Source of the DNA: Microcystis aeruginosa Ma_MB_S_20031200_S102
GTDB lineage: Bacteria > Cyanobacteriota > Cyanobacteriia > Cyanobacteriales > Microcystaceae
Direction: 5' to 3'
Length of the DNA: 50,193 nt
Assembly: GCA_007095845.1 (NCBI GenBank)
Contig: SFBI01000115.1
Coordinates: 1 to 50,193 of the forward strand
Numbering within the stretch: position 1 is the first letter of the stretch; the number at the start of each line of letters is the position of its first letter. A program made the translations under genes and the position numbers. Of the stretch, positions 1 through 50,193 are shown one piece after another. The notes beneath the pieces were generated by a model, which had not been told where the DNA came from, made no database searches, and saw only the letters and a program-made list of their open reading frames with translations.

Positions 1-330
1 CATGAGTTTCACCCTGGTATTTCGGTAAAACGGGATAATGAGGGTTTAGAAATTGATCTATTAGTAGTAAATGATACCGATGCCATTTTAGTGGAAGTCA
101 AAAGTAAGTTAACTCAAAGGGATGTGGATGAGCATTTACAACGTTTAGCTAAGTTTAAGCGGTTAATGCCGCGTTTTCGAGATGTAAAGGCTTTGGGAGC
201 GGTGGCAGCGATGATTGTTCCCAATGAGGTGGCGAGTTACGCTTGTCGTCAGGGTTTATTTGTATTGGTGCAATCAGGGGAAAATGTAATAATTTTAAAT
301 GATGCGGAGTTTACGCCCCAGATTTGGTAG
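1..330 (+). CDS. PD-(D/E)XK nuclease-like protein, 3' part only
   Basis: The frame is open at the left window edge, so only the C-terminal 109 residues are visible. The visible start has the pattern EIDLLVVND followed by ILVEVKSKL. This is the D-x(n)-(E)xK core of the PD-(D/E)XK nuclease superfamily, as found in cyanobacterial DUF3782-like proteins. The rest is a helical segment (DEHLQRLAKFKRLMP) and two short strands near the C-terminus, which fits that fold. The substrate cannot be told. Its neighbours are an NLR-like gene and toxin-antitoxin genes, so a defence or DNA-repair role is possible but is only inferred. The internal ATG at 91 lies after the catalytic motif and is not a credible start. 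Confidence 0.7.
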   Translation, partial: HEFHPGISVKRDNEGLEIDLLVVNDTDAILVEVKSKLTQRDVDEHLQRLAKFKRLMPRFRDVKALGAVAAMIVPNEVASYACRQGLFVLVQSGENVIILNDAEFTPQIW

Positions 331-350
331 GTTTAGCTTTTTCTCGAAAT

Positions 351-488
351 CTTCTAGGTTCTGTGTGATCAGTTTAACTTACATTATGAGCGATCTTTGT
401 GTCCTCTGTGTCTTTGTGGTTCCTTCCACCCCTTCGCTAGGAAAAATTTATCTTGGAATACATTTTACCCACCAAATCCAAGAGAGCC
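351..488 (+). repeat. Dispersed repeat, copy A
   Basis: This non-coding stretch, running from CTTCTAGGTTCTGTGTGATC to CCAAATCCAAGAGAGCC, is largely repeated in inverted orientation at 19823-19993. Shared blocks include the TTTGTGTC/TCTTTGTG tract, CGCTAGGAA and ATTTTACCCACCAAATCC. Copy A lacks a 24-bp insert present in copy B. It fills most of the 331-556 gap. The short reading frame that crosses it looks spurious because it is made of repeat sequence. Confidence 0.8.
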
Positions 489-556
489 ATTTTTGTTACG
501 ATATACTGAACAGAAATCTGAATTGTCCCTCGTTTTAATCAGTGAGAGTATGAGCT

Positions 557-901
557 ATGCCTGATTCACCAGAAGTACAACAGAACTTTAATGCACCCGT
601 TTACGGAGTAGCCGGAAAAGTTGCCGGAGACCAAATTATCTACCCCTCTTCTCAGAAGCAAGATTTAGCCGAAGCTGCCGCAGAAATTCAACGATTACTC
701 AAGCAACTGGAAGAGACAAATCCCACTGCGACGGAAAAACAAAAGGAAGCTTACATCAATGCGGCGGTGTCAACTCCCATCAGAAAGCGATTGCTAGGCG
801 CGGTGACATCAGGGGGAAAAGCTGCCCTTGAGGAATTTCTAGATAATCCTTACCTCAATGTAACAATGGCTTTAATTGAAGGTTGGAAAACAGCAGAGTA
901 G
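557..901 (+). CDS. Small cyanobacterial protein sharing an N-terminal motif with the adjacent NLR-like protein
   Basis: 114 residues. Residues 8-26 read QNFNAPVYGVAGKVAGDQI, and almost the same motif (QNFNAPVSGVAGVVHGDQN) opens the NB-ARC protein encoded immediately downstream. Residues about 33-114 are predicted mostly helical and begin DLAEAAAEIQRLLKQLEE. This resembles a small helical domain I recall from many cyanobacterial proteins of unknown function. The stop lies 55 bp before the next start, so the two genes are probably one transcript. A shared short terminal motif in a small protein next to an NLR is the arrangement expected of an effector or adaptor that pairs with a sensor, for example through amyloid-like signalling motifs. 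That role is inference. No enzymatic motif is visible. Confidence 0.75.
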   Translation: MPDSPEVQQNFNAPVYGVAGKVAGDQIIYPSSQKQDLAEAAAEIQRLLKQLEETNPTATEKQKEAYINAAVSTPIRKRLLGAVTSGGKAALEEFLDNPYLNVTMALIEGWKTAE

Positions 902-940
902 TATCAGGATGGGTTACAAACCTATTCTATCAATGTGGCA

Positions 941-947
941 AAGGAGG
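941..947 (+). promoter_or_regulatory. Shine-Dalgarno sequence that sets the NLR start
   Basis: AAGGAGG lies 9 nt before the ATG at 957 and supports that codon as the start. The upstream in-frame ATG at 876 would overlap the preceding gene and add 27 residues unlike anything in the family. Confidence 0.8.
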
Positions 948-956
948 CATCCGACA

Positions 957-3308
957 ATGGCAGAAGAGTCCAAGATTGAGCAAAACTTCAACGCACCAGT
1001 TTCTGGCGTTGCTGGAGTTGTACATGGCGACCAAAATATCCATATCCATCCTCCTGCAATTCCCCAAGCGGAAAAACCAGCAGAATCGCCGAATAATCTC
1101 AATCGGGCGCGTACTGGGGCGGTTAATTTCGTGGGGCGTGAAGATGCAATGACACAACTGCACCACCAGTTACAGCAACAAGAAAGAATTGCGATTACCG
1201 CCGTCGTGACGGGAATGGCAGGAGTCGGTAAGACAGAGTTAGCACTCCAGTATGCGCTATATCATAAGAAAAAATCGACTTATCCCGGCGGTATTTGTTG
1301 GATAGGGGTGCAAGCGGAAACGGTGGGGGTACAACTATTAAATTTTGCTAAGTCGCTGTTGGGTTTGTTTCCCCCTGAAGATTTGAATTTGCGGGAGCAA
1401 TTGGATTATTGTTGGGCGAGATGGCAACCGCCGGGGGATGTACTGCTAATTTTAGATGATGTGCATCAGTATGAGGAAATCCAAGATTATTTGCCTCCCC
1501 AAGAACAACGCTTTAAGGTATTGATTACGACGAGGCAACATTGGCTGGCGGCATCTTTTGAGCAGTTGCGCTTACCCGTTTTAAGCGAATCAGCCGCCCT
1601 TGCTTTACTGGAATCTCTGATTGGTGCGTCGCGTCTGCAAGCTGAATTAGAGATAGGGAAGGGGTTATGTGCGTGGTTGGGGTATTTGCCTTTAGGGTTG
1701 GAATTGGTGGGGCGTTTCCTCAAGCGGCGTACTAATTGGACATTGGCGAGGATGCAGCAGCAGTTGATAGATAAGGGTTTACAGTTGTCAGCATTGCAGA
1801 ATCCATCGGCAGATATGACGGCGCAAAGAGGGGTAGAGGCAGCTTTTGAGGTGAGTTGGGATGAGTTAAATCAGCCAGCGCGGGATTTAGGCTGTTTTCT
1901 CAGTCTCTTTGCGTTGGCTCCTATTCCTTGGCGGTTGGTGATAGAAAGGTGTTTGTCGGCTGAAGATGAGGAGGAGTTGGAGGATATTAGAGAGGAGCAA
2001 TTACTCAATCTTCATCTGTTGCAAGCAGTAGAAGGAGAAGTTTATCAGTTTCATCCGTTGGTGCGACAGTTTTTTCAAGCTAAGTTAGCACTGCGAGAGG
2101 ATGGGGATGAGTTGAAACGCTCCTTTTGTCGGGGTATGGTTGAGGAGGCAAAGACTATTCCTCAAGATTTAACCAAGGAGCAAGTAGAAGCCGTCGCCCT
2201 ATCTATTCCTCATATTGCGGAGTCAGCGACAGCGTTGGAACAATGGCTGAAGGATGAGGGTTTAATCCCGTCTTTTGAAGGATTGGGGTATTTCTATCAT
2301 GGGCAGGGATTGTACGAACAAGCTGAACCTTGGTTTAAGCAATGTCTAGAAGTAACTCGCTGCCACTTTGGAGAGGAACATCCCGATGTTGCTACTTCCC
2401 TCGACAATTTAGCATTCTTGTATAAATATCAAGGAAGATACGAAGAAGCAGAACCCCTCTATTTACAAGCTTTAGAATTGAGGAAACGACTATTAGGGGA
2501 GAATCATCCTGATGTTGCTACTTCTCTCAACAATTTAGCAACATTATACGATTCCCAAGGAAAGTATGAAGAAGCAGAACCCCTCTTTTTACAAGCTTTA
2601 GAATTGAGGAAACGACTATTAGGGGAGAATCATCCCCATGTAGCCACTTCCCTTAACAATTTAGCACACTTGTATCATTTACGAGGAAAGTATGAAGAAG
2701 CTGAACATCTCTATTTACAAGCTTTAGAATTGAAGAAACGACTATTAGGGGAGAATCATCTTGATGTTGCTACTTCTCTCAACAATTTAGCATTTTTGTA
2801 CAATTCTCAAGGAAAGTACGAAGAAGCTGAAGCCCTCTATTTACAATCTTTAGAATTATTAAAACGACTATTAGGGGAGAATCATCCCAAGGTTGCATCT
2901 TCCCTCAACAATTTAGCATTTTTGTACAATTCTCAAGGAAAGTACGAAGAAGCAGAACCTCTCTTTTTACAAGCTTTAGAATTGTTTAAACAACTATTAG
3001 GGGAGAATCATTCCGCTGTTGCTACTTCTCTCAACAACTTAGCAAGATTGTACAAATCCCAAGGAAGATACGAAGAAGCAGAACCTCTCCATTTACAAGC
3101 TTTAAAATTAAGGGAACGACTATTAGGGGAGAATCATCCCCATGTTGCTATTTCTCTCAACGATTTAGCAGAATTATACCGTTCTCAAGGAAAGTACAAA
3201 GAAGCGGAACCTCTCTATTTACAAGCTTTAGCAATTGCCGAGCAAGCTTTAGGGGAGAATCATCCTACTACTGTTAAGATTCGGGAAAACTTAGAGTCGC
3301 TCCCGTAG
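957..3308 (+). CDS. NB-ARC/TPR STAND ATPase (bacterial NLR-like)
   Basis: 783 residues from the ATG preceded by AAGGAGG. Order of parts: short motif QNFNAPVSGVAGVVHGDQ at about 9-26; NB-ARC with P-loop GMAGVGKT (86-93), Walker B LLILDDV (163-169), sensor TTR (191-193) and GLPL-like LGYLPLGLEL (about 253); winged-helix region with FHPLVRQF in place of plant MHD; then eight kinesin-light-chain type TPRs of 42 residues each from about 433 to 770. STAND proteins of this build act as switch-like sensors that oligomerise on ligand binding, and many bacterial ones are antiphage or cell-death proteins. There is no effector domain in the chain. The neighbouring 114-residue protein with the same N-terminal motif is the obvious candidate partner. 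The TPR DNA is very repetitive (126-bp units), which suggests recent expansion. Confidence 0.88.
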   Translation: MAEESKIEQNFNAPVSGVAGVVHGDQNIHIHPPAIPQAEKPAESPNNLNRARTGAVNFVGREDAMTQLHHQLQQQERIAITAVVTGMAGVGKTELALQYALYHKKKSTYPGGICWIGVQAETVGVQLLNFAKSLLGLFPPEDLNLREQLDYCWARWQPPGDVLLILDDVHQYEEIQDYLPPQEQRFKVLITTRQHWLAASFEQLRLPVLSESAALALLESLIGASRLQAELEIGKGLCAWLGYLPLGLELVGRFLKRRTNWTLARMQQQLIDKGLQLSALQNPSADMTAQRGVEAAFEVSWDELNQPARDLGCFLSLFALAPIPWRLVIERCLSAEDEEELEDIREEQLLNLHLLQAVEGEVYQFHPLVRQFFQAKLALREDGDELKRSFCRGMVEEAKTIPQDLTKEQVEAVALSIPHIAESATALEQWLKDEGLIPSFEGLGYFYHGQGLYEQAEPWFKQCLEVTRCHFGEEHPDVATSLDNLAFLYKYQGRYEEAEPLYLQALELRKRLLGENHPDVATSLNNLATLYDSQGKYEEAEPLFLQALELRKRLLGENHPHVATSLNNLAHLYHLRGKYEEAEHLYLQALELKKRLLGENHLDVATSLNNLAFLYNSQGKYEEAEALYLQSLELLKRLLGENHPKVASSLNNLAFLYNSQGKYEEAEPLFLQALELFKQLLGENHSAVATSLNNLARLYKSQGRYEEAEPLHLQALKLRERLLGENHPHVAISLNDLAELYRSQGKYKEAEPLYLQALAIAEQALGENHPTTVKIRENLESLP
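2280..3290 (+). repeat. 126-bp tandem coding repeats (TPR array)
   Basis: Eight in-frame 126-bp units encode the 42-residue TPRs. Some stretches are identical between units: the block from TTACAAGCTTTAGAATTGAG to GGGGAGAATCATCC occurs at about 2464-2510 and again at about 2590-2636. Closely similar units recur in the separate TPR gene at 3854-4291. High DNA identity points to recent duplication or gene conversion. Confidence 0.85.
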
Positions 3309-3380
3309 GATGGGTTATTAACCTATCCGATAATACAACAATATAAAATAATACAATCACCTTCAATCAACCAAACAATC

Positions 3381-3602
3381 ATGACTACACTCAAAGATAT
3401 TGAATCCGCGATTCTCCAGTTGACTGACGAAGAAATCCATCAATTATCAGCTTGGTTACAAGACTATCTTGATGATAGTTGGGACAAACAGATAAAAAAC
3501 GATCTCGAATCAGGGAAACTCGATCGACTATTACAAAAAGTCAACAATGATATCAGTAACAATCAAGTTAAGTCTTTAGATGAAATCCTTAACAACTCCT
3601 GA
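3381..3602 (+). CDS. Putative antitoxin of a RelE/ParE-type pair
   Basis: 73 residues, acidic, beginning MTTLKDIESAILQLTDEEIH. The length, charge, helical N-terminus and unstructured C-terminal tail are typical of small type II antitoxins. Its end overlaps the next gene by 23 nt, and that gene encodes a recognisable RelE/ParE-fold toxin. The pairing supports the antitoxin call more than the sequence does. No ribbon-helix-helix or Phd signature is clear. Confidence 0.7.
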   Translation: MTTLKDIESAILQLTDEEIHQLSAWLQDYLDDSWDKQIKNDLESGKLDRLLQKVNNDISNNQVKSLDEILNNS

Positions 3603-3837
3603 TTTTTGGCAATGTTATGCCAACTTACCTCCCTACATTAAGCAACAGGCAAAAAAAGCCTATCGTCTCTGGATTAGTAATGTTTTCCATCGATCATTAC
3701 ATTTCAAGAAAGTAGGGAAAAATGTCTGGTCAGTACGAATAACTGAGAATTATAGAGCTTTAGCATTGAAAAAAGGTGAAGATTATTACTGGTTTTGGAT
3801 TGGTTCTCATGATGAGTATGAAGAGTTAATTAAATAG
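3580..3837 (+). CDS. RelE/ParE-family toxin
   Basis: 85 residues. The C-terminal half has the family layout: FKKVGKNVWSVRITENYRAL followed by YYWFWIGSHDEYEEL, with strands carrying conserved Arg and an aromatic-rich end. RelE-like members cut mRNA on the ribosome and ParE-like members poison gyrase; the sequence does not tell which applies. It overlaps the antitoxin gene by 23 nt, so translation is likely coupled. The reading frame appears intact. Confidence 0.82.
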   Translation: MKSLTTPDFWQCYANLPPYIKQQAKKAYRLWISNVFHRSLHFKKVGKNVWSVRITENYRALALKKGEDYYWFWIGSHDEYEELIK

Positions 3838-3853
3838 AAGGAGAAAATTAACC

Positions 3854-4291
3854 ATGCTAGATCCTAAAGAATTTCGCAATATTATCCACCAAGATTTTAC
3901 TGAAGTTACCTCACAGGAATTTCTGGCAAATCTAAAAAAATACTGTCCAGAAATTTTTGAAGGCGATAACTATCCCAATGTCACTGAAAATCTTAATAAT
4001 TTAGCAAAACTCTACCAATCTCAGGGAAGGTACGAAGAAGCTGAACCCCTCCATTTACAAGCATTAGAATTAAGGAAACGACTATTAGGGGAGAATCATC
4101 CCTCTGTTGCTATTTCCTTAAACAATTTAGCAAAATTTTACTATTACCAAGGCAGGTACACAGAAGCAGAACCCCTCTATTTACAAGCTTTAGCAATTGC
4201 TGAGAAAGCTTTAGGGGAGAATCATCCTAATACAGTTAAGTTTCGGGAAAACTTACAAATGATGCGACAACAGCAACATCCATCCTCTTAA
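3854..4291 (+). CDS. Small TPR protein with a distinct N-terminus
   Basis: 145 residues, preceded by AAGGAGA about 10 nt upstream. The first 40 residues (MLDPKEFRNIIHQDF and on) are helical and unlike the NLR. They are followed by two 42-residue TPRs nearly identical to those of the NLR at 957-3308, ending in a similar FRENL cap. The TPR portion looks like it was acquired from or exchanged with the NLR gene 550 bp upstream. It may act as a TPR partner or decoy, or be a remnant of a larger TPR protein. The function is unknown. Confidence 0.72.
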   Translation: MLDPKEFRNIIHQDFTEVTSQEFLANLKKYCPEIFEGDNYPNVTENLNNLAKLYQSQGRYEEAEPLHLQALELRKRLLGENHPSVAISLNNLAKFYYYQGRYTEAEPLYLQALAIAEKALGENHPNTVKFRENLQMMRQQQHPSS

Positions 4292-4370
4292 CTGTGATTG
4301 ATGGGATTATGTCAAGTTTTTAGGAAATTAAATCAGTTTATTCTTAATCAAACTTAAACGGAGAAAATTA

Positions 4371-4613
4371 ATGACAACCAACTTATTAAATAATGCTATT
4401 ACCATAGATAACGAAATTCAACATGGTAAACCAATCTTAACAGGAACCCGAATCCCGATCGCCATTGTTATTGGTTCCCTGGCAGGAGGAATGAGCTATG
4501 AAGAAGTCATGGAGGAATATGGAGTTACTCAAGAGCAAATTCTTGCTTCTTTAGCATATTTTTCTGAACTTTTAAATAATGAAATCATTTATCTAAGCGA
4601 TCGCCACTTTTAA
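4371..4613 (+). CDS. DUF433 antitoxin-like protein
   Basis: 80 residues. Contains the DUF433 core: ITIDNEIQHGKPILTGTRIP followed by GMSYEEVMEEYGVTQEQILA, a helix-turn-helix-like antitoxin domain usually encoded just before a DUF5615/PIN-like toxin. No such toxin follows here; the next gene is an unrelated 85-residue protein. The last codons (LSDRHF) run through a HIP1 octamer, so the C-terminus may differ from the ancestral one. It is probably an orphan antitoxin. Confidence 0.8.
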   Translation: MTTNLLNNAITIDNEIQHGKPILTGTRIPIAIVIGSLAGGMSYEEVMEEYGVTQEQILASLAYFSELLNNEIIYLSDRHF

Positions 4614-4699
4614 ACCTGATAGAAAAACAGCAATTCTTTTACAGTTCATTAAATTGTAATTGCTTTTTCCCTACCCAATAAACCCAACAGAATAAACCC

Positions 4700-4957
4700 A
4701 TGAATACAGCAACCCAAACCATCAAAGTCTATAACGAAATTATTGAACTAATCGCAAGGGGAACCACCCCCCAATCGGTGATTAACTTTCATCTTTCCGA
4801 TACCGCTCAAAATCGCCTAGAAGACCTAATTTATAACGCTAAAAATAATAAACTTACCCAAGAGGAAAAACAGGAACTCGATGCTTATTTAATGCTAGAA
4901 CATATTATGACCCTAGCAAAAGCAAAAGCTCACCAATATCTCAATGGAGCTAACTAA
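4700..4957 (+). CDS. Conserved hypothetical protein upstream of an HNH gene
   Basis: 85 residues, helical, with no cysteines and no membrane segment (MNTATQTIKVYNEIIELIAR at the start). It ends one base before the probable start of the HNH endonuclease gene, so the two form a translationally coupled pair. I recall similar pairs in cyanobacteria, which makes an accessory or antitoxin-like role possible, but nothing in the sequence proves it. Confidence 0.65.
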   Translation: MNTATQTIKVYNEIIELIARGTTPQSVINFHLSDTAQNRLEDLIYNAKNNKLTQEEKQELDAYLMLEHIMTLAKAKAHQYLNGAN

Positions 4958-4958
4958 A

Positions 4959-5189
4959 ATGGCTCGACCTTACATTAGTGTAGAATTGCGAAAATTAGTT
5001 GCTGAACGTGCCGATTTTCTCTGTGAATATTGCTTAATTTCTGCTTCTGATAGGGTATCTGGCTGTCAGGTGGATCATATCATTAGTGTTAAACATGGGG
5101 GAGCAACTTCGGCTGATAATTTATGCTACGCCTGTATTTTTTGCAATTTACAAAAAGGTACAGATTTGCCAAATACAACACAATCATAG
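4959..5189 (+). CDS. HNH endonuclease, shortened at the C-terminus
   Basis: 76 residues from the ATG at 4959, one base after the upstream stop; an in-frame ATG at 4944 would overlap that gene. It has a complete HNH core: CEYC, then CQVDHIISVKHGG, then the N of ADNLCYACIFCNLQKG, with CxxC pairs that bind a structural metal. As I recall, family members continue for 30-50 more residues after the KG. Here the protein ends NLQKGTDLPNTTQS. The catalytic residues remain, so activity is possible, but this may be a decaying copy. Confidence 0.72.
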   Translation: MARPYISVELRKLVAERADFLCEYCLISASDRVSGCQVDHIISVKHGGATSADNLCYACIFCNLQKGTDLPNTTQS

Positions 5190-5293
5190 TATTCATTCAA
5201 TCATTTAAATCACAGTTTAGACTTATTATGGGATTATGGAATGGACTATATTGTTAATATTGTTTTGCAGTACAAAAAAGGTCATAAAAAATT

Positions 5294-5608
5294 ATGGAAA
5301 AACAACTATTACTCAATAAAATTAAACAAGCAGTACAAGCGATCGAACCACAAGCGCAAATATTTCTTTATGGTTCACGGGCGCGGAATGATGCTCAACC
5401 AGACTCTGATTGGGATATATTAGTGTTAGTTGATGGGATCACCAACCCTACTCGCACCTCTCAAATCCGTCGTCAAATTTATGAAATCGAATGGGAAACA
5501 GAAGAGGTTATTTGTACCATTGTTCGCAGCAAAAATCAATGGGAACATCCCTTATTACAAACTACTCCTTTCTGGCAATCAGTTAACAAAGAAGCTATTA
5601 TGCTATGA
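5294..5608 (+). CDS. mntA: Minimal nucleotidyltransferase (MNT) antitoxin
   Basis: 104 residues. The motif GSRARNDAQPDSDWDILVLV matches the Pol beta-type minimal nucleotidyltransferase signature GSx10DxD, with Asp residues for metal binding. In HEPN-MNT (type VII) systems MntA inactivates the HEPN RNase by AMP transfer to a tyrosine. The stop overlaps the next ATG as ATGA (5605-5608), the usual layout of this pair. The partner is broken, so this antitoxin is now unpaired locally. Confidence 0.85.
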   Translation: MEKQLLLNKIKQAVQAIEPQAQIFLYGSRARNDAQPDSDWDILVLVDGITNPTRTSQIRRQIYEIEWETEEVICTIVRSKNQWEHPLLQTTPFWQSVNKEAIML

Positions 5609-5781
5609 GTAAAAATTCCCCTCACGATCAACTAATTAGGTATCGTTTAAATCGTGCAGAGGAAGCTTATCAAGATGCTTGTTCTCTTCCCAATCCTCTG
5701 CGCCAATTACTGGTATCAACCGTAGGTGCTTCTCATCCATGCCCCTTAGATTACCAGATTTCGTCCCCCCCTGAACGGTGA
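5605..5781 (+). pseudogene. HEPN toxin remnant
   Basis: Starts at the ATGA overlap with the MNT gene and reads MSKNSPHDQLIRYRLNRAEE, typical of the first helix of MNT-linked HEPN proteins. After about 30 residues it changes to a Pro/Ser-rich sequence and stops at 58 residues. The usual second half, with the RNase motif Rx4-6H, is missing. A deletion or insertion beginning about 5690 is the likely cause. Confidence 0.75.
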
Positions 5782-5788
5782 CAATTTA

Positions 5789-6322
5789 TCAGCGTTTTCT
5801 CCCTGTTTGTCGCCGGTGATACCGTTGATGAACTAGGCGATAGCTAACAAAATAGGTTATAGTAGCAAATACCGTCGCTGATAGTAAGCAACCAAAAAAC
5901 AGGGTCAAAAGAAATTGGCCACCAGAACTAGCTAACTTTTCGGTGAAGCTTTGATTATTTTGAAAAATATCACCCACATTCGATCGCCCGCTTTGACCAA
6001 GAATAAACTCTCCTAATCTATAATTAAACAGGAAAATCGGCAGATCGGTCACGGGATTGCTGATATAAGTACCGGCAGCAGCGGCAATTTTGTTGGCACG
6101 AAATAGGGTGGCTAAAAAGATAGCGATGATGATTTGAAGGCCCATCCACGGGAAAAATCCCGAAAAAACTCCCAAGGCAAAACCCCTGGCAATTTCCCTA
6201 GGATGTCCTTGTAATCGCATTAAGCGAATATACCAATAGCGCAAAAATCGCAGTAAGCGATTACTCGAATATTTGCGGCTTTTTCTCGCTTTTAATGACC
6301 GTGAGCGCATATTTTCGGGCAT
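5789..6322 (-). CDS. DUF2062 membrane protein
   Basis: 177 residues from the ATG at 6322; a TTG at 6361 would add 13 residues and run into the mnmE ribosome site. A basic N-terminus is followed by the DUF2062 signature GHPREIARGFALGVFSGFF and then PW, hydrophobic segments, TYISNPVTDLP, and a final membrane helix before a basic tail. The function of the family is not established. It is transcribed divergently from mnmE with about 50 bp between starts. Confidence 0.82.
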   Translation of the reverse strand: MPENMRSRSLKARKSRKYSSNRLLRFLRYWYIRLMRLQGHPREIARGFALGVFSGFFPWMGLQIIIAIFLATLFRANKIAAAAGTYISNPVTDLPIFLFNYRLGEFILGQSGRSNVGDIFQNNQSFTEKLASSGGQFLLTLFFGCLLSATVFATITYFVSYRLVHQRYHRRQTGRKR

Positions 6323-6360
6323 AAATGCTGACAAAATTGATACCAACTTCAATTTTAGCA

Positions 6361-6365
6361 AGGAG
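6361..6365 (+). promoter_or_regulatory. Shine-Dalgarno sequence of mnmE
   Basis: AGGAG lies 10 nt before the mnmE ATG. It also occupies the space that the longer DUF2062 start would use, which favours the shorter start for that gene. Confidence 0.6.
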
Positions 6366-6375
6366 TGATTAAGAG

Positions 6376-7749
6376 ATGTTGAACACAGGGGATACGATCG
6401 CCGCCATCGCTACGGCGATCATTCCGGAACAGGGTAGTATCGGTATTGTCCGTTTATCCGGTAGTGAGGCAGTGGCGATCGCTCGTCGGCTTTTTTATAC
6501 CCGCAATCGTCAAAAATGGCAAAGTCATCGTCTTCTCTACGGTTATATCCGGCATCCCCAAAGTCAAGCAATTATCGATGAAGCTTTGCTGTTGCTCATG
6601 TTAGCGCCCCGCTCTTTCACCCGCGAGGATGTGGTGGAATTTCACTGTCATGGCGGCATTATGCCCGTACAACAGGTGTTACAGTTATGTCTAGAAAATG
6701 GGGCGCGTTTGGCCCAAGCGGGGGAATTTAGCCTGCGTGCCTTTCTTAACGGCAGAATTGACCTAACTCAAGCCGAAAGCGTCGTCGATCTCGTTGGGGC
6801 GCGTTCTCCTCAAGCGGCACAATTTGCCCTCGCTGGTTTACAGGGGAAGCTCGCTCAACCGATCCGGCATTTGCGTGCCACCTGTCTCGATATTTTGGCT
6901 GAAATTGAGGCCCGTATTGACTTTGAAGAGGATTTACCGCCCTTGGATCACGAGGCGGTTCTCCATAGCATAGAACAGGTTTTTTGTCAAGTAAATTTAA
7001 TTTTAGCTACCGCCGAGCGCGGGGAATTGCTGCGTAGTGGTCTGAAAGTGGCGATCGTAGGGCGGCCGAATGTGGGTAAATCCAGTTTGTTAAATGCTTG
7101 GAGTCGGAGCGATCGAGCGATTGTCACCGATTTACCCGGCACTACCCGCGATATCGTCGAATCTCAGCTAGTTGTGGCGGGAATCCCCGTACAAGTCCTC
7201 GATACGGCAGGAATTCGCTCGGCCAGCGATCGAGTTGAACAAATTGGGGTGGAACGTTCCCGTCAAACGGCCCGGTCTGCTGATTTAGTTCTCTTAACCG
7301 TCTCCGCAGAGTCAGGATGGACCGAGGAGGACGAGGAAATTTATCGCTCTGTCAGCGATCGCCGATTAATTTTAGTGATTAATAAAATTGATTTGGTTAA
7401 TCCAGAAACGGTAATTTACCCAGCAGAAATTGAGCGGGTTGTCAAGCTATCCGCCGTCCAAAATCAGGGGATTGAAGACTTAGAAAAAAGTATTATTAAT
7501 GCTGTCCAAAATCAAGAACTACAGGCGGCTAATTTGGATTTAGCCATTAATCAACGACAAGCGGCCGCTTTAACTAGGGCGAAAATTGCTTTGCAACAGG
7601 TCAAAAAAACAATTGACCAAAATTTACCTTTTGATTTTTGGTCGATCGATCTGCGTACTGCCATTCAAGCTTTAGGAGAAATTACCGGCGAAGAAGTGAC
7701 TGAATCGGTACTTGATCGCATTTTTAGCCGCTTTTGTATTGGTAAATAA
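6376..7749 (+). CDS. mnmE: tRNA modification GTPase MnmE
   Basis: 457 residues, the normal length. With MnmG it makes the 5-carboxymethylaminomethyl group on wobble uridine 34 of several tRNAs. The N-terminal formyl-THF-binding domain opens [20 protein letters not shown]. The inserted Ras-like G domain has G1 GRPNVGKS (about 225-232), switch TTRDI, DTAG (about 275) and NKID (about 336). The chain ends with the family's catalytic C-terminal CIGK. All key motifs are present. It is monocistronic here and convergent with the small repeated genes that follow. Confidence 0.97.
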
Positions 7750-7833
7750 GCAATTAAAAAATCTGGTCAACCAGAAAGAAGTTTTTATCTTTTTGTGTTG
7801 GTTTAACTGTAGTCTTGTTGAGAATTAGAGAAC

Positions 7834-8151
7834 TCAAATATTACTGGAAAAAAATACTTTCCAAGCGGCCGTAAAAATGGCACTCCCCAAAAGGATGATT
7901 AATGTCCAGACCTGATTTTTTTGGGTTCCTTCCACTGATTTTAGCCGATTGTCGATGCCTTCGATTTTCTCGTCTAAAACTTTAATATCTCCTTTTATAT
8001 CTGCTTGTCCTATCTCAAGTTTTGTTAAGCGATTATCTAATCGATCAAACCGTTCATCAATCTTATCGAATTTCTGGCTAACTTCCTTGATACTGTCTTT
8101 AATTTCTTTGAGGACGACATCAAGGGAATAAGTAACAGTTTCGTTAGACAT
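7834..8151 (-). CDS. Coiled-coil/membrane-anchor protein, tandem copy 1 (intact)
   Basis: 105 residues. The first 80 form heptad-patterned coiled coil (KFDKIDERFDRLDNRLTKLE, then VLDEKIEGIDNRL). A single hydrophobic helix (VWTLIILLGSAIFTAAW) sits near the C-terminus, which ends KVFFSSNI. It resembles XhlA/Bdr-like small coiled-coil tail-anchored proteins only in general build. AGGAG lies 8 nt before the ATG. Four copies of this gene lie in tandem to 9212; copies 1 and 4 are intact. The function is unknown. Confidence 0.75.
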   Translation of the reverse strand: MSNETVTYSLDVVLKEIKDSIKEVSQKFDKIDERFDRLDNRLTKLEIGQADIKGDIKVLDEKIEGIDNRLKSVEGTQKNQVWTLIILLGSAIFTAAWKVFFSSNI

Positions 8152-8264
8152 TTGGTAAACTCCTATACTGCATCCAGTTGGATATAATTTTATCTCAAGT
8201 CTAGGCTTTAAGAAAATTTTCTTTCAGGAGCGGTTAACTGTAGTTTTGTTGATAATTAGAAAGA

Positions 8265-8470
8265 TCAGATATTACTGGAAAAAAATACTTTCCAACCGGC
8301 CGTAATAATGGCACTTCCCAAAAGGATAATCAATGTCCAGACCTGATTTTTTTGGGTTCCCTCTACCGATATTAGCCGATTGTCGATGCCTTCGATTTTC
8401 TCGTCTAACACTTTAATTTAATTTCTTTGAGGACGACATCAAGGGAATAAGTAACAGTTTCATTAGACAT
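8265..8470 (-). pseudogene. Coiled-coil/membrane-anchor gene, tandem copy 2 (deleted and frameshifted)
   Basis: Begins MSNETVTYSLDVVLKEIK as in copy 1, then an internal deletion joins directly to the codons for IKVLDEK in a shifted frame, giving a stop after about 21 residues. The downstream part still spells the conserved GTQKNQVW-to-SSNI anchor in the other frame. The lost segment is most of the coiled coil. The upstream sequence with AGGAG is retained. Confidence 0.85.
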
Positions 8471-8582
8471 TTAGTAAACTCCTATACTGTATCCAGTTGG
8501 ATATAATTTTATCTTAGTCTAGGCTTTAAGAAAGTTTTCTTTCAGGAGAGGTTAACTCTAGTTTTGTTGAGAATTAGAGAAC

Positions 8583-8823
8583 TCAGATATTACTGGAAAA
8601 AAATACTTTCCAAGCTGCCGTAATAATGGCACTTCCCAAAAGGATAATCAATGTCCAGACCTGATTTTTTTGGGTTCCCTCTACCGATATTAGCCGATTG
8701 TCGATGCCTTCGATTTTCTCGTCTAACACTTTAATCGTTAACCCGCTTCTCAAGCGAGTCAATCTTCCCCTCAATCCTTGTGAGGACAGCTTCTAGGGAA
8801 TAAGTAACAGTTTCGTTAGACAT
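8583..8823 (-). pseudogene. Coiled-coil/membrane-anchor gene, tandem copy 3 (frameshifted)
   Basis: From the ATG at 8823 it reads MSNETVTYSLEAVLTRIEGK and then about 10 residues to a stop at GATTAA. The remaining codons, VLDEKIEGIDNRLISVEG through SSNI, are intact in another frame (8583-8774). The N-terminal part is closest to copy 4 (LEAVLTRIEGKID). A deletion between the two halves broke the frame. Confidence 0.85.
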
Positions 8824-8936
8824 TTGGTAAACTCCTATACTGCATCTGGTTGGATATAATTTTATCTTAAGTCTAGGCTTTAAGAAAATTTTCTTTCAGA
8901 AGCGGTTAACTGTAGTTTTGTTGAGAATTAGAGAAC

Positions 8937-9212
8937 TCAGATATTACTGGAAAAAAATACTTTCCATCCGGCCGTAATAATGGCACTCCCCAAAAGGATG
9001 ATTAATGTCCAGACCTGATTTTTTTGGGTTCCCTCTACCGATATTAGCCGATTGTCGATGCCTTCGATTTTCTCGTCTAACACTTTAATATCACCTTTGA
9101 GATCGGTTAATCCTATTTCTACTTTTGTCAAGCGCTCATCAATTTTATCGATCTTCCCCTCAATCCTTGTTAGGACAGCTTCTAGGGAATAAGTAACAGT
9201 TTCGTTAGACAT
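8937..9212 (-). CDS. Coiled-coil/membrane-anchor protein, tandem copy 4 (intact)
   Basis: 91 residues: MSNETVTYSLEAVLTRIEGK start, shorter coiled coil than copy 1 (KIDERLTKVEIGLTDLKGD), the same IKVLDEKIEGIDNRL core, and a C-terminal anchor helix ending KVFFSSNI. Its upstream region (AGGAGTTTAGCCA before the ATG) matches those of the other copies, so each copy carries its own promoter region. The coiled-coil length difference of 14 residues, two heptads, between the intact copies suggests slippage in heptad repeats. Confidence 0.75.
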   Translation of the reverse strand: MSNETVTYSLEAVLTRIEGKIDKIDERLTKVEIGLTDLKGDIKVLDEKIEGIDNRLISVEGTQKNQVWTLIILLGSAIITAGWKVFFSSNI

Positions 9213-9589
9213 TGGCTAAACTCCTATACTGTATCCAGTTGGATATAATTTTATCTTAAGTCTAGGCTTTTTGGCATTCCTGACCCTATAGTTAACTTCA
9301 CTTCTGTCCAACCACTGAGATAGTGTTAGGTGAAAACTTCGCCATTTTCTTGTCACTCGATCGAATCTAAAACCTAATTGGTTAAGCTAAAAGCTTTTAG
9401 GTACTTAGTTTCTAGCCTTTATAACCCTAACTGCCAATTTTTTCGGGAACTTCCTAACATCCCATTCATCTTAAAACCCAGATTCCACAGGCAAAAAGGA
9501 GGAAATCCAGAGGAGTTTCAGGCTTTTTTCCTAGCCCTCTCGGTTTTCTTTTGGTATAAATTGAGTTATGTGTGCAAAGGAGTGAGCGA
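9213..9589. other. Gap upstream of alr
   Basis: Contains the upstream end of the last tandem unit (to about 9290) and then AT-rich DNA. A 71-codon frame at 9378-9593 has no family resemblance and no ribosome site and overlaps the alr start. The gap presumably holds the alr promoter, but no clear box can be named. Confidence 0.5.
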
Positions 9590-10786
9590 GTGACGTTTAG
9601 CATCGAACCAAAAATTATCAATCCGCCCAAAAACCGTCATGATTATCAATTGTCGGAAGTAATTCGCTATCGTGCTTGGGTAGAGATCGATCGCTCGGCC
9701 TTACAACAAAACGTGCGAAAAGTCAAGGCCTTATTAGCCCCAAAAACGGAATTAATGGCGGTAATTAAAGCCGATGCTTACGGACACGGGGCAGTTAAGG
9801 TGGCTAACAGCGTTTTAGAAGCTGGAGCGCAGTCTTTAGCCATCGCAACTATCGGGGAAGGTATCGAACTACGGGAAGCGGGAATCGTTGCCCCAATTAT
9901 GATTTTAGGGGCAGTCAATACCCCAGAAGAAGTGGCAGCCCTAGCCCATTGGCAATTGCAACCCACCCTGGTGCAAATCGAACAGGTGCAAATTTTTGCC
10001 AGCGTTATGAGACGCTTAGAGCAGCGGCTGCCAGTCCATATCAAACTAGATACGGGAATGTCTCGCCTAGGTACACCATGGCACAACGGCACCAAATTCG
10101 TCGAACAGGTTTTAGAGGCTCCTAACCTGAAAATTGCCAGTATATACTCGCATTTTGCCACGGCTGACGATCCCAATCCCGAAATCATGCAGTTACAACG
10201 GCAAAGCTTCCAACAAGCGATCGCCGAGTTAAGATCAAAAGGTTATCATCCCCCCTGTCTGCATTTAGCCAACTCTGCCGCTACCCTAAGCGATCGATCT
10301 CTGCACTACGATCGAGTTAGAGTCGGATTAGCTCTCTACGGTCTTTATCCTGCCGATCATCTCACCGATAAAGTCCCTTTGCAACCGGTGCTGCAAGTAA
10401 AAGCACGCATTGCCCAAGTCAAAACCATTGCCGCTGGCTCGGGAGTGAGTTATGGTCATCAGTACATAGCGGCAAAAGACACCCGTATTGCTGTGGTCGG
10501 TATCGGTTACGCTGATGGAATTCCCCGCAATCTCTCCAATCGTTTAAAAGTATCCCTGAGAGGACGTTTAGTACCCCAAATCGGCGCGATAACCATGGAT
10601 CAGTTAATGATTGACGTGAGCGAGATTCCAGAGGTAAAAACAGGGGAAATCGTCACACTTATCGGTAAAGACGGTCCACAGTGCATCACCGCCGACGATT
10701 GGGCGCGGGATTTAGGTACGATATCCTGGGAGATTCTCTGCGGGTTTAAGCATCGTTTGCCGCGAATTATTATTAGCAATGGGTGA
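9590..10786 (+). CDS. alr: Alanine racemase
   Basis: 398 residues from the GTG at 9590, chosen because AAAGGAG (9576-9582) lies 7 nt upstream; another GTG at 9572 would place the ribosome site inside the gene. It makes D-alanine for peptidoglycan in a PLP-dependent reaction. The PLP lysine lies in AVIKADAYGHGA (about residue 59) and the opposite-face catalytic tyrosine in SGVSYGHQY (about 288). Other family marks are KLDTGMSRLG and MDQLMIDVS. The N-terminal 25 residues before YRAWVEIDRSAL are an extension. It is single-gene and followed by a gap of about 300 bp. Confidence 0.95.
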   Translation: MTFSIEPKIINPPKNRHDYQLSEVIRYRAWVEIDRSALQQNVRKVKALLAPKTELMAVIKADAYGHGAVKVANSVLEAGAQSLAIATIGEGIELREAGIVAPIMILGAVNTPEEVAALAHWQLQPTLVQIEQVQIFASVMRRLEQRLPVHIKLDTGMSRLGTPWHNGTKFVEQVLEAPNLKIASIYSHFATADDPNPEIMQLQRQSFQQAIAELRSKGYHPPCLHLANSAATLSDRSLHYDRVRVGLALYGLYPADHLTDKVPLQPVLQVKARIAQVKTIAAGSGVSYGHQYIAAKDTRIAVVGIGYADGIPRNLSNRLKVSLRGRLVPQIGAITMDQLMIDVSEIPEVKTGEIVTLIGKDGPQCITADDWARDLGTISWEILCGFKHRLPRIIISNG

Positions 10787-11095
10787 TTATGGCGGTGATC
10801 TTAAAAAATGTCAATTGGCGGCAATTCTTATTGTTAACTGACTGGTGAGATCTGTAATTAATGTTGCCTAGATAAGTACCTAAGCAAAATTAATTACACA
10901 TTTCGATAAAGCTTTTGCCTATTGCCTATTACCTATCCTAACCAAGAAATTAATTTTGCACGACTACTTACTTGCCTTGGTTAAGTGCGATCGCTAATTG
11001 TCAGGCTAGATCAGGAGATGAATTCTCCGGTGCTTTAGGTTAGAATAAACAGGATTAATCGACGGCAACTGATTAGTTTTACCCTAGAGGCAGCG
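10787..11095. other. Gap between alr and the P450 gene
   Basis: No gene seen. It holds a 12-bp inverted repeat pair (see separate entry), a short heptamer run (GCCTATTGCCTATT near 10917), a HIP1 octamer near 10987 and a small hairpin GGAGATGAATTCTCC near 11015. Confidence 0.5.
10884..10959. repeat. Inverted repeat pair, MITE-like
   Basis: GCAAAATTAATT at 10884-10895 is the exact reverse complement of AATTAATTTTGC at 10948-10959. AAGTA-type sequence lies outside both arms. Arm spacing of 52 bp and AT-rich content suggest a small non-coding mobile element or its remnant. No target duplication is clear. Confidence 0.5.
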
Positions 11096-12400
11096 ATGAC
11101 TATAAGCAAAGATATACCCTTACCCCCCGGCAGTTTCGGATTACCCCTATTAGGAGAAACAATCGCTTTTTTGACCGATCGAGATTTTGCCAGTAAACGT
11201 CATAATAAATATGGTCAACTTTTCCGTACTCACATTTTTGGCAGTCCCACGATTATTTTATCCGGTACCGAAGCTAACCGGTTTCTCCTCAGCAACGAGA
11301 ATAAATACTTTGCGGCAACTTGGCCTAAAAGTACCAAAACTCTCCTAGGTAGCGCATCTTTAGCGGTGCAGACAGGAGATGTTCACGCTTCCCGTCGTCG
11401 TTTAATCTATCAAGCTTTTCAACCCCGCTCCTTAGCAAGTTATATCCCTACGGTAGAAACAATTACCGCTCACTATTTAGAGCGTTGGCAAACCGCAAAA
11501 ACCCTGTCATGGTATCCTGAATTAAGAAACTATACTCTCGATATCGCCTGTAAATTATTTATCGGTCTTGACCAGGGTTCTGCTACCAAATTAGGAAAAG
11601 CTTTTGATACTTTTTCTGCGGGACTATTTACCCTTCCCCTTCCCCTTCCCTGGACAGGTTTCGGCAAAGCATTACGCTGTCGAGAGGAATTACTGCAAGC
11701 GATCAAAACTATTATTTTAGAAAGACAAAAAAATGATGACTTAGGACAGGATGCTCTGGCTATCCTTTTACAAGCTAAAGACGAAAACGGTGAAAGTTTA
11801 TCCTTAGCGGAATTAAAGGATCAAGTGCTATTATTACTCTTTGCCGGTCATGAAACTTTAACCTCCGCTATCGCCACTTTCTGCCTACAAATGGCACTGC
11901 ATCCCGATATTTTTCAGCTTGTATTGGAGGAAATAACTAATTTTGATCTATCTACTCCTTTAAGCGTTGATACCCTCAAACAGATGACCTATTTAGATCG
12001 CGTTTTAAAGGAAGTTTTACGTTTTACTCCCCCCGTGGGAGGAGGATTCCGTCGGGTAATAGAAGACTGTCAATTTAACGGTTATCATTTGCCGAAAGGA
12101 TGGTTAGTGCAGTATCAAATCAGCAATACCCATAAAGATAATAATATTTATTCCCATCCTGAAACCTTTGATCCTGATCGCTTTTTAGCCGAGGAAAAAC
12201 CCTACGGATATATCCCCTTTGGTGGGGGATTGCGCGAATGTATCGGCAAGGAATTCGCTCGTTTAGAGATGAAAATTCTAGCTGTCCGTTTAGTAGAAAA
12301 ATACGATTGGCAATTACTCCCCAATCAAGATCTCACCCTCACTACTATCCCCACTCCCCATCCTCGCGACGGTTTACAAATAACCTTTAAACCCCGTTAA
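11096..12400 (+). CDS. Cytochrome P450, CYP120-like
   Basis: 434 residues with no membrane anchor, so soluble. P450 marks: I-helix oxygen-binding AGHET (about 251), K-helix ExxR in KEVLRF (about 306), the PERF-like DPDRF, and the heme loop FGGGLRECIGKEFA with the cysteine ligand about 382. The N-terminal PLPPGSFGLPLLGETIAFL is typical of CYP120/CYP26-like enzymes. Cyanobacterial CYP120A1 hydroxylates retinoids, so a retinoid or apocarotenoid substrate is likely but inferred. Downstream is a strong terminator. Confidence 0.93.
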   Translation: MTISKDIPLPPGSFGLPLLGETIAFLTDRDFASKRHNKYGQLFRTHIFGSPTIILSGTEANRFLLSNENKYFAATWPKSTKTLLGSASLAVQTGDVHASRRRLIYQAFQPRSLASYIPTVETITAHYLERWQTAKTLSWYPELRNYTLDIACKLFIGLDQGSATKLGKAFDTFSAGLFTLPLPLPWTGFGKALRCREELLQAIKTIILERQKNDDLGQDALAILLQAKDENGESLSLAELKDQVLLLLFAGHETLTSAIATFCLQMALHPDIFQLVLEEITNFDLSTPLSVDTLKQMTYLDRVLKEVLRFTPPVGGGFRRVIEDCQFNGYHLPKGWLVQYQISNTHKDNNIYSHPETFDPDRFLAEEKPYGYIPFGGGLRECIGKEFARLEMKILAVRLVEKYDWQLLPNQDLTLTTIPTPHPRDGLQITFKPR

Positions 12401-12448
12401 CCAGTTAGGATAGAAAAACTTTTAAAAAAGTTTAGCGTTTTTCTCGGA

Positions 12449-12475
12449 GCCGTGAAATTTATTTCACGGCTTTTA
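12449..12475 (+). terminator. Rho-independent terminator after the P450 gene
   Basis: GCCGTGAAAT (12449-12458) pairs perfectly with ATTTCACGGC (12461-12470), followed by TTTTATT. It lies about 50 bp after the P450 stop and just before the convergent kinase gene end, and may serve both strands. Confidence 0.85.
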
Positions 12476-12522
12476 TTGTCGGAAATGCTCAAATTTTGAG
12501 CCGTCGGTGGAACTGATAGAGG

Positions 12523-14514
12523 TTAATCAGCAGCGGGTAAAGCTTTCGATAATTCTCCATTTTGCCGATGATTTGGTGTATCAAATTCGAGAACTAGGTA
12601 ACGAATTAAACGCGCTAGGGATTTTTGTAGCAAACCTTCAGCAATTTTTTGTCCCATCTGTTGGGTTTCCGGTTTAGCGATTAGTTTCGTCATCACTGGC
12701 ACCATAGCCATGGCATCAAATCCTTTTGTTTCCTGTAAAATACTCAAGATGTTGCGAAGATGCTCAAAACTCTTAGCATCACTTAACAATTCTGGGGGAG
12801 TTTCTTGCACCGTTAAACCCACCTGTTGCCGGAAATTAACCGTGAGATTAAACCAAGTGCGACGGCCGAAATTATCGAGGGTATTTACTAACTCATTCAC
12901 TAATTTTTCGCGGATAAATATACCCCTGTCCGACAGAAGAAAATCTAACGCTTGATCGGTGACTTTCTCGAAGTTAAAATCATTAGAATCTTTAGCATTC
13001 CGCAGGAGATTTTCTAAACGATTCCAGCGAAAAGTACCGTCTTTAAATAATAAATCCCGCAGGGAATCTCGCAACTCCGTGGAAGGATCGGTGAGCAGAC
13101 GTTTAGCAATATAAGGATAGGCCTTACTCAGTACCTTAAAATTAGGATCGATGCCAATTGCTATTCCCTCTAAAGTCACCATTGAGCGAATAATTAGGGC
13201 ATAATAGGCAGGAACTCGAAAGGGAAACTCATACATCATTGCCGACATTTTATCGGTGATACTTTTAAAGTTTAATTCTGCCACACTTGCCCCTAAGGCA
13301 TTACCGAAAACTTCCGAAAAAGCGGGAACAATTGGCTCTAAATTGGTAGTTGGTGATAGGAAGTCTAGTTTAACATAATCCTTGGCCAAAGACTCAAAAT
13401 CCCGGTTGACTAAATGCACCACCGCTTCGATTAAACCGTAGCGTTGATAGGGTTCAATATTGCTCATCATGCCGAAATCAAGATAAGCTAATTTACCGTC
13501 AGGAGTCGCTAATAAATTACCCGGATGGGGATCCGCATGGAAAAATCCGTGTTCAAGTAATTGACGTAAAGAACACTGCACCCCCACATTAACTAAGTGG
13601 GTGGCATCAATACCCTGAGCTTGAATTTCTTTGATATTAGTTAATTTTGTGCCGTCCACCCACTCCATGGTTAAAACCCGTCTCCCGGTATATTTCCAGT
13701 AGATTTTTGGGACGTAAATTTCGTCAATATGACCGTAAAGTTGAGCAAATTTTTGGGCGTTTTGTCCTTCGTGCAGATAATTAATTTCTTCAAAAATACG
13801 ACCAGCTAATTCGTCGGTAATTGCCACTAAATCGGAGCGAAGTCTTTTAACATTAATTTTCGCCCAACTCGCCAAACTACGCATGATATAGACATCTAAA
13901 GTTATACAGCGAATCAAATCGGGACGCTGTACTTTAACGGCGACTCTCTCTCCGGTTTTTAATTTACCTTTATAAACTTGTCCTAGGGAAGCGGCCGCTA
14001 TGGGATTGGGGGATAATTCTGCATAAATTTCTTCAGGAGAATAACCTAATTCTTCTTCGATAAAACGATAAGCAATTTCGTTAGGAAAAGAGGGAATTTG
14101 ATCCTGAAGAGTAGTTAATTCTTCTAAATATAAAGGCGGTACTAAATCAGGCCGGGTAGAGAGAGCTTGACCGATTTTAATATAGGTTGGTCCCAATTTG
14201 GTCAACACTTTCCGCAATTGTACCGCCCGTCTAATTTCATTTTTTGGCGATTTTCCCCGCAGTTTATCCCACCAGATACCGATGACAAAAGATAAAACCG
14301 GTAGGGCAATTTCGATTAATCTCCCCACAATGTCTAGAGGTCGCCGACGGTAATAGTCGTTAATAACTTGGGGATTGTAGCGCCAACTCTCGGCTACGTT
14401 GTCATCCATGGGGCCGATATCTTCCCGATGCTCTTCGGGAATATGCACGGGCTGCACTTCAACAGTAATCGCTTCTTCGGGTTGCGTCTCTGGGGAGATC
14501 ATCTGTTCGGACAT
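12523..14514 (-). CDS. ABC1/UbiB-family atypical kinase
   Basis: 663 residues. ABC1K marks: KxGQ motif YIKIGQALSTRPDLVPP (about 111-127), the Ala-rich loop AAASLGQVYKG (about 173), the ATP lysine in AVKVQRP (about 194), HADPHPGNLL and YLDFGMMS. Such kinases support isoprenoid quinone biosynthesis and lipid-linked photoprotection in cyanobacteria and plastids. The C-terminal 200 residues are a family extension without a clear domain. It appears intact and convergent with the P450 gene. Confidence 0.93.
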   Translation of the reverse strand: MSEQMISPETQPEEAITVEVQPVHIPEEHREDIGPMDDNVAESWRYNPQVINDYYRRRPLDIVGRLIEIALPVLSFVIGIWWDKLRGKSPKNEIRRAVQLRKVLTKLGPTYIKIGQALSTRPDLVPPLYLEELTTLQDQIPSFPNEIAYRFIEEELGYSPEEIYAELSPNPIAAASLGQVYKGKLKTGERVAVKVQRPDLIRCITLDVYIMRSLASWAKINVKRLRSDLVAITDELAGRIFEEINYLHEGQNAQKFAQLYGHIDEIYVPKIYWKYTGRRVLTMEWVDGTKLTNIKEIQAQGIDATHLVNVGVQCSLRQLLEHGFFHADPHPGNLLATPDGKLAYLDFGMMSNIEPYQRYGLIEAVVHLVNRDFESLAKDYVKLDFLSPTTNLEPIVPAFSEVFGNALGASVAELNFKSITDKMSAMMYEFPFRVPAYYALIIRSMVTLEGIAIGIDPNFKVLSKAYPYIAKRLLTDPSTELRDSLRDLLFKDGTFRWNRLENLLRNAKDSNDFNFEKVTDQALDFLLSDRGIFIREKLVNELVNTLDNFGRRTWFNLTVNFRQQVGLTVQETPPELLSDAKSFEHLRNILSILQETKGFDAMAMVPVMTKLIAKPETQQMGQKIAEGLLQKSLARLIRYLVLEFDTPNHRQNGELSKALPAAD

Positions 14515-14829
14515 AGTTCGGTGACAAGGCAGGGTGATTTGTAAACTATTGTAACAAGTATCGGCTTTCTGCCCGATCTTGTTTCTGTCTCCCCGAATGG
14601 TTAGGGACTTGCGTGGGAATAATATCCCAATCGATCGGGGGGCGCAAGCTTTGCGCCCCTACAGTAACGGATTTTGTCCACAATGTAGGGGCGAACTGCG
14701 TTCGCCCAAAAGGTACATTATCAAAGCGCAAGTCCCTTATCGGTGTTTTTGACGATTTCGAGGCTGATAACCTATAATGCTGTTCGTAATTTAAATTGCT
14801 TGTTGAGATCAGGCGGTCGGCAGGCTTCG
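14515..14829. other. Gap containing a MITE-like element
   Basis: No gene is supported; a 61-codon minus-strand frame here is made of palindromic repeat sequence. The main content is the element at 14603-14737. Confidence 0.6.
14603..14737. mobile_element. MITE-like element with terminal inverted repeats
   Basis: GGGACTTGCG near 14604 is the inverse of CGCAAGTCCC near 14727. Both ends are flanked directly by TTA, a possible 3-bp target duplication. Inside are two palindromic segments of the common cyanobacterial type, GGGGCGCAAGCTTTGCGCCC and GGGGCGAACTGCGTTCGCCC, each with GTAG/CTAC at the edge. There is no coding capacity. Confidence 0.65.
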
Positions 14830-15921
14830 TTAATGTCTCTCAAAGTATTCTACAATAGCTCTCGCTATTGATTCTGCACCATCTTTAGGCAGTTTAACCT
14901 TTAATTTGGGCGGTTGGGGTGCTTGGCGTAAAAAGTCCCAATTACCCTGAAAAAATTCTTCACTGCTAATAATTTGATGATAACTATAATCTTGGATTCC
15001 AGCCAATAAAATCGCTGATTCGGCGAAACCTTCTCGCGTCAGAGAAACAATCGGAACCTCTAATTTTAAAGCCTCGGCAAAGGTACTATATCCCGGTTTG
15101 GAAATAATTCGATCGCACAGGGGCATAAAATCCACAGGACGATAGCTCCGATCTGGTTTATCCTGTAAGCGGACTAAATTGGGCAATTCGGGCGCGTTTT
15201 TTTCAAAAGTGATAAATTGCCAATCGGGAAAACTGGCAAGGTTATTATAGGGAATTGCTTCTAATCCTAACCCCCCAAAACTCAATAAAATAGTTTTTTC
15301 TTTAGGGGCATTTAGCTTAAATTCCTGTCGTAATTGTTCTTCACTGTAGCGGGGTGTACCCCCGGTTAAACCTGCCTCGGTAACATGGGGAAATGCTGTC
15401 ATCGCTTCTGCTAAAGGCAGTTTAAATAAGCGATCGCATTGATTATAACAACGACTAATCCAATCACTAATACTGGCAAATTCTTCACCCCAATCACGAT
15501 AGATAAAATCCCAGCCGAAGTTACCAATCATCCAACAAGGAAGCCCCGCACTTTTGGCAATTAGTGCCGCTAAAGGCGGTAAATCGGCTACAACTAAACC
15601 CACACGATTAGTTTTAATAAAATTAACTTCACTGGCAATAATTGCCCTTGATTGAGCAATTATTTGTTCTAATTTTTCTTTAGTAGCTAATTTATCCATC
15701 GTTAAACTATCCGATTGGATTACCCCCACATCAAACCCCCGATGTCTTTGAATATATTCTCCGGATATATAGGAATCTAATAACCAGCGCGGAGCAGTGG
15801 TGACTAATATCGGCAAAATTTCGGGATTAAGTTCAATAATATTAGCTACTACCGAAGCACTGCGGACAGCATGGCCAAAACCATGATTAGTAACAGCAAA
15901 ATAAACAACAGGACGAGACAT
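14830..15921 (-). CDS. MurG-like glycosyltransferase
   Basis: 363 residues from the ATG at 15921; a TTG at 15930 would add three residues. The N-terminus VVYFAVTNHGFGHAVRSASV is the Gly/His-rich loop of GT-B glycosyltransferases (MurG/UGT type). The C-terminal half has ILLSFGGLGLEAIPYN and the donor-site segment CDRIISKPGYSTFAEALKLE, as in family 28 enzymes. Donor and acceptor cannot be told. It lies 74 bp after the Septu module and may or may not share its transcript. Confidence 0.8.
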   Translation of the reverse strand: MSRPVVYFAVTNHGFGHAVRSASVVANIIELNPEILPILVTTAPRWLLDSYISGEYIQRHRGFDVGVIQSDSLTMDKLATKEKLEQIIAQSRAIIASEVNFIKTNRVGLVVADLPPLAALIAKSAGLPCWMIGNFGWDFIYRDWGEEFASISDWISRCYNQCDRLFKLPLAEAMTAFPHVTEAGLTGGTPRYSEEQLRQEFKLNAPKEKTILLSFGGLGLEAIPYNNLASFPDWQFITFEKNAPELPNLVRLQDKPDRSYRPVDFMPLCDRIISKPGYSTFAEALKLEVPIVSLTREGFAESAILLAGIQDYSYHQIISSEEFFQGNWDFLRQAPQPPKLKVKLPKDGAESIARAIVEYFERH

Positions 15922-15995
15922 AAATAGCAAGTAAGGTGAGAATAATAAGCGAGAAATTTTGTTTTTCAGACTGTAGATAATAATTACCCTTAATT

Positions 15996-16685
15996 TTACG
16001 GAGGCAAATGGGGCAGTATATAAATACTAGCAAAAGCATAATATTCCGCTCCCGGTTGACAAGCTTCTTGCAGTAAAGATAAAGCCTCCGAGTCTCCTTG
16101 TTTTGCTAAACGTAATAATGCTAACAACCTTTTAATATATTGACTACGATGGTTGATTAATTCTTTTCGTCCACGCATACCATTGAGATCGAACAAATCT
16201 TCAACAATTTGACCACGCCGATCCCGACCATAAACACTGGCCAATTTTGCCATTCCATCCCAAACAAATTCAAGATGTGTATTCGGATCGGTGACTCCAT
16301 CCGTGGGGTCTATTAACAGAGGATTTCCTGTGATATCATCGAGAGGAAAATTTGTGCCTTTGTGATTAACATCATTACATTTATCACAAGAAAGCAGTAA
16401 ATTCTCCCAAGTAAAAGTCAGATTAGGATACTGGCTTTTTGGATAAAAATGTTCGATCGCTCCGTAAGTTACCACTGTAATCTTACTTTCACAGTAAGCG
16501 CATTTCCCATTAAACATTTTAACTAATGCTTCTTTAACTTGCGGATGACTGTATTTATTTTGTGCTTTGTTAATGTCAGCTTTAGTTGCCTTGTTGTTTG
16601 ATTTTATTGATTCTAAAGCCTCTAGCCAACGAGCGGCATTTTTAGCTAATACGGGTGGCTTTGATATTCTCGTGACAGCAATCAA
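15996..16685 (-). CDS. ptuB: Septu defence HNH nuclease PtuB
   Basis: 229 residues. It matches the TIGR02646-type HNH family used in Septu and some retrons. The CxxC pair in GKCAYCESKI (62-65) is followed by the HNH core IEHFYPKSQYP (about 77) and ENLLLSCDKCN (about 94), whose second CxxC completes a metal site. In Septu, PtuA and PtuB form a complex in which PtuB degrades DNA on phage infection. Its ATG overlaps the ptuA stop as ATGA (16682-16685), so translation is coupled. No reverse transcriptase lies nearby, so this is not a retron version. Confidence 0.85.
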   Translation of the reverse strand: MIAVTRISKPPVLAKNAARWLEALESIKSNNKATKADINKAQNKYSHPQVKEALVKMFNGKCAYCESKITVVTYGAIEHFYPKSQYPNLTFTWENLLLSCDKCNDVNHKGTNFPLDDITGNPLLIDPTDGVTDPNTHLEFVWDGMAKLASVYGRDRRGQIVEDLFDLNGMRGRKELINHRSQYIKRLLALLRLAKQGDSEALSLLQEACQPGAEYYAFASIYILPHLPP

Positions 16686-18049
16686 GATAAACGCTCCTCT
16701 AGTAAGGCATCAATTCTGGATTCTAAACTATTAGGTTGACTAATTTCGCTAAAGGGTTTAACGTCTTGAACAAATAATGACAGTTGTTCATATTCTTCCT
16801 TTTCTTCTGCTGCCAGATTTTTATTTTTACGATTTAGTTGGTGGTAACGCTTAATTTTATTTTCTGTATCAGTGGGAAAGGTTGATTTCAAACCAAAAGC
16901 AGCACTTGTTAAAGTACGATCAACATTAGCCGCTAATTCTAAATAAGGAATTTCTACAATCTCTAATTCACCCTCTACCAGATCGATTCGTAGGGTTAAA
17001 GACTTGTCCCCTGCACCGGCAGCGATTAAAGGACTATGAGTAGCGACAAAGAATTGAAGCTTGGGAAAAACTTCCTGTAACCATCCAGCAATTTCCCTTT
17101 GCCAAGAAGGATGTAAATGAATATCTAACTCATCGATTAAGACGACTCCAGAAGCCTCTGTGGGGTTATCTAGATTGGGGAAGGATTGTAATAATCGCCA
17201 AATTAAATCCCCAGCTAAAGCAATCATACTCCGAAAACCATCGGATAAACTAATAGTTGGAACTTTTTGACCGTTAACTAGAAACTGAATCAAGCCATCG
17301 GCAGTTACTTCAGCAATTTCTACATTACCGGGTAACAGTTTAGTAATTGCTTCTTCGCCGATTTTTTTCATTTGTTTGGCTTGAATATCTTGGGGATTTT
17401 TGGCTATTCGATAATCTAAATGCACCATCCATCTCTCAAAAGAACTTAAAGATGTATCCTCATTAAATTGGCTGAAAAAGTTGCTAGAGCGTTGCTGGGG
17501 TTCAAGACTAGGAATAATCACTTGACTCCCTCGTGTCAAACGACGGAAAGCTCCATAACCGACGGCAAACCAACCATGACTATCGGAGGCAAAAGCATTG
17601 GCTCGCAACCAACTTAAAATTTTAGTATTTTCTTCGATTAATGCTGGTTCTGTATAAGTTTGTTTGTCCTTACTGCCTCCTAACTCTAACCTTTCCTTGC
17701 CTGTAACAAAATAGGAATAAGCAAAAGTTTTTCGAGTTTTATCCGTACCAAATTTTCCCGCATCCCCATCTTCTTGATGAAGCACTGCGGTTAATTTACC
17801 CGGTGTCTTGGGATTACATATCCAACCAGTCGGACGTGGTAATAATTCTTTGGCTGCTTCTGGTCCGGCGAGCAGCAAAGCTAAAGTCTGTAAAATCGTG
17901 CTTTTTCCTACTCCATTTTCTCCCAATAAAGTGATCCAACGACAAGGTTTAGGATCCTGACGACGTTGATTATTGGGATTACTAATAAATTTAATCTCTT
18001 GATTCTGGAAGCATTTAATGTTTTCGAGTTTTATACTTTCAACCCACAT
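16682..18049 (-). CDS. ptuA: Septu defence ATPase PtuA
   Basis: 455 residues from the ATG at 18049, chosen because GGGGGA lies 6 nt before it; an ATG at 18055 directly abuts that sequence. ABC/SMC-type AAA ATPase: Walker A LGENGVGKSTIL (about 42-53), Walker B VVLIDELDIHLHPSW (about 305), and the H-loop FFVATHSPLI (about 333). It begins WVESIKLENIKCFQN, as in AAA_21/DUF2813 proteins. Coupling to a TIGR02646 HNH gene identifies Septu. The module sits alone between chlI and a glycosyltransferase gene, behind its own terminator boundary, as an inserted cassette would. Confidence 0.87.
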   Translation of the reverse strand: MWVESIKLENIKCFQNQEIKFISNPNNQRRQDPKPCRWITLLGENGVGKSTILQTLALLLAGPEAAKELLPRPTGWICNPKTPGKLTAVLHQEDGDAGKFGTDKTRKTFAYSYFVTGKERLELGGSKDKQTYTEPALIEENTKILSWLRANAFASDSHGWFAVGYGAFRRLTRGSQVIIPSLEPQQRSSNFFSQFNEDTSLSSFERWMVHLDYRIAKNPQDIQAKQMKKIGEEAITKLLPGNVEIAEVTADGLIQFLVNGQKVPTISLSDGFRSMIALAGDLIWRLLQSFPNLDNPTEASGVVLIDELDIHLHPSWQREIAGWLQEVFPKLQFFVATHSPLIAAGAGDKSLTLRIDLVEGELEIVEIPYLELAANVDRTLTSAAFGLKSTFPTDTENKIKRYHQLNRKNKNLAAEEKEEYEQLSLFVQDVKPFSEISQPNSLESRIDALLEERLS

Positions 18050-18141
18050 GGACATTCCCCCAGAGAATAACAGCGATCGATAAAATTCTAGCTTATTTGG
18101 CCACACCTAGCCCTTTTTGGCCTTCATCTCTAAATCCAGTC

Positions 18142-18172
18142 AAAAACCCTCTCTTCGGAGAGAGGGTTTTTT
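18142..18172. terminator. Bidirectional terminator between chlI and ptuA
   Basis: CCCTCTCT and AGAGAGGG form an 8-bp stem around TCGG, with five A before and six T after, so it can work on both strands. On the minus strand it follows the chlI stop and separates chlI from ptuA. Confidence 0.9.
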
Positions 18173-18176
18173 AGAT

Positions 18177-19250
18177 TTAGGGATTTTCCTCTAATCCAAA
18201 GACGCGATTAAAAGCTTTCAAGACTTTATAACCAGAATCGATCGATTCTAAGGGATCTTTCCGCAAACGGTGACGTAAACAGAGAACAATTACTCGACGG
18301 ATATCATCTACCGTCACAGTTGTCCGTCCTTCCAAAGCGGCCAGAGCTTTAGCGGCGCGATTGGTAACGATATCGCCGCGCAATCCATCCACGTCCAACT
18401 CGGAACAAACCTCGGAAATTTTCACCCGCAGATCATAATCAAGCTCCACAGAAGGCAAAAGATTTTGGGCCTCCACTAGCTTTCTTTGCAGTTCTTCCTG
18501 TTCTAAGTTATATTTCTCTAAAAACGAGATAGGATTGCCATCAAATTCCGCACGCTGTTCCACGATTTTGACCCGTAGAGGTGGTTCTTTGACGGTGTGA
18601 ATCTCGGCGTGCATTCCGAAGCGATCGAGCAGTTGTGGGCGCAATTCTCCCTCTTCTGGGTTGCCTGATCCCACCAAAACAAACCGGGCCGGGTGACGGA
18701 TGGAAATTCCTTCCCGTTCCACCGTATTCCAACCACTAGCGGCCGAATCCAATAGCACATCGACGAGGTGATCGTCAAGTAAATTGACTTCATCCACATA
18801 GAGAATGCCGCGATTAGCTTTGGCCAGCAAACCCGGTTCAAAAGCTTTTACCCCTTCTGACAGGGCCTTTTCGATGTCAATCGTGCCACAGACCCGATCC
18901 TCCGTGGCACCGAGGGGCAAATCTACCATAGTGACTTTTTTCTTGGCAATGGTCAAGGGGATGGCCTCGTCCACCTTTTGCCGCACCTCATCGCTCATTA
19001 AATCGGGATCATTGGGGTCAGAATTAAAGGGATCGTTAGCAACTACGTCAATTTCTGGTAAAAGGTCAGCTAAAGCCCTAATCGTGGTCGATTTTCCCGT
19101 ACCTCGATCCCCCATAATCATCACCCCGCCAATTTTGGGGTCGATGACGTTGAGCATTAGGGATAATTTCATTTCTTCCTGGCCGACAATAGCGGTGAAG
19201 GGAAAAACCACGCGGCGAGTTTTCGGAGGAGCTTGGGGAGTCACGGTCAT
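18177..19250 (-). CDS. chlI: Magnesium chelatase ATPase subunit ChlI
   Basis: 357 residues from the ATG at 19250, the normal length; a TTG at 19262 would add four. AAA+ subunit that, with ChlD and ChlH, inserts Mg2+ into protoporphyrin IX, the first committed step to chlorophyll. Marks: Walker A GDRGTGKS (47-54), the ChlI-specific insert [20 protein letters not shown], Walker [30 protein letters not shown] with sensor 1 and the Arg finger, and [11 protein letters not shown] at the end. It appears intact. Confidence 0.97.
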
Positions 19251-19333
19251 AAGTGGATTCAAAAGTCAAGAGTTGTTGCGTAAAGAATTATATCTAGTGT
19301 GGGTTCTAGCCGTCAGCTTTCAGCAAAGCCTTA

Positions 19334-19723
19334 TCATTGTAAGTCTTTTTTCCTGCTTTTTAGTATCCAGCGCCAGAGGGGATGATGCGGCCCTTTGGCC
19401 CGAATTTTCTGCACCTGTTGTTCTAAGCGCAGTTTTTCTCTGGGGGAAAGTCCTAAAATAATATTGCGACTTTGCCAGACTAATACTGCTCCTGTAATGG
19501 CAACACAAAAGGCCAGACCGATAGAAGCCCAGTAATTGAAAGCTAAAGCGTATCTTAGGGCTGTCCAAGTAAAATACTGCCGTATTAAGGCTATATCATC
19601 CCATAAAACCCATAAACTAACCGAACCAATCCCTAACCAACAACCCAACACGAATAACCAACGACCCCATATCGTCAGTCGATGTAATCTTTGGACTTGT
19701 TGCTGTAGTTCAGAATCGGCCAT
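19334..19723 (-). CDS. Two-helix membrane protein of unknown function
   Basis: 129 residues. Cytoplasmic-looking N-terminus (ADSELQQQVQRLHRLTIWGR), two hydrophobic helices (about 22-45 and 62-90), and a basic C-terminal tail with REKLRLEQQVQKIRAKG. I recall similar short proteins in cyanobacteria without assigned function. It lies between glyS and chlI on the same strand, but repeats in the 380-bp gap to glyS make co-transcription uncertain. Confidence 0.7.
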   Translation of the reverse strand: MADSELQQQVQRLHRLTIWGRWLFVLGCWLGIGSVSLWVLWDDIALIRQYFTWTALRYALAFNYWASIGLAFCVAITGAVLVWQSRNIILGLSPREKLRLEQQVQKIRAKGPHHPLWRWILKSRKKDLQ

Positions 19724-19822
19724 TTCAGTTATCAGTGAGCAGCAATCAGTGAGCAGTGGGGAATTATGAATTATGAATTAGGAAGTGTTTTCAGTGAACA
19801 GTAATCAGTGAACTGAAAACTC

Positions 19823-19993
19823 GGCTCTCTTGGATTTGGTGGGTAAAATGTATTCATAAGATACATTCTTCCTAGCGAGGGGGTGGAACGAATCACAAAG
19901 ACACAAAGAACACAAAGATCGATCACTTCTATGGTAAGTTAAACTGGTCGCAACGCGCTCGCTACGCGAGATCACACAGAACCTAGAAGAGCC
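19823..19993 (-). repeat. Dispersed repeat, copy B
   Basis: Reverse complement of the repeat at 351-488, with scattered differences. It carries a 24-bp addition at 19946-19969, GGTCGCAACGCG then CTCGCTACGCGA, exactly between GATC and AGTTTAACTT of the uninterrupted copy A. Confidence 0.8.
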
Positions 19994-20004
19994 AAAACTC
20001 AAAT

Positions 20005-20099
20005 CTGATAACTGATAACTGATAACTGATAACTGATAACTGATAACTGATAACTGATAACTGATAACTGATAACTGATAACTGATAACTGATAACTGA
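20005..20099. repeat. Heptamer tandem array (CTGATAA)n
   Basis: About 13.5 perfect copies of the 7-bp unit CTGATAA, ending 1-2 bp from the glyS stop. This is a short tandemly repeated repetitive sequence of the cyanobacterial STRR type. Confidence 0.95.
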
Positions 20100-20100
20100 A

Positions 20101-22233
20101 TTATCCCTTGACAATTGCCCCAAAATCTGCTAGAACTCGGGCGTAATTTCGCAGTAAACCCAAGAGATTTAAACGATTGCGACGGACAGATTCTTTTTCG
20201 GCCATGACTAACACACTATTTTCGCCATCAAAAAAGTCAGCCACCACGGGAGAAATTGCCGTTAAAGCAGTGACAAGACGCTGATAATCTCTTTGCTCTC
20301 TTGCGCTAATAGTTTCGGGAATTAGGGCAATTAAAGCGTCATAAAATGCTTGTTCGGAGGATTGTTCAAATAACTCCCTATCGATGATTCCCTTGGTTTC
20401 TAGGGTAGTTGTATCTAAATCTCCTTTTTGTGCTAAACGGGTCGAGCGATTGACGGTTTCATAGATGTTGGCTAACTGACCATCCTGACGAATTTGGCAT
20501 AAAAAGCGAGCGCGTTCACGGGTGTCTAATAAATTTTCTAAAGCGCGAGACTTATACTCTGGATCGTTTTCCCCTAAAACTGCATTAACGAGATCATAAT
20601 CTATCCTCAAATCATCAATTAAGAGAGTTTGCAGACGCTGTAAAAAGAAATCTTTAATCAGATTGACTGGGTTGGGTTTATCGGGATGACTGGTAACAAA
20701 ATCCTCAGCTATTTGCTCAATTAATGCCAAAAGATTGATATTAAAATTGGCTGACCAGATAATACTAATTATTGCATTGGCAGCCCGACGGAGAGCGAAG
20801 GGATCTGAGGAACCCGTGGGCAGCATTCCCAGTCCAAAAATACCGACTAAAGTATCTAAGCGATCGGCAATTCCCACCACTTGACCGGTGATTGTTTCTG
20901 GGAGTAAATCCCCGGCATTGCGAGGCAAATAATGTTCAAAAATGCCCCGGGCAACTATAGCAGATTCACCACTAATTAAAGCATATTTTTCGGCCATTAC
21001 TCCCTGTAATTCGGGAAATTCATAGACCATTTGGGTAACTAAATCCGCTTTACAAAGCATGGCAGTGGACTCTATATCACTGCGACTTTGTTCATCGAGA
21101 TTTAACTGTTCGACGATCATCTGGGCAATTTCCATAATCCGATCGACCTTATCGCGCATGGTTCCCAATTCTTCTTGGAAAGTGACGGTTTCCAGTTGGG
21201 GAAGGAAACTATCTAAGGGTTCATCACAATCGGCAGTATAGAAAAATCTGGCATCAGCTAACCGTGCGCGGATAACCCTTTCATTTCCTGCGGAAATAAT
21301 CTCCGATTTCTGGGGATCGCCATTGGAAATAGTAATAAAATAGGGTGACAAACCCTGGGGAGTTTTCACTGGGAAATAACGCTGGTGTGTCACCATCACG
21401 GTAATAATTACTTCCGGGGGTAATTCCAGAAATTCATCGTCAAATTTGCCAACAATTGCCGTGGGATATTCGACTAAGTTAGTCACTTCTGCTAATAAAT
21501 CTGCGGGAATTTCTGCCACTCCCTCCAGTTTTTTGGCTAGGGTGGTAATCTGATCAGTAATTATCTGTTGACGCACTTGCGGATCTGCTTCTACAAAAAT
21601 CGATCGCAAACTGGTTAAATATGCTTGGGGATGACTAATGGCTAAAGATTGCGGGTGTAGAATGCGATGACCAAAAGTTAAGCGATCGCTGGTTAAAGTG
21701 GTAGAGCCATTAATTAATTCTAGGGGTAAAACTTCCCCATCCACTAAAGTTAATAACCAACGAATTGGCCGGGGAAATCTTAAATCTCCATCTCCCCAAC
21801 GCATAAAACGTCTTCCTTCCAAACGGGTAATCCATTGGGGAATTAATTCAGTTAAAATCTCGGCTGTCGGACGACCCGGAATCGTTTTTTCAATATAGAC
21901 AAATTCTCCTTTGTCCGTGGCACGAATTGAGAAAGAAGCAGTGCTAACTCCCTGTTTTCGAGCAAAACCCTCACCAGCGGGGGTAATTTGACCATTTTTG
22001 TAGGCTGCACTAACTGGCGGTCCTTTTATCTCCTCGCTGCGAGCTTCTTGCTCCCTCGGTAATCCTGTGATTAACACGGCCAAACGGCGCGGGGTTCCGT
22101 AAACTTGAATAGCAGTAGCGTCCAGAGATTCCGTCTCTAAACTCTTGCTAACTCTTTCCTGCAATTGTGCGATTGCGCTATCGACAAAATCTGCGGGTAG
22201 TTCTTCTGTACCGACTTCCAGTAAAAAATCCAT
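20101..22233 (-). CDS. glyS: Glycyl-tRNA synthetase beta subunit
   Basis: 710 residues, the usual size of the beta chain of the bacterial alpha2beta2 enzyme. It begins [20 protein letters not shown], the family N-terminus. It includes [10 protein letters not shown], the HD-like region with [18 protein letters not shown] and [17 protein letters not shown], and a C-terminal anticodon-binding DALR-like part ([20 protein letters not shown]). The alpha subunit gene is not in the window, as is common in cyanobacteria. A heptamer array begins almost at the stop codon. Confidence 0.97.
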
Positions 22234-22365
22234 CTGATTGATTGGCCGTGTTTATGCTTCACCAATCATCTAGGCTATCACAGAAGCCGTATCCTTAGTT
22301 TTTCACTGGTGTTGTTCGACTTTTTGGGTTAGGGTGAAAGATGCAGCAAATTGGAATCAGCGACG

Positions 22366-22950
22366 ATGGGAAAGATTAATTTATTAGTCAGTGCCACCTC
22401 TGAGGATTGGATAGAACAGGCAATTAATAATTTAGGGATTATTCTGCTCGATCATTCCCATTGTGAGCGAAAAGCGGCAGGAGTAGCCTTAAATCTCATG
22501 TTTCGTTATCCTTCCTACGCTTCCCTCGTGCGGAAATTAACAGCGATCGCACAAGAGGAATTAGAACATTTTGAACAGGTCAATCAATGGTTAGATAAAT
22601 GGGGAATTCCCCTCGCTCCCTTAAATTCTCCCCCTTATGGTGCTAAATTAAAGGCCCAGATTCGTCACCAAGAACCCGATCGCCTTTTGGATTCTCTGTT
22701 AATATCAGCTTTAATCGAGGCGCGTTCCCACGAAAGATTAGGTTTATTGGGAGAATATTGTCCCGATCCCGATTTAGGCAAATTTTATCGCGGTTTAATG
22801 GCTTCCGAAGCGCGTCATTATGGTATTTATTGGCTCTTAGCAGCGGATTATTTTGAACGGACAGTGATCGAGCAACGTTTAGCAACCCTAGCGGCGATCG
22901 AAAGTGAGATTTTAGCTAATCTGCACCCGGAACCTCGTATTCATAGTTGA
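22366..22950 (+). CDS. miaE: tRNA-(ms2io6A37) hydroxylase MiaE-like
   Basis: 194 residues from the ATG at 22366; a TTG at 22351 would add five. Ferritin-like diiron fold with ligands in LLDHSHCERKAAG, AIAQEELEHFEQV, ALIEARSHERLGLL and GLMASEARHYGIYW. MiaE hydroxylates the isopentenyl group of ms2i6A37 in tRNA. It is divergent from glyS with about 130 bp between them. The set of Glu/His ligands is complete, so it is likely active. Confidence 0.9.
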   Translation: MGKINLLVSATSEDWIEQAINNLGIILLDHSHCERKAAGVALNLMFRYPSYASLVRKLTAIAQEELEHFEQVNQWLDKWGIPLAPLNSPPYGAKLKAQIRHQEPDRLLDSLLISALIEARSHERLGLLGEYCPDPDLGKFYRGLMASEARHYGIYWLLAADYFERTVIEQRLATLAAIESEILANLHPEPRIHS

Positions 22951-23292
22951 TTGCACTAATAGGAACAATGGCTGCAGCTCACATTTGCAGAAATACGGAC
23001 AATTAGCAATTATCAGTGACTCTTAAATTATTACAAATATATCAGCAGCTGCCTGTAAGCATCCCACCGAAAAACTAATGCGCGAGGGGTTTGGGGACGG
23101 CACTTCGACACGCTCAGTGACCGCGCTTGCGTCCCCAACGGGGGGTTTGGGGGGTAGAACCCCCCAAAAGCTTGGATTGAGTGATTAAATCGGAAGTAAT
23201 GACCAATTTTAGAAGATAGTTTCCCTTTAAAAATCCCAACTTCAGTAGATTTACAAAAATGAGATGCACCCAGGAACAATTAACTATCTAAA
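22951..23292. other. Gap between miaE and the FemAB-like gene
   Basis: No gene is supported. It contains a GC-rich palindromic repeat (about 23085-23172): GGGGTTTGGGGAC, an inner CTTCGACACGCTCAGTGACC-type element, GTCCCCAACGGGGGG, and GGGGGGTAGAACCCCCC as a hairpin. The rest is AT-rich. Confidence 0.65.
23085..23172. repeat. GC-rich palindromic repeat
   Basis: GGGGAC and GTCCCC flank a small element with CTTCGACACGCTCAGTGACC. It is followed by the hairpin GGGGGGTAGAACCCCCC. Similar small palindromes (CGCAACGCGC...) occur at 19946 and near 41500. Probably a non-coding insertion. Confidence 0.55.
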
Positions 23293-24483
23293 TTACTCGT
23301 TCAACTCAATTTCTCTCTTAGAAAAGGGTAAATCTTGATTGATTGCCTCGATTTCTTCCTGTTCCATTTGATTAATTTCTTGGATATAATTGCGGAGAAT
23401 TTGAGTCATTTTGCCATGATAAAAACGGTGTAAACTGTGATTAGCAGTGGCGGGAAACCCCCGTCTTTTTTTATGTTGTCCTCCCGCACCCGGGTCAAAC
23501 ATGGTAATATTTTGACTAATCGCCCAATCGATCGGTTGATAGTAACAAGCTTCAAAATGCAAACAGTCGTACTCCTGAAAACTGCCCCAGTAACGACCAT
23601 AAAGATTAGCATCTTTGCGAATACAAAAAGATAAACCCACGGGTTTAGTATCCTTTTCATTCTGGTAGGCAGTAATCAAAACCACTCGCTGACGATAATT
23701 CGGATATAATTGTTCAAAAAATTTCTGTGTCAGGTATTTACTTCCCCAGTAAAATTTATCACAGGTACTGCTATAAAACCGATAAATTAACGGGAACAAA
23801 TGATGGGGAATTTCTTCGGCAGCCAGAGTTTTAATAATTAACCCCGCATTAGTAACCGCTTTCCGTTCCCGTCTAATATTGCGCCGTTGATTAGCATTAA
23901 AAGCTGTCAGATAATCTTCAAAACTTTGAAAACCTTTGTTATTCCAAATATAACTATGATGTAACCAGGGAGTAAAGCCAAAATTTTCCATTAAAATTCG
24001 CCATTGGGGATCCACAAAAAGAAAATGACAACCCGACAGATTATTTTGATCACAAAAATGATCAATCGCCGCTATCATTAAAGCAGTAATCTCCAGTTCA
24101 TTTTCCCCCGGAGCAATTAAAAAACGATAACCTACCGCTGGAGTAAAAGGGGTCATTCCTAACAGTTTCGGATAGTACCTAATCCCCAAACGATGGGAAA
24201 GATCTGCCCATTGGTGGTCAAAGACAAATTCACCGTAACTATGACTTTTAATATACAAAGGAGCGGCGGCAATTAACTCAGTACCGCGCCAAACTGTTAG
24301 ATGAGCAGGTTGCCACCCGGTGCGTCCTGTGGCACTGCCAGAAGTTTCGATATTATGTAACCATTGCCACTCTAGAAAGGGAGTAGTTAGGGGTTGAGCG
24401 AGAGCATCCCATTTTTGTTGGGGAATCTCACTCATTTTATCAATCCAAACGACAGAATATTGAGGTTTAAGCTGTTCTACCAT
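23293..24483 (-). CDS. FemAB/GNAT-like protein (DUF482/COG3146)
   Basis: 396 residues. Matches the COG3146 group, annotated as GNAT-fold or peptidoglycan-related proteins: ATGRTGWQPAHLTVWRG early, PAVGYRFLIAPGE, the basic segment NANQRRNIRRERKAV, FYSSTCDKFYWGSKYLT, and FDPGAGGQHKKRRGFPA near the end. FemAB-like proteins transfer aminoacyl groups from tRNA, but the substrate of this group is not established. It starts 36 bp after the RibD_C gene on the same strand, so the two may be co-transcribed. Confidence 0.85.
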   Translation of the reverse strand: MVEQLKPQYSVVWIDKMSEIPQQKWDALAQPLTTPFLEWQWLHNIETSGSATGRTGWQPAHLTVWRGTELIAAAPLYIKSHSYGEFVFDHQWADLSHRLGIRYYPKLLGMTPFTPAVGYRFLIAPGENELEITALMIAAIDHFCDQNNLSGCHFLFVDPQWRILMENFGFTPWLHHSYIWNNKGFQSFEDYLTAFNANQRRNIRRERKAVTNAGLIIKTLAAEEIPHHLFPLIYRFYSSTCDKFYWGSKYLTQKFFEQLYPNYRQRVVLITAYQNEKDTKPVGLSFCIRKDANLYGRYWGSFQEYDCLHFEACYYQPIDWAISQNITMFDPGAGGQHKKRRGFPATANHSLHRFYHGKMTQILRNYIQEINQMEQEEIEAINQDLPFSKREIELNE

Positions 24484-24519
24484 GGGACAAGATAAGTCAA
24501 CCTTTTTATTTAAGGTAAT

Positions 24520-25200
24520 CTAGTTTTGAGATTTGTGGGAATCTCGTTCAAGGGAATAATGTAAGAAAATTTCTTCTTCCACGGTTTCCACGCTCAAAAG
24601 TTGTAATTTTCTGGCAGAATCAGCCATAAATCCAGTTCCTCCCAGGGGAGTTGCCGCTTTATTGCCTCCCAACAGCAAAGGACAAATGGTTAGGTAGATT
24701 TCATCGATTAAATCTTCAGCTAAAAGAGAGGCAATTAATTCACCTCCTCCCAGAATCGCTAGTTTTTTGATACCTAGGGCGGTAAATTGACTAAAAATAG
24801 CCTTCCAATCGCCGCAGACTAAGACAAGCTCAAATAAACCCCGATTTTCCCAGGCTGCCACTTTTTCGGCTGCCGTGATTAACCAGCGTGGGAAAGGCTG
24901 CTGAAAAAATTTCATCCGGGGATCAAGCTGGCCTGAATGAGAACAAACGATCTGTATCGGCTGCGGAGATAATCCCCGTTGTTGACGGTATGCGAGAAAA
25001 TCGGGATGACGGATAGGAAGACTGGTGTGATAAGCACGCAGGGTGTTAGCACCGAATAAAGCGGCATCCATGCACGATAAATGTTGTTCTAGACGCATTT
25101 TATCAGTAGCAGAGGCAAATCTGGCCGCTGACTGGTAAGCGTCGGCAATTTTACCATCGGCACTCATGGCTAAAATAACGCTGGTGTGAGGACGACTCAT
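24520..25200 (-). CDS. RibD C-terminal-type reductase
   Basis: 226 residues. DHFR-like RibD_C fold: RPHTSVILAMSADGKIAD at the start, GANTLRAYHTSLP, LAILGGGELIASLLAEDLID, and EIYLTICPLLLGGNKAATPL. The N-terminal deaminase domain of full RibD is absent. Members use NADPH to reduce the pyrimidinone ribosyl intermediate of riboflavin synthesis or related pteridines. It could be the stand-alone reductase of the riboflavin pathway. The substrate is inferred from family only. Confidence 0.85.
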   Translation of the reverse strand: MSRPHTSVILAMSADGKIADAYQSAARFASATDKMRLEQHLSCMDAALFGANTLRAYHTSLPIRHPDFLAYRQQRGLSPQPIQIVCSHSGQLDPRMKFFQQPFPRWLITAAEKVAAWENRGLFELVLVCGDWKAIFSQFTALGIKKLAILGGGELIASLLAEDLIDEIYLTICPLLLGGNKAATPLGGTGFMADSARKLQLLSVETVEEEIFLHYSLERDSHKSQN

Positions 25201-25291
25201 GGCAAATGATCGGGGATATCACCCGGTCTGATTGGTGAATAGGCTAGTATAGTCTGGAGTTTGATAGCAAGAATCAAAGCAATTTTCACCC

Positions 25292-27232
25292 ATGTCTATC
25301 GGTCAATCCTCCTTTCGTCGTATTCTGCTCTCTCGCTTACTCCTAATCAGTGTACCTGTACTATTAATGGGAGTTTATGTCACCTATCGTAAGGCGCGAT
25401 CGGCTTTTTTGGAAACGGCCCGTCAAAATCTCACCGAAAGTGCCATCAGAAAAGCAGACAATATTGAGCAATCAATTCAATTTTTGCGGGCCAATCTGAT
25501 CACTACGGGGGAAAGTCTGGTTTTAAAACAGGGAACCTTAACCGAAAAAGAAGCTTTTTTACAACAATTTACGGCGCAGCTTCCTAATCAGATTAACTGT
25601 GTGGAATTAATTGATATGAAGACCAAGAAATCTTTATTAAATCGAGCCTGTCAATCAGAAATTATCAAAGTTTTGCCACTGGAAAGATGGATAAAAAAAC
25701 GGACTAGCTTTGTTGGAAATATGGAAAATATTTTAGTTAGAAGTTTACCTCGACAACTTTTAGCCAAATCTCCCAATAATAATCGTCAGTTTCGTCAATT
25801 AGAATTAGTTTTTGCTGTTCCCATCTACGATAATCAAGGACAATTACAATCTAGTCTGATTCTGCAAACTTCTCTACTTTACCGTGAGAAGATTTTACCC
25901 GGTTCTCTATCGGGTTATCCCGTGGTTATTTCTGAAAATGGCATTATTCTTGCTCATCCCTATTTTGATCGAATTGGTAGCCATATCAGTCAAGAAGCTG
26001 ATGCGGAACGTCTCAATCTGATCATCGATAATGCTATTAGAGGTCAACAGCGATTTATCCATTTATTTTCTTTCGAGAAATATGGCAAAGAATTAGTCGC
26101 TGGTTACAGCTCCCTTCCCAGTCCAGTTACGGGAGAATCATCCCAAAAATGGATAGTTTTAGCCATTAGTCCCCTCTCCCAAGCTCTGGCTCCTCTACAG
26201 CAAATTTGGGAAGCAATTTTTTATCTAATTTCTGGTTTATTATTAGCTTATTTAGTAGCTATTGTACTGATTGCTAGGGATTTAGCTATACCTTTAGAAA
26301 AACTGCGAGATTATGCCTTAAATATTCAGAAAATTCCTTCGCAAAATATTACACCACAAAATTTTAATATTAGAGAAATTAATCAGTTAGCCTCGTCCCT
26401 AGAGGAAATGCTCGAAAGGTTACGTCTTTGGGGAGAGGAAATAGTTAATAGTTGGCAAGAAGCAGAAAATGCTAATCAATTAAAAAACCAATTCCTAGCC
26501 AATACTTCCCACGAATTACGCACCCCTCTTAATGGTATTATTGGCTCAATTCGCTGTGTTATGGATGGATTTTGTAATAGTGAGCAGGAGGAAAAAGAAT
26601 ATCTGCAACAAGCGGATAATGCAGCCGTACATCTCTTAGGAATTATTGATGATATTCTCAGTATTGCTAAAATAGAAGCGGGCAAACTTTCCGTTAGTCC
26701 TGAACCAGTATATTTACACAAAATTATTAATGAAGTTGTTAGTTTACAAACAGCATCGCTGCAACTTAAGCACTTGAAATTAAATTTGCTTTTCTGTCCA
26801 GAAATTCCTATAGTTTATGCTGATATTTTTAAGCTAAAACAGGTGATTTTAAATGTTATTTCTAACTCAATTAAATTTACCGAGACGGGAACTATTTCTT
26901 TGATAACTCACTTAGAACATTCACAGGCCATTATTACTATAATCGATACAGGAATCGGTATAGACCCCCAGCAGCAATCAAAATTATTTCGCCCTTTTGT
27001 GATGATTGATGGTTCCACAACTAGGAGATTTAGTGGTACGGGTTTAGGATTAGCTATTTCTAAGAATTTGATGAAAATGATGGGGGGAGATATTACTATC
27101 TCTAGTCAAGGTCAAGGTTTAGGAACAACTGTGGAAATTATTCTTCCTCTAGTGAGAGAAGAAAAGCTTGATTTTAATCCAGAGGAAAACTCATCTTTGT
27201 CGATTCTTTCCTCTCCCTCTCTTAAAAACTAA
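25292..27232 (+). CDS. Membrane-bound sensor histidine kinase
   Basis: 646 residues. First membrane helix about 12-28, an extracytoplasmic region of about 280 residues probably of double-Cache type, a second helix about 305-330, a HAMP-like linker, then HisKA with phospho-acceptor SHELRTPLNG (about 407). The HATPase has N-box NVISNSIKFTE, G1 DTGIGIDPQQ and G2 GTGLGLAISK. No receiver domain is attached and no response regulator gene is adjacent, so the output partner is elsewhere. The signal is unknown. Convergent with pheA. Confidence 0.92.
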   Translation: MSIGQSSFRRILLSRLLLISVPVLLMGVYVTYRKARSAFLETARQNLTESAIRKADNIEQSIQFLRANLITTGESLVLKQGTLTEKEAFLQQFTAQLPNQINCVELIDMKTKKSLLNRACQSEIIKVLPLERWIKKRTSFVGNMENILVRSLPRQLLAKSPNNNRQFRQLELVFAVPIYDNQGQLQSSLILQTSLLYREKILPGSLSGYPVVISENGIILAHPYFDRIGSHISQEADAERLNLIIDNAIRGQQRFIHLFSFEKYGKELVAGYSSLPSPVTGESSQKWIVLAISPLSQALAPLQQIWEAIFYLISGLLLAYLVAIVLIARDLAIPLEKLRDYALNIQKIPSQNITPQNFNIREINQLASSLEEMLERLRLWGEEIVNSWQEAENANQLKNQFLANTSHELRTPLNGIIGSIRCVMDGFCNSEQEEKEYLQQADNAAVHLLGIIDDILSIAKIEAGKLSVSPEPVYLHKIINEVVSLQTASLQLKHLKLNLLFCPEIPIVYADIFKLKQVILNVISNSIKFTETGTISLITHLEHSQAIITIIDTGIGIDPQQQSKLFRPFVMIDGSTTRRFSGTGLGLAISKNLMKMMGGDITISSQGQGLGTTVEIILPLVREEKLDFNPEENSSLSILSSPSLKN

Positions 27233-27273
27233 AATATCTCTATTTAACTCCTGTAATTTCTGGGAAACTTAGT

Positions 27274-28128
27274 TTATAATTCCTCTAAACTTTCTATAGG
27301 TAAGTTAACCACCTGATAAGCACCAAAAACCTCGATCGCATCGGTATAATTGGTTAATTCTTCTAAAGTTTCTGCGATTAAATGCTGTTGATCCAGGTTA
27401 ATTTCTAGATCGATAAAAAATGTGTATTCCCCTAAAGATCGTTTAGTTGGTCGCGATTCAATCCGAGATAAATTAAGCTGACGTTTGGCAAAAACTTCTA
27501 AGGGTTTGACTAAAGCACCGGGTTGATCTAAAACCTGAAAAGCGAGGGACATTCGCTCCCCTTGGGGATGGGAAGTTAAAGCCATTACCCAAAAACGGGT
27601 ACAATTATCGGGATAATCATTAATTGGTTGTGTTAATATTGGTACATGATAAAGTTTCGCTGCCCGGGGGGAAGCAATAGCGGCCGAATTGGCTTCTCGA
27701 TCGAGAATTTGAATCGCTTCTGTGGTAGAATTGGTGGGAATAATTGGCACGTTAGGTAAATTATTTTCTAGCCATTTTTGACATTGGGCTAAAGCTTGGG
27801 GATGGGAATAAACGGTGGTAATTTCTGTTAGCGATTGTCTGGAAGATAAGAGTGCATGGGAAATCGGTAAAACCAATTCTTGTTGAATCTGTAACCCGGG
27901 TAATTGCCATAAAGCATCAAGAGTCATTACCACACTTCCCTCGGTGGAATTTTCCACTGGAACCACTGCTAAATCGGCCTGATTTTGGACAACCGATCGC
28001 AGGGCCAAGGCAATGCTAGGATAGGGTATTAATTGATGAGGCTGGGGTGCTAAACTGTTAGCAAATGTTAAAGCGGCTGTTTCTGAATAGGTTCCCACTG
28101 GCCCCAGATAAGCGATCTTTACAGTCAT
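27274..28128 (-). CDS. pheA: Prephenate dehydratase
   Basis: 284 residues from the ATG at 28128; a TTG at 28149 would add seven. It converts prephenate to phenylpyruvate in phenylalanine synthesis. The catalytic domain begins KIAYLGPVGTYSETAA and has VPVENSTEGSV and the TRF motif in DNCTRFWVMA. A C-terminal ACT domain contains the Phe-binding ESRPTKR segment, so feedback inhibition by phenylalanine is expected. It has no chorismate mutase domain. Confidence 0.95.
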   Translation of the reverse strand: MTVKIAYLGPVGTYSETAALTFANSLAPQPHQLIPYPSIALALRSVVQNQADLAVVPVENSTEGSVVMTLDALWQLPGLQIQQELVLPISHALLSSRQSLTEITTVYSHPQALAQCQKWLENNLPNVPIIPTNSTTEAIQILDREANSAAIASPRAAKLYHVPILTQPINDYPDNCTRFWVMALTSHPQGERMSLAFQVLDQPGALVKPLEVFAKRQLNLSRIESRPTKRSLGEYTFFIDLEINLDQQHLIAETLEELTNYTDAIEVFGAYQVVNLPIESLEEL

Positions 28129-28183
28129 TGAAATTATCCCCGCAAGCAATTTTTTCTAGCTATTACAGCCTTTCTCATAAATA

Positions 28184-28591
28184 TCAAGTATAACCTAATT
28201 CAACCACAGTTTTCAGTTGATAATTGGGTAAAAGAGCAATATAGTAGGGAACCTTTTTAGCTAACTCTAGGGTACAGGTAATTTTTTTAACTTTGCTTTT
28301 ACCGCCCAAAAATCTACAATCATAACTAGCATTGTGAAAAACCTTTTCTATCCAGTCAACCAACAGGATTTTAGTGATAAAATAGTCAGTAAGCTCCGGT
28401 TGATCGAGAACATCCAAAATTGTCACCCGCTCTCCCGTTAAGTCCGTGGAATCAGCCAGAATTTGAATCAGAGACAAACGGGGAGTCTTGCTATCGTAAT
28501 CGGCCACTTCCGTATCTAACCAAAGAATGGGAAAATGAGAAAAGTGATCGATCGCATTCCTAATAGCGTCGGATTCCGTTAAATAAGACAT
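28184..28591 (-). pseudogene. RNase D-like 3'-5' exonuclease, C-terminally cut
   Basis: 135 residues from the ATG at 28591. DEDD exonuclease motif I (ILWLDTEVADYDS) and motif II (HNASYDCRFLGG) are present. The chain stops at LKTVVELGYT, before the Yx3D motif III expected about 40 residues later. Without that third metal ligand it should be inactive, so a broken gene is likely. The start region is divergent from the usp gene, with 18 bp between the two start codons. Confidence 0.72.
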
Positions 28592-28609
28592 GGTTGCAGA
28601 GGCTGAAAA

Positions 28610-29098
28610 ATGTATCAAAAAATCTTGATAGCAGTAGATTTATCAGAGATGGGGGAGAGTGTTTTTAAGGCAGCTGTATCCTTAGCCAGTAAGTACGAAG
28701 CTAACCTGCTACTACTGCACGTCCTTTCCCCTGAAGAAGATTATAGCCCTTTACCGATTCCACCCAATTTAGCCGATATTTACCCCGCCCAGGGTAATGA
28801 TCTGACTCTCGATTTTTGGCGGCAACAATGGGAAGAATTCGAGCAGAAAGGGGCGGCTATGTTGCAAAAAAGGGCTAATCAAGCCGGAGAAATGGGTGTA
28901 AAGGGAGAATACCGGCAAATTTACGGTCATGCAGCCAAAACTATCTGTAAAGTGGCGCGAGAGGAAAATATTGATTTAATTGTTATCGGTCGGCGTGGGC
29001 GATCGGGTCTAGGAGAGTTATTCTTAGGTAGTGTGAGTAATTATGTTCTCCATCATGCCCCCTGTTCCGTCTTAATTGTTCAACATCCTCAGGACTAA
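28610..29098 (+). CDS. Universal stress protein
   Basis: 162 residues. UspA fold: YQKILIAVDLSEMGESVFKA at the start and the ATP-binding loop VIGRRGRSG then LGSVSNYVLHHAPCSVLIV at the end. This is the G2xG9G(S/T) type, so it should bind ATP. An insert with SPEEDYSPLPIPP lies after the second strand, as in cyanobacterial members. Nine bases separate it from the convergent lepB gene. Confidence 0.93.
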   Translation: MYQKILIAVDLSEMGESVFKAAVSLASKYEANLLLLHVLSPEEDYSPLPIPPNLADIYPAQGNDLTLDFWRQQWEEFEQKGAAMLQKRANQAGEMGVKGEYRQIYGHAAKTICKVAREENIDLIVIGRRGRSGLGELFLGSVSNYVLHHAPCSVLIVQHPQD

Positions 29099-29107
29099 AA
29101 ATTCCTG

Positions 29108-29683
29108 TTAGCGATTCCCCCCTAAAATACCCAAACGATTAAAGGGAAAAAAGCGAAAAACCGCCCTACCAATCACGTTGTTTTCCGGTAAAAACCCCCA
29201 GATATGGGAGTCATTGCTATTATTGCGATTATCTCCCATGACAAATAAGTTATTTTCCGGCACGAGCAAAGGCATTAAATTATATTGAGGCGGTTCGAGA
29301 ATATAATCCTCTGACAAGGGTTGATTATTCAGATAAATTTTGCCCTCCTTGACAGCAATCACATCCCCTGCGGTGGCAATCACTCTTTTAATAAAAGCTT
29401 GGTTCTTTTGATATCCCTGTAATTGTAATTGTGCCGGCGGTTCAAAGACGACGATATCCCCCCGTCGAGGAGGATGGAAATCGTAGGAAAGTTTTTCCAC
29501 CACTAAGCGATCGCCTTGTTCTAAAGTGGGTAACATAGAATCCGAGGGGATAAAACGAGGTTCAGCCACAAAAGTGCGGATCAGCAGGGCTAAAACCAAA
29601 GCTATAGTGATAATTTGCAGATTTTCTCGAATAGAAGCCCAAAAAGTCTTGGATTTGTCCTTATTAATTTCTTGCTCTTGCAT
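29108..29683 (-). CDS. lepB: Signal peptidase I
   Basis: 191 residues. One N-terminal membrane helix (about 18-36), then FIPSDSMLPTL with the catalytic Ser (about 49). The general-base Lys lies in FIKRVIATAGDVI (about 93). Box E GDNRNNSNDSHIWGF follows. It removes signal peptides from exported proteins at the cytoplasmic or thylakoid membrane. Its ATG shares one base with the mazG stop (TAATG), so mazG-lepB is an operon. Confidence 0.96.
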   Translation of the reverse strand: MQEQEINKDKSKTFWASIRENLQIITIALVLALLIRTFVAEPRFIPSDSMLPTLEQGDRLVVEKLSYDFHPPRRGDIVVFEPPAQLQLQGYQKNQAFIKRVIATAGDVIAVKEGKIYLNNQPLSEDYILEPPQYNLMPLLVPENNLFVMGDNRNNSNDSHIWGFLPENNVIGRAVFRFFPFNRLGILGGNR

Positions 29684-30516
29684 TATTGCCCAGATGATGG
29701 TTGATCTAACTTAGCTTTCGCTTGCTGCCAGAAAACTGTTAATTCCTCTAGTGTATAGTCATGAAGAGGCTTTTCTGCCACAGATTCCACTAGGGAAAAA
29801 CGTTCAATAAAACGCAGATTAGTCTCCTGTAAAGCGATACTGGGGTCTAAATCATACCAGCGAGCAAGATTAACAATAGTAAAGAGTAAATCGCCTAATT
29901 CGGCCTGTTGATGCTCTTTATCGCCCGATCCTAGGGATTCTTGCCATTCTGCCAACTCTTCGCCAAATTTTTCCCAGACTCCCGCTATATTTTCCCAATC
30001 AAAACCGACTCGCGCTGCTTGCCGAGAAATTTTCATCGCCCCGATCAAGGGTGGTAAAGTTTGGGCATAACGGGTTAACTTGCCGCTAATAGTCGGGTCA
30101 TTTTTTTCCTCAGCTTTGATTTTCTCCCAATTTTGACGCACCTGTTCGGGATTTTCTAGGGATAGCTCCCCAAAAACGTGGGGATGACGACGAATTAATT
30201 TATCGGTGATGCCTCTAGCCACTTCTTCTAGGCTAAAATTACCCTCATCGCTGGCAATTTGGGCTTGTAAAACCACCTGTAGTAGTAAATCGCCTAATTC
30301 CTCAGCAATGGCAGTTTTATCACCACTTTTAATCGCTGCTACCACCTCATAAGCTTCTTCGATAACGTAGGGAATCAGGGTTTCTGGGGTTTGGGCTAAA
30401 TCCCAAGGACAGCCGCTTTCTGGGTCTCGTAAACGGGCAACAACGGTGATTAAATGGTTTAATGCCTCTAAGATGACCTCGTAGCTGGGATTTTTGGTTT
30501 CTGGAAGGCTAGACAT
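29683..30516 (-). CDS. mazG: Nucleoside triphosphate pyrophosphohydrolase MazG
   Basis: 277 residues with the two-domain E. coli type build. The N-terminal MazG domain has CPWDLAQTPETL and the EExxE...ExxD metal motif in EEAYEVVAAIKSGDK and EELGDLLLQV. The second domain carries QAELGDLLFTIVNLARWYDL. MazG hydrolyses NTPs to NMP and PPi, clearing aberrant nucleotides or lowering ppGpp effects. Coupled to lepB downstream. Confidence 0.95.
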   Translation of the reverse strand: MSSLPETKNPSYEVILEALNHLITVVARLRDPESGCPWDLAQTPETLIPYVIEEAYEVVAAIKSGDKTAIAEELGDLLLQVVLQAQIASDEGNFSLEEVARGITDKLIRRHPHVFGELSLENPEQVRQNWEKIKAEEKNDPTISGKLTRYAQTLPPLIGAMKISRQAARVGFDWENIAGVWEKFGEELAEWQESLGSGDKEHQQAELGDLLFTIVNLARWYDLDPSIALQETNLRFIERFSLVESVAEKPLHDYTLEELTVFWQQAKAKLDQPSSGQ

Positions 30517-30778
30517 CGATTTTTTCTGGTTTTCTCCCCCATTATACCAGTCAGTTATCAGCTTCTGAAGGCAAAAGGCAAAAGAAAGAATCTGGCAATT
30601 CTCTTACTTAAAAAGAAGGTTAGAAACTAAAAACTATCAGACACCCCCCTTATCAAGGGCAGCAGGGGGGATCGAACCCAAATAACCAGATTTAGTATAA
30701 CCCCTAAGCTAATACACTTGTACTATAGTTGGCTCAAAAAAATTCCGTAAAAGGTCAAGAGGGCAAAAGAGCAAAGAG
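30517..30778. other. Gap between mazG and the vWA-FGE gene
   Basis: No gene. Near 30645-30670 is a palindromic stretch, CCCCCCTTATCAAGGG followed by CAGCAGGGGGGATC, which can fold as CCCTTATCAAGGG or as the longer C6/G6 pairing. It could end transcription of the vWA-FGE operon, though no clean T-run follows on the minus strand. Confidence 0.5.
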
Positions 30779-33550
30779 TCAAAGCCCTGGGGAGACACAC
30801 GCAACCCGAAAACCGAGGTTGCCGCTGACGACGTCGGGGTTGATCCTGCCGCGGTCGGCAGAACGACAGACATAAGGGTAGTTGAGCCAAGAACCGCCGC
30901 GCAGTACACGGTATCGTTTATCTGTCAAGAGTTTTTTTGTACTAATTGATAGGTTTTGATAACGATTATCATTATTGTCTTCGTCCCAAACGCTTCCGTC
31001 TCTCGGCGGCTCACCTTGATAATTCTCGTGCCACGGATCTAAACACCATTCCCAGACATTGCCGTGCATATCGTACAGCCCGAAGGCATTGGGGGAAAAT
31101 TGTCCCACGGGAGTCGTTTGTTGTCGATATTCTCCTGTGGGTTCATCGGCATAAGTTTTAGTACCTCGATAGTTAGCTAAATCTGCCGTTATCGTTTCCC
31201 CAAAGTGAAAGGCGGTTGTTGTCCCCGCTCTACAGGCATATTCCCATTCTGCCTCACTCGGTAGTCGATACTCCCGTTTTGTTTCCCTTGATAGTCGTTT
31301 ACAGAATTCCGTTGCTTGATACCAGTTGACTTTTTCTACGGGTAGCTCATCCCCTTTGAAGCGAGAAGGGTTTGTCTTCAGGTCGATGTCTATTTTAGCG
31401 GTTGCGGCGATAGCTTGCCACTGAGCTTGGGTGATAGGATAACGCCCCATGTAGAAAGAGGAAACGGTTACTCGGTGTGGGGGTTGTTCTCGTGTAAATC
31501 CATCCCAACCAAATTTTTTAACCAGTCTTTCGATTTCCTCATATTCCGTTCCCATCCAAAATTCTCCTTGGGGAATATACATCATGCGGATATAGTTTTG
31601 AGCTTTTTTCTGGTTGCCAACTTCCGGAAGATTTTCATCGTAAAAATAGGCTTTAACAGGTTTTCTCTCGATAACTTGACCTTTTTCATTAACCAATACC
31701 GTTTCTGCGGTAAAAAGGAAAAGGTTTTCATTGTAGGGAACAATAGCGGCTACTTTGTCTATTAAATGTTTTTGTAGGGTTCCTTCGTCTTCTGGGGAAA
31801 GTTGAAGGACATTGCCAACGTGGTTTAAATCCCCTCTAGAATAGGCGGCGATCGGTTCATTAAGCAATAACAAGGGTTCATAATCGGCTAAAGCAGCGGA
31901 TATATTTTCTAATAAAGCTGTCAATCTCACAAGACGCACTCGGTTATTATTTTTGATAGCTTCTGCTAGTACCTGTTTGATTTCATTGACTGCTTGACTG
32001 GGTTTTAGGTAGGCAAGAGCTAACCATTGTTGATTTTGCCAATAAACCGATTGTGAGCAATAATCACCGATTTGTTCCTGAATATAGGTTTGTAACTTAT
32101 AGGCCAGAGATTTGAGTTCCTCTGGGGTTAATTTTTCTAATAGTAGTTTACGAACATCGGGAGACATTTCATAAAGTTCTCGATCTATTTTGCGGACTAA
32201 ACTGGAGAGTAAAATATCAGCGATCGCATACCAGGGAGCTTGATTATTTTTATCTTGATGTTGACGCAGATAATAAAGTAAATTAGGGGATAAACTAAGG
32301 GGAAAAGCCGCTCGTTTCGCTAGTTCTCTGGTGTTTAGTTCGGTTTCTTCTTCAAATAATCTTAAACGGCTTTTTGCGCTAAAAAAATCTTCATCCTCAT
32401 CCCAATTATCCCCTTGTTGAAATTGATTAGGATTAAATGGAAAATGACGGGGTGGGATAGCTTCTTCTTTTAGCCATGTTATCAAGTTTTCCCAATCCTC
32501 TGTGGTTAGTTCAAACATGGAAAAATTGGGTATATCTTCAGCTAAATCAGCAATATCGATCGCAGTTGTCCCATACCATCGATGATAGGGTAAGGGGTTT
32601 AACCATGCGACTCGGCTAAATCTTCGGCTAAATCGTCGGATAAAGGTTTCTGTTGCGCTCAAGCGCTCTTCTACATAACGTTTTCTAGCGGCACCTGCAT
32701 CACTAAGAATTAGACAACTGGTTACTTCAGGAGAATAGTTAGAGAGAACTTTGCTTAAAGATTGACTTTCCCAACCGTTTTCTTGTCGTGAAACCTCGTC
32801 TCTAATCAGATTATCAAAGTAAAAATGGGGAACATTTGCCCACGTTTGCTTCATTATCCGACCAAATCCTGCAAAGGGAATCATCGAGTCAGAACAATCA
32901 ATAAAAATTATAATTTTTCGGCGATAAAGTTGTTTCTTTTGGTAAATTATTTGGTCAAAAAAACCTCTTTTAGCCGTTGCCATCACCGTAGCTTTTATAT
33001 CCCAAGTTTGTCGAGGATTTTCTAGGGGTAATGGACGTAGTTGCTGCCAACTTTCTTGTAACTTAGCGATGCCAATAGGATAATAATCAGGATTATCTAG
33101 GAATGTGATTTTTTTTCGCTTTTCAATAGCTGTGGCAATTTGTGGAAATGAAGTCTCCGGTGCTATTTGTCTGTCCCCCGGAGGGGTAATTTCTAATGAG
33201 GTAGATTCCCTATCATCCATCGGGTTTATGATTTTGCTAATCGATTCTTCTGGATGGCGAATAGGTGTTTTTTGGGCTATTTCTGTATTTATTTCTGGTT
33301 GGAATTGTAGCATCTCTGTCCAGACCTGATCAAACTTTTGTTTTTCTTCTAGGGATTTAACCCATAAAGCTTGACAAAGAAGTTTAATTTTATGATTCTC
33401 TAAGTTGGGATTCTCTTGAATAGCAATATCAGAATCATTGGCGAGTTTTTGAATCAGGTAATTTTCCACCCGATAATATTGTTCAATAGACAGCAGAAAT
33501 CCTTCTTCGTCTCTGAGGTGATAAAATAGGTCAAGTAGGGGGGATGTCAT
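30779..33550 (-). CDS. vWA protein fused to an FGE-like domain
   Basis: 923 residues. After a helical N-terminus and linker, a vWA domain carries the MIDAS motif in IIIFIDCSDSMIPF (about 213-226) and the later Asp in CLILSDAGAARK. A helical middle follows. Residues about 653-920 are an FGE/SUMF1-like fold: MMYIPQGEFWMGTE, HRVTVSSFYMGRYPITQAQW, EYRLPSEAEWEYACRAGT, GLYDMHGNVWEWC and RVLRGGSWLNYPYVCRSADR. True FGEs have two cysteines in the last segment; here the first is Asn, so sulfatase activation is unlikely. Last gene of a three-gene operon, 8 bp after the MoxR stop. vWA proteins commonly act as adaptors for MoxR ATPases. Confidence 0.88.
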   Translation of the reverse strand: MTSPLLDLFYHLRDEEGFLLSIEQYYRVENYLIQKLANDSDIAIQENPNLENHKIKLLCQALWVKSLEEKQKFDQVWTEMLQFQPEINTEIAQKTPIRHPEESISKIINPMDDRESTSLEITPPGDRQIAPETSFPQIATAIEKRKKITFLDNPDYYPIGIAKLQESWQQLRPLPLENPRQTWDIKATVMATAKRGFFDQIIYQKKQLYRRKIIIFIDCSDSMIPFAGFGRIMKQTWANVPHFYFDNLIRDEVSRQENGWESQSLSKVLSNYSPEVTSCLILSDAGAARKRYVEERLSATETFIRRFSRRFSRVAWLNPLPYHRWYGTTAIDIADLAEDIPNFSMFELTTEDWENLITWLKEEAIPPRHFPFNPNQFQQGDNWDEDEDFFSAKSRLRLFEEETELNTRELAKRAAFPLSLSPNLLYYLRQHQDKNNQAPWYAIADILLSSLVRKIDRELYEMSPDVRKLLLEKLTPEELKSLAYKLQTYIQEQIGDYCSQSVYWQNQQWLALAYLKPSQAVNEIKQVLAEAIKNNNRVRLVRLTALLENISAALADYEPLLLLNEPIAAYSRGDLNHVGNVLQLSPEDEGTLQKHLIDKVAAIVPYNENLFLFTAETVLVNEKGQVIERKPVKAYFYDENLPEVGNQKKAQNYIRMMYIPQGEFWMGTEYEEIERLVKKFGWDGFTREQPPHRVTVSSFYMGRYPITQAQWQAIAATAKIDIDLKTNPSRFKGDELPVEKVNWYQATEFCKRLSRETKREYRLPSEAEWEYACRAGTTTAFHFGETITADLANYRGTKTYADEPTGEYRQQTTPVGQFSPNAFGLYDMHGNVWEWCLDPWHENYQGEPPRDGSVWDEDNNDNRYQNLSISTKKLLTDKRYRVLRGGSWLNYPYVCRSADRGRINPDVVSGNLGFRVACVSPGL

Positions 33551-33558
33551 TGGCTTTT

Positions 33559-34530
33559 TTAACCTCTTGTTCCATAATCTTGTAAATCAGTACGGCTTTT
33601 TAGTAAAACACTAGCGTGGGGTAATTTGTCTTTTTTTAATTTGGCGATAATTTCTTCAGGTTTGTACTTGAGTAACGATTTAAACCAGGCTATTAATTCA
33701 CTTGTGCTAACTTTTTTTTCTCCTTCAGATTTAGTCTCGTCTTGTGATGTTCTCACTTCCAGAAAACGGTCCACTGCTTTGATGATAACCTCTTGTTCAG
33801 CGTCGGTAAACCGTTCGGTTAATATTTTTCTTAATCTTTCTTGGTTGGGTAGCTCAATATAGTGATAAATGCAACGTCTCAGAAAAGCATTGGGTAAGTT
33901 TTTTTCTTGATTACTGGTAATTATAATCAGAGGAAAAGCTTGATCATTTGCTTGAATTAAATCTCCTGTTTCTTTAATGAAAAAACGACGAGATTCAATG
34001 GCTAAAAGTAAATCGTTAGGAAAATCTCGATCTGCTTTATCTATTTCATCAATTAATACTACCGATTGTTCTTGCTTATCTTGACTTTGTTTAAATGCTT
34101 TACCCAAGGGTTGTAAATCAAACCAATCCTTTGAAGTAGCTGGATTTTTTTGCTCAGAAGAAGATTCTTCTATTTCTTCTTTGCTTAAAATTCCGCTAAT
34201 TTGAGCAGCTTGTAAACGACCAATATAATCATATTGATAGAGACTATCTTCCGCTTTACTTGTAGATTGAACTATCCACTCATAATATTTTATAAAACCA
34301 CTTTGCTGACCATTATTAAACTCATAAACTAAAGCATGAGCTAAACGACTTTTGCCACATCCCGGTTCACCTTCTAGTAACAAAGGCATTCCCAATTCAA
34401 TAGCCAAGTTAACAACTTCTATTAACTCATCACCTGCGTCATAGGGATAAATTTTCTGTTGAATTGGTTCATAATAAAGATCCGATTTGGGTTGAATTTT
34501 TCCCGTGTAGGTTAAGGATAGTTTAGCCAT
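33559..34530 (-). CDS. MoxR-type AAA+ ATPase
   Basis: 323 residues. Walker A EGEPGCGKSRLAHAL (about 53-67), Walker B VVLIDEIDKADRDFPNDLL (about 156), sensor 1 PLIIITSNQEKNLP, Arg finger FLRRCIYHYIELP. The insert before Walker B (IGRLQAAQISGILSKEEIEE) is long. MoxR ATPases work with vWA partners to remodel or activate other proteins, and here the partner is encoded directly downstream. The start overlaps the upstream gene end by 19 nt, so translation is coupled. Confidence 0.9.
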   Translation of the reverse strand: MAKLSLTYTGKIQPKSDLYYEPIQQKIYPYDAGDELIEVVNLAIELGMPLLLEGEPGCGKSRLAHALVYEFNNGQQSGFIKYYEWIVQSTSKAEDSLYQYDYIGRLQAAQISGILSKEEIEESSSEQKNPATSKDWFDLQPLGKAFKQSQDKQEQSVVLIDEIDKADRDFPNDLLLAIESRRFFIKETGDLIQANDQAFPLIIITSNQEKNLPNAFLRRCIYHYIELPNQERLRKILTERFTDAEQEVIIKAVDRFLEVRTSQDETKSEGEKKVSTSELIAWFKSLLKYKPEEIIAKLKKDKLPHASVLLKSRTDLQDYGTRG

Positions 34531-35870
34531 CTATTTTCCCTCGATAATTGTCCTTTAAATTGTTGATAAAAAGCGTTCAGTGTCTTTTCTCTGTCGCCTT
34601 GATTGCTATTTTCCCATAATTCCTGCAAGGTAGATTTAAATAAGTCTGTGGTTTTATCCTGTAAGTCACAACCTAACTGAAGTTGTTGAGCAAAAATAGG
34701 AATAATTTCCTGAAAAGACCCTTGTTCAAAGGGAGAGTCAATCTGTAAGCAGTGAATAGGACTTAATTCTGATAATTTGTCCTTATCTCTCCAATCATTA
34801 CTTTTTTCATTATCTAAATCTAACCAAATCATTAATAAAAAGCCCGGAATGGGACTATTTTGTATTTTACTAGCTTTTTTGGTTAAATTTTGCCAAAACG
34901 AATCAATGTCCTTTAAACGGGAAAAGTCTGCACAATCAATTCCTTCAAAAATCAAACAAAAATTATTAGTCTTTAAATTTTTAATTCCTCCAGAATTATT
35001 GAAAAAATGTTCATGAAGACTATAGCTATCCCATTCTTCCTGACCATCTCCTTGAAACTTAAAAACAATAGGTTTAACGGGCAAATTATTAGTGATCAAG
35101 ATTTGTTCGTGTAAACGACGCAAACACCAAAAACGATATGTATGAGGACAAGGGGGAATATAAATAGTACCTTCTCGTAAAGGTTTAGCGGCTATTTTAT
35201 TAGTAAAATTTACTAGATTAGTGTAATTAAATTCTGTTGTCAAAACATGATAAATTTTTTCATTATTTGTTCGTTGATTTTTTGGGTTTTGATGATGATT
35301 TTGACAACATTCTAAGCTGTCAAAATCTAGTCCTAATACTTCGCAATAAGCTTGAACAATATAAGACTGTTTAGAGGTTCGCCCTTTTTTTCCTAGTCCA
35401 TATTTTTTTTCAGTACAAAACCGCAAACTATCTGTAGATATGCCAATTACCTTTAAAATAGACAAATCTAATAGATAATTAATATCTGCTAAGGTTAAAT
35501 GAATTGAATTATCATTAATATCTTCAATTCTGTACGCGCTTTTCTTCTGATTTTCAAATTTTTTAAAATCAGATTCATTTTGTAAGTACAATTTCTTCCC
35601 ATCTGTTTTTAAAACGTCTTTAGTTGTTCCGGATTGTGGCGATAGTGTCATCCAAGCTTTCAAGACATTTAATGGAATGGTATAACTGGAAGTTTCTGTT
35701 TGACTACGGTATTCTTCGAGAAATGCCTCAAGTAACCATCGACTTGCTTCTATTAATATTTGCTCTGTTTTCTCCGAAGCACAAAAATAGTTTCCCTTAT
35801 AAGCATCTTTAGCCTTACGAAGGGTTTCCACATCTTCATCCGATAATCTGATTTCGCCAGACCTTAACAT
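34512..35870 (-). CDS. Unrecognised protein, first gene of the MoxR-vWA-FGE operon
   Basis: 452 residues from the ATG at 35870; a TTG at 35882 would add four. I do not recognise it. N-terminus (to about 200) is polar and helical with a KKYGLGKKGRTSKQSYIVQA basic stretch. The C-terminal 230 residues alternate strands and helices in a P-loop-NTPase-like order: PVKPIVFKFQG, FCLIFEGIDCAD (Walker-B-like), GFLLMIWLDLDNE, HCLQIDSPFEQGSF. No Walker A is visible. This could be a degenerate STAND-like domain, a class reported in bacterial conflict systems; that is inference. It is coupled to the MoxR gene by a 19-nt overlap, so it is probably the substrate or effector of the ATPase-vWA pair. Confidence 0.6.
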   Translation of the reverse strand: MLRSGEIRLSDEDVETLRKAKDAYKGNYFCASEKTEQILIEASRWLLEAFLEEYRSQTETSSYTIPLNVLKAWMTLSPQSGTTKDVLKTDGKKLYLQNESDFKKFENQKKSAYRIEDINDNSIHLTLADINYLLDLSILKVIGISTDSLRFCTEKKYGLGKKGRTSKQSYIVQAYCEVLGLDFDSLECCQNHHQNPKNQRTNNEKIYHVLTTEFNYTNLVNFTNKIAAKPLREGTIYIPPCPHTYRFWCLRRLHEQILITNNLPVKPIVFKFQGDGQEEWDSYSLHEHFFNNSGGIKNLKTNNFCLIFEGIDCADFSRLKDIDSFWQNLTKKASKIQNSPIPGFLLMIWLDLDNEKSNDWRDKDKLSELSPIHCLQIDSPFEQGSFQEIIPIFAQQLQLGCDLQDKTTDLFKSTLQELWENSNQGDREKTLNAFYQQFKGQLSRENRWLNYP

Positions 35871-35996
35871 AAATCTCGTCAAACGTCAACCTACCATCTG
35901 ATCCACTTTTTGATCCCCTTTTGCCAGCATTTGCTTAAAGCATTTTAATCAACTTGTCCTCAAAAAACAAGCCATAAGGCGAAAGGAGCAAAATCT

Positions 35997-36173
35997 ATGA
36001 ATTTCTGGCAAAAACATAAAGCGGACATTGACGTGATTTGCCGCATCATCACCACTTTAACTGCCTTGGCTAGTTTGGGTGTTCAAGTGGGAGAGTTAAA
36101 GATTCCCCAAAGCGAGATTCCCCCTATCACTGAGGTTCAATTGGAAGCGGGGAAAAACACTCACATCCAGTAA
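35997..36173 (+). CDS. Small single-helix membrane peptide, divergent to the MoxR operon
   Basis: 58 residues from the ATG at 35997, with AAAGGAG (35982-35988) 8 nt upstream. Basic N-terminus (MNFWQKHKADIDV), one hydrophobic helix (VICRIITTLTALASLGVQV, about 13-31) and a polar tail ending NTHIQ. The strong ribosome site and a terminator 24 bp downstream support a real gene. It lies divergently next to the MoxR-vWA-FGE operon, about 125 bp from its first start. It may be a membrane effector or a sensor peptide, or be unrelated; no family is recognised. Confidence 0.6.
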   Translation: MNFWQKHKADIDVICRIITTLTALASLGVQVGELKIPQSEIPPITEVQLEAGKNTHIQ

Positions 36174-36196
36174 ATGAAGATAAATGCTAGGTATTT

Positions 36197-36234
36197 AAGC
36201 ACATTACCTGAAATAAAGGCCGATGTGCTTTTTT
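36197..36234 (+). terminator. Terminator after the small membrane peptide gene
   Basis: AAGCACAT (36197-36204) pairs with ATGTGCTT (36223-36230), with further CC/GG pairing inside and a six-T run at 36229-36234. It follows the 58-residue gene by about 24 bp and could also end the convergent ndhH transcript. Confidence 0.7.
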
Positions 36235-36291
36235 CATGAGACTGGGCCAAAACGAGGGTGAGTTAATAAGATAACCCACCCTGAAGGAGAT

Positions 36292-37476
36292 TTAGCGATC
36301 GACTGACCCCATAATAATATCAATACTGCCTAAAATCGCCATAATATCGGCAACTTTTACCCCTTTGAGGATATGAGGCAGAATTTGAAGATTATTAAAA
36401 TCGGCGGCCCGAATTTTCCAACGCCAAGGGAAAACATCATCATTACCGACGATAAAGATACCTAATTCCCCTTTACCACTTTCCAAGCGCACATAATGTT
36501 CACCTTTAGGAATCTTAAAAGTGGGGGCGACTTTTTTGGCGATATATTGATAGTCAAAATCATTCCAAGCTGATTTTTTCCCTTCTGCCATCCGTTTCGC
36601 TTCCAGATTTTCGTAGGGACCACCGGGTAAACCTTTCAGTGCTTGCCGGATAATCTTCACCGATTCGCGCATTTCCCGAATCCGCACCAGATAACGAGCA
36701 AAACAATCGCCGGCGGTTTCCCAATGCACTTCCCAGTCAAAATCGTCGTAACACTCGTAATGGTCAACTTTTCTTAAATCCCATTTCACCCCAGAAGCGC
36801 GTAACATCGGACCGGATAAACCCCAGTTAATCGCTTCATCTCTGGTAATGCAGCCTACCCCTTCAATACGACGGCGGAAAATCGGGTTATTAGTGATTAA
36901 TTTCTCGTATTCGTCCACTTTTGGGTCAAAATAGTCACAGAAATCCACGCACTTATCCACCCATCCGTAGGGTAAATCTACCGCCACGCCACCAATGCGG
37001 AAATAATTATTATTAATTAACCGCATTCCCGTGGCAGCTTCCCAGAGGTCATAAATCATCTCCCGTTCCCGGAAAATGTAGAAAAAGGGAGTTTGTGCGC
37101 CTACATCCGCCATAAAGGGACCTAACCAGAGTAAATGGTTAGCGATGCGGTTGAGTTCCAACATAATCACCCGGATATATTGCGCTCGTTTGGGAACGGC
37201 GATATCGGCTAATTTTTCGGGAGCATTGACCGTAATCGCCTCATTAAACATCCCTGCGGCGTAATCCCATCGACTAACGTAGGGAACGTACATGACATTA
37301 GTGCGATTTTCGGCAATTTTTTCCATGCCCCGATGAAGATAACCGATCACGGGTTCACAGTCAATCACGTCTTCCCCGTCAAGGGTGACGATTAAGCGCA
37401 AAACTCCGTGCATTGACGGGTGATGGGGTCCCATGTTTAAAACCATGGGTTCTGTTCTCGTTTCAATTTTTGCCAT
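36292..37476 (-). CDS. ndhH: NAD(P)H-quinone oxidoreductase subunit H
   Basis: 394 residues from the ATG at 37476, the standard NdhH length; a farther upstream start (37542) would add 22 non-homologous residues. It is the 49-kDa-type subunit of the NDH-1 complex, which carries photosystem I cyclic and respiratory electron flow at the thylakoid. Marks: [58 protein letters not shown], and the C-terminal IIMGSVDR. It appears intact. Confidence 0.97.
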
Positions 37477-37554
37477 AGGGCTACCGATGATCCCGAAAAT
37501 CTTTTTAAAGTTATTATAAGTAAACGCTTCGACAATACACAAGGACTATCGGGT

Positions 37555-37640
37555 ATCAGTAATCAGTAATCAGTGATCAGTAATCAGTAATCAGTAATCA
37601 GTAATCAGTAATCAGTGATCAGTAATCAGTAATCAGTAAT
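37555..37640. repeat. Heptamer array (CAGTAAT)n
   Basis: About 12 copies of CAGTAAT with occasional CAGTGAT, starting 79 bp upstream of the ndhH start codon. Confidence 0.9.
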
Positions 37641-37738
37641 CAGGAGACAGGAGTCAGGATTCAGGAGTCAGGAGTCAGGAGACAGGAGACAGGAGACAGG
37701 AGTCAGGAGTCAGGAGTCAGGAGACAGGAGTCAGGAGA
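37641..37738. repeat. Heptamer array (CAGGAGA/T)n
   Basis: About 14 copies of CAGGAGA or CAGGAGT with one CAGGATT, directly following the CAGTAAT array in the same register. Confidence 0.9.
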
Positions 37739-38005
37739 TTATTTTTATTTATTCTCCCCACTACCCCACTACCCCACTTCCCCATTTCCCCATTTCCCCA
37801 TTTCCCCATTTCCCCATTTCCCCACTTCCCCACTTCCCCACACCCCACTTCCCCACTTCCCCACTTCCCCACTTCCCCACTTCCCCACTTCCCCACTTCC
37901 CCACTTCCCCACTTCCCCACACCCCACACCCCACACCCCACACCCCACACCCCACACCCCACACCCTCTTTGAAGTCAGGAGATTATTTTTATTTATTCT
38001 CCCCA
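37730..38005. repeat. Direct repeats flanking the C-rich array
   Basis: The sequence GTCAGGAGATTATTTTTATT then TATTCTCCCCA occurs at about 37730-37760 and again at about 37975-38005, on both sides of the C-rich array. A diverged copy with a C-rich tail lies near 41418. Confidence 0.85.
37755..37966. repeat. C-rich array of CCCCAYTT octamers and CCCCACA heptamers
   Basis: Starts with CCCCACTA, changes to CCCCATTT, then CCCCACTT octamers, then about seven CCCCACA heptamers at the end. This is the only array here whose main unit is 8 bp rather than 7. Confidence 0.9.
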
Positions 38006-38011
38006 TTTCCT

Positions 38012-38044
38012 AATTCATAATTCATAATTCATAATTCATAATTC
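38012..38044. repeat. Heptamer array (AATTCAT)n
   Basis: About 4.7 copies of AATTCAT. The complementary run ATGAATT occurs near 19765. Confidence 0.85.
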
Positions 38045-38258
38045 CCTCTCCCCGCTCGATCGAGTACAATAGAGTGTTCAGCAAAAGTGATCGGCTATTA
38101 GCTTTGATTAGTCCTTCGGTAAGAATATAAACCAGAGAAAAGAGCTATTAAGAGCGGCAATAAGCTGAAAAAGCTCAAAAACTGAATTTTAGGCTGAAGG
38201 CTGACGTTAGCTTGCTGAAAGCTGAATCCCTTTGATAATTTTTTTTACTTGAATCACC

Positions 38259-41228
38259 GTGGTTATCCAAATCGACTCAACTCAAAACTACGAAACCAAA
38301 ACCCAAGAGATCGCTAGACAACTTTTAGCCGAAACTCGCGAAAAAAAAGGTCTTTGGTCTGCTTTACAGGATCAAATGCGTTGGGATGATAAATTACTCG
38401 ATTGGGCCATGTCTAACCCCAATTTACGAGTACAATTATTCCGTTTTATTGACTGTTTACCCGCTCTACGCAGTAATGCCGAGATCGCTAATCATCTCCA
38501 ACAATACCTCGGTGATGCTTCCGTAGAACTGCCCAGTGCGCTGAAAAGTATCCTCAACTTTAGTGATCCTAACTCCCTACCGGCTCAAACGGCCGCCAGT
38601 GTGATCAGTAAATCCGTAGAAACCTTAGCTCGTAAGTATATCGCTGGGGAAGACCTAGGGCAAATTACTCGCACTGTCACCCGTCTGCGGAAGGAAAAAA
38701 TGGCTTTTACTATAGATCTCCTCGGTGAAGCGGTAATTACTGAAGCGGAAACCCAAGTTTATCTACAAAGTTATCTCGATTTAATGACCCATTTGGCTCA
38801 AGAAGCGAGCAAATGGAACAAAGTTAGCCAAATTGATGAAGCGGACGGCGACTTATTACCACAAGTGCAGGTTTCTGTCAAGCTAACTGCCTTTTATTCT
38901 CAGTTTGATCCCATAGATCCCATTGGTAGTAAGGAAAAAGTTTGCGATCGCATTCGCCTACTATTGCGACGCGCTCAGGAGTTAGGGGTAGCAGTCCATT
39001 TTGATATGGAACAGTACGTTTATAAAAACCTCACCCTGGCTATCCTGAAAGAATTACTCCTAGAAGAAGAATTTCGCAGTCGTACCGATATTGGTATCAC
39101 CCTACAGGCATATTTAAGAGATTCTGCCCAAGATTTACAAGATTTAATTAATTGGGCTAAAAAGCGCGGTTATCCCCTGACTGTCCGGCTAGTCAAAGGT
39201 GCTTACTGGGATCAGGAAACGATTAAATCTCGGCAAAATCATTGGCCACAGCCGGTATATAACGAAAAATCAGCCACTGATGCCAATTATGAACGGATGA
39301 CGCGGTTATTATTGGAAAATCATCAATATTTATACGCTGCTATCGGTAGTCATAACGTGCGATCGCAAGCTTTGGCTTGTGCGATCGCAGAAAGTTTAGA
39401 AATTCCCCGTCGTCGCTTTGAAATGCAGGTATTGTACGGCATGGGCGACCAATTAGCCAAAGCCTTAGTGAAGCGGGGTCATCGGGTGCGGGTTTATTCC
39501 CCCTACGGACAACTTTTACCCGGTATGGCCTACCTAATCCGCCGTTTATTAGAAAATACTGCTAATAGTTCCTTCCTACGGCAAAATTTGGAGGATCGTC
39601 CCGTGGAAGATTTAATCGCAGCCCCCCGGGTTTTAGGCAATGATAACCCGATTATCGCCGGTTTTCCTAATGCCCCCGATACAGATTATGCCAACGAGCA
39701 ATTAAGAAATAAAGCGAGTCAAGCCCTTACTTTTGTCAAAAATTCCCTCGGTAAGACCTATTTACCCCTAATTAACGGTGAATACGTCGCCACCAATGTT
39801 CAAATCAATTCCGTTAATCCCTGTAATCCGCAGGAAATAGTGGGAAAAGTGGGCTTAATTGAGGTGGAACAGGCAGAAAAAGCGATCATAGCGGCGAAAC
39901 AGGCTTTTCCTGCTTGGAAACGCACCCCAGTGGCTAAAAGAGCCGAAATACTGCGAAAAGCGGCAGATTTGATGGAAGCGCGACGACACGAGTTATCGGC
40001 CTGGATTTGTTTGGAAGTGGGCAAAGTTATCCAACAGGCGGATCCAGAAGTGTCAGAAGCGATCGATTTTTGCCGTTATTACGCCTCCGAGATGGAAAGA
40101 CTGGATTTAGGGCATAATTTCGACGTAGCAGGCGAGAATAATCGTTATTCCTACCAACCCCGGGGTATTGCTTTAGTGATTTCTCCTTGGAATTTCCCCC
40201 TAGCGATCGCAGTTGGCATGACAGTAGCAGCTTTAGTAGCAGGTAACTGCACGCTATTGAAACCGGCCGAGACTTCTTCGGTAATTACGGCGAAATTTGC
40301 CGAGATTCTCCTAGAAGCGGGTATTCCTGCCGGAGTCTTCCAATATATCCCGGGTAAAGGTTCCCAGGTGGGGGCGCATTTAGTTAGCCATCCCGATGTT
40401 CACCTAATCGCCTTCACCGGTTCACGAGAAGTGGGCTGTCGCATCTATACAGATGCCTCTATCGTGCAAAAGGGTCAAAAACACCTAAAACGAGTTATCG
40501 CCGAAATGGGCGGCAAAAATGCCCTAATTGTCGATGAGAGTGCCGATTTAGATCAGGCCGTTGTCGGTGCGGTTAAGTCTGCTTTTGGCTACACCGGCCA
40601 GAAATGTTCGGCCTGTTCGCGGATAATCGTTCTGGAAAGCGTCTATGATAGCTTTGTTGATCGCTTTGTCGAGGCTACCAAGTCCCTCAATATCGGGCCG
40701 ACGGATTTACCGAGTACGGAAGTAGGACCGGTTATCGACGAGAAAGCTCAAGCAAGAATTCGGGAATATATCGAAACTGGCAAAAAAGAGGCAGAATTGG
40801 CCCTAGAGATGCCGATTCCAGAGGTGGGTTACTTCGTCAGTCCCACCGTCTTTAAAAATGTTCCCCCCGATGCGGTAATAGCGATGGAGGAGATTTTTGG
40901 TCCAGTGGTGGCGATTATCAAAGTGAGTAATTTCGAGCAAGCTTTAGCTGTGGCTAACGGAACCGACTATGCTTTAACCGGTGGCTTATATTCTCGCACT
41001 CCTGCCCATATTAACCGAGCTATGCAGGAATTTGAAGTGGGAAACCTCTATATTAACCGGGGAATCACCGGTGCGATTGTCTCCCGTCAACCCTTCGGGG
41101 GTTTCAAGATGTCGGGGGTAGGTTCCAAAGCAGGGGGTCCGGATTATCTGCTGCAATTCCTCGAACCTCGTCACATCAGCGAGAATATTCAACGTCAGGG
41201 ATTTGCACCGATTGAAGGGGCCGATTAA
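38259..41228 (+). CDS. putA: Bifunctional proline dehydrogenase / P5C dehydrogenase
   Basis: 989 residues from the GTG at 38259 (no ATG nearby; no strong ribosome site). It oxidises proline to glutamate in two steps. PRODH part (about 60-460): FAD-barrel marks such as TVRLVKGAYWDQETIKS and QVLYGMGDQLAKAL. Aldehyde dehydrogenase part (about 505-975): ISPWNFPLAIAVG, FTGSREVG, the general base Glu in VIAEMGGKNALIV, the catalytic Cys in GYTGQKCSACSR (about 783), and EEIFGPVVAI. The N-terminal DNA-binding domain of enteric PutA is absent, so it should not be autoregulatory. Single gene. Confidence 0.96.
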   Translation: MVIQIDSTQNYETKTQEIARQLLAETREKKGLWSALQDQMRWDDKLLDWAMSNPNLRVQLFRFIDCLPALRSNAEIANHLQQYLGDASVELPSALKSILNFSDPNSLPAQTAASVISKSVETLARKYIAGEDLGQITRTVTRLRKEKMAFTIDLLGEAVITEAETQVYLQSYLDLMTHLAQEASKWNKVSQIDEADGDLLPQVQVSVKLTAFYSQFDPIDPIGSKEKVCDRIRLLLRRAQELGVAVHFDMEQYVYKNLTLAILKELLLEEEFRSRTDIGITLQAYLRDSAQDLQDLINWAKKRGYPLTVRLVKGAYWDQETIKSRQNHWPQPVYNEKSATDANYERMTRLLLENHQYLYAAIGSHNVRSQALACAIAESLEIPRRRFEMQVLYGMGDQLAKALVKRGHRVRVYSPYGQLLPGMAYLIRRLLENTANSSFLRQNLEDRPVEDLIAAPRVLGNDNPIIAGFPNAPDTDYANEQLRNKASQALTFVKNSLGKTYLPLINGEYVATNVQINSVNPCNPQEIVGKVGLIEVEQAEKAIIAAKQAFPAWKRTPVAKRAEILRKAADLMEARRHELSAWICLEVGKVIQQADPEVSEAIDFCRYYASEMERLDLGHNFDVAGENNRYSYQPRGIALVISPWNFPLAIAVGMTVAALVAGNCTLLKPAETSSVITAKFAEILLEAGIPAGVFQYIPGKGSQVGAHLVSHPDVHLIAFTGSREVGCRIYTDASIVQKGQKHLKRVIAEMGGKNALIVDESADLDQAVVGAVKSAFGYTGQKCSACSRIIVLESVYDSFVDRFVEATKSLNIGPTDLPSTEVGPVIDEKAQARIREYIETGKKEAELALEMPIPEVGYFVSPTVFKNVPPDAVIAMEEIFGPVVAIIKVSNFEQALAVANGTDYALTGGLYSRTPAHINRAMQEFEVGNLYINRGITGAIVSRQPFGGFKMSGVGSKAGGPDYLLQFLEPRHISENIQRQGFAPIEGAD

Positions 41229-41253
41229 GCCATTCACAGCTAAAATTGGCGAT

Positions 41254-41273
41254 TATTGGGGGTTTCTACCCCC
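41254..41273. terminator. Hairpin after putA
   Basis: TTGGGGGT TTCT ACCCCCAA forms an 8-bp stem about 25 bp after the putA stop. No T-run follows, so it may act as a transcript-end stabiliser rather than a full terminator. Confidence 0.55.
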
Positions 41274-41356
41274 AAATCGGGTTCATTTATCGGCTAATAA
41301 TAAATCCAGTTATTAAAAACTGATTATTTATTCTCCGTTTTGCCTTCTGCATGAGT

Positions 41357-43296
<1,940 letters not shown>

Positions 43297-43309
43297 AATC
43301 TAGGGAGAA

Positions 43310-43358
43310 GCTATCAGTTTTTGTCGGGGAATTTTTTGACCTGCTTATCACTGATAGC
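43310..43358. terminator. Possible shared terminator between pgm and the terB-like gene
   Basis: GCTATCAGT (43310-43318) pairs with ACTGATAGC (43350-43358), with a 31-nt loop containing a T6 run. The large loop lowers confidence. It lies between convergent genes. Confidence 0.4.
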
Positions 43359-43364
43359 CCCTCT

Positions 43365-43775
43365 TTAGTTACTTTCAGTAATTGCCCTGTGGTACAATTT
43401 CTGAATTCCCGTCACTAATTTATCTAACATTGAACGATGGCTATCGTGAGTCGGATCAAAACTTTGCACTTTGGTTAATAACTTTGCTTCCTGTACGTCC
43501 ACGTCGTCATCGCTATAGATTAAAGTGCTAATCGATGCTAGTAGATCTTGATAGGTTTCTGGACTAGGATTATCGCCTAAATAGGACTCCAACCATCGAT
43601 AACATTCACTGGTTTTAACTGGTTTTAGTTCCGATAATAGTGGTTTAATCTCTGGATCATCATCAAGTTTTTCCCTCACAGCTACCTGTCGTAAATAACT
43701 TCTTTCTGATGGTTGAATCACACCATCAATCCAAGCAACACCGATGAGAATTTTCAGTAATTGTTTATTTTTCAT
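43365..43775 (-). CDS. TerB-like protein
   Basis: 136 residues. TerB-type helical fold with acidic metal-binding pattern: ILIGVAWIDGVIQPSERSYL at the N-terminus and SISTLIYSDDDVDVQEAKLL in the second half, each carrying the D-G/D-x(n)-E pattern of the family. The cellular role is unclear; TerB domains bind calcium and are often linked to membrane stress functions. The start is 2 bp after the rsmB stop, so it is the last gene of the esterase-rsmB-terB operon. Confidence 0.75.
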   Translation of the reverse strand: MKNKQLLKILIGVAWIDGVIQPSERSYLRQVAVREKLDDDPEIKPLLSELKPVKTSECYRWLESYLGDNPSPETYQDLLASISTLIYSDDDVDVQEAKLLTKVQSFDPTHDSHRSMLDKLVTGIQKLYHRAITESN

Positions 43776-43776
43776 C

Positions 43777-45117
43777 TCACACTTCCTTGACTAACTTAGC
43801 CATAAAAAAACCGTCTTGATTATGTCGATGGGGTAACACTTCGATCGCTCCCGTTTCTGTATAGTATTCTGAGAAAGATGAATTAGAGTCGGGAGTGGCC
43901 ATTTTCCAATCGGGATGAGCGGCTAAAAACTGCTCGATCACTCTTTCATTTTCTAACGGATTTAAGGTACAGGTGGCATAAACTAAGATTCCCTTCGGTT
44001 TTACCCAAGTGGCAGCCGAGGCTAAAAGTTCCCCCTGTCGTTTGGCTAGTACAGGTAAATTTTCGGGTGTTTGTCGCCAACGTATATCAGGACGCTTGTG
44101 CAGGGTTCCCAATCCTGAACAGGGAGCATCGATTAGTACACGATCGGCGATGCCACACCACTGGGGACGATCGCGACTATCCCCTAGATGTATTTCGATC
44201 GCTTTTAAGTCTAATCTTTTAATATTGGCTTCTAACTGTCGTAAACGGGATGCCGTTTGATCACAGGCTAATATTCTACCTCGATCGCCCATTAATTCGG
44301 CAATATGAGTGGTTTTTCCCCCCGGTGCCGCACAAGCGTCGATAATTGTCTCTCCGGGCTGGGGATCGAGGAGATAAGTGACTAATTGGGCGCTAATATC
44401 CTGTAGGGTGTAATTTCCGGCTCTAAATCCCTCTAAACGCTCAATATTGCCTAAACCAGAGGTTAAACGGCAAGCTAGAGGTAACTTAAGATGATTAAAA
44501 GTTATATTGGCTGATTCTAACTCATTTTCTAGGGCTTCTCGGCTAGTTTTCAGGGGATTAATCCGAATATCGAGGTCAGGAGAGCGATTAAACCATTGAC
44601 ACAGTTGTTCCGTTTCCGTAACACTAAAGCGATCTAACCACAATTGCACCAACCAATCGGGGAAACTGTGGAGAATGCCCAATCTAGAAGCGGTATTTTC
44701 TGGCAAAATTAAAGGATCGTCGCCATTAGCAGTTAAACGGAGATATTGCCGCAGCATTCCGTTAACCACCGCCGCTAATTTGCCTAAATGACTGATTTTA
44801 GTTAATTCTACCGCCGTATTCACCGCCGCTGATGGGGGAATCTGGGAGAGATAACGCAGTTGATAAAGACCAATATGAAGAATTCGCCGTAAATCTGGGG
44901 GTTGCTGGGCTGCGGTTTTTTTCCCCAGGCGATCGAGCAGCGCATCCAGAGTTCTTTGTCGGCGCATTATACCATAAACAATTTCCGTTGTCAAGGCCTT
45001 GTCAAGACAATTTAAGGAACTAACGGACAAATGACGATCAAGAGCGCGATCGGGATAGGTGGAAAAGCGATCGATATCGCGTAAAATCAGCCAAGCCAGC
45101 TGACGAGCATTATTCAT
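43777..45117 (-). CDS. rsmB: 16S rRNA m5C967 methyltransferase RsmB
   Basis: 446 residues. N-terminal NusB-like domain (ARQLAWLILRDIDRFSTYPD to about 140), then the SAM-dependent methyltransferase. SAM-binding DACAAPGGKTTHIAELMG, motif IV DAPCSGLGTLHKRPDIRW and motif VI VYATCTLNPLENE carry the two conserved catalytic cysteines of m5C methylases. The start overlaps the esterase stop as ATGA (45114-45117). Confidence 0.95.
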   Translation of the reverse strand: MNNARQLAWLILRDIDRFSTYPDRALDRHLSVSSLNCLDKALTTEIVYGIMRRQRTLDALLDRLGKKTAAQQPPDLRRILHIGLYQLRYLSQIPPSAAVNTAVELTKISHLGKLAAVVNGMLRQYLRLTANGDDPLILPENTASRLGILHSFPDWLVQLWLDRFSVTETEQLCQWFNRSPDLDIRINPLKTSREALENELESANITFNHLKLPLACRLTSGLGNIERLEGFRAGNYTLQDISAQLVTYLLDPQPGETIIDACAAPGGKTTHIAELMGDRGRILACDQTASRLRQLEANIKRLDLKAIEIHLGDSRDRPQWCGIADRVLIDAPCSGLGTLHKRPDIRWRQTPENLPVLAKRQGELLASAATWVKPKGILVYATCTLNPLENERVIEQFLAAHPDWKMATPDSNSSFSEYYTETGAIEVLPHRHNQDGFFMAKLVKEV

Positions 45118-45728
45118 GCAGTTTCTAGACGATTGCGGAGGAATTGGCGTAAAATAGTCAGCGCCGGAATCGGGATTTCGTGGCCCATATTTAACTCGTG
45201 ATATTCGACGTTAACCCCCAAACCAAGCAGTAAATCCCTGGCTTGACGAGCGGCAGCGATAGGAACGACGGGATCCTGCTTACCGTGAACAATTAAGACA
45301 TTTTGTGGACCTTGGGGATGGGGTTCACTGTGCAGATAACCACTCAGGGAACCCAATCCTGCCAAGGGTAAGGATAAACCCACATCCAGCGTCATCGCTC
45401 CCCCTTGGGAAAAACCAGTCAAAAAAGTCCGCTCTAGGGGAATACCGGTGGTTGCTTCTAGGGAAATAATCCAATCGTGCAACTGTTGACGACTAGTGAC
45501 TAAACCTTGATAATCGGAGGTTTCTAACGCATACCAGGCGCGTCCCCCCGGCACTTGCGGATGATTAAAAGGAGCATTGGGAAACAAAAATTGACAATCA
45601 GCCAGATCCAGCATCGATGCAAGGGGGGCCAGATCCATCGCATCCGCACCCCAACCGTGCAGCATGATCACTAGATAGCGAGCGGGATTTTCCGGGGAAG
45701 GGGGAATGACAATCGGGTTAAAAGACAG
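45114..45728 (-). CDS. Serine esterase (COG0400 type), start uncertain
   Basis: Alpha/beta hydrolase with nucleophile Ser in FLTGFSQGGAMTLDVG, Asp in HGKQDPVVPI and His in ELNMGHEIP. From the GTG at 45671 it is 185 residues but lacks the first strand. In-frame codons upstream encode a family-like N-terminus (SFNPIVIPPSPENPARYLV) back to a stop near 45764, yet contain no ATG, GTG or TTG before it. A CTG at 45728 sits 8 nt after GAGG and would give 204 residues, so I place the start there with reserve. Family enzymes hydrolyse small acyl esters. First gene of the operon with rsmB. Confidence 0.7.
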   Translation of the reverse strand: MSFNPIVIPPSPENPARYLVIMLHGWGADAMDLAPLASMLDLADCQFLFPNAPFNHPQVPGGRAWYALETSDYQGLVTSRQQLHDWIISLEATTGIPLERTFLTGFSQGGAMTLDVGLSLPLAGLGSLSGYLHSEPHPQGPQNVLIVHGKQDPVVPIAAARQARDLLLGLGVNVEYHELNMGHEIPIPALTILRQFLRNRLETA

Positions 45729-46007
45729 AGTTTTTTCCTCGCAATTCTCTTTTTTTCTATTCTATAGCGATTTTCCCCGGGGTGAGATGGCTGTTGGGGA
45801 GTCTTTTTAGCGCTCGGTGATCAGTAATCAACACTATTCTACTGTTTCGGTTAAACCGACAATCCGCACTTCAAAATGTAGCCTAAAACAGCATAAACTC
45901 ATTCAAGAAAGAATAAGTAAAAATACTCAGATAATTAGTCCCAAAAAAATGAGACAATCAAAAAGCTCAAAAATCTATTAAAGAAACAAAAACTGTCTCC
46001 TATCTCA

Positions 46008-46247
46008 GAGGTAAAACTTAACAACCTAGATCACTTAGGAATAGTAGCCTAGCTAATTGACGTAATAAGAATAGTTGAAATAATCAACTCTAAATTAGGA
46101 ATCGACCATCGAGAAAAAAATTCAGCAGGAACAGTGGTCAAAGCTATTCTAATCAATGAATTAGGATTTATTTCCAGACCTTTACGCTTACTTTAAGTGG
46201 GTTTTGCGGAAGAACTTTTTCAGCAAAACCTATTGATGCTTATAGGA
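46008..46247 (+). pseudogene. IS1634-like transposase relic (DUF4277 N-terminus)
   Basis: The frame read with internal stops gives EVKLNNLDHLGIVA, stop, LIDVIRIVEIINSKLGID then HREKNSAGTVVKAILINE, LGFISRPLRLL, stop, VGFAEELFQQN. This is the N-terminal DUF4277 part of IS1634-family transposases common in Microcystis. Two internal stops and loss of the rest of the transposase show it is dead. No clear IS ends were found. Confidence 0.8.
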
Positions 46248-46325
46248 TAGTCACTACTCCTGGAATTGTTGGGAATTAGTTTAACTCTTGCATCGGAAAA
46301 AATATTTGGTATTTTATGATTTCTC

Positions 46326-46356
46326 CTCAACCCTTGATTGGTTGAGTATTTTTTTG
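46326..46356 (+). terminator. Terminator-like hairpin downstream of the transposase relic
   Basis: CTCAACC (46326-46332) and GGTTGAG (46340-46346) with a 7-nt loop, followed by TATTTTTTT. It looks like a good intrinsic terminator on the plus strand, but no live gene lies directly upstream. It may be left from the lost element or guard the downstream gene. Confidence 0.6.
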
Positions 46357-46516
46357 ATTATTCTGTTTTTTTTTTCTTTGAAAATACCGGCTGTTTTTTA
46401 TGCTTCAAAGTGAAGTGCGGAATATGGGTTAAAATAAAAAGGGGAACCAAAAACCAAGCTGCTGGTATTTTTCCTCTGGGCATGGTGGCGCAGTTTATAG
46501 AATTTAGCTGGAATTT

Positions 46517-48865
46517 ATGAATCATTTTCTGCATTCTTTCACTGTTTTTCCTGATTTTGCCCGAAAATCTCGCTCTTACTCCCTAGGTAAACTGCGACGA
46601 CCCTTAATCTTCCTGTTTACCGTCGGTTGTCTGACTAGCGTGGTCGGTTATCGTTTCTATAATCAGCCGAAATTGGCCGTCGGGACTATTTCTCCAGTCA
46701 CAATTATCGCTCCCGAAGATGCCAGTTTTCAAGACCAAGAAACCACCGACCTCAAACGCCAAAAAATTCGGGCCGGACTGCTTCCCCGACTGAAAAGAGA
46801 CCCCCAAACCACTGCCGAGATTGAGCAATCGCTACGGGACACTTTAGGGCAGTTAAGTCAAATTAGCCCATTTTTGCCAAAAAATTCGATTTCACTGAGC
46901 AGGACTATTTCTAACGCCACACTGGGAACGCTGCTCACCTTTTCTGCCGCTCAATGGTCAACTCTAGAAAGCGGCCTCAACTATGAAGAATCTTTTGCAA
47001 AACCCTTGACAAAAGAACAGGAATATGCAGTACAGGAAATACAAGCCTATCGTCAGCGCGTGACGAAGGGAAACTTTGAGCAATTTATCGATCGATTGGA
47101 GCAGTTACGGCAAATACAGGAGCAAACCAGCCAAAATTATCGGCATTCCAGCTTAAATAAACTCAAATATGCCGCTCTGATCACAGTGGCCCAAATGGGC
47201 GATCGAGAATGGCAAAACCTAGAAAAAGCCGTCCTGCAAGCGGGGCGCCGGATTTTGGTGCAAGGCATTCCCCCCGGGATTTCCACCAGTCACCTACAGG
47301 ATACCATCGCTGTGCAGATTAGCAGCGATCGCCTAAACCGTCGTCAGCAGCTTTTAGCTGAAAATATCCTTCTGGCAGCTCTAGAGGGACAAACGAACCT
47401 GATAGAAGATCGAGAGGCCACCAAAGAACAAGCCACTAAAGCGGTGGAAGCGGTAGATATGGTCATGTCTAATGCTCAAACAGGTCAAATTATCGTTAAA
47501 GCAGGCGAAAAAATTACTCAAGCTCAGTTTGTTCTCATCGATGGCTTTGGTTTAAGCGAACGGGGCATTAACTGGATGGGTTTAGGATCAACGGCAATCC
47601 TTGTCACCGGCGCGATCGGGACTTTTTGCCTCGTTGCTCAACGTCTCCATCGGCCTCTGCGTCACAGGGATTTTCTGCTCTTGGGTTTACTGAGTTTTAC
47701 CACACCGATCCTAGTGATCGCCAATATTCCCTTTACCAATCTGGCAGCCGTGGGTTTATTAGTCAGCAGTTTCTATGGCCCGACTTTGGCCGTCACCCAA
47801 GTCCTCTTAACTGCCGGTCTTTCCCTATTCAGTATCCAAGCTATCAGCGCTGATTTAATCGCCGGGACGATTGGGGGACTATTAGCTGCGATGATAGCGG
47901 CAAAATTGCGCTCCCGGGATGAATTATCGCTCCTAGGGATGGGAATCGGAGTCAGTCAAGGGGGTGTTTATCTGCTCACCTACCTAATCGTTAGCGCCAC
48001 GGCCAGCACAATCATCTATACTCTACTACCCACGGCGCTCGTCTATGGTCTATCGGGAATAGCTTGGACGGTAATCGCCCTAGGATTATCCCCCTATTTG
48101 GAACGCTGTTTCGATGTGGTGACTCCCATTCGTCTGGTGGAGTTGTCCAATCCTAATTGTAGTTTGCTCAAACGTTTGGCCACGGAAGCGCCTGGTACTT
48201 TTCAACATACCCTTTTTGTCGCCTGTTTAGCTGAAGCGGCCGCCCGAAAACTGCACTGTAATGTGGAATTAATTCGCACGGGAACCCTCTATCACGATAT
48301 CGGGAAAATGCACGATCCCCTCGGTTTTATTGAAAATCAAATGGGTGGCCCGAATAAACACGATGAAATTAATGATCCCTACGTCAGCGCCGAGATTATT
48401 AAAAAGCACGTTAGCGAAGGGTTAGTCATGGCCCGCAGACACGGTTTACCGCGAGTGGTCCGCGATTTTATTCCCGAACATCAAGGCAATCTCTTAATTT
48501 CCTATTTTTATCAGCAAGCTTTGCAAAAATCCGCCCAAAATGGTCAAGAAATCGTTGATGAGGCGGCCTTTCGCTACGATGGTCCGATTCCCCAATCTCG
48601 AGAAACGGCGATCGTTATGTTGGCCGATAGTAGCGAGGCCGCTTTGCGATCGCTAAAGGAGGCCTCCCCAGAACAAGCTATGGATATGATCAAAAAGATT
48701 TTTCAGGCCCGATGGCGCGAGCAACAATTAGTAGATAGTGGTATTCGTCAAGAGGAATTACCAATTATTGCCGAGGTTTTTGTGCAGGTTTGGCAACAAT
48801 TTCATCATCAACGCATTGCCTACCCAAAAGCGGTTTTAGAAGTCTCCTCAGCCAAAAAAATATGA
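46517..48865 (+). CDS. 7TM-HD phosphodiesterase (PgpH-like)
   Basis: 782 residues. One membrane helix near residues 30-48, a long extracytoplasmic 7TMR-HDED-type region (about 50-340), seven membrane helices (about 345-540), and a cytoplasmic HD domain. The HD domain has APGTFQHTLFVACLAEAAA, the HDIG motif in TLYHDIGKMHDP (about 592), later FIPEHQGN and MLADSSEAALRS. In Firmicutes PgpH degrades cyclic di-AMP; in cyanobacteria the same activity is likely but inferred. Its stop overlaps the next ATG (ATGA at 48862-48865). Confidence 0.93.
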   Translation: MNHFLHSFTVFPDFARKSRSYSLGKLRRPLIFLFTVGCLTSVVGYRFYNQPKLAVGTISPVTIIAPEDASFQDQETTDLKRQKIRAGLLPRLKRDPQTTAEIEQSLRDTLGQLSQISPFLPKNSISLSRTISNATLGTLLTFSAAQWSTLESGLNYEESFAKPLTKEQEYAVQEIQAYRQRVTKGNFEQFIDRLEQLRQIQEQTSQNYRHSSLNKLKYAALITVAQMGDREWQNLEKAVLQAGRRILVQGIPPGISTSHLQDTIAVQISSDRLNRRQQLLAENILLAALEGQTNLIEDREATKEQATKAVEAVDMVMSNAQTGQIIVKAGEKITQAQFVLIDGFGLSERGINWMGLGSTAILVTGAIGTFCLVAQRLHRPLRHRDFLLLGLLSFTTPILVIANIPFTNLAAVGLLVSSFYGPTLAVTQVLLTAGLSLFSIQAISADLIAGTIGGLLAAMIAAKLRSRDELSLLGMGIGVSQGGVYLLTYLIVSATASTIIYTLLPTALVYGLSGIAWTVIALGLSPYLERCFDVVTPIRLVELSNPNCSLLKRLATEAPGTFQHTLFVACLAEAAARKLHCNVELIRTGTLYHDIGKMHDPLGFIENQMGGPNKHDEINDPYVSAEIIKKHVSEGLVMARRHGLPRVVRDFIPEHQGNLLISYFYQQALQKSAQNGQEIVDEAAFRYDGPIPQSRETAIVMLADSSEAALRSLKEASPEQAMDMIKKIFQARWREQQLVDSGIRQEELPIIAEVFVQVWQQFHHQRIAYPKAVLEVSSAKKI

Positions 48866-49329
48866 AAAAAGATACTTGGCTAAATCAGTTACAATTTCTC
48901 TACGAACAAGATGAACATCTCTGGTTGACTGAAACAATTAAGCTTCTCAAGGCAAATCGTCTAGCTGAGTTGGATATTCAACATTTAATCGAGGAGTTGG
49001 AGGCTTTGAGCAAACGGGATAAAAATCGAGTTGAGAGTTTTTTAAGACAGATAATTATTCATCTTTTGCTGTGGCAATATTGGTCAGAAGAATTTGAATT
49101 AAATCATCGACATTGGCAAGGAGAAATCGCCACGTTTAGAGTTCAGCTAAATCGATACTTAAGCACCAATCTAGAAAAATATCTCCTAGATAACCAAGAA
49201 AGAATCTATCAAGATGCGGTTTTTATTGTCGGACAAAAAACTGAAATGTCTCCGCACAATTTCCCTCTAAATTGTCCCTATTCCCTCGAACAAATGCTTG
49301 ATAGGCATTGGTTGCCAGAGCGAAATTAG
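48862..49329 (+). CDS. DUF29 family protein
   Basis: 155 residues from the ATG at 48862. DUF29 marks: FLYEQDEHLWLTETIKLLK, LIEELEALSKRDKNRVES, LLWQYWSEE and the ending YSLEQMLDRHWLPE. Proteins of this family are very numerous in cyanobacteria and have no known function. The ATGA overlap with the 7TM-HD gene means coupled translation. Confidence 0.88.
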   Translation: MKKDTWLNQLQFLYEQDEHLWLTETIKLLKANRLAELDIQHLIEELEALSKRDKNRVESFLRQIIIHLLLWQYWSEEFELNHRHWQGEIATFRVQLNRYLSTNLEKYLLDNQERIYQDAVFIVGQKTEMSPHNFPLNCPYSLEQMLDRHWLPERN

Positions 49330-49367
49330 TTAAATCCCACAGAAAAAAATCAAGGATAATTACCAAA

Positions 49368-50015
49368 ATGCTACTAATTACTCTCAACGAAAATACTTTA
49401 TCTTTATCTCCGGGCAGTCAAGTTATTTTTCCGTATCAGACTTGGGAAGATTACAAAAGATTGCTGAGGTTACGTCTCCATAAAACCTATCCCAAACTCT
49501 ATTTTAATCGCAAAACTCAAGAAATTCGGCTTATGTCTCCCCTACCAAGTCATGGCAATCGTATTGATACATTAAGGGATTTAGTAAAAATTATCCTCCG
49601 TCGTCAAGGTAAAGACTGGCAATGTTTTGATCCGATTACCTTGAAAATACCGGGAGAAGCGGGAGTAGAACCAGATACTTGTTTTTATATTGATAATAGA
49701 CAGGCAATTTTAGGCAAAGAAAGAATTGATTTAACTGTTGATCCTCCTCCCGATTTAGCTATAGAAGTGGATTTTACTTCCCTGACTGATGTAGAGGCTT
49801 ATCAATTGCTAAAAATACCCGAATTGTGGGTTTATCGTCGGGAAGAATTAAAAATATATTTGTTAATAGAAGATAGTTATCAAGAAAGGGGAAATAGTCG
49901 TCTCTTTCCCGATATAAATATTAAGAAACTTTTCCCCTATTATGTTGAACTAGGCTGGAATCAAGGGTCTAGTCTGGCCTTACGTCAATTTGAAGCTTTA
50001 GAGAATTTTGGTTAA
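49368..50015 (+). CDS. Uma2 family (DUF820) putative nuclease
   Basis: 215 residues from the ATG at 49368, with AAGGA upstream; an upstream TTG at 49308 would overlap the DUF29 gene. It has the PD-(D/E)XK-like Uma2 layout: TWEDYKRLLRLR, EIRLMSPLPSHGNRIDTLRD, VEPDTCFYI, DPPPDLAIEVDFTS and LKIPELWVYRREEL. The Asp, the Glu of IEVD and the following residues match the family's metal site. Uma2 genes are strongly expanded in cyanobacteria and their substrate is unknown. Confidence 0.9.
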   Translation: MLLITLNENTLSLSPGSQVIFPYQTWEDYKRLLRLRLHKTYPKLYFNRKTQEIRLMSPLPSHGNRIDTLRDLVKIILRRQGKDWQCFDPITLKIPGEAGVEPDTCFYIDNRQAILGKERIDLTVDPPPDLAIEVDFTSLTDVEAYQLLKIPELWVYRREELKIYLLIEDSYQERGNSRLFPDINIKKLFPYYVELGWNQGSSLALRQFEALENFG

Positions 50016-50093
50016 AACACTTTTTGTATAAAAGTGAGCCATGTACTCAATTAATATAAATAGTTTTTAAGCTATTCGGCTCTTCGTTACCCT

Positions 50094-50168
50094 TTATGCT
50101 AAATCAACAGACAAGATGCCAAGATAACATACTTCTAACCCAAAAATTCCGAAAGTTTCTAAAGCCAT
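50094..50168 (-). other. Possible 24-codon ORF
   Basis: From the ATG at 50168 with GGAG 5-8 nt upstream, it reads MALETFGIFGLEVCYLGILS, then four residues and a stop. It is hydrophobic, and no known small photosynthetic subunit matches it by eye. It may be chance or the start of a broken gene. Nothing else is seen in 50016-50193. Confidence 0.2.
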
Positions 50169-50193
50169 AGGCTCTCCGTTTTATTAGTTTAAG

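Follow-up and report, generated by a model that had tools for sequence, protein, structure and literature searches.

The window analysed here, a stretch of 50,193 nucleotides whose host is Microcystis, carries what is, judged from its sequence, an iSTAND-type MoxR-vWA ternary conflict system. With a probability of roughly 0.6, we read this locus as a ternary system diversified by a diversity-generating retroelement (DGR), in which the tip of the vWA-FGE protein would act as the sensor and the response would be gated via a divergently encoded membrane peptide. The assignment to the class follows from the third protein being an inactive STAND (iSTAND) which, together with the MoxR and the vWA, supports the three-component conflict-type system proposed in a preliminary description of this DNA.

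Organisation of the locus

The ORF coordinates bear out the three coupled minus-strand genes of that description, which overlap or almost touch one another. The third gene (34512-35870) encodes 452 aa from its ATG, with an alternative TTG start at 35882, and overlaps by 19 nt with the MoxR gene (33559-34530, 323 aa), while the vWA-FGE gene (30779-33550, 923 aa) begins 8 nt past MoxR. On the plus strand, a divergent small ORF of 58 aa (35997-36173) is separated by 126 bp from the ATG of the third gene and has AGGAG immediately 5' of its own ATG. The intergenic region common to both (35871-35996) is almost identical in six genomes. The small ORF, its approximate spacing and its ribosome site were as previously described, and the terminator claimed for it fared less evenly. 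Downstream of the peptide, a terminator-like hairpin is followed by a T run (36197-36234, plus strand), and the region 36170-36242 folds with a z of -3.28, a stability equalled by 2 of 200 shuffles, but a stricter scan found no terminator and did not pick up this hairpin. A promoter scan of 35800-36300 found none, and PADLOC gave weak matches only on the window.

MoxR and the third protein

MoxR is a MoxR-type AAA+ ATPase, in which direct reading finds Walker A (GEPGCGKS) and Walker B (VVLIDEID) intact and Pfam matches AAA_5 (E 1.8e-11) and AAA (E 8e-8).

The third protein comprises an N-terminal helical region and a C-terminal inactive STAND/AAA+ core (residues ~201-449). Profile-profile comparison matched it to inactive STAND with probabilities of 98.1 and 96.5, fold comparison with a model of moderate quality placed an AAA+ fold at residues ~206-380, and the P-loop, looked for at the aligned position, is absent. 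From these profile and model comparisons, we classify the third protein as a divergent inactive STAND. Among the folds against which the preliminary description had suggested checking it, STAND is thereby supported and VMAP is not: Pfam found no VMAP domain in the window's third protein, and we rejected the VMAP ternary system as its class for want of a VMAP-C match. The same genome does have VMAP-C at four further MoxR-vWA-FGE loci.

No Pfam or PADLOC family and no Pfam iSTAND match was obtained for the third protein, and its NCBIfam match was at chance level (E 0.096). A first AlphaFold model, built on five near-identical rows, had a pLDDT of 41. Used as the sole query in family, solved-structure and genome searches, the third protein retrieved relatives only within Microcystis. 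Those outside the genus were reached only via the vWA part, the vWA protein showing homology over ~570 residues with those encoded in operons that have a Pfam iSTAND third protein. A plasmid search with the third protein of locus L201 gave no match.

Helix-turn-helix scores were weak (HTH_3, E 0.045 in L216; HipB/AcrIIA15, E 0.03 with a five-sequence profile). A helix-turn-helix common to both kinds of N-terminus was not supported, no link to the N-termini of the closest relatives being found. By eye, the N-termini of L214 and L216 are helix-turn-helix-like, yet both loci lack a divergent ORF.

The vWA-FGE protein and its variable region

The vWA-FGE protein consists of a CoxE-like N-terminal part, a vWA, a linker and an FGE/C-type-lectin domain (residues ~656-917). 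The vWA motif, FIDCSDSM, is of the DxSxS type by direct reading; VWA_CoxE, the sole Pfam vWA match (E 0.0014), is under the Pfam cut-off and weak by that test alone. The C-terminal domain matches FGE-sulfatase in Pfam (E 2.3e-51).

The main feature of the locus, missed by the preliminary description, lies at the FGE end, which is by its mismatch pattern a variable region written by a DGR. The variable region with its 3' constant segment (30781-30905, minus strand) aligns ungapped over 125 nt to the template TR2, with 20 mismatches, 19 of them at a template A. Within the 104-nt core, 18 of 18 mismatches fall at template adenines, and each affects the first or second position of a codon. The last ~33 codons of the C-type-lectin-fold domain therefore bear the mark of DGR mutagenic retrohoming.

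TR2 is located in the genome of another Microcystis species. It was not found in the window's own assembly (≤3 mismatches to the pattern), a draft of 219 contigs that may miss the template; because no matching template was found there, the sensor tip is probably frozen in this genome. The same genome holds one DGR RT, one Avd and a template distinct from TR2, named TR1, on contig C9. TR1 was rejected in favour of TR2, since it gave 17 adenine mismatches with 12 others and a 3-base gap. Across species, vWA-FGE orthologues have variable regions of one or other of two template families; scoring covered the 30 of 50 template-like matches for which loci were available.

Formylglycine-generating enzymes have two catalytic cysteines near the C-terminus. 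At the residues aligned to those which we take to be the catalytic positions of the solved FGE 31dc, the window protein has N and P; one of the two presumed positions is occupied by S in 31dc itself. As established for DGR variable proteins, a C-type-lectin fold with hypervariable residues is the hallmark of a ligand-recognising domain. We conclude from these residues that the C-terminal domain is a DGR-diversified recognition domain and not an FGE enzyme. The vWA-FGE protein is therefore a likelier sensor than the 452-residue protein, for which that role had been suggested.

A different division of labour within the same DGR-diversified system, with the vWA-FGE domain as effector, the iSTAND protein sensing the invader and the peptide as anchor or regulator, seems to us unlikely, although several observations speak for it. 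The third protein is fast-evolving (pN/pS 0.98 vs 0.36 for MoxR), Burroughs et al. 2021 propose, in the text excerpted, inactive STANDs as nucleic-acid receptors, and Kaur et al. (PMC7159879) regard the domain at the C-terminus of the vWA protein as occupying the effector position. Against an effector domain stand the hypervariable lectin-fold residues, the N and P at the cysteine positions, and the argument of Dore et al. 2024 (PMC10907252) for a sensor role.

Occurrence across Microcystis

All four genes, adjoining ndhH, are present in 6 of 12 Microcystis genomes, so that the co-occurrence on which the preliminary description had staked its proposal holds within the genus. The third protein and clear peptide copies occur in the same six genomes, adjoined by MoxR and vWA-FGE, and no clear peptide copy was found in the six non-carriers, where one weak match reached E 0.06. 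This peptide-like ORF of G008 (36% identity) has a pentapeptide-repeat-like gene as its neighbour, and as the 10.9 kb read there contain no MoxR operon, it was left uncounted. Because the arrangement is conserved in five Microcystis genomes besides the window (with the third gene of G005 broken across the ends of two contigs) and the peptide has a pN/pS of 0.54 (15 pairs, from few substitutions), we do not regard it as due to chance.

The same distribution bears on a housekeeping role, in which the operon would be a cofactor-insertion chaperone of the CoxD/CoxE or NorQ/NorD type with ndhH as client and the peptide as assembly factor. Known MoxR-vWA pairs do include such chaperones, vWA_CoxE is the only Pfam vWA match and ndhH adjoins the locus. 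Nevertheless, ndhH is in 12/12 genomes and the third protein in 6/12, a presence/absence pattern that largely refutes this role. In the five readable non-carriers the slot is occupied by other content, such as a caspase/FGE gene pair in G009, and a hypermutated domain would be unexpected in an assembly factor. We hold the chaperone role to be very improbable.

Divergent small ORFs in related operons

The window peptide has one predicted membrane helix (residues ~11-29) and a short acidic tail, with no Pfam family at E 1 and no PADLOC family. Of the single-helix membrane peptide described previously, the ORF stands, while the helix is a prediction of moderate, borderline hydrophobicity (19-residue Kyte-Doolittle mean 1.72).

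Of 17 operons in which the third gene comes first, sorted by gene order only and not phylogenetically independent, 9 have a small divergent membrane-type ORF next to that gene, compared with 7 of 102 other leading genes. Three of the nine count as doubtful: L204 (helix at the very C-terminal end), L212 (uncertain start codon) and the window itself (borderline helix). The remaining eight leading third genes, including L214 and L216, have no such ORF. An earlier survey (8/10 vs 0/19 and 5/231) was partly circular, having been sorted by N-terminus after the peptides were known. The operon survey omitted 6 of 34 fetched loci without the MoxR-plus-third motif pair (L221, L223, L227, L229, L230 and L232) and likewise the plasmid locus L235; the plasmid locus L238 was read and is not part of the survey.

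Among eight divergent ORFs scanned, only that of L202 exceeded a Pfam cut-off, matching CyanoTRADDas_TM (PF20712), a membrane domain of conflict systems, with 27.3 bits against 24.3. The divergent ORF of L236 had no Pfam family, and NCBIfam recognised none of five. This absence of a clear common sequence family, together with an ORF in only 9 of 17 leading operons, would fit a peptide that is an independent hitch-hiker in a variable locus, such as a small stress protein or a member of a toxin-antitoxin pair. We find this doubtful, as clear peptide copies are confined to exactly the six carriers, membrane-type ORFs recur at the same place in other genera, and an Acaryochloris plasmid operon has an annotated 105-aa divergent gene. 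The candidate membrane-acting role of the peptide draws on three things: predicted hydrophobicity, linkage and the repeated presence of such ORFs in this position. In the excerpts of the literature cited here, we found no published description of a divergent membrane-type ORF at iSTAND ternary operons.

Proposed mechanism and significance

In the favoured model of vWA-FGE sensing and peptide output, the three-gene switch is probably an anti-invader alarm. The diversified tip would bind an invader- or stress-derived ligand, altering the engagement of the vWA protein with the MoxR ring. MoxR, using ATP, would remodel the vWA-iSTAND complex and thus set a threshold, and the remodelled iSTAND protein would then permit a response via the small membrane protein encoded divergently, with membrane damage or dormancy as the result. 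Either the gene of this protein would be derepressed, an option in line with the weakly scoring helix-turn-helix-like N-termini of some relatives' third proteins, or the protein itself would be acted upon.

More tentatively, in iSTAND systems without a same-strand peptidase/CHAT partner, the divergent small membrane protein could be a fourth component and the effector, with gating by an HTH-iSTAND protein, a DGR-randomised trigger and membrane collapse as outcome, the tips being exchanged as cassettes from one DGR family to another before becoming frozen. Such a bacterial alarm would use reverse transcription to rewrite its own recognition tip.

DGR-diversified conflict systems are candidate immune systems of bacteria, with receptors diversified in anticipation; Dore et al. 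2024 (PMC10907252) call this role untested. If the locus is indeed a compact four-gene unit of sensor, switch, iSTAND and small membrane protein, its output would be testable on a single plasmid. Moreover, the Microcystis set offers a natural series, with the same chassis, two kinds of variable-region cassette, and genomes with and without a resident DGR.

Comparison with known systems

Treponema denticola TvpA (PDB 2y3c) is likewise a DGR variable protein with an FGE/C-type-lectin fold and matches the window domain including its tail; it is not known to be fused to a vWA. CyanoTRADDas_TM, found in the divergent slot of the related operon L202, is a 2-TM domain, whereas a single helix is predicted in the window peptide, which Pfam does not match.

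As far as the excerpts of the cited papers go, both the iSTAND ternary class and DGR-diversified vWA-FGE proteins are already described. Kaur, Burroughs, Iyer and Aravind 2020 (PMC7159879) report the FGS domain in ~22% of iSTAND systems, so the FGE-like fusion is not undescribed as had been supposed; they also state, of VMAP systems, that DGRs diversify FGS from a template that may lie close by or at another site in the genome. Their iSTAND systems share with the window the MoxR, the vWA with C-terminal FGS, the inactive STAND third protein and the cyanobacterial setting. The window differs in a third protein too diverged for Pfam iSTAND and in a divergent small membrane-type gene instead of a peptidase, TIR or EAD gene, none of which was found beside its third protein.

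In the excerpts of Dore et al. 2024 (PMC10907252), cyanobacterial clade 5E diversifies putative antigen sensors which, as here, join a vWA and a variable C-type-lectin domain in one protein with MoxR adjoining. Those systems are VMAP-type, only a subset having the conserved VMAP domain, and lie at DGR loci, whereas the window has an iSTAND third protein and a remote target, for which a template was detected in another species alone. Cyanobacterial remote variable proteins likewise include CLec targets that are dispersed, their template/variable homology lying far away from any RT, and for these Vallota-Eastman et al. 2020 (PMC7517822) already proposed the loss of diversifying parts. Compared with the proteins in the excerpted text of that study, the present case differs in that the same orthologous operon has variable regions of two template families across species.

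A four-gene unit present or absent beside ndhH

On the minus strand of the window, the third gene (34512-35870), which encodes the 452-aa divergent inactive STAND (iSTAND) protein, MoxR (33559-34530) and vWA-FGE (30779-33550) follow one another with short overlaps or gaps. The 58-residue ORF (35997-36173) diverges from them at a distance of 126 bp; AGGAG serves as its ribosome site, and a hairpin-T run lies 3' of it. The preliminary description asked whether these genes travel together, and in Microcystis they do: the third protein and clear copies of the peptide were found in the same six of 12 Microcystis genomes, in constant order and adjoining ndhH, with the third gene of G005 broken across two contig ends. 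A seventh, weak peptide match (36% identity) adjoins an unrelated gene. The four genes are thus one unit in Microcystis, and the operon is also present in records named M. viridis, M. wesenbergii and M. aeruginosa.

The position beside ndhH could suggest an NDH-1 assembly operon. However, ndhH occurs in 12/12 genomes and the third protein in 6/12, and all five non-carriers with a readable flank have other content at the site (in the sixth, G008, the contig ends too soon). We therefore reject this possibility and conclude that the locus is a presence/absence island. In G009, the site (L165, 6168-8088) is occupied by two ORFs that overlap in different frames, one for a caspase (Peptidase_C14) and one for an FGE domain with its own variable region.

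Elsewhere in the window, dense 7-, 8- and 24-bp tandem repeats (37555-38044) separate the ndhH-like gene from a 989-aa gene at 38259, an 810-aa ORF (876-3308) spans seven 126-bp repeats (42 residues, TPR-like by eye; 83% matches), and long tandem repeats of 318 and 354 bp (93-95% matches) occupy 8098-9089.

A variable recognition tip on a conserved chassis

The FGE domain matches solved PvdO, FGEs and TvpA, a DGR variable protein. Alignment to the solved structures places N and P at the positions of the two FGE catalytic cysteines; judged from sequence, the domain is a binding fold and not an FGE enzyme.

The FGE end of vWA-FGE is a DGR variable region. The source draft genome (G000; 4.57 Mb, 219 contigs), of which the window is contig C19, has 22 FGE-sulfatase matches, the template itself being one, and its contig C9 carries one DGR reverse transcriptase (RT), Avd and the template TR1, with asparagine codons. 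TR1 is a poor match for the tail of the window's vWA-FGE gene, with 17 mismatches at adenine, 12 at other bases and a 3-base gap. A pattern search of the 12 genomes located a second template, TR2, in G002, where it comes after a target gene, Avd and RT. The window aligns to TR2 ungapped over 125 nt, with 19 of 20 mismatches at adenine; in the 104-nt core all 18 are at adenine, distributed 9/9/0 over codon positions 1/2/3 (hypergeometric p = 5e-11 for the 90-nt core). TR2 reads LRGGSWNNNPNNCRSANRNRNNPDNDNNNNGFRV, and the window LRGGSWLNYPYVCRSADRGRINPDVVSGNLGFRV. Among 30 template-like loci scored across the genus, a set that includes TR2 and two TR1-type templates, 13, the window among them, have variable regions of the TR2 type that align without gaps and show no more than three non-adenine mismatches.

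Since TR2 was not found in the G000 draft by pattern search allowing up to three mismatches, the window's sensor tip is probably frozen or imported. The resident DGR of G000 looks impaired. At this locus (L034, contig C9, 488-4240 and 6505-6621) the adjacent target stops abnormally directly after RGGSW, the flank downstream of TR1 is unlike the 3' ends of TR1-type variable regions, and transposase-like ORFs lie close by (by eye). Over the compared stretch, L137 (G011:C1:4462671) and L162 (G002:C1:229081), from two different Microcystis genomes, have identical variable-region peptides, as do L142 (G001) and L144 (G004), as if some DGR-written tips were fixed and common to different genomes. A 1421-aa ORF in L077 (G010:C165, 2893-7158) has five tandem FGE/C-type-lectin domains, each with a variable-region-like end by eye.

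The vWA-FGE orthologues end TR2-type in the window and G003, and closer to TR1 in G005, G006, G010 and G011. Across the six, pS is ~0.04-0.16 in alignment columns 1-660 and 0.24-0.55 in columns 661-900, while in columns 901-960, which include the variable region, pN (0.305) exceeds pS (0.25). This pattern is consistent with an FGE module that paralogous copies have replaced more than once while the vWA chassis stayed conserved. An RT gene lies beside a template-like copy in four of the 12 genomes (G000, G002, G003, G009), so that by this test no DGR RT is seen in 4/6 operon carriers, including G011, whose assembly is two contigs.

Recurrence of the divergent small ORF

We scored 31 third genes (the window, 28 of 34 fetched loci and two of four plasmid loci), 17 of which lead their own operon, for a divergent ORF of 45-110 aa within 350 bp with a 19-residue hydrophobic stretch of mean >=1.6. 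Such an ORF accompanies 9/17 leading third genes vs 7/102 of the other genes that lead operons at these loci (p 1.8e-5), and 0/14 non-leading ones. At least seven of these 14 come after a same-strand CHAT (L205, L209) or trypsin-EAD9 gene (L215, L220, L222, L225, L231); the divergent ORF therefore occurs in the absence of such a partner. An unsorted count made without the plasmid loci gave 8/29 third genes vs 5/231 other genes (p 8e-6). An Acaryochloris plasmid operon, found once the idea existed, has an annotated 105-aa divergent gene and agrees with this recurrence.

Proposed mechanism and relation to known systems

The system has a MoxR-vWA-iSTAND core, with a variable recognition tip and a linked divergent ORF. 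A ligand would bind at the tip, MoxR would set an ATP-dependent threshold, and the output would pass through the membrane protein. The N-termini of some relatives' third proteins look weakly helix-turn-helix-like (HTH_3 in L216, E 0.045; HipB and AcrIIA15 as best PDB matches of a five-sequence profile, E 0.03), a likeness that profile comparison of N-termini did not carry to the closest relatives. With such an N-terminus, the third protein could regulate the divergent promoter. Dore et al. 2024 (PMC10907252) note that a helix-turn-helix gene stands in for VMAP at one DGR locus and at the locus most closely related to it.

The divergent ORF of L202 is a CyanoTRADDas_TM domain, a family whose Pfam name links it to TRADD-N conflict systems. 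In the text covered of Kaur 2020 (PMC7159879), Burroughs 2021 and Dore 2024, a divergent gene of this type was not found described, nor did one turn up in the literature listings searched. Two features were not met in the literature covered, namely the recurrent divergent membrane-type gene and a single chassis bearing variable regions of two DGR families that differ between species. We conclude that the class of system is known and that the window operon is a new member of it.
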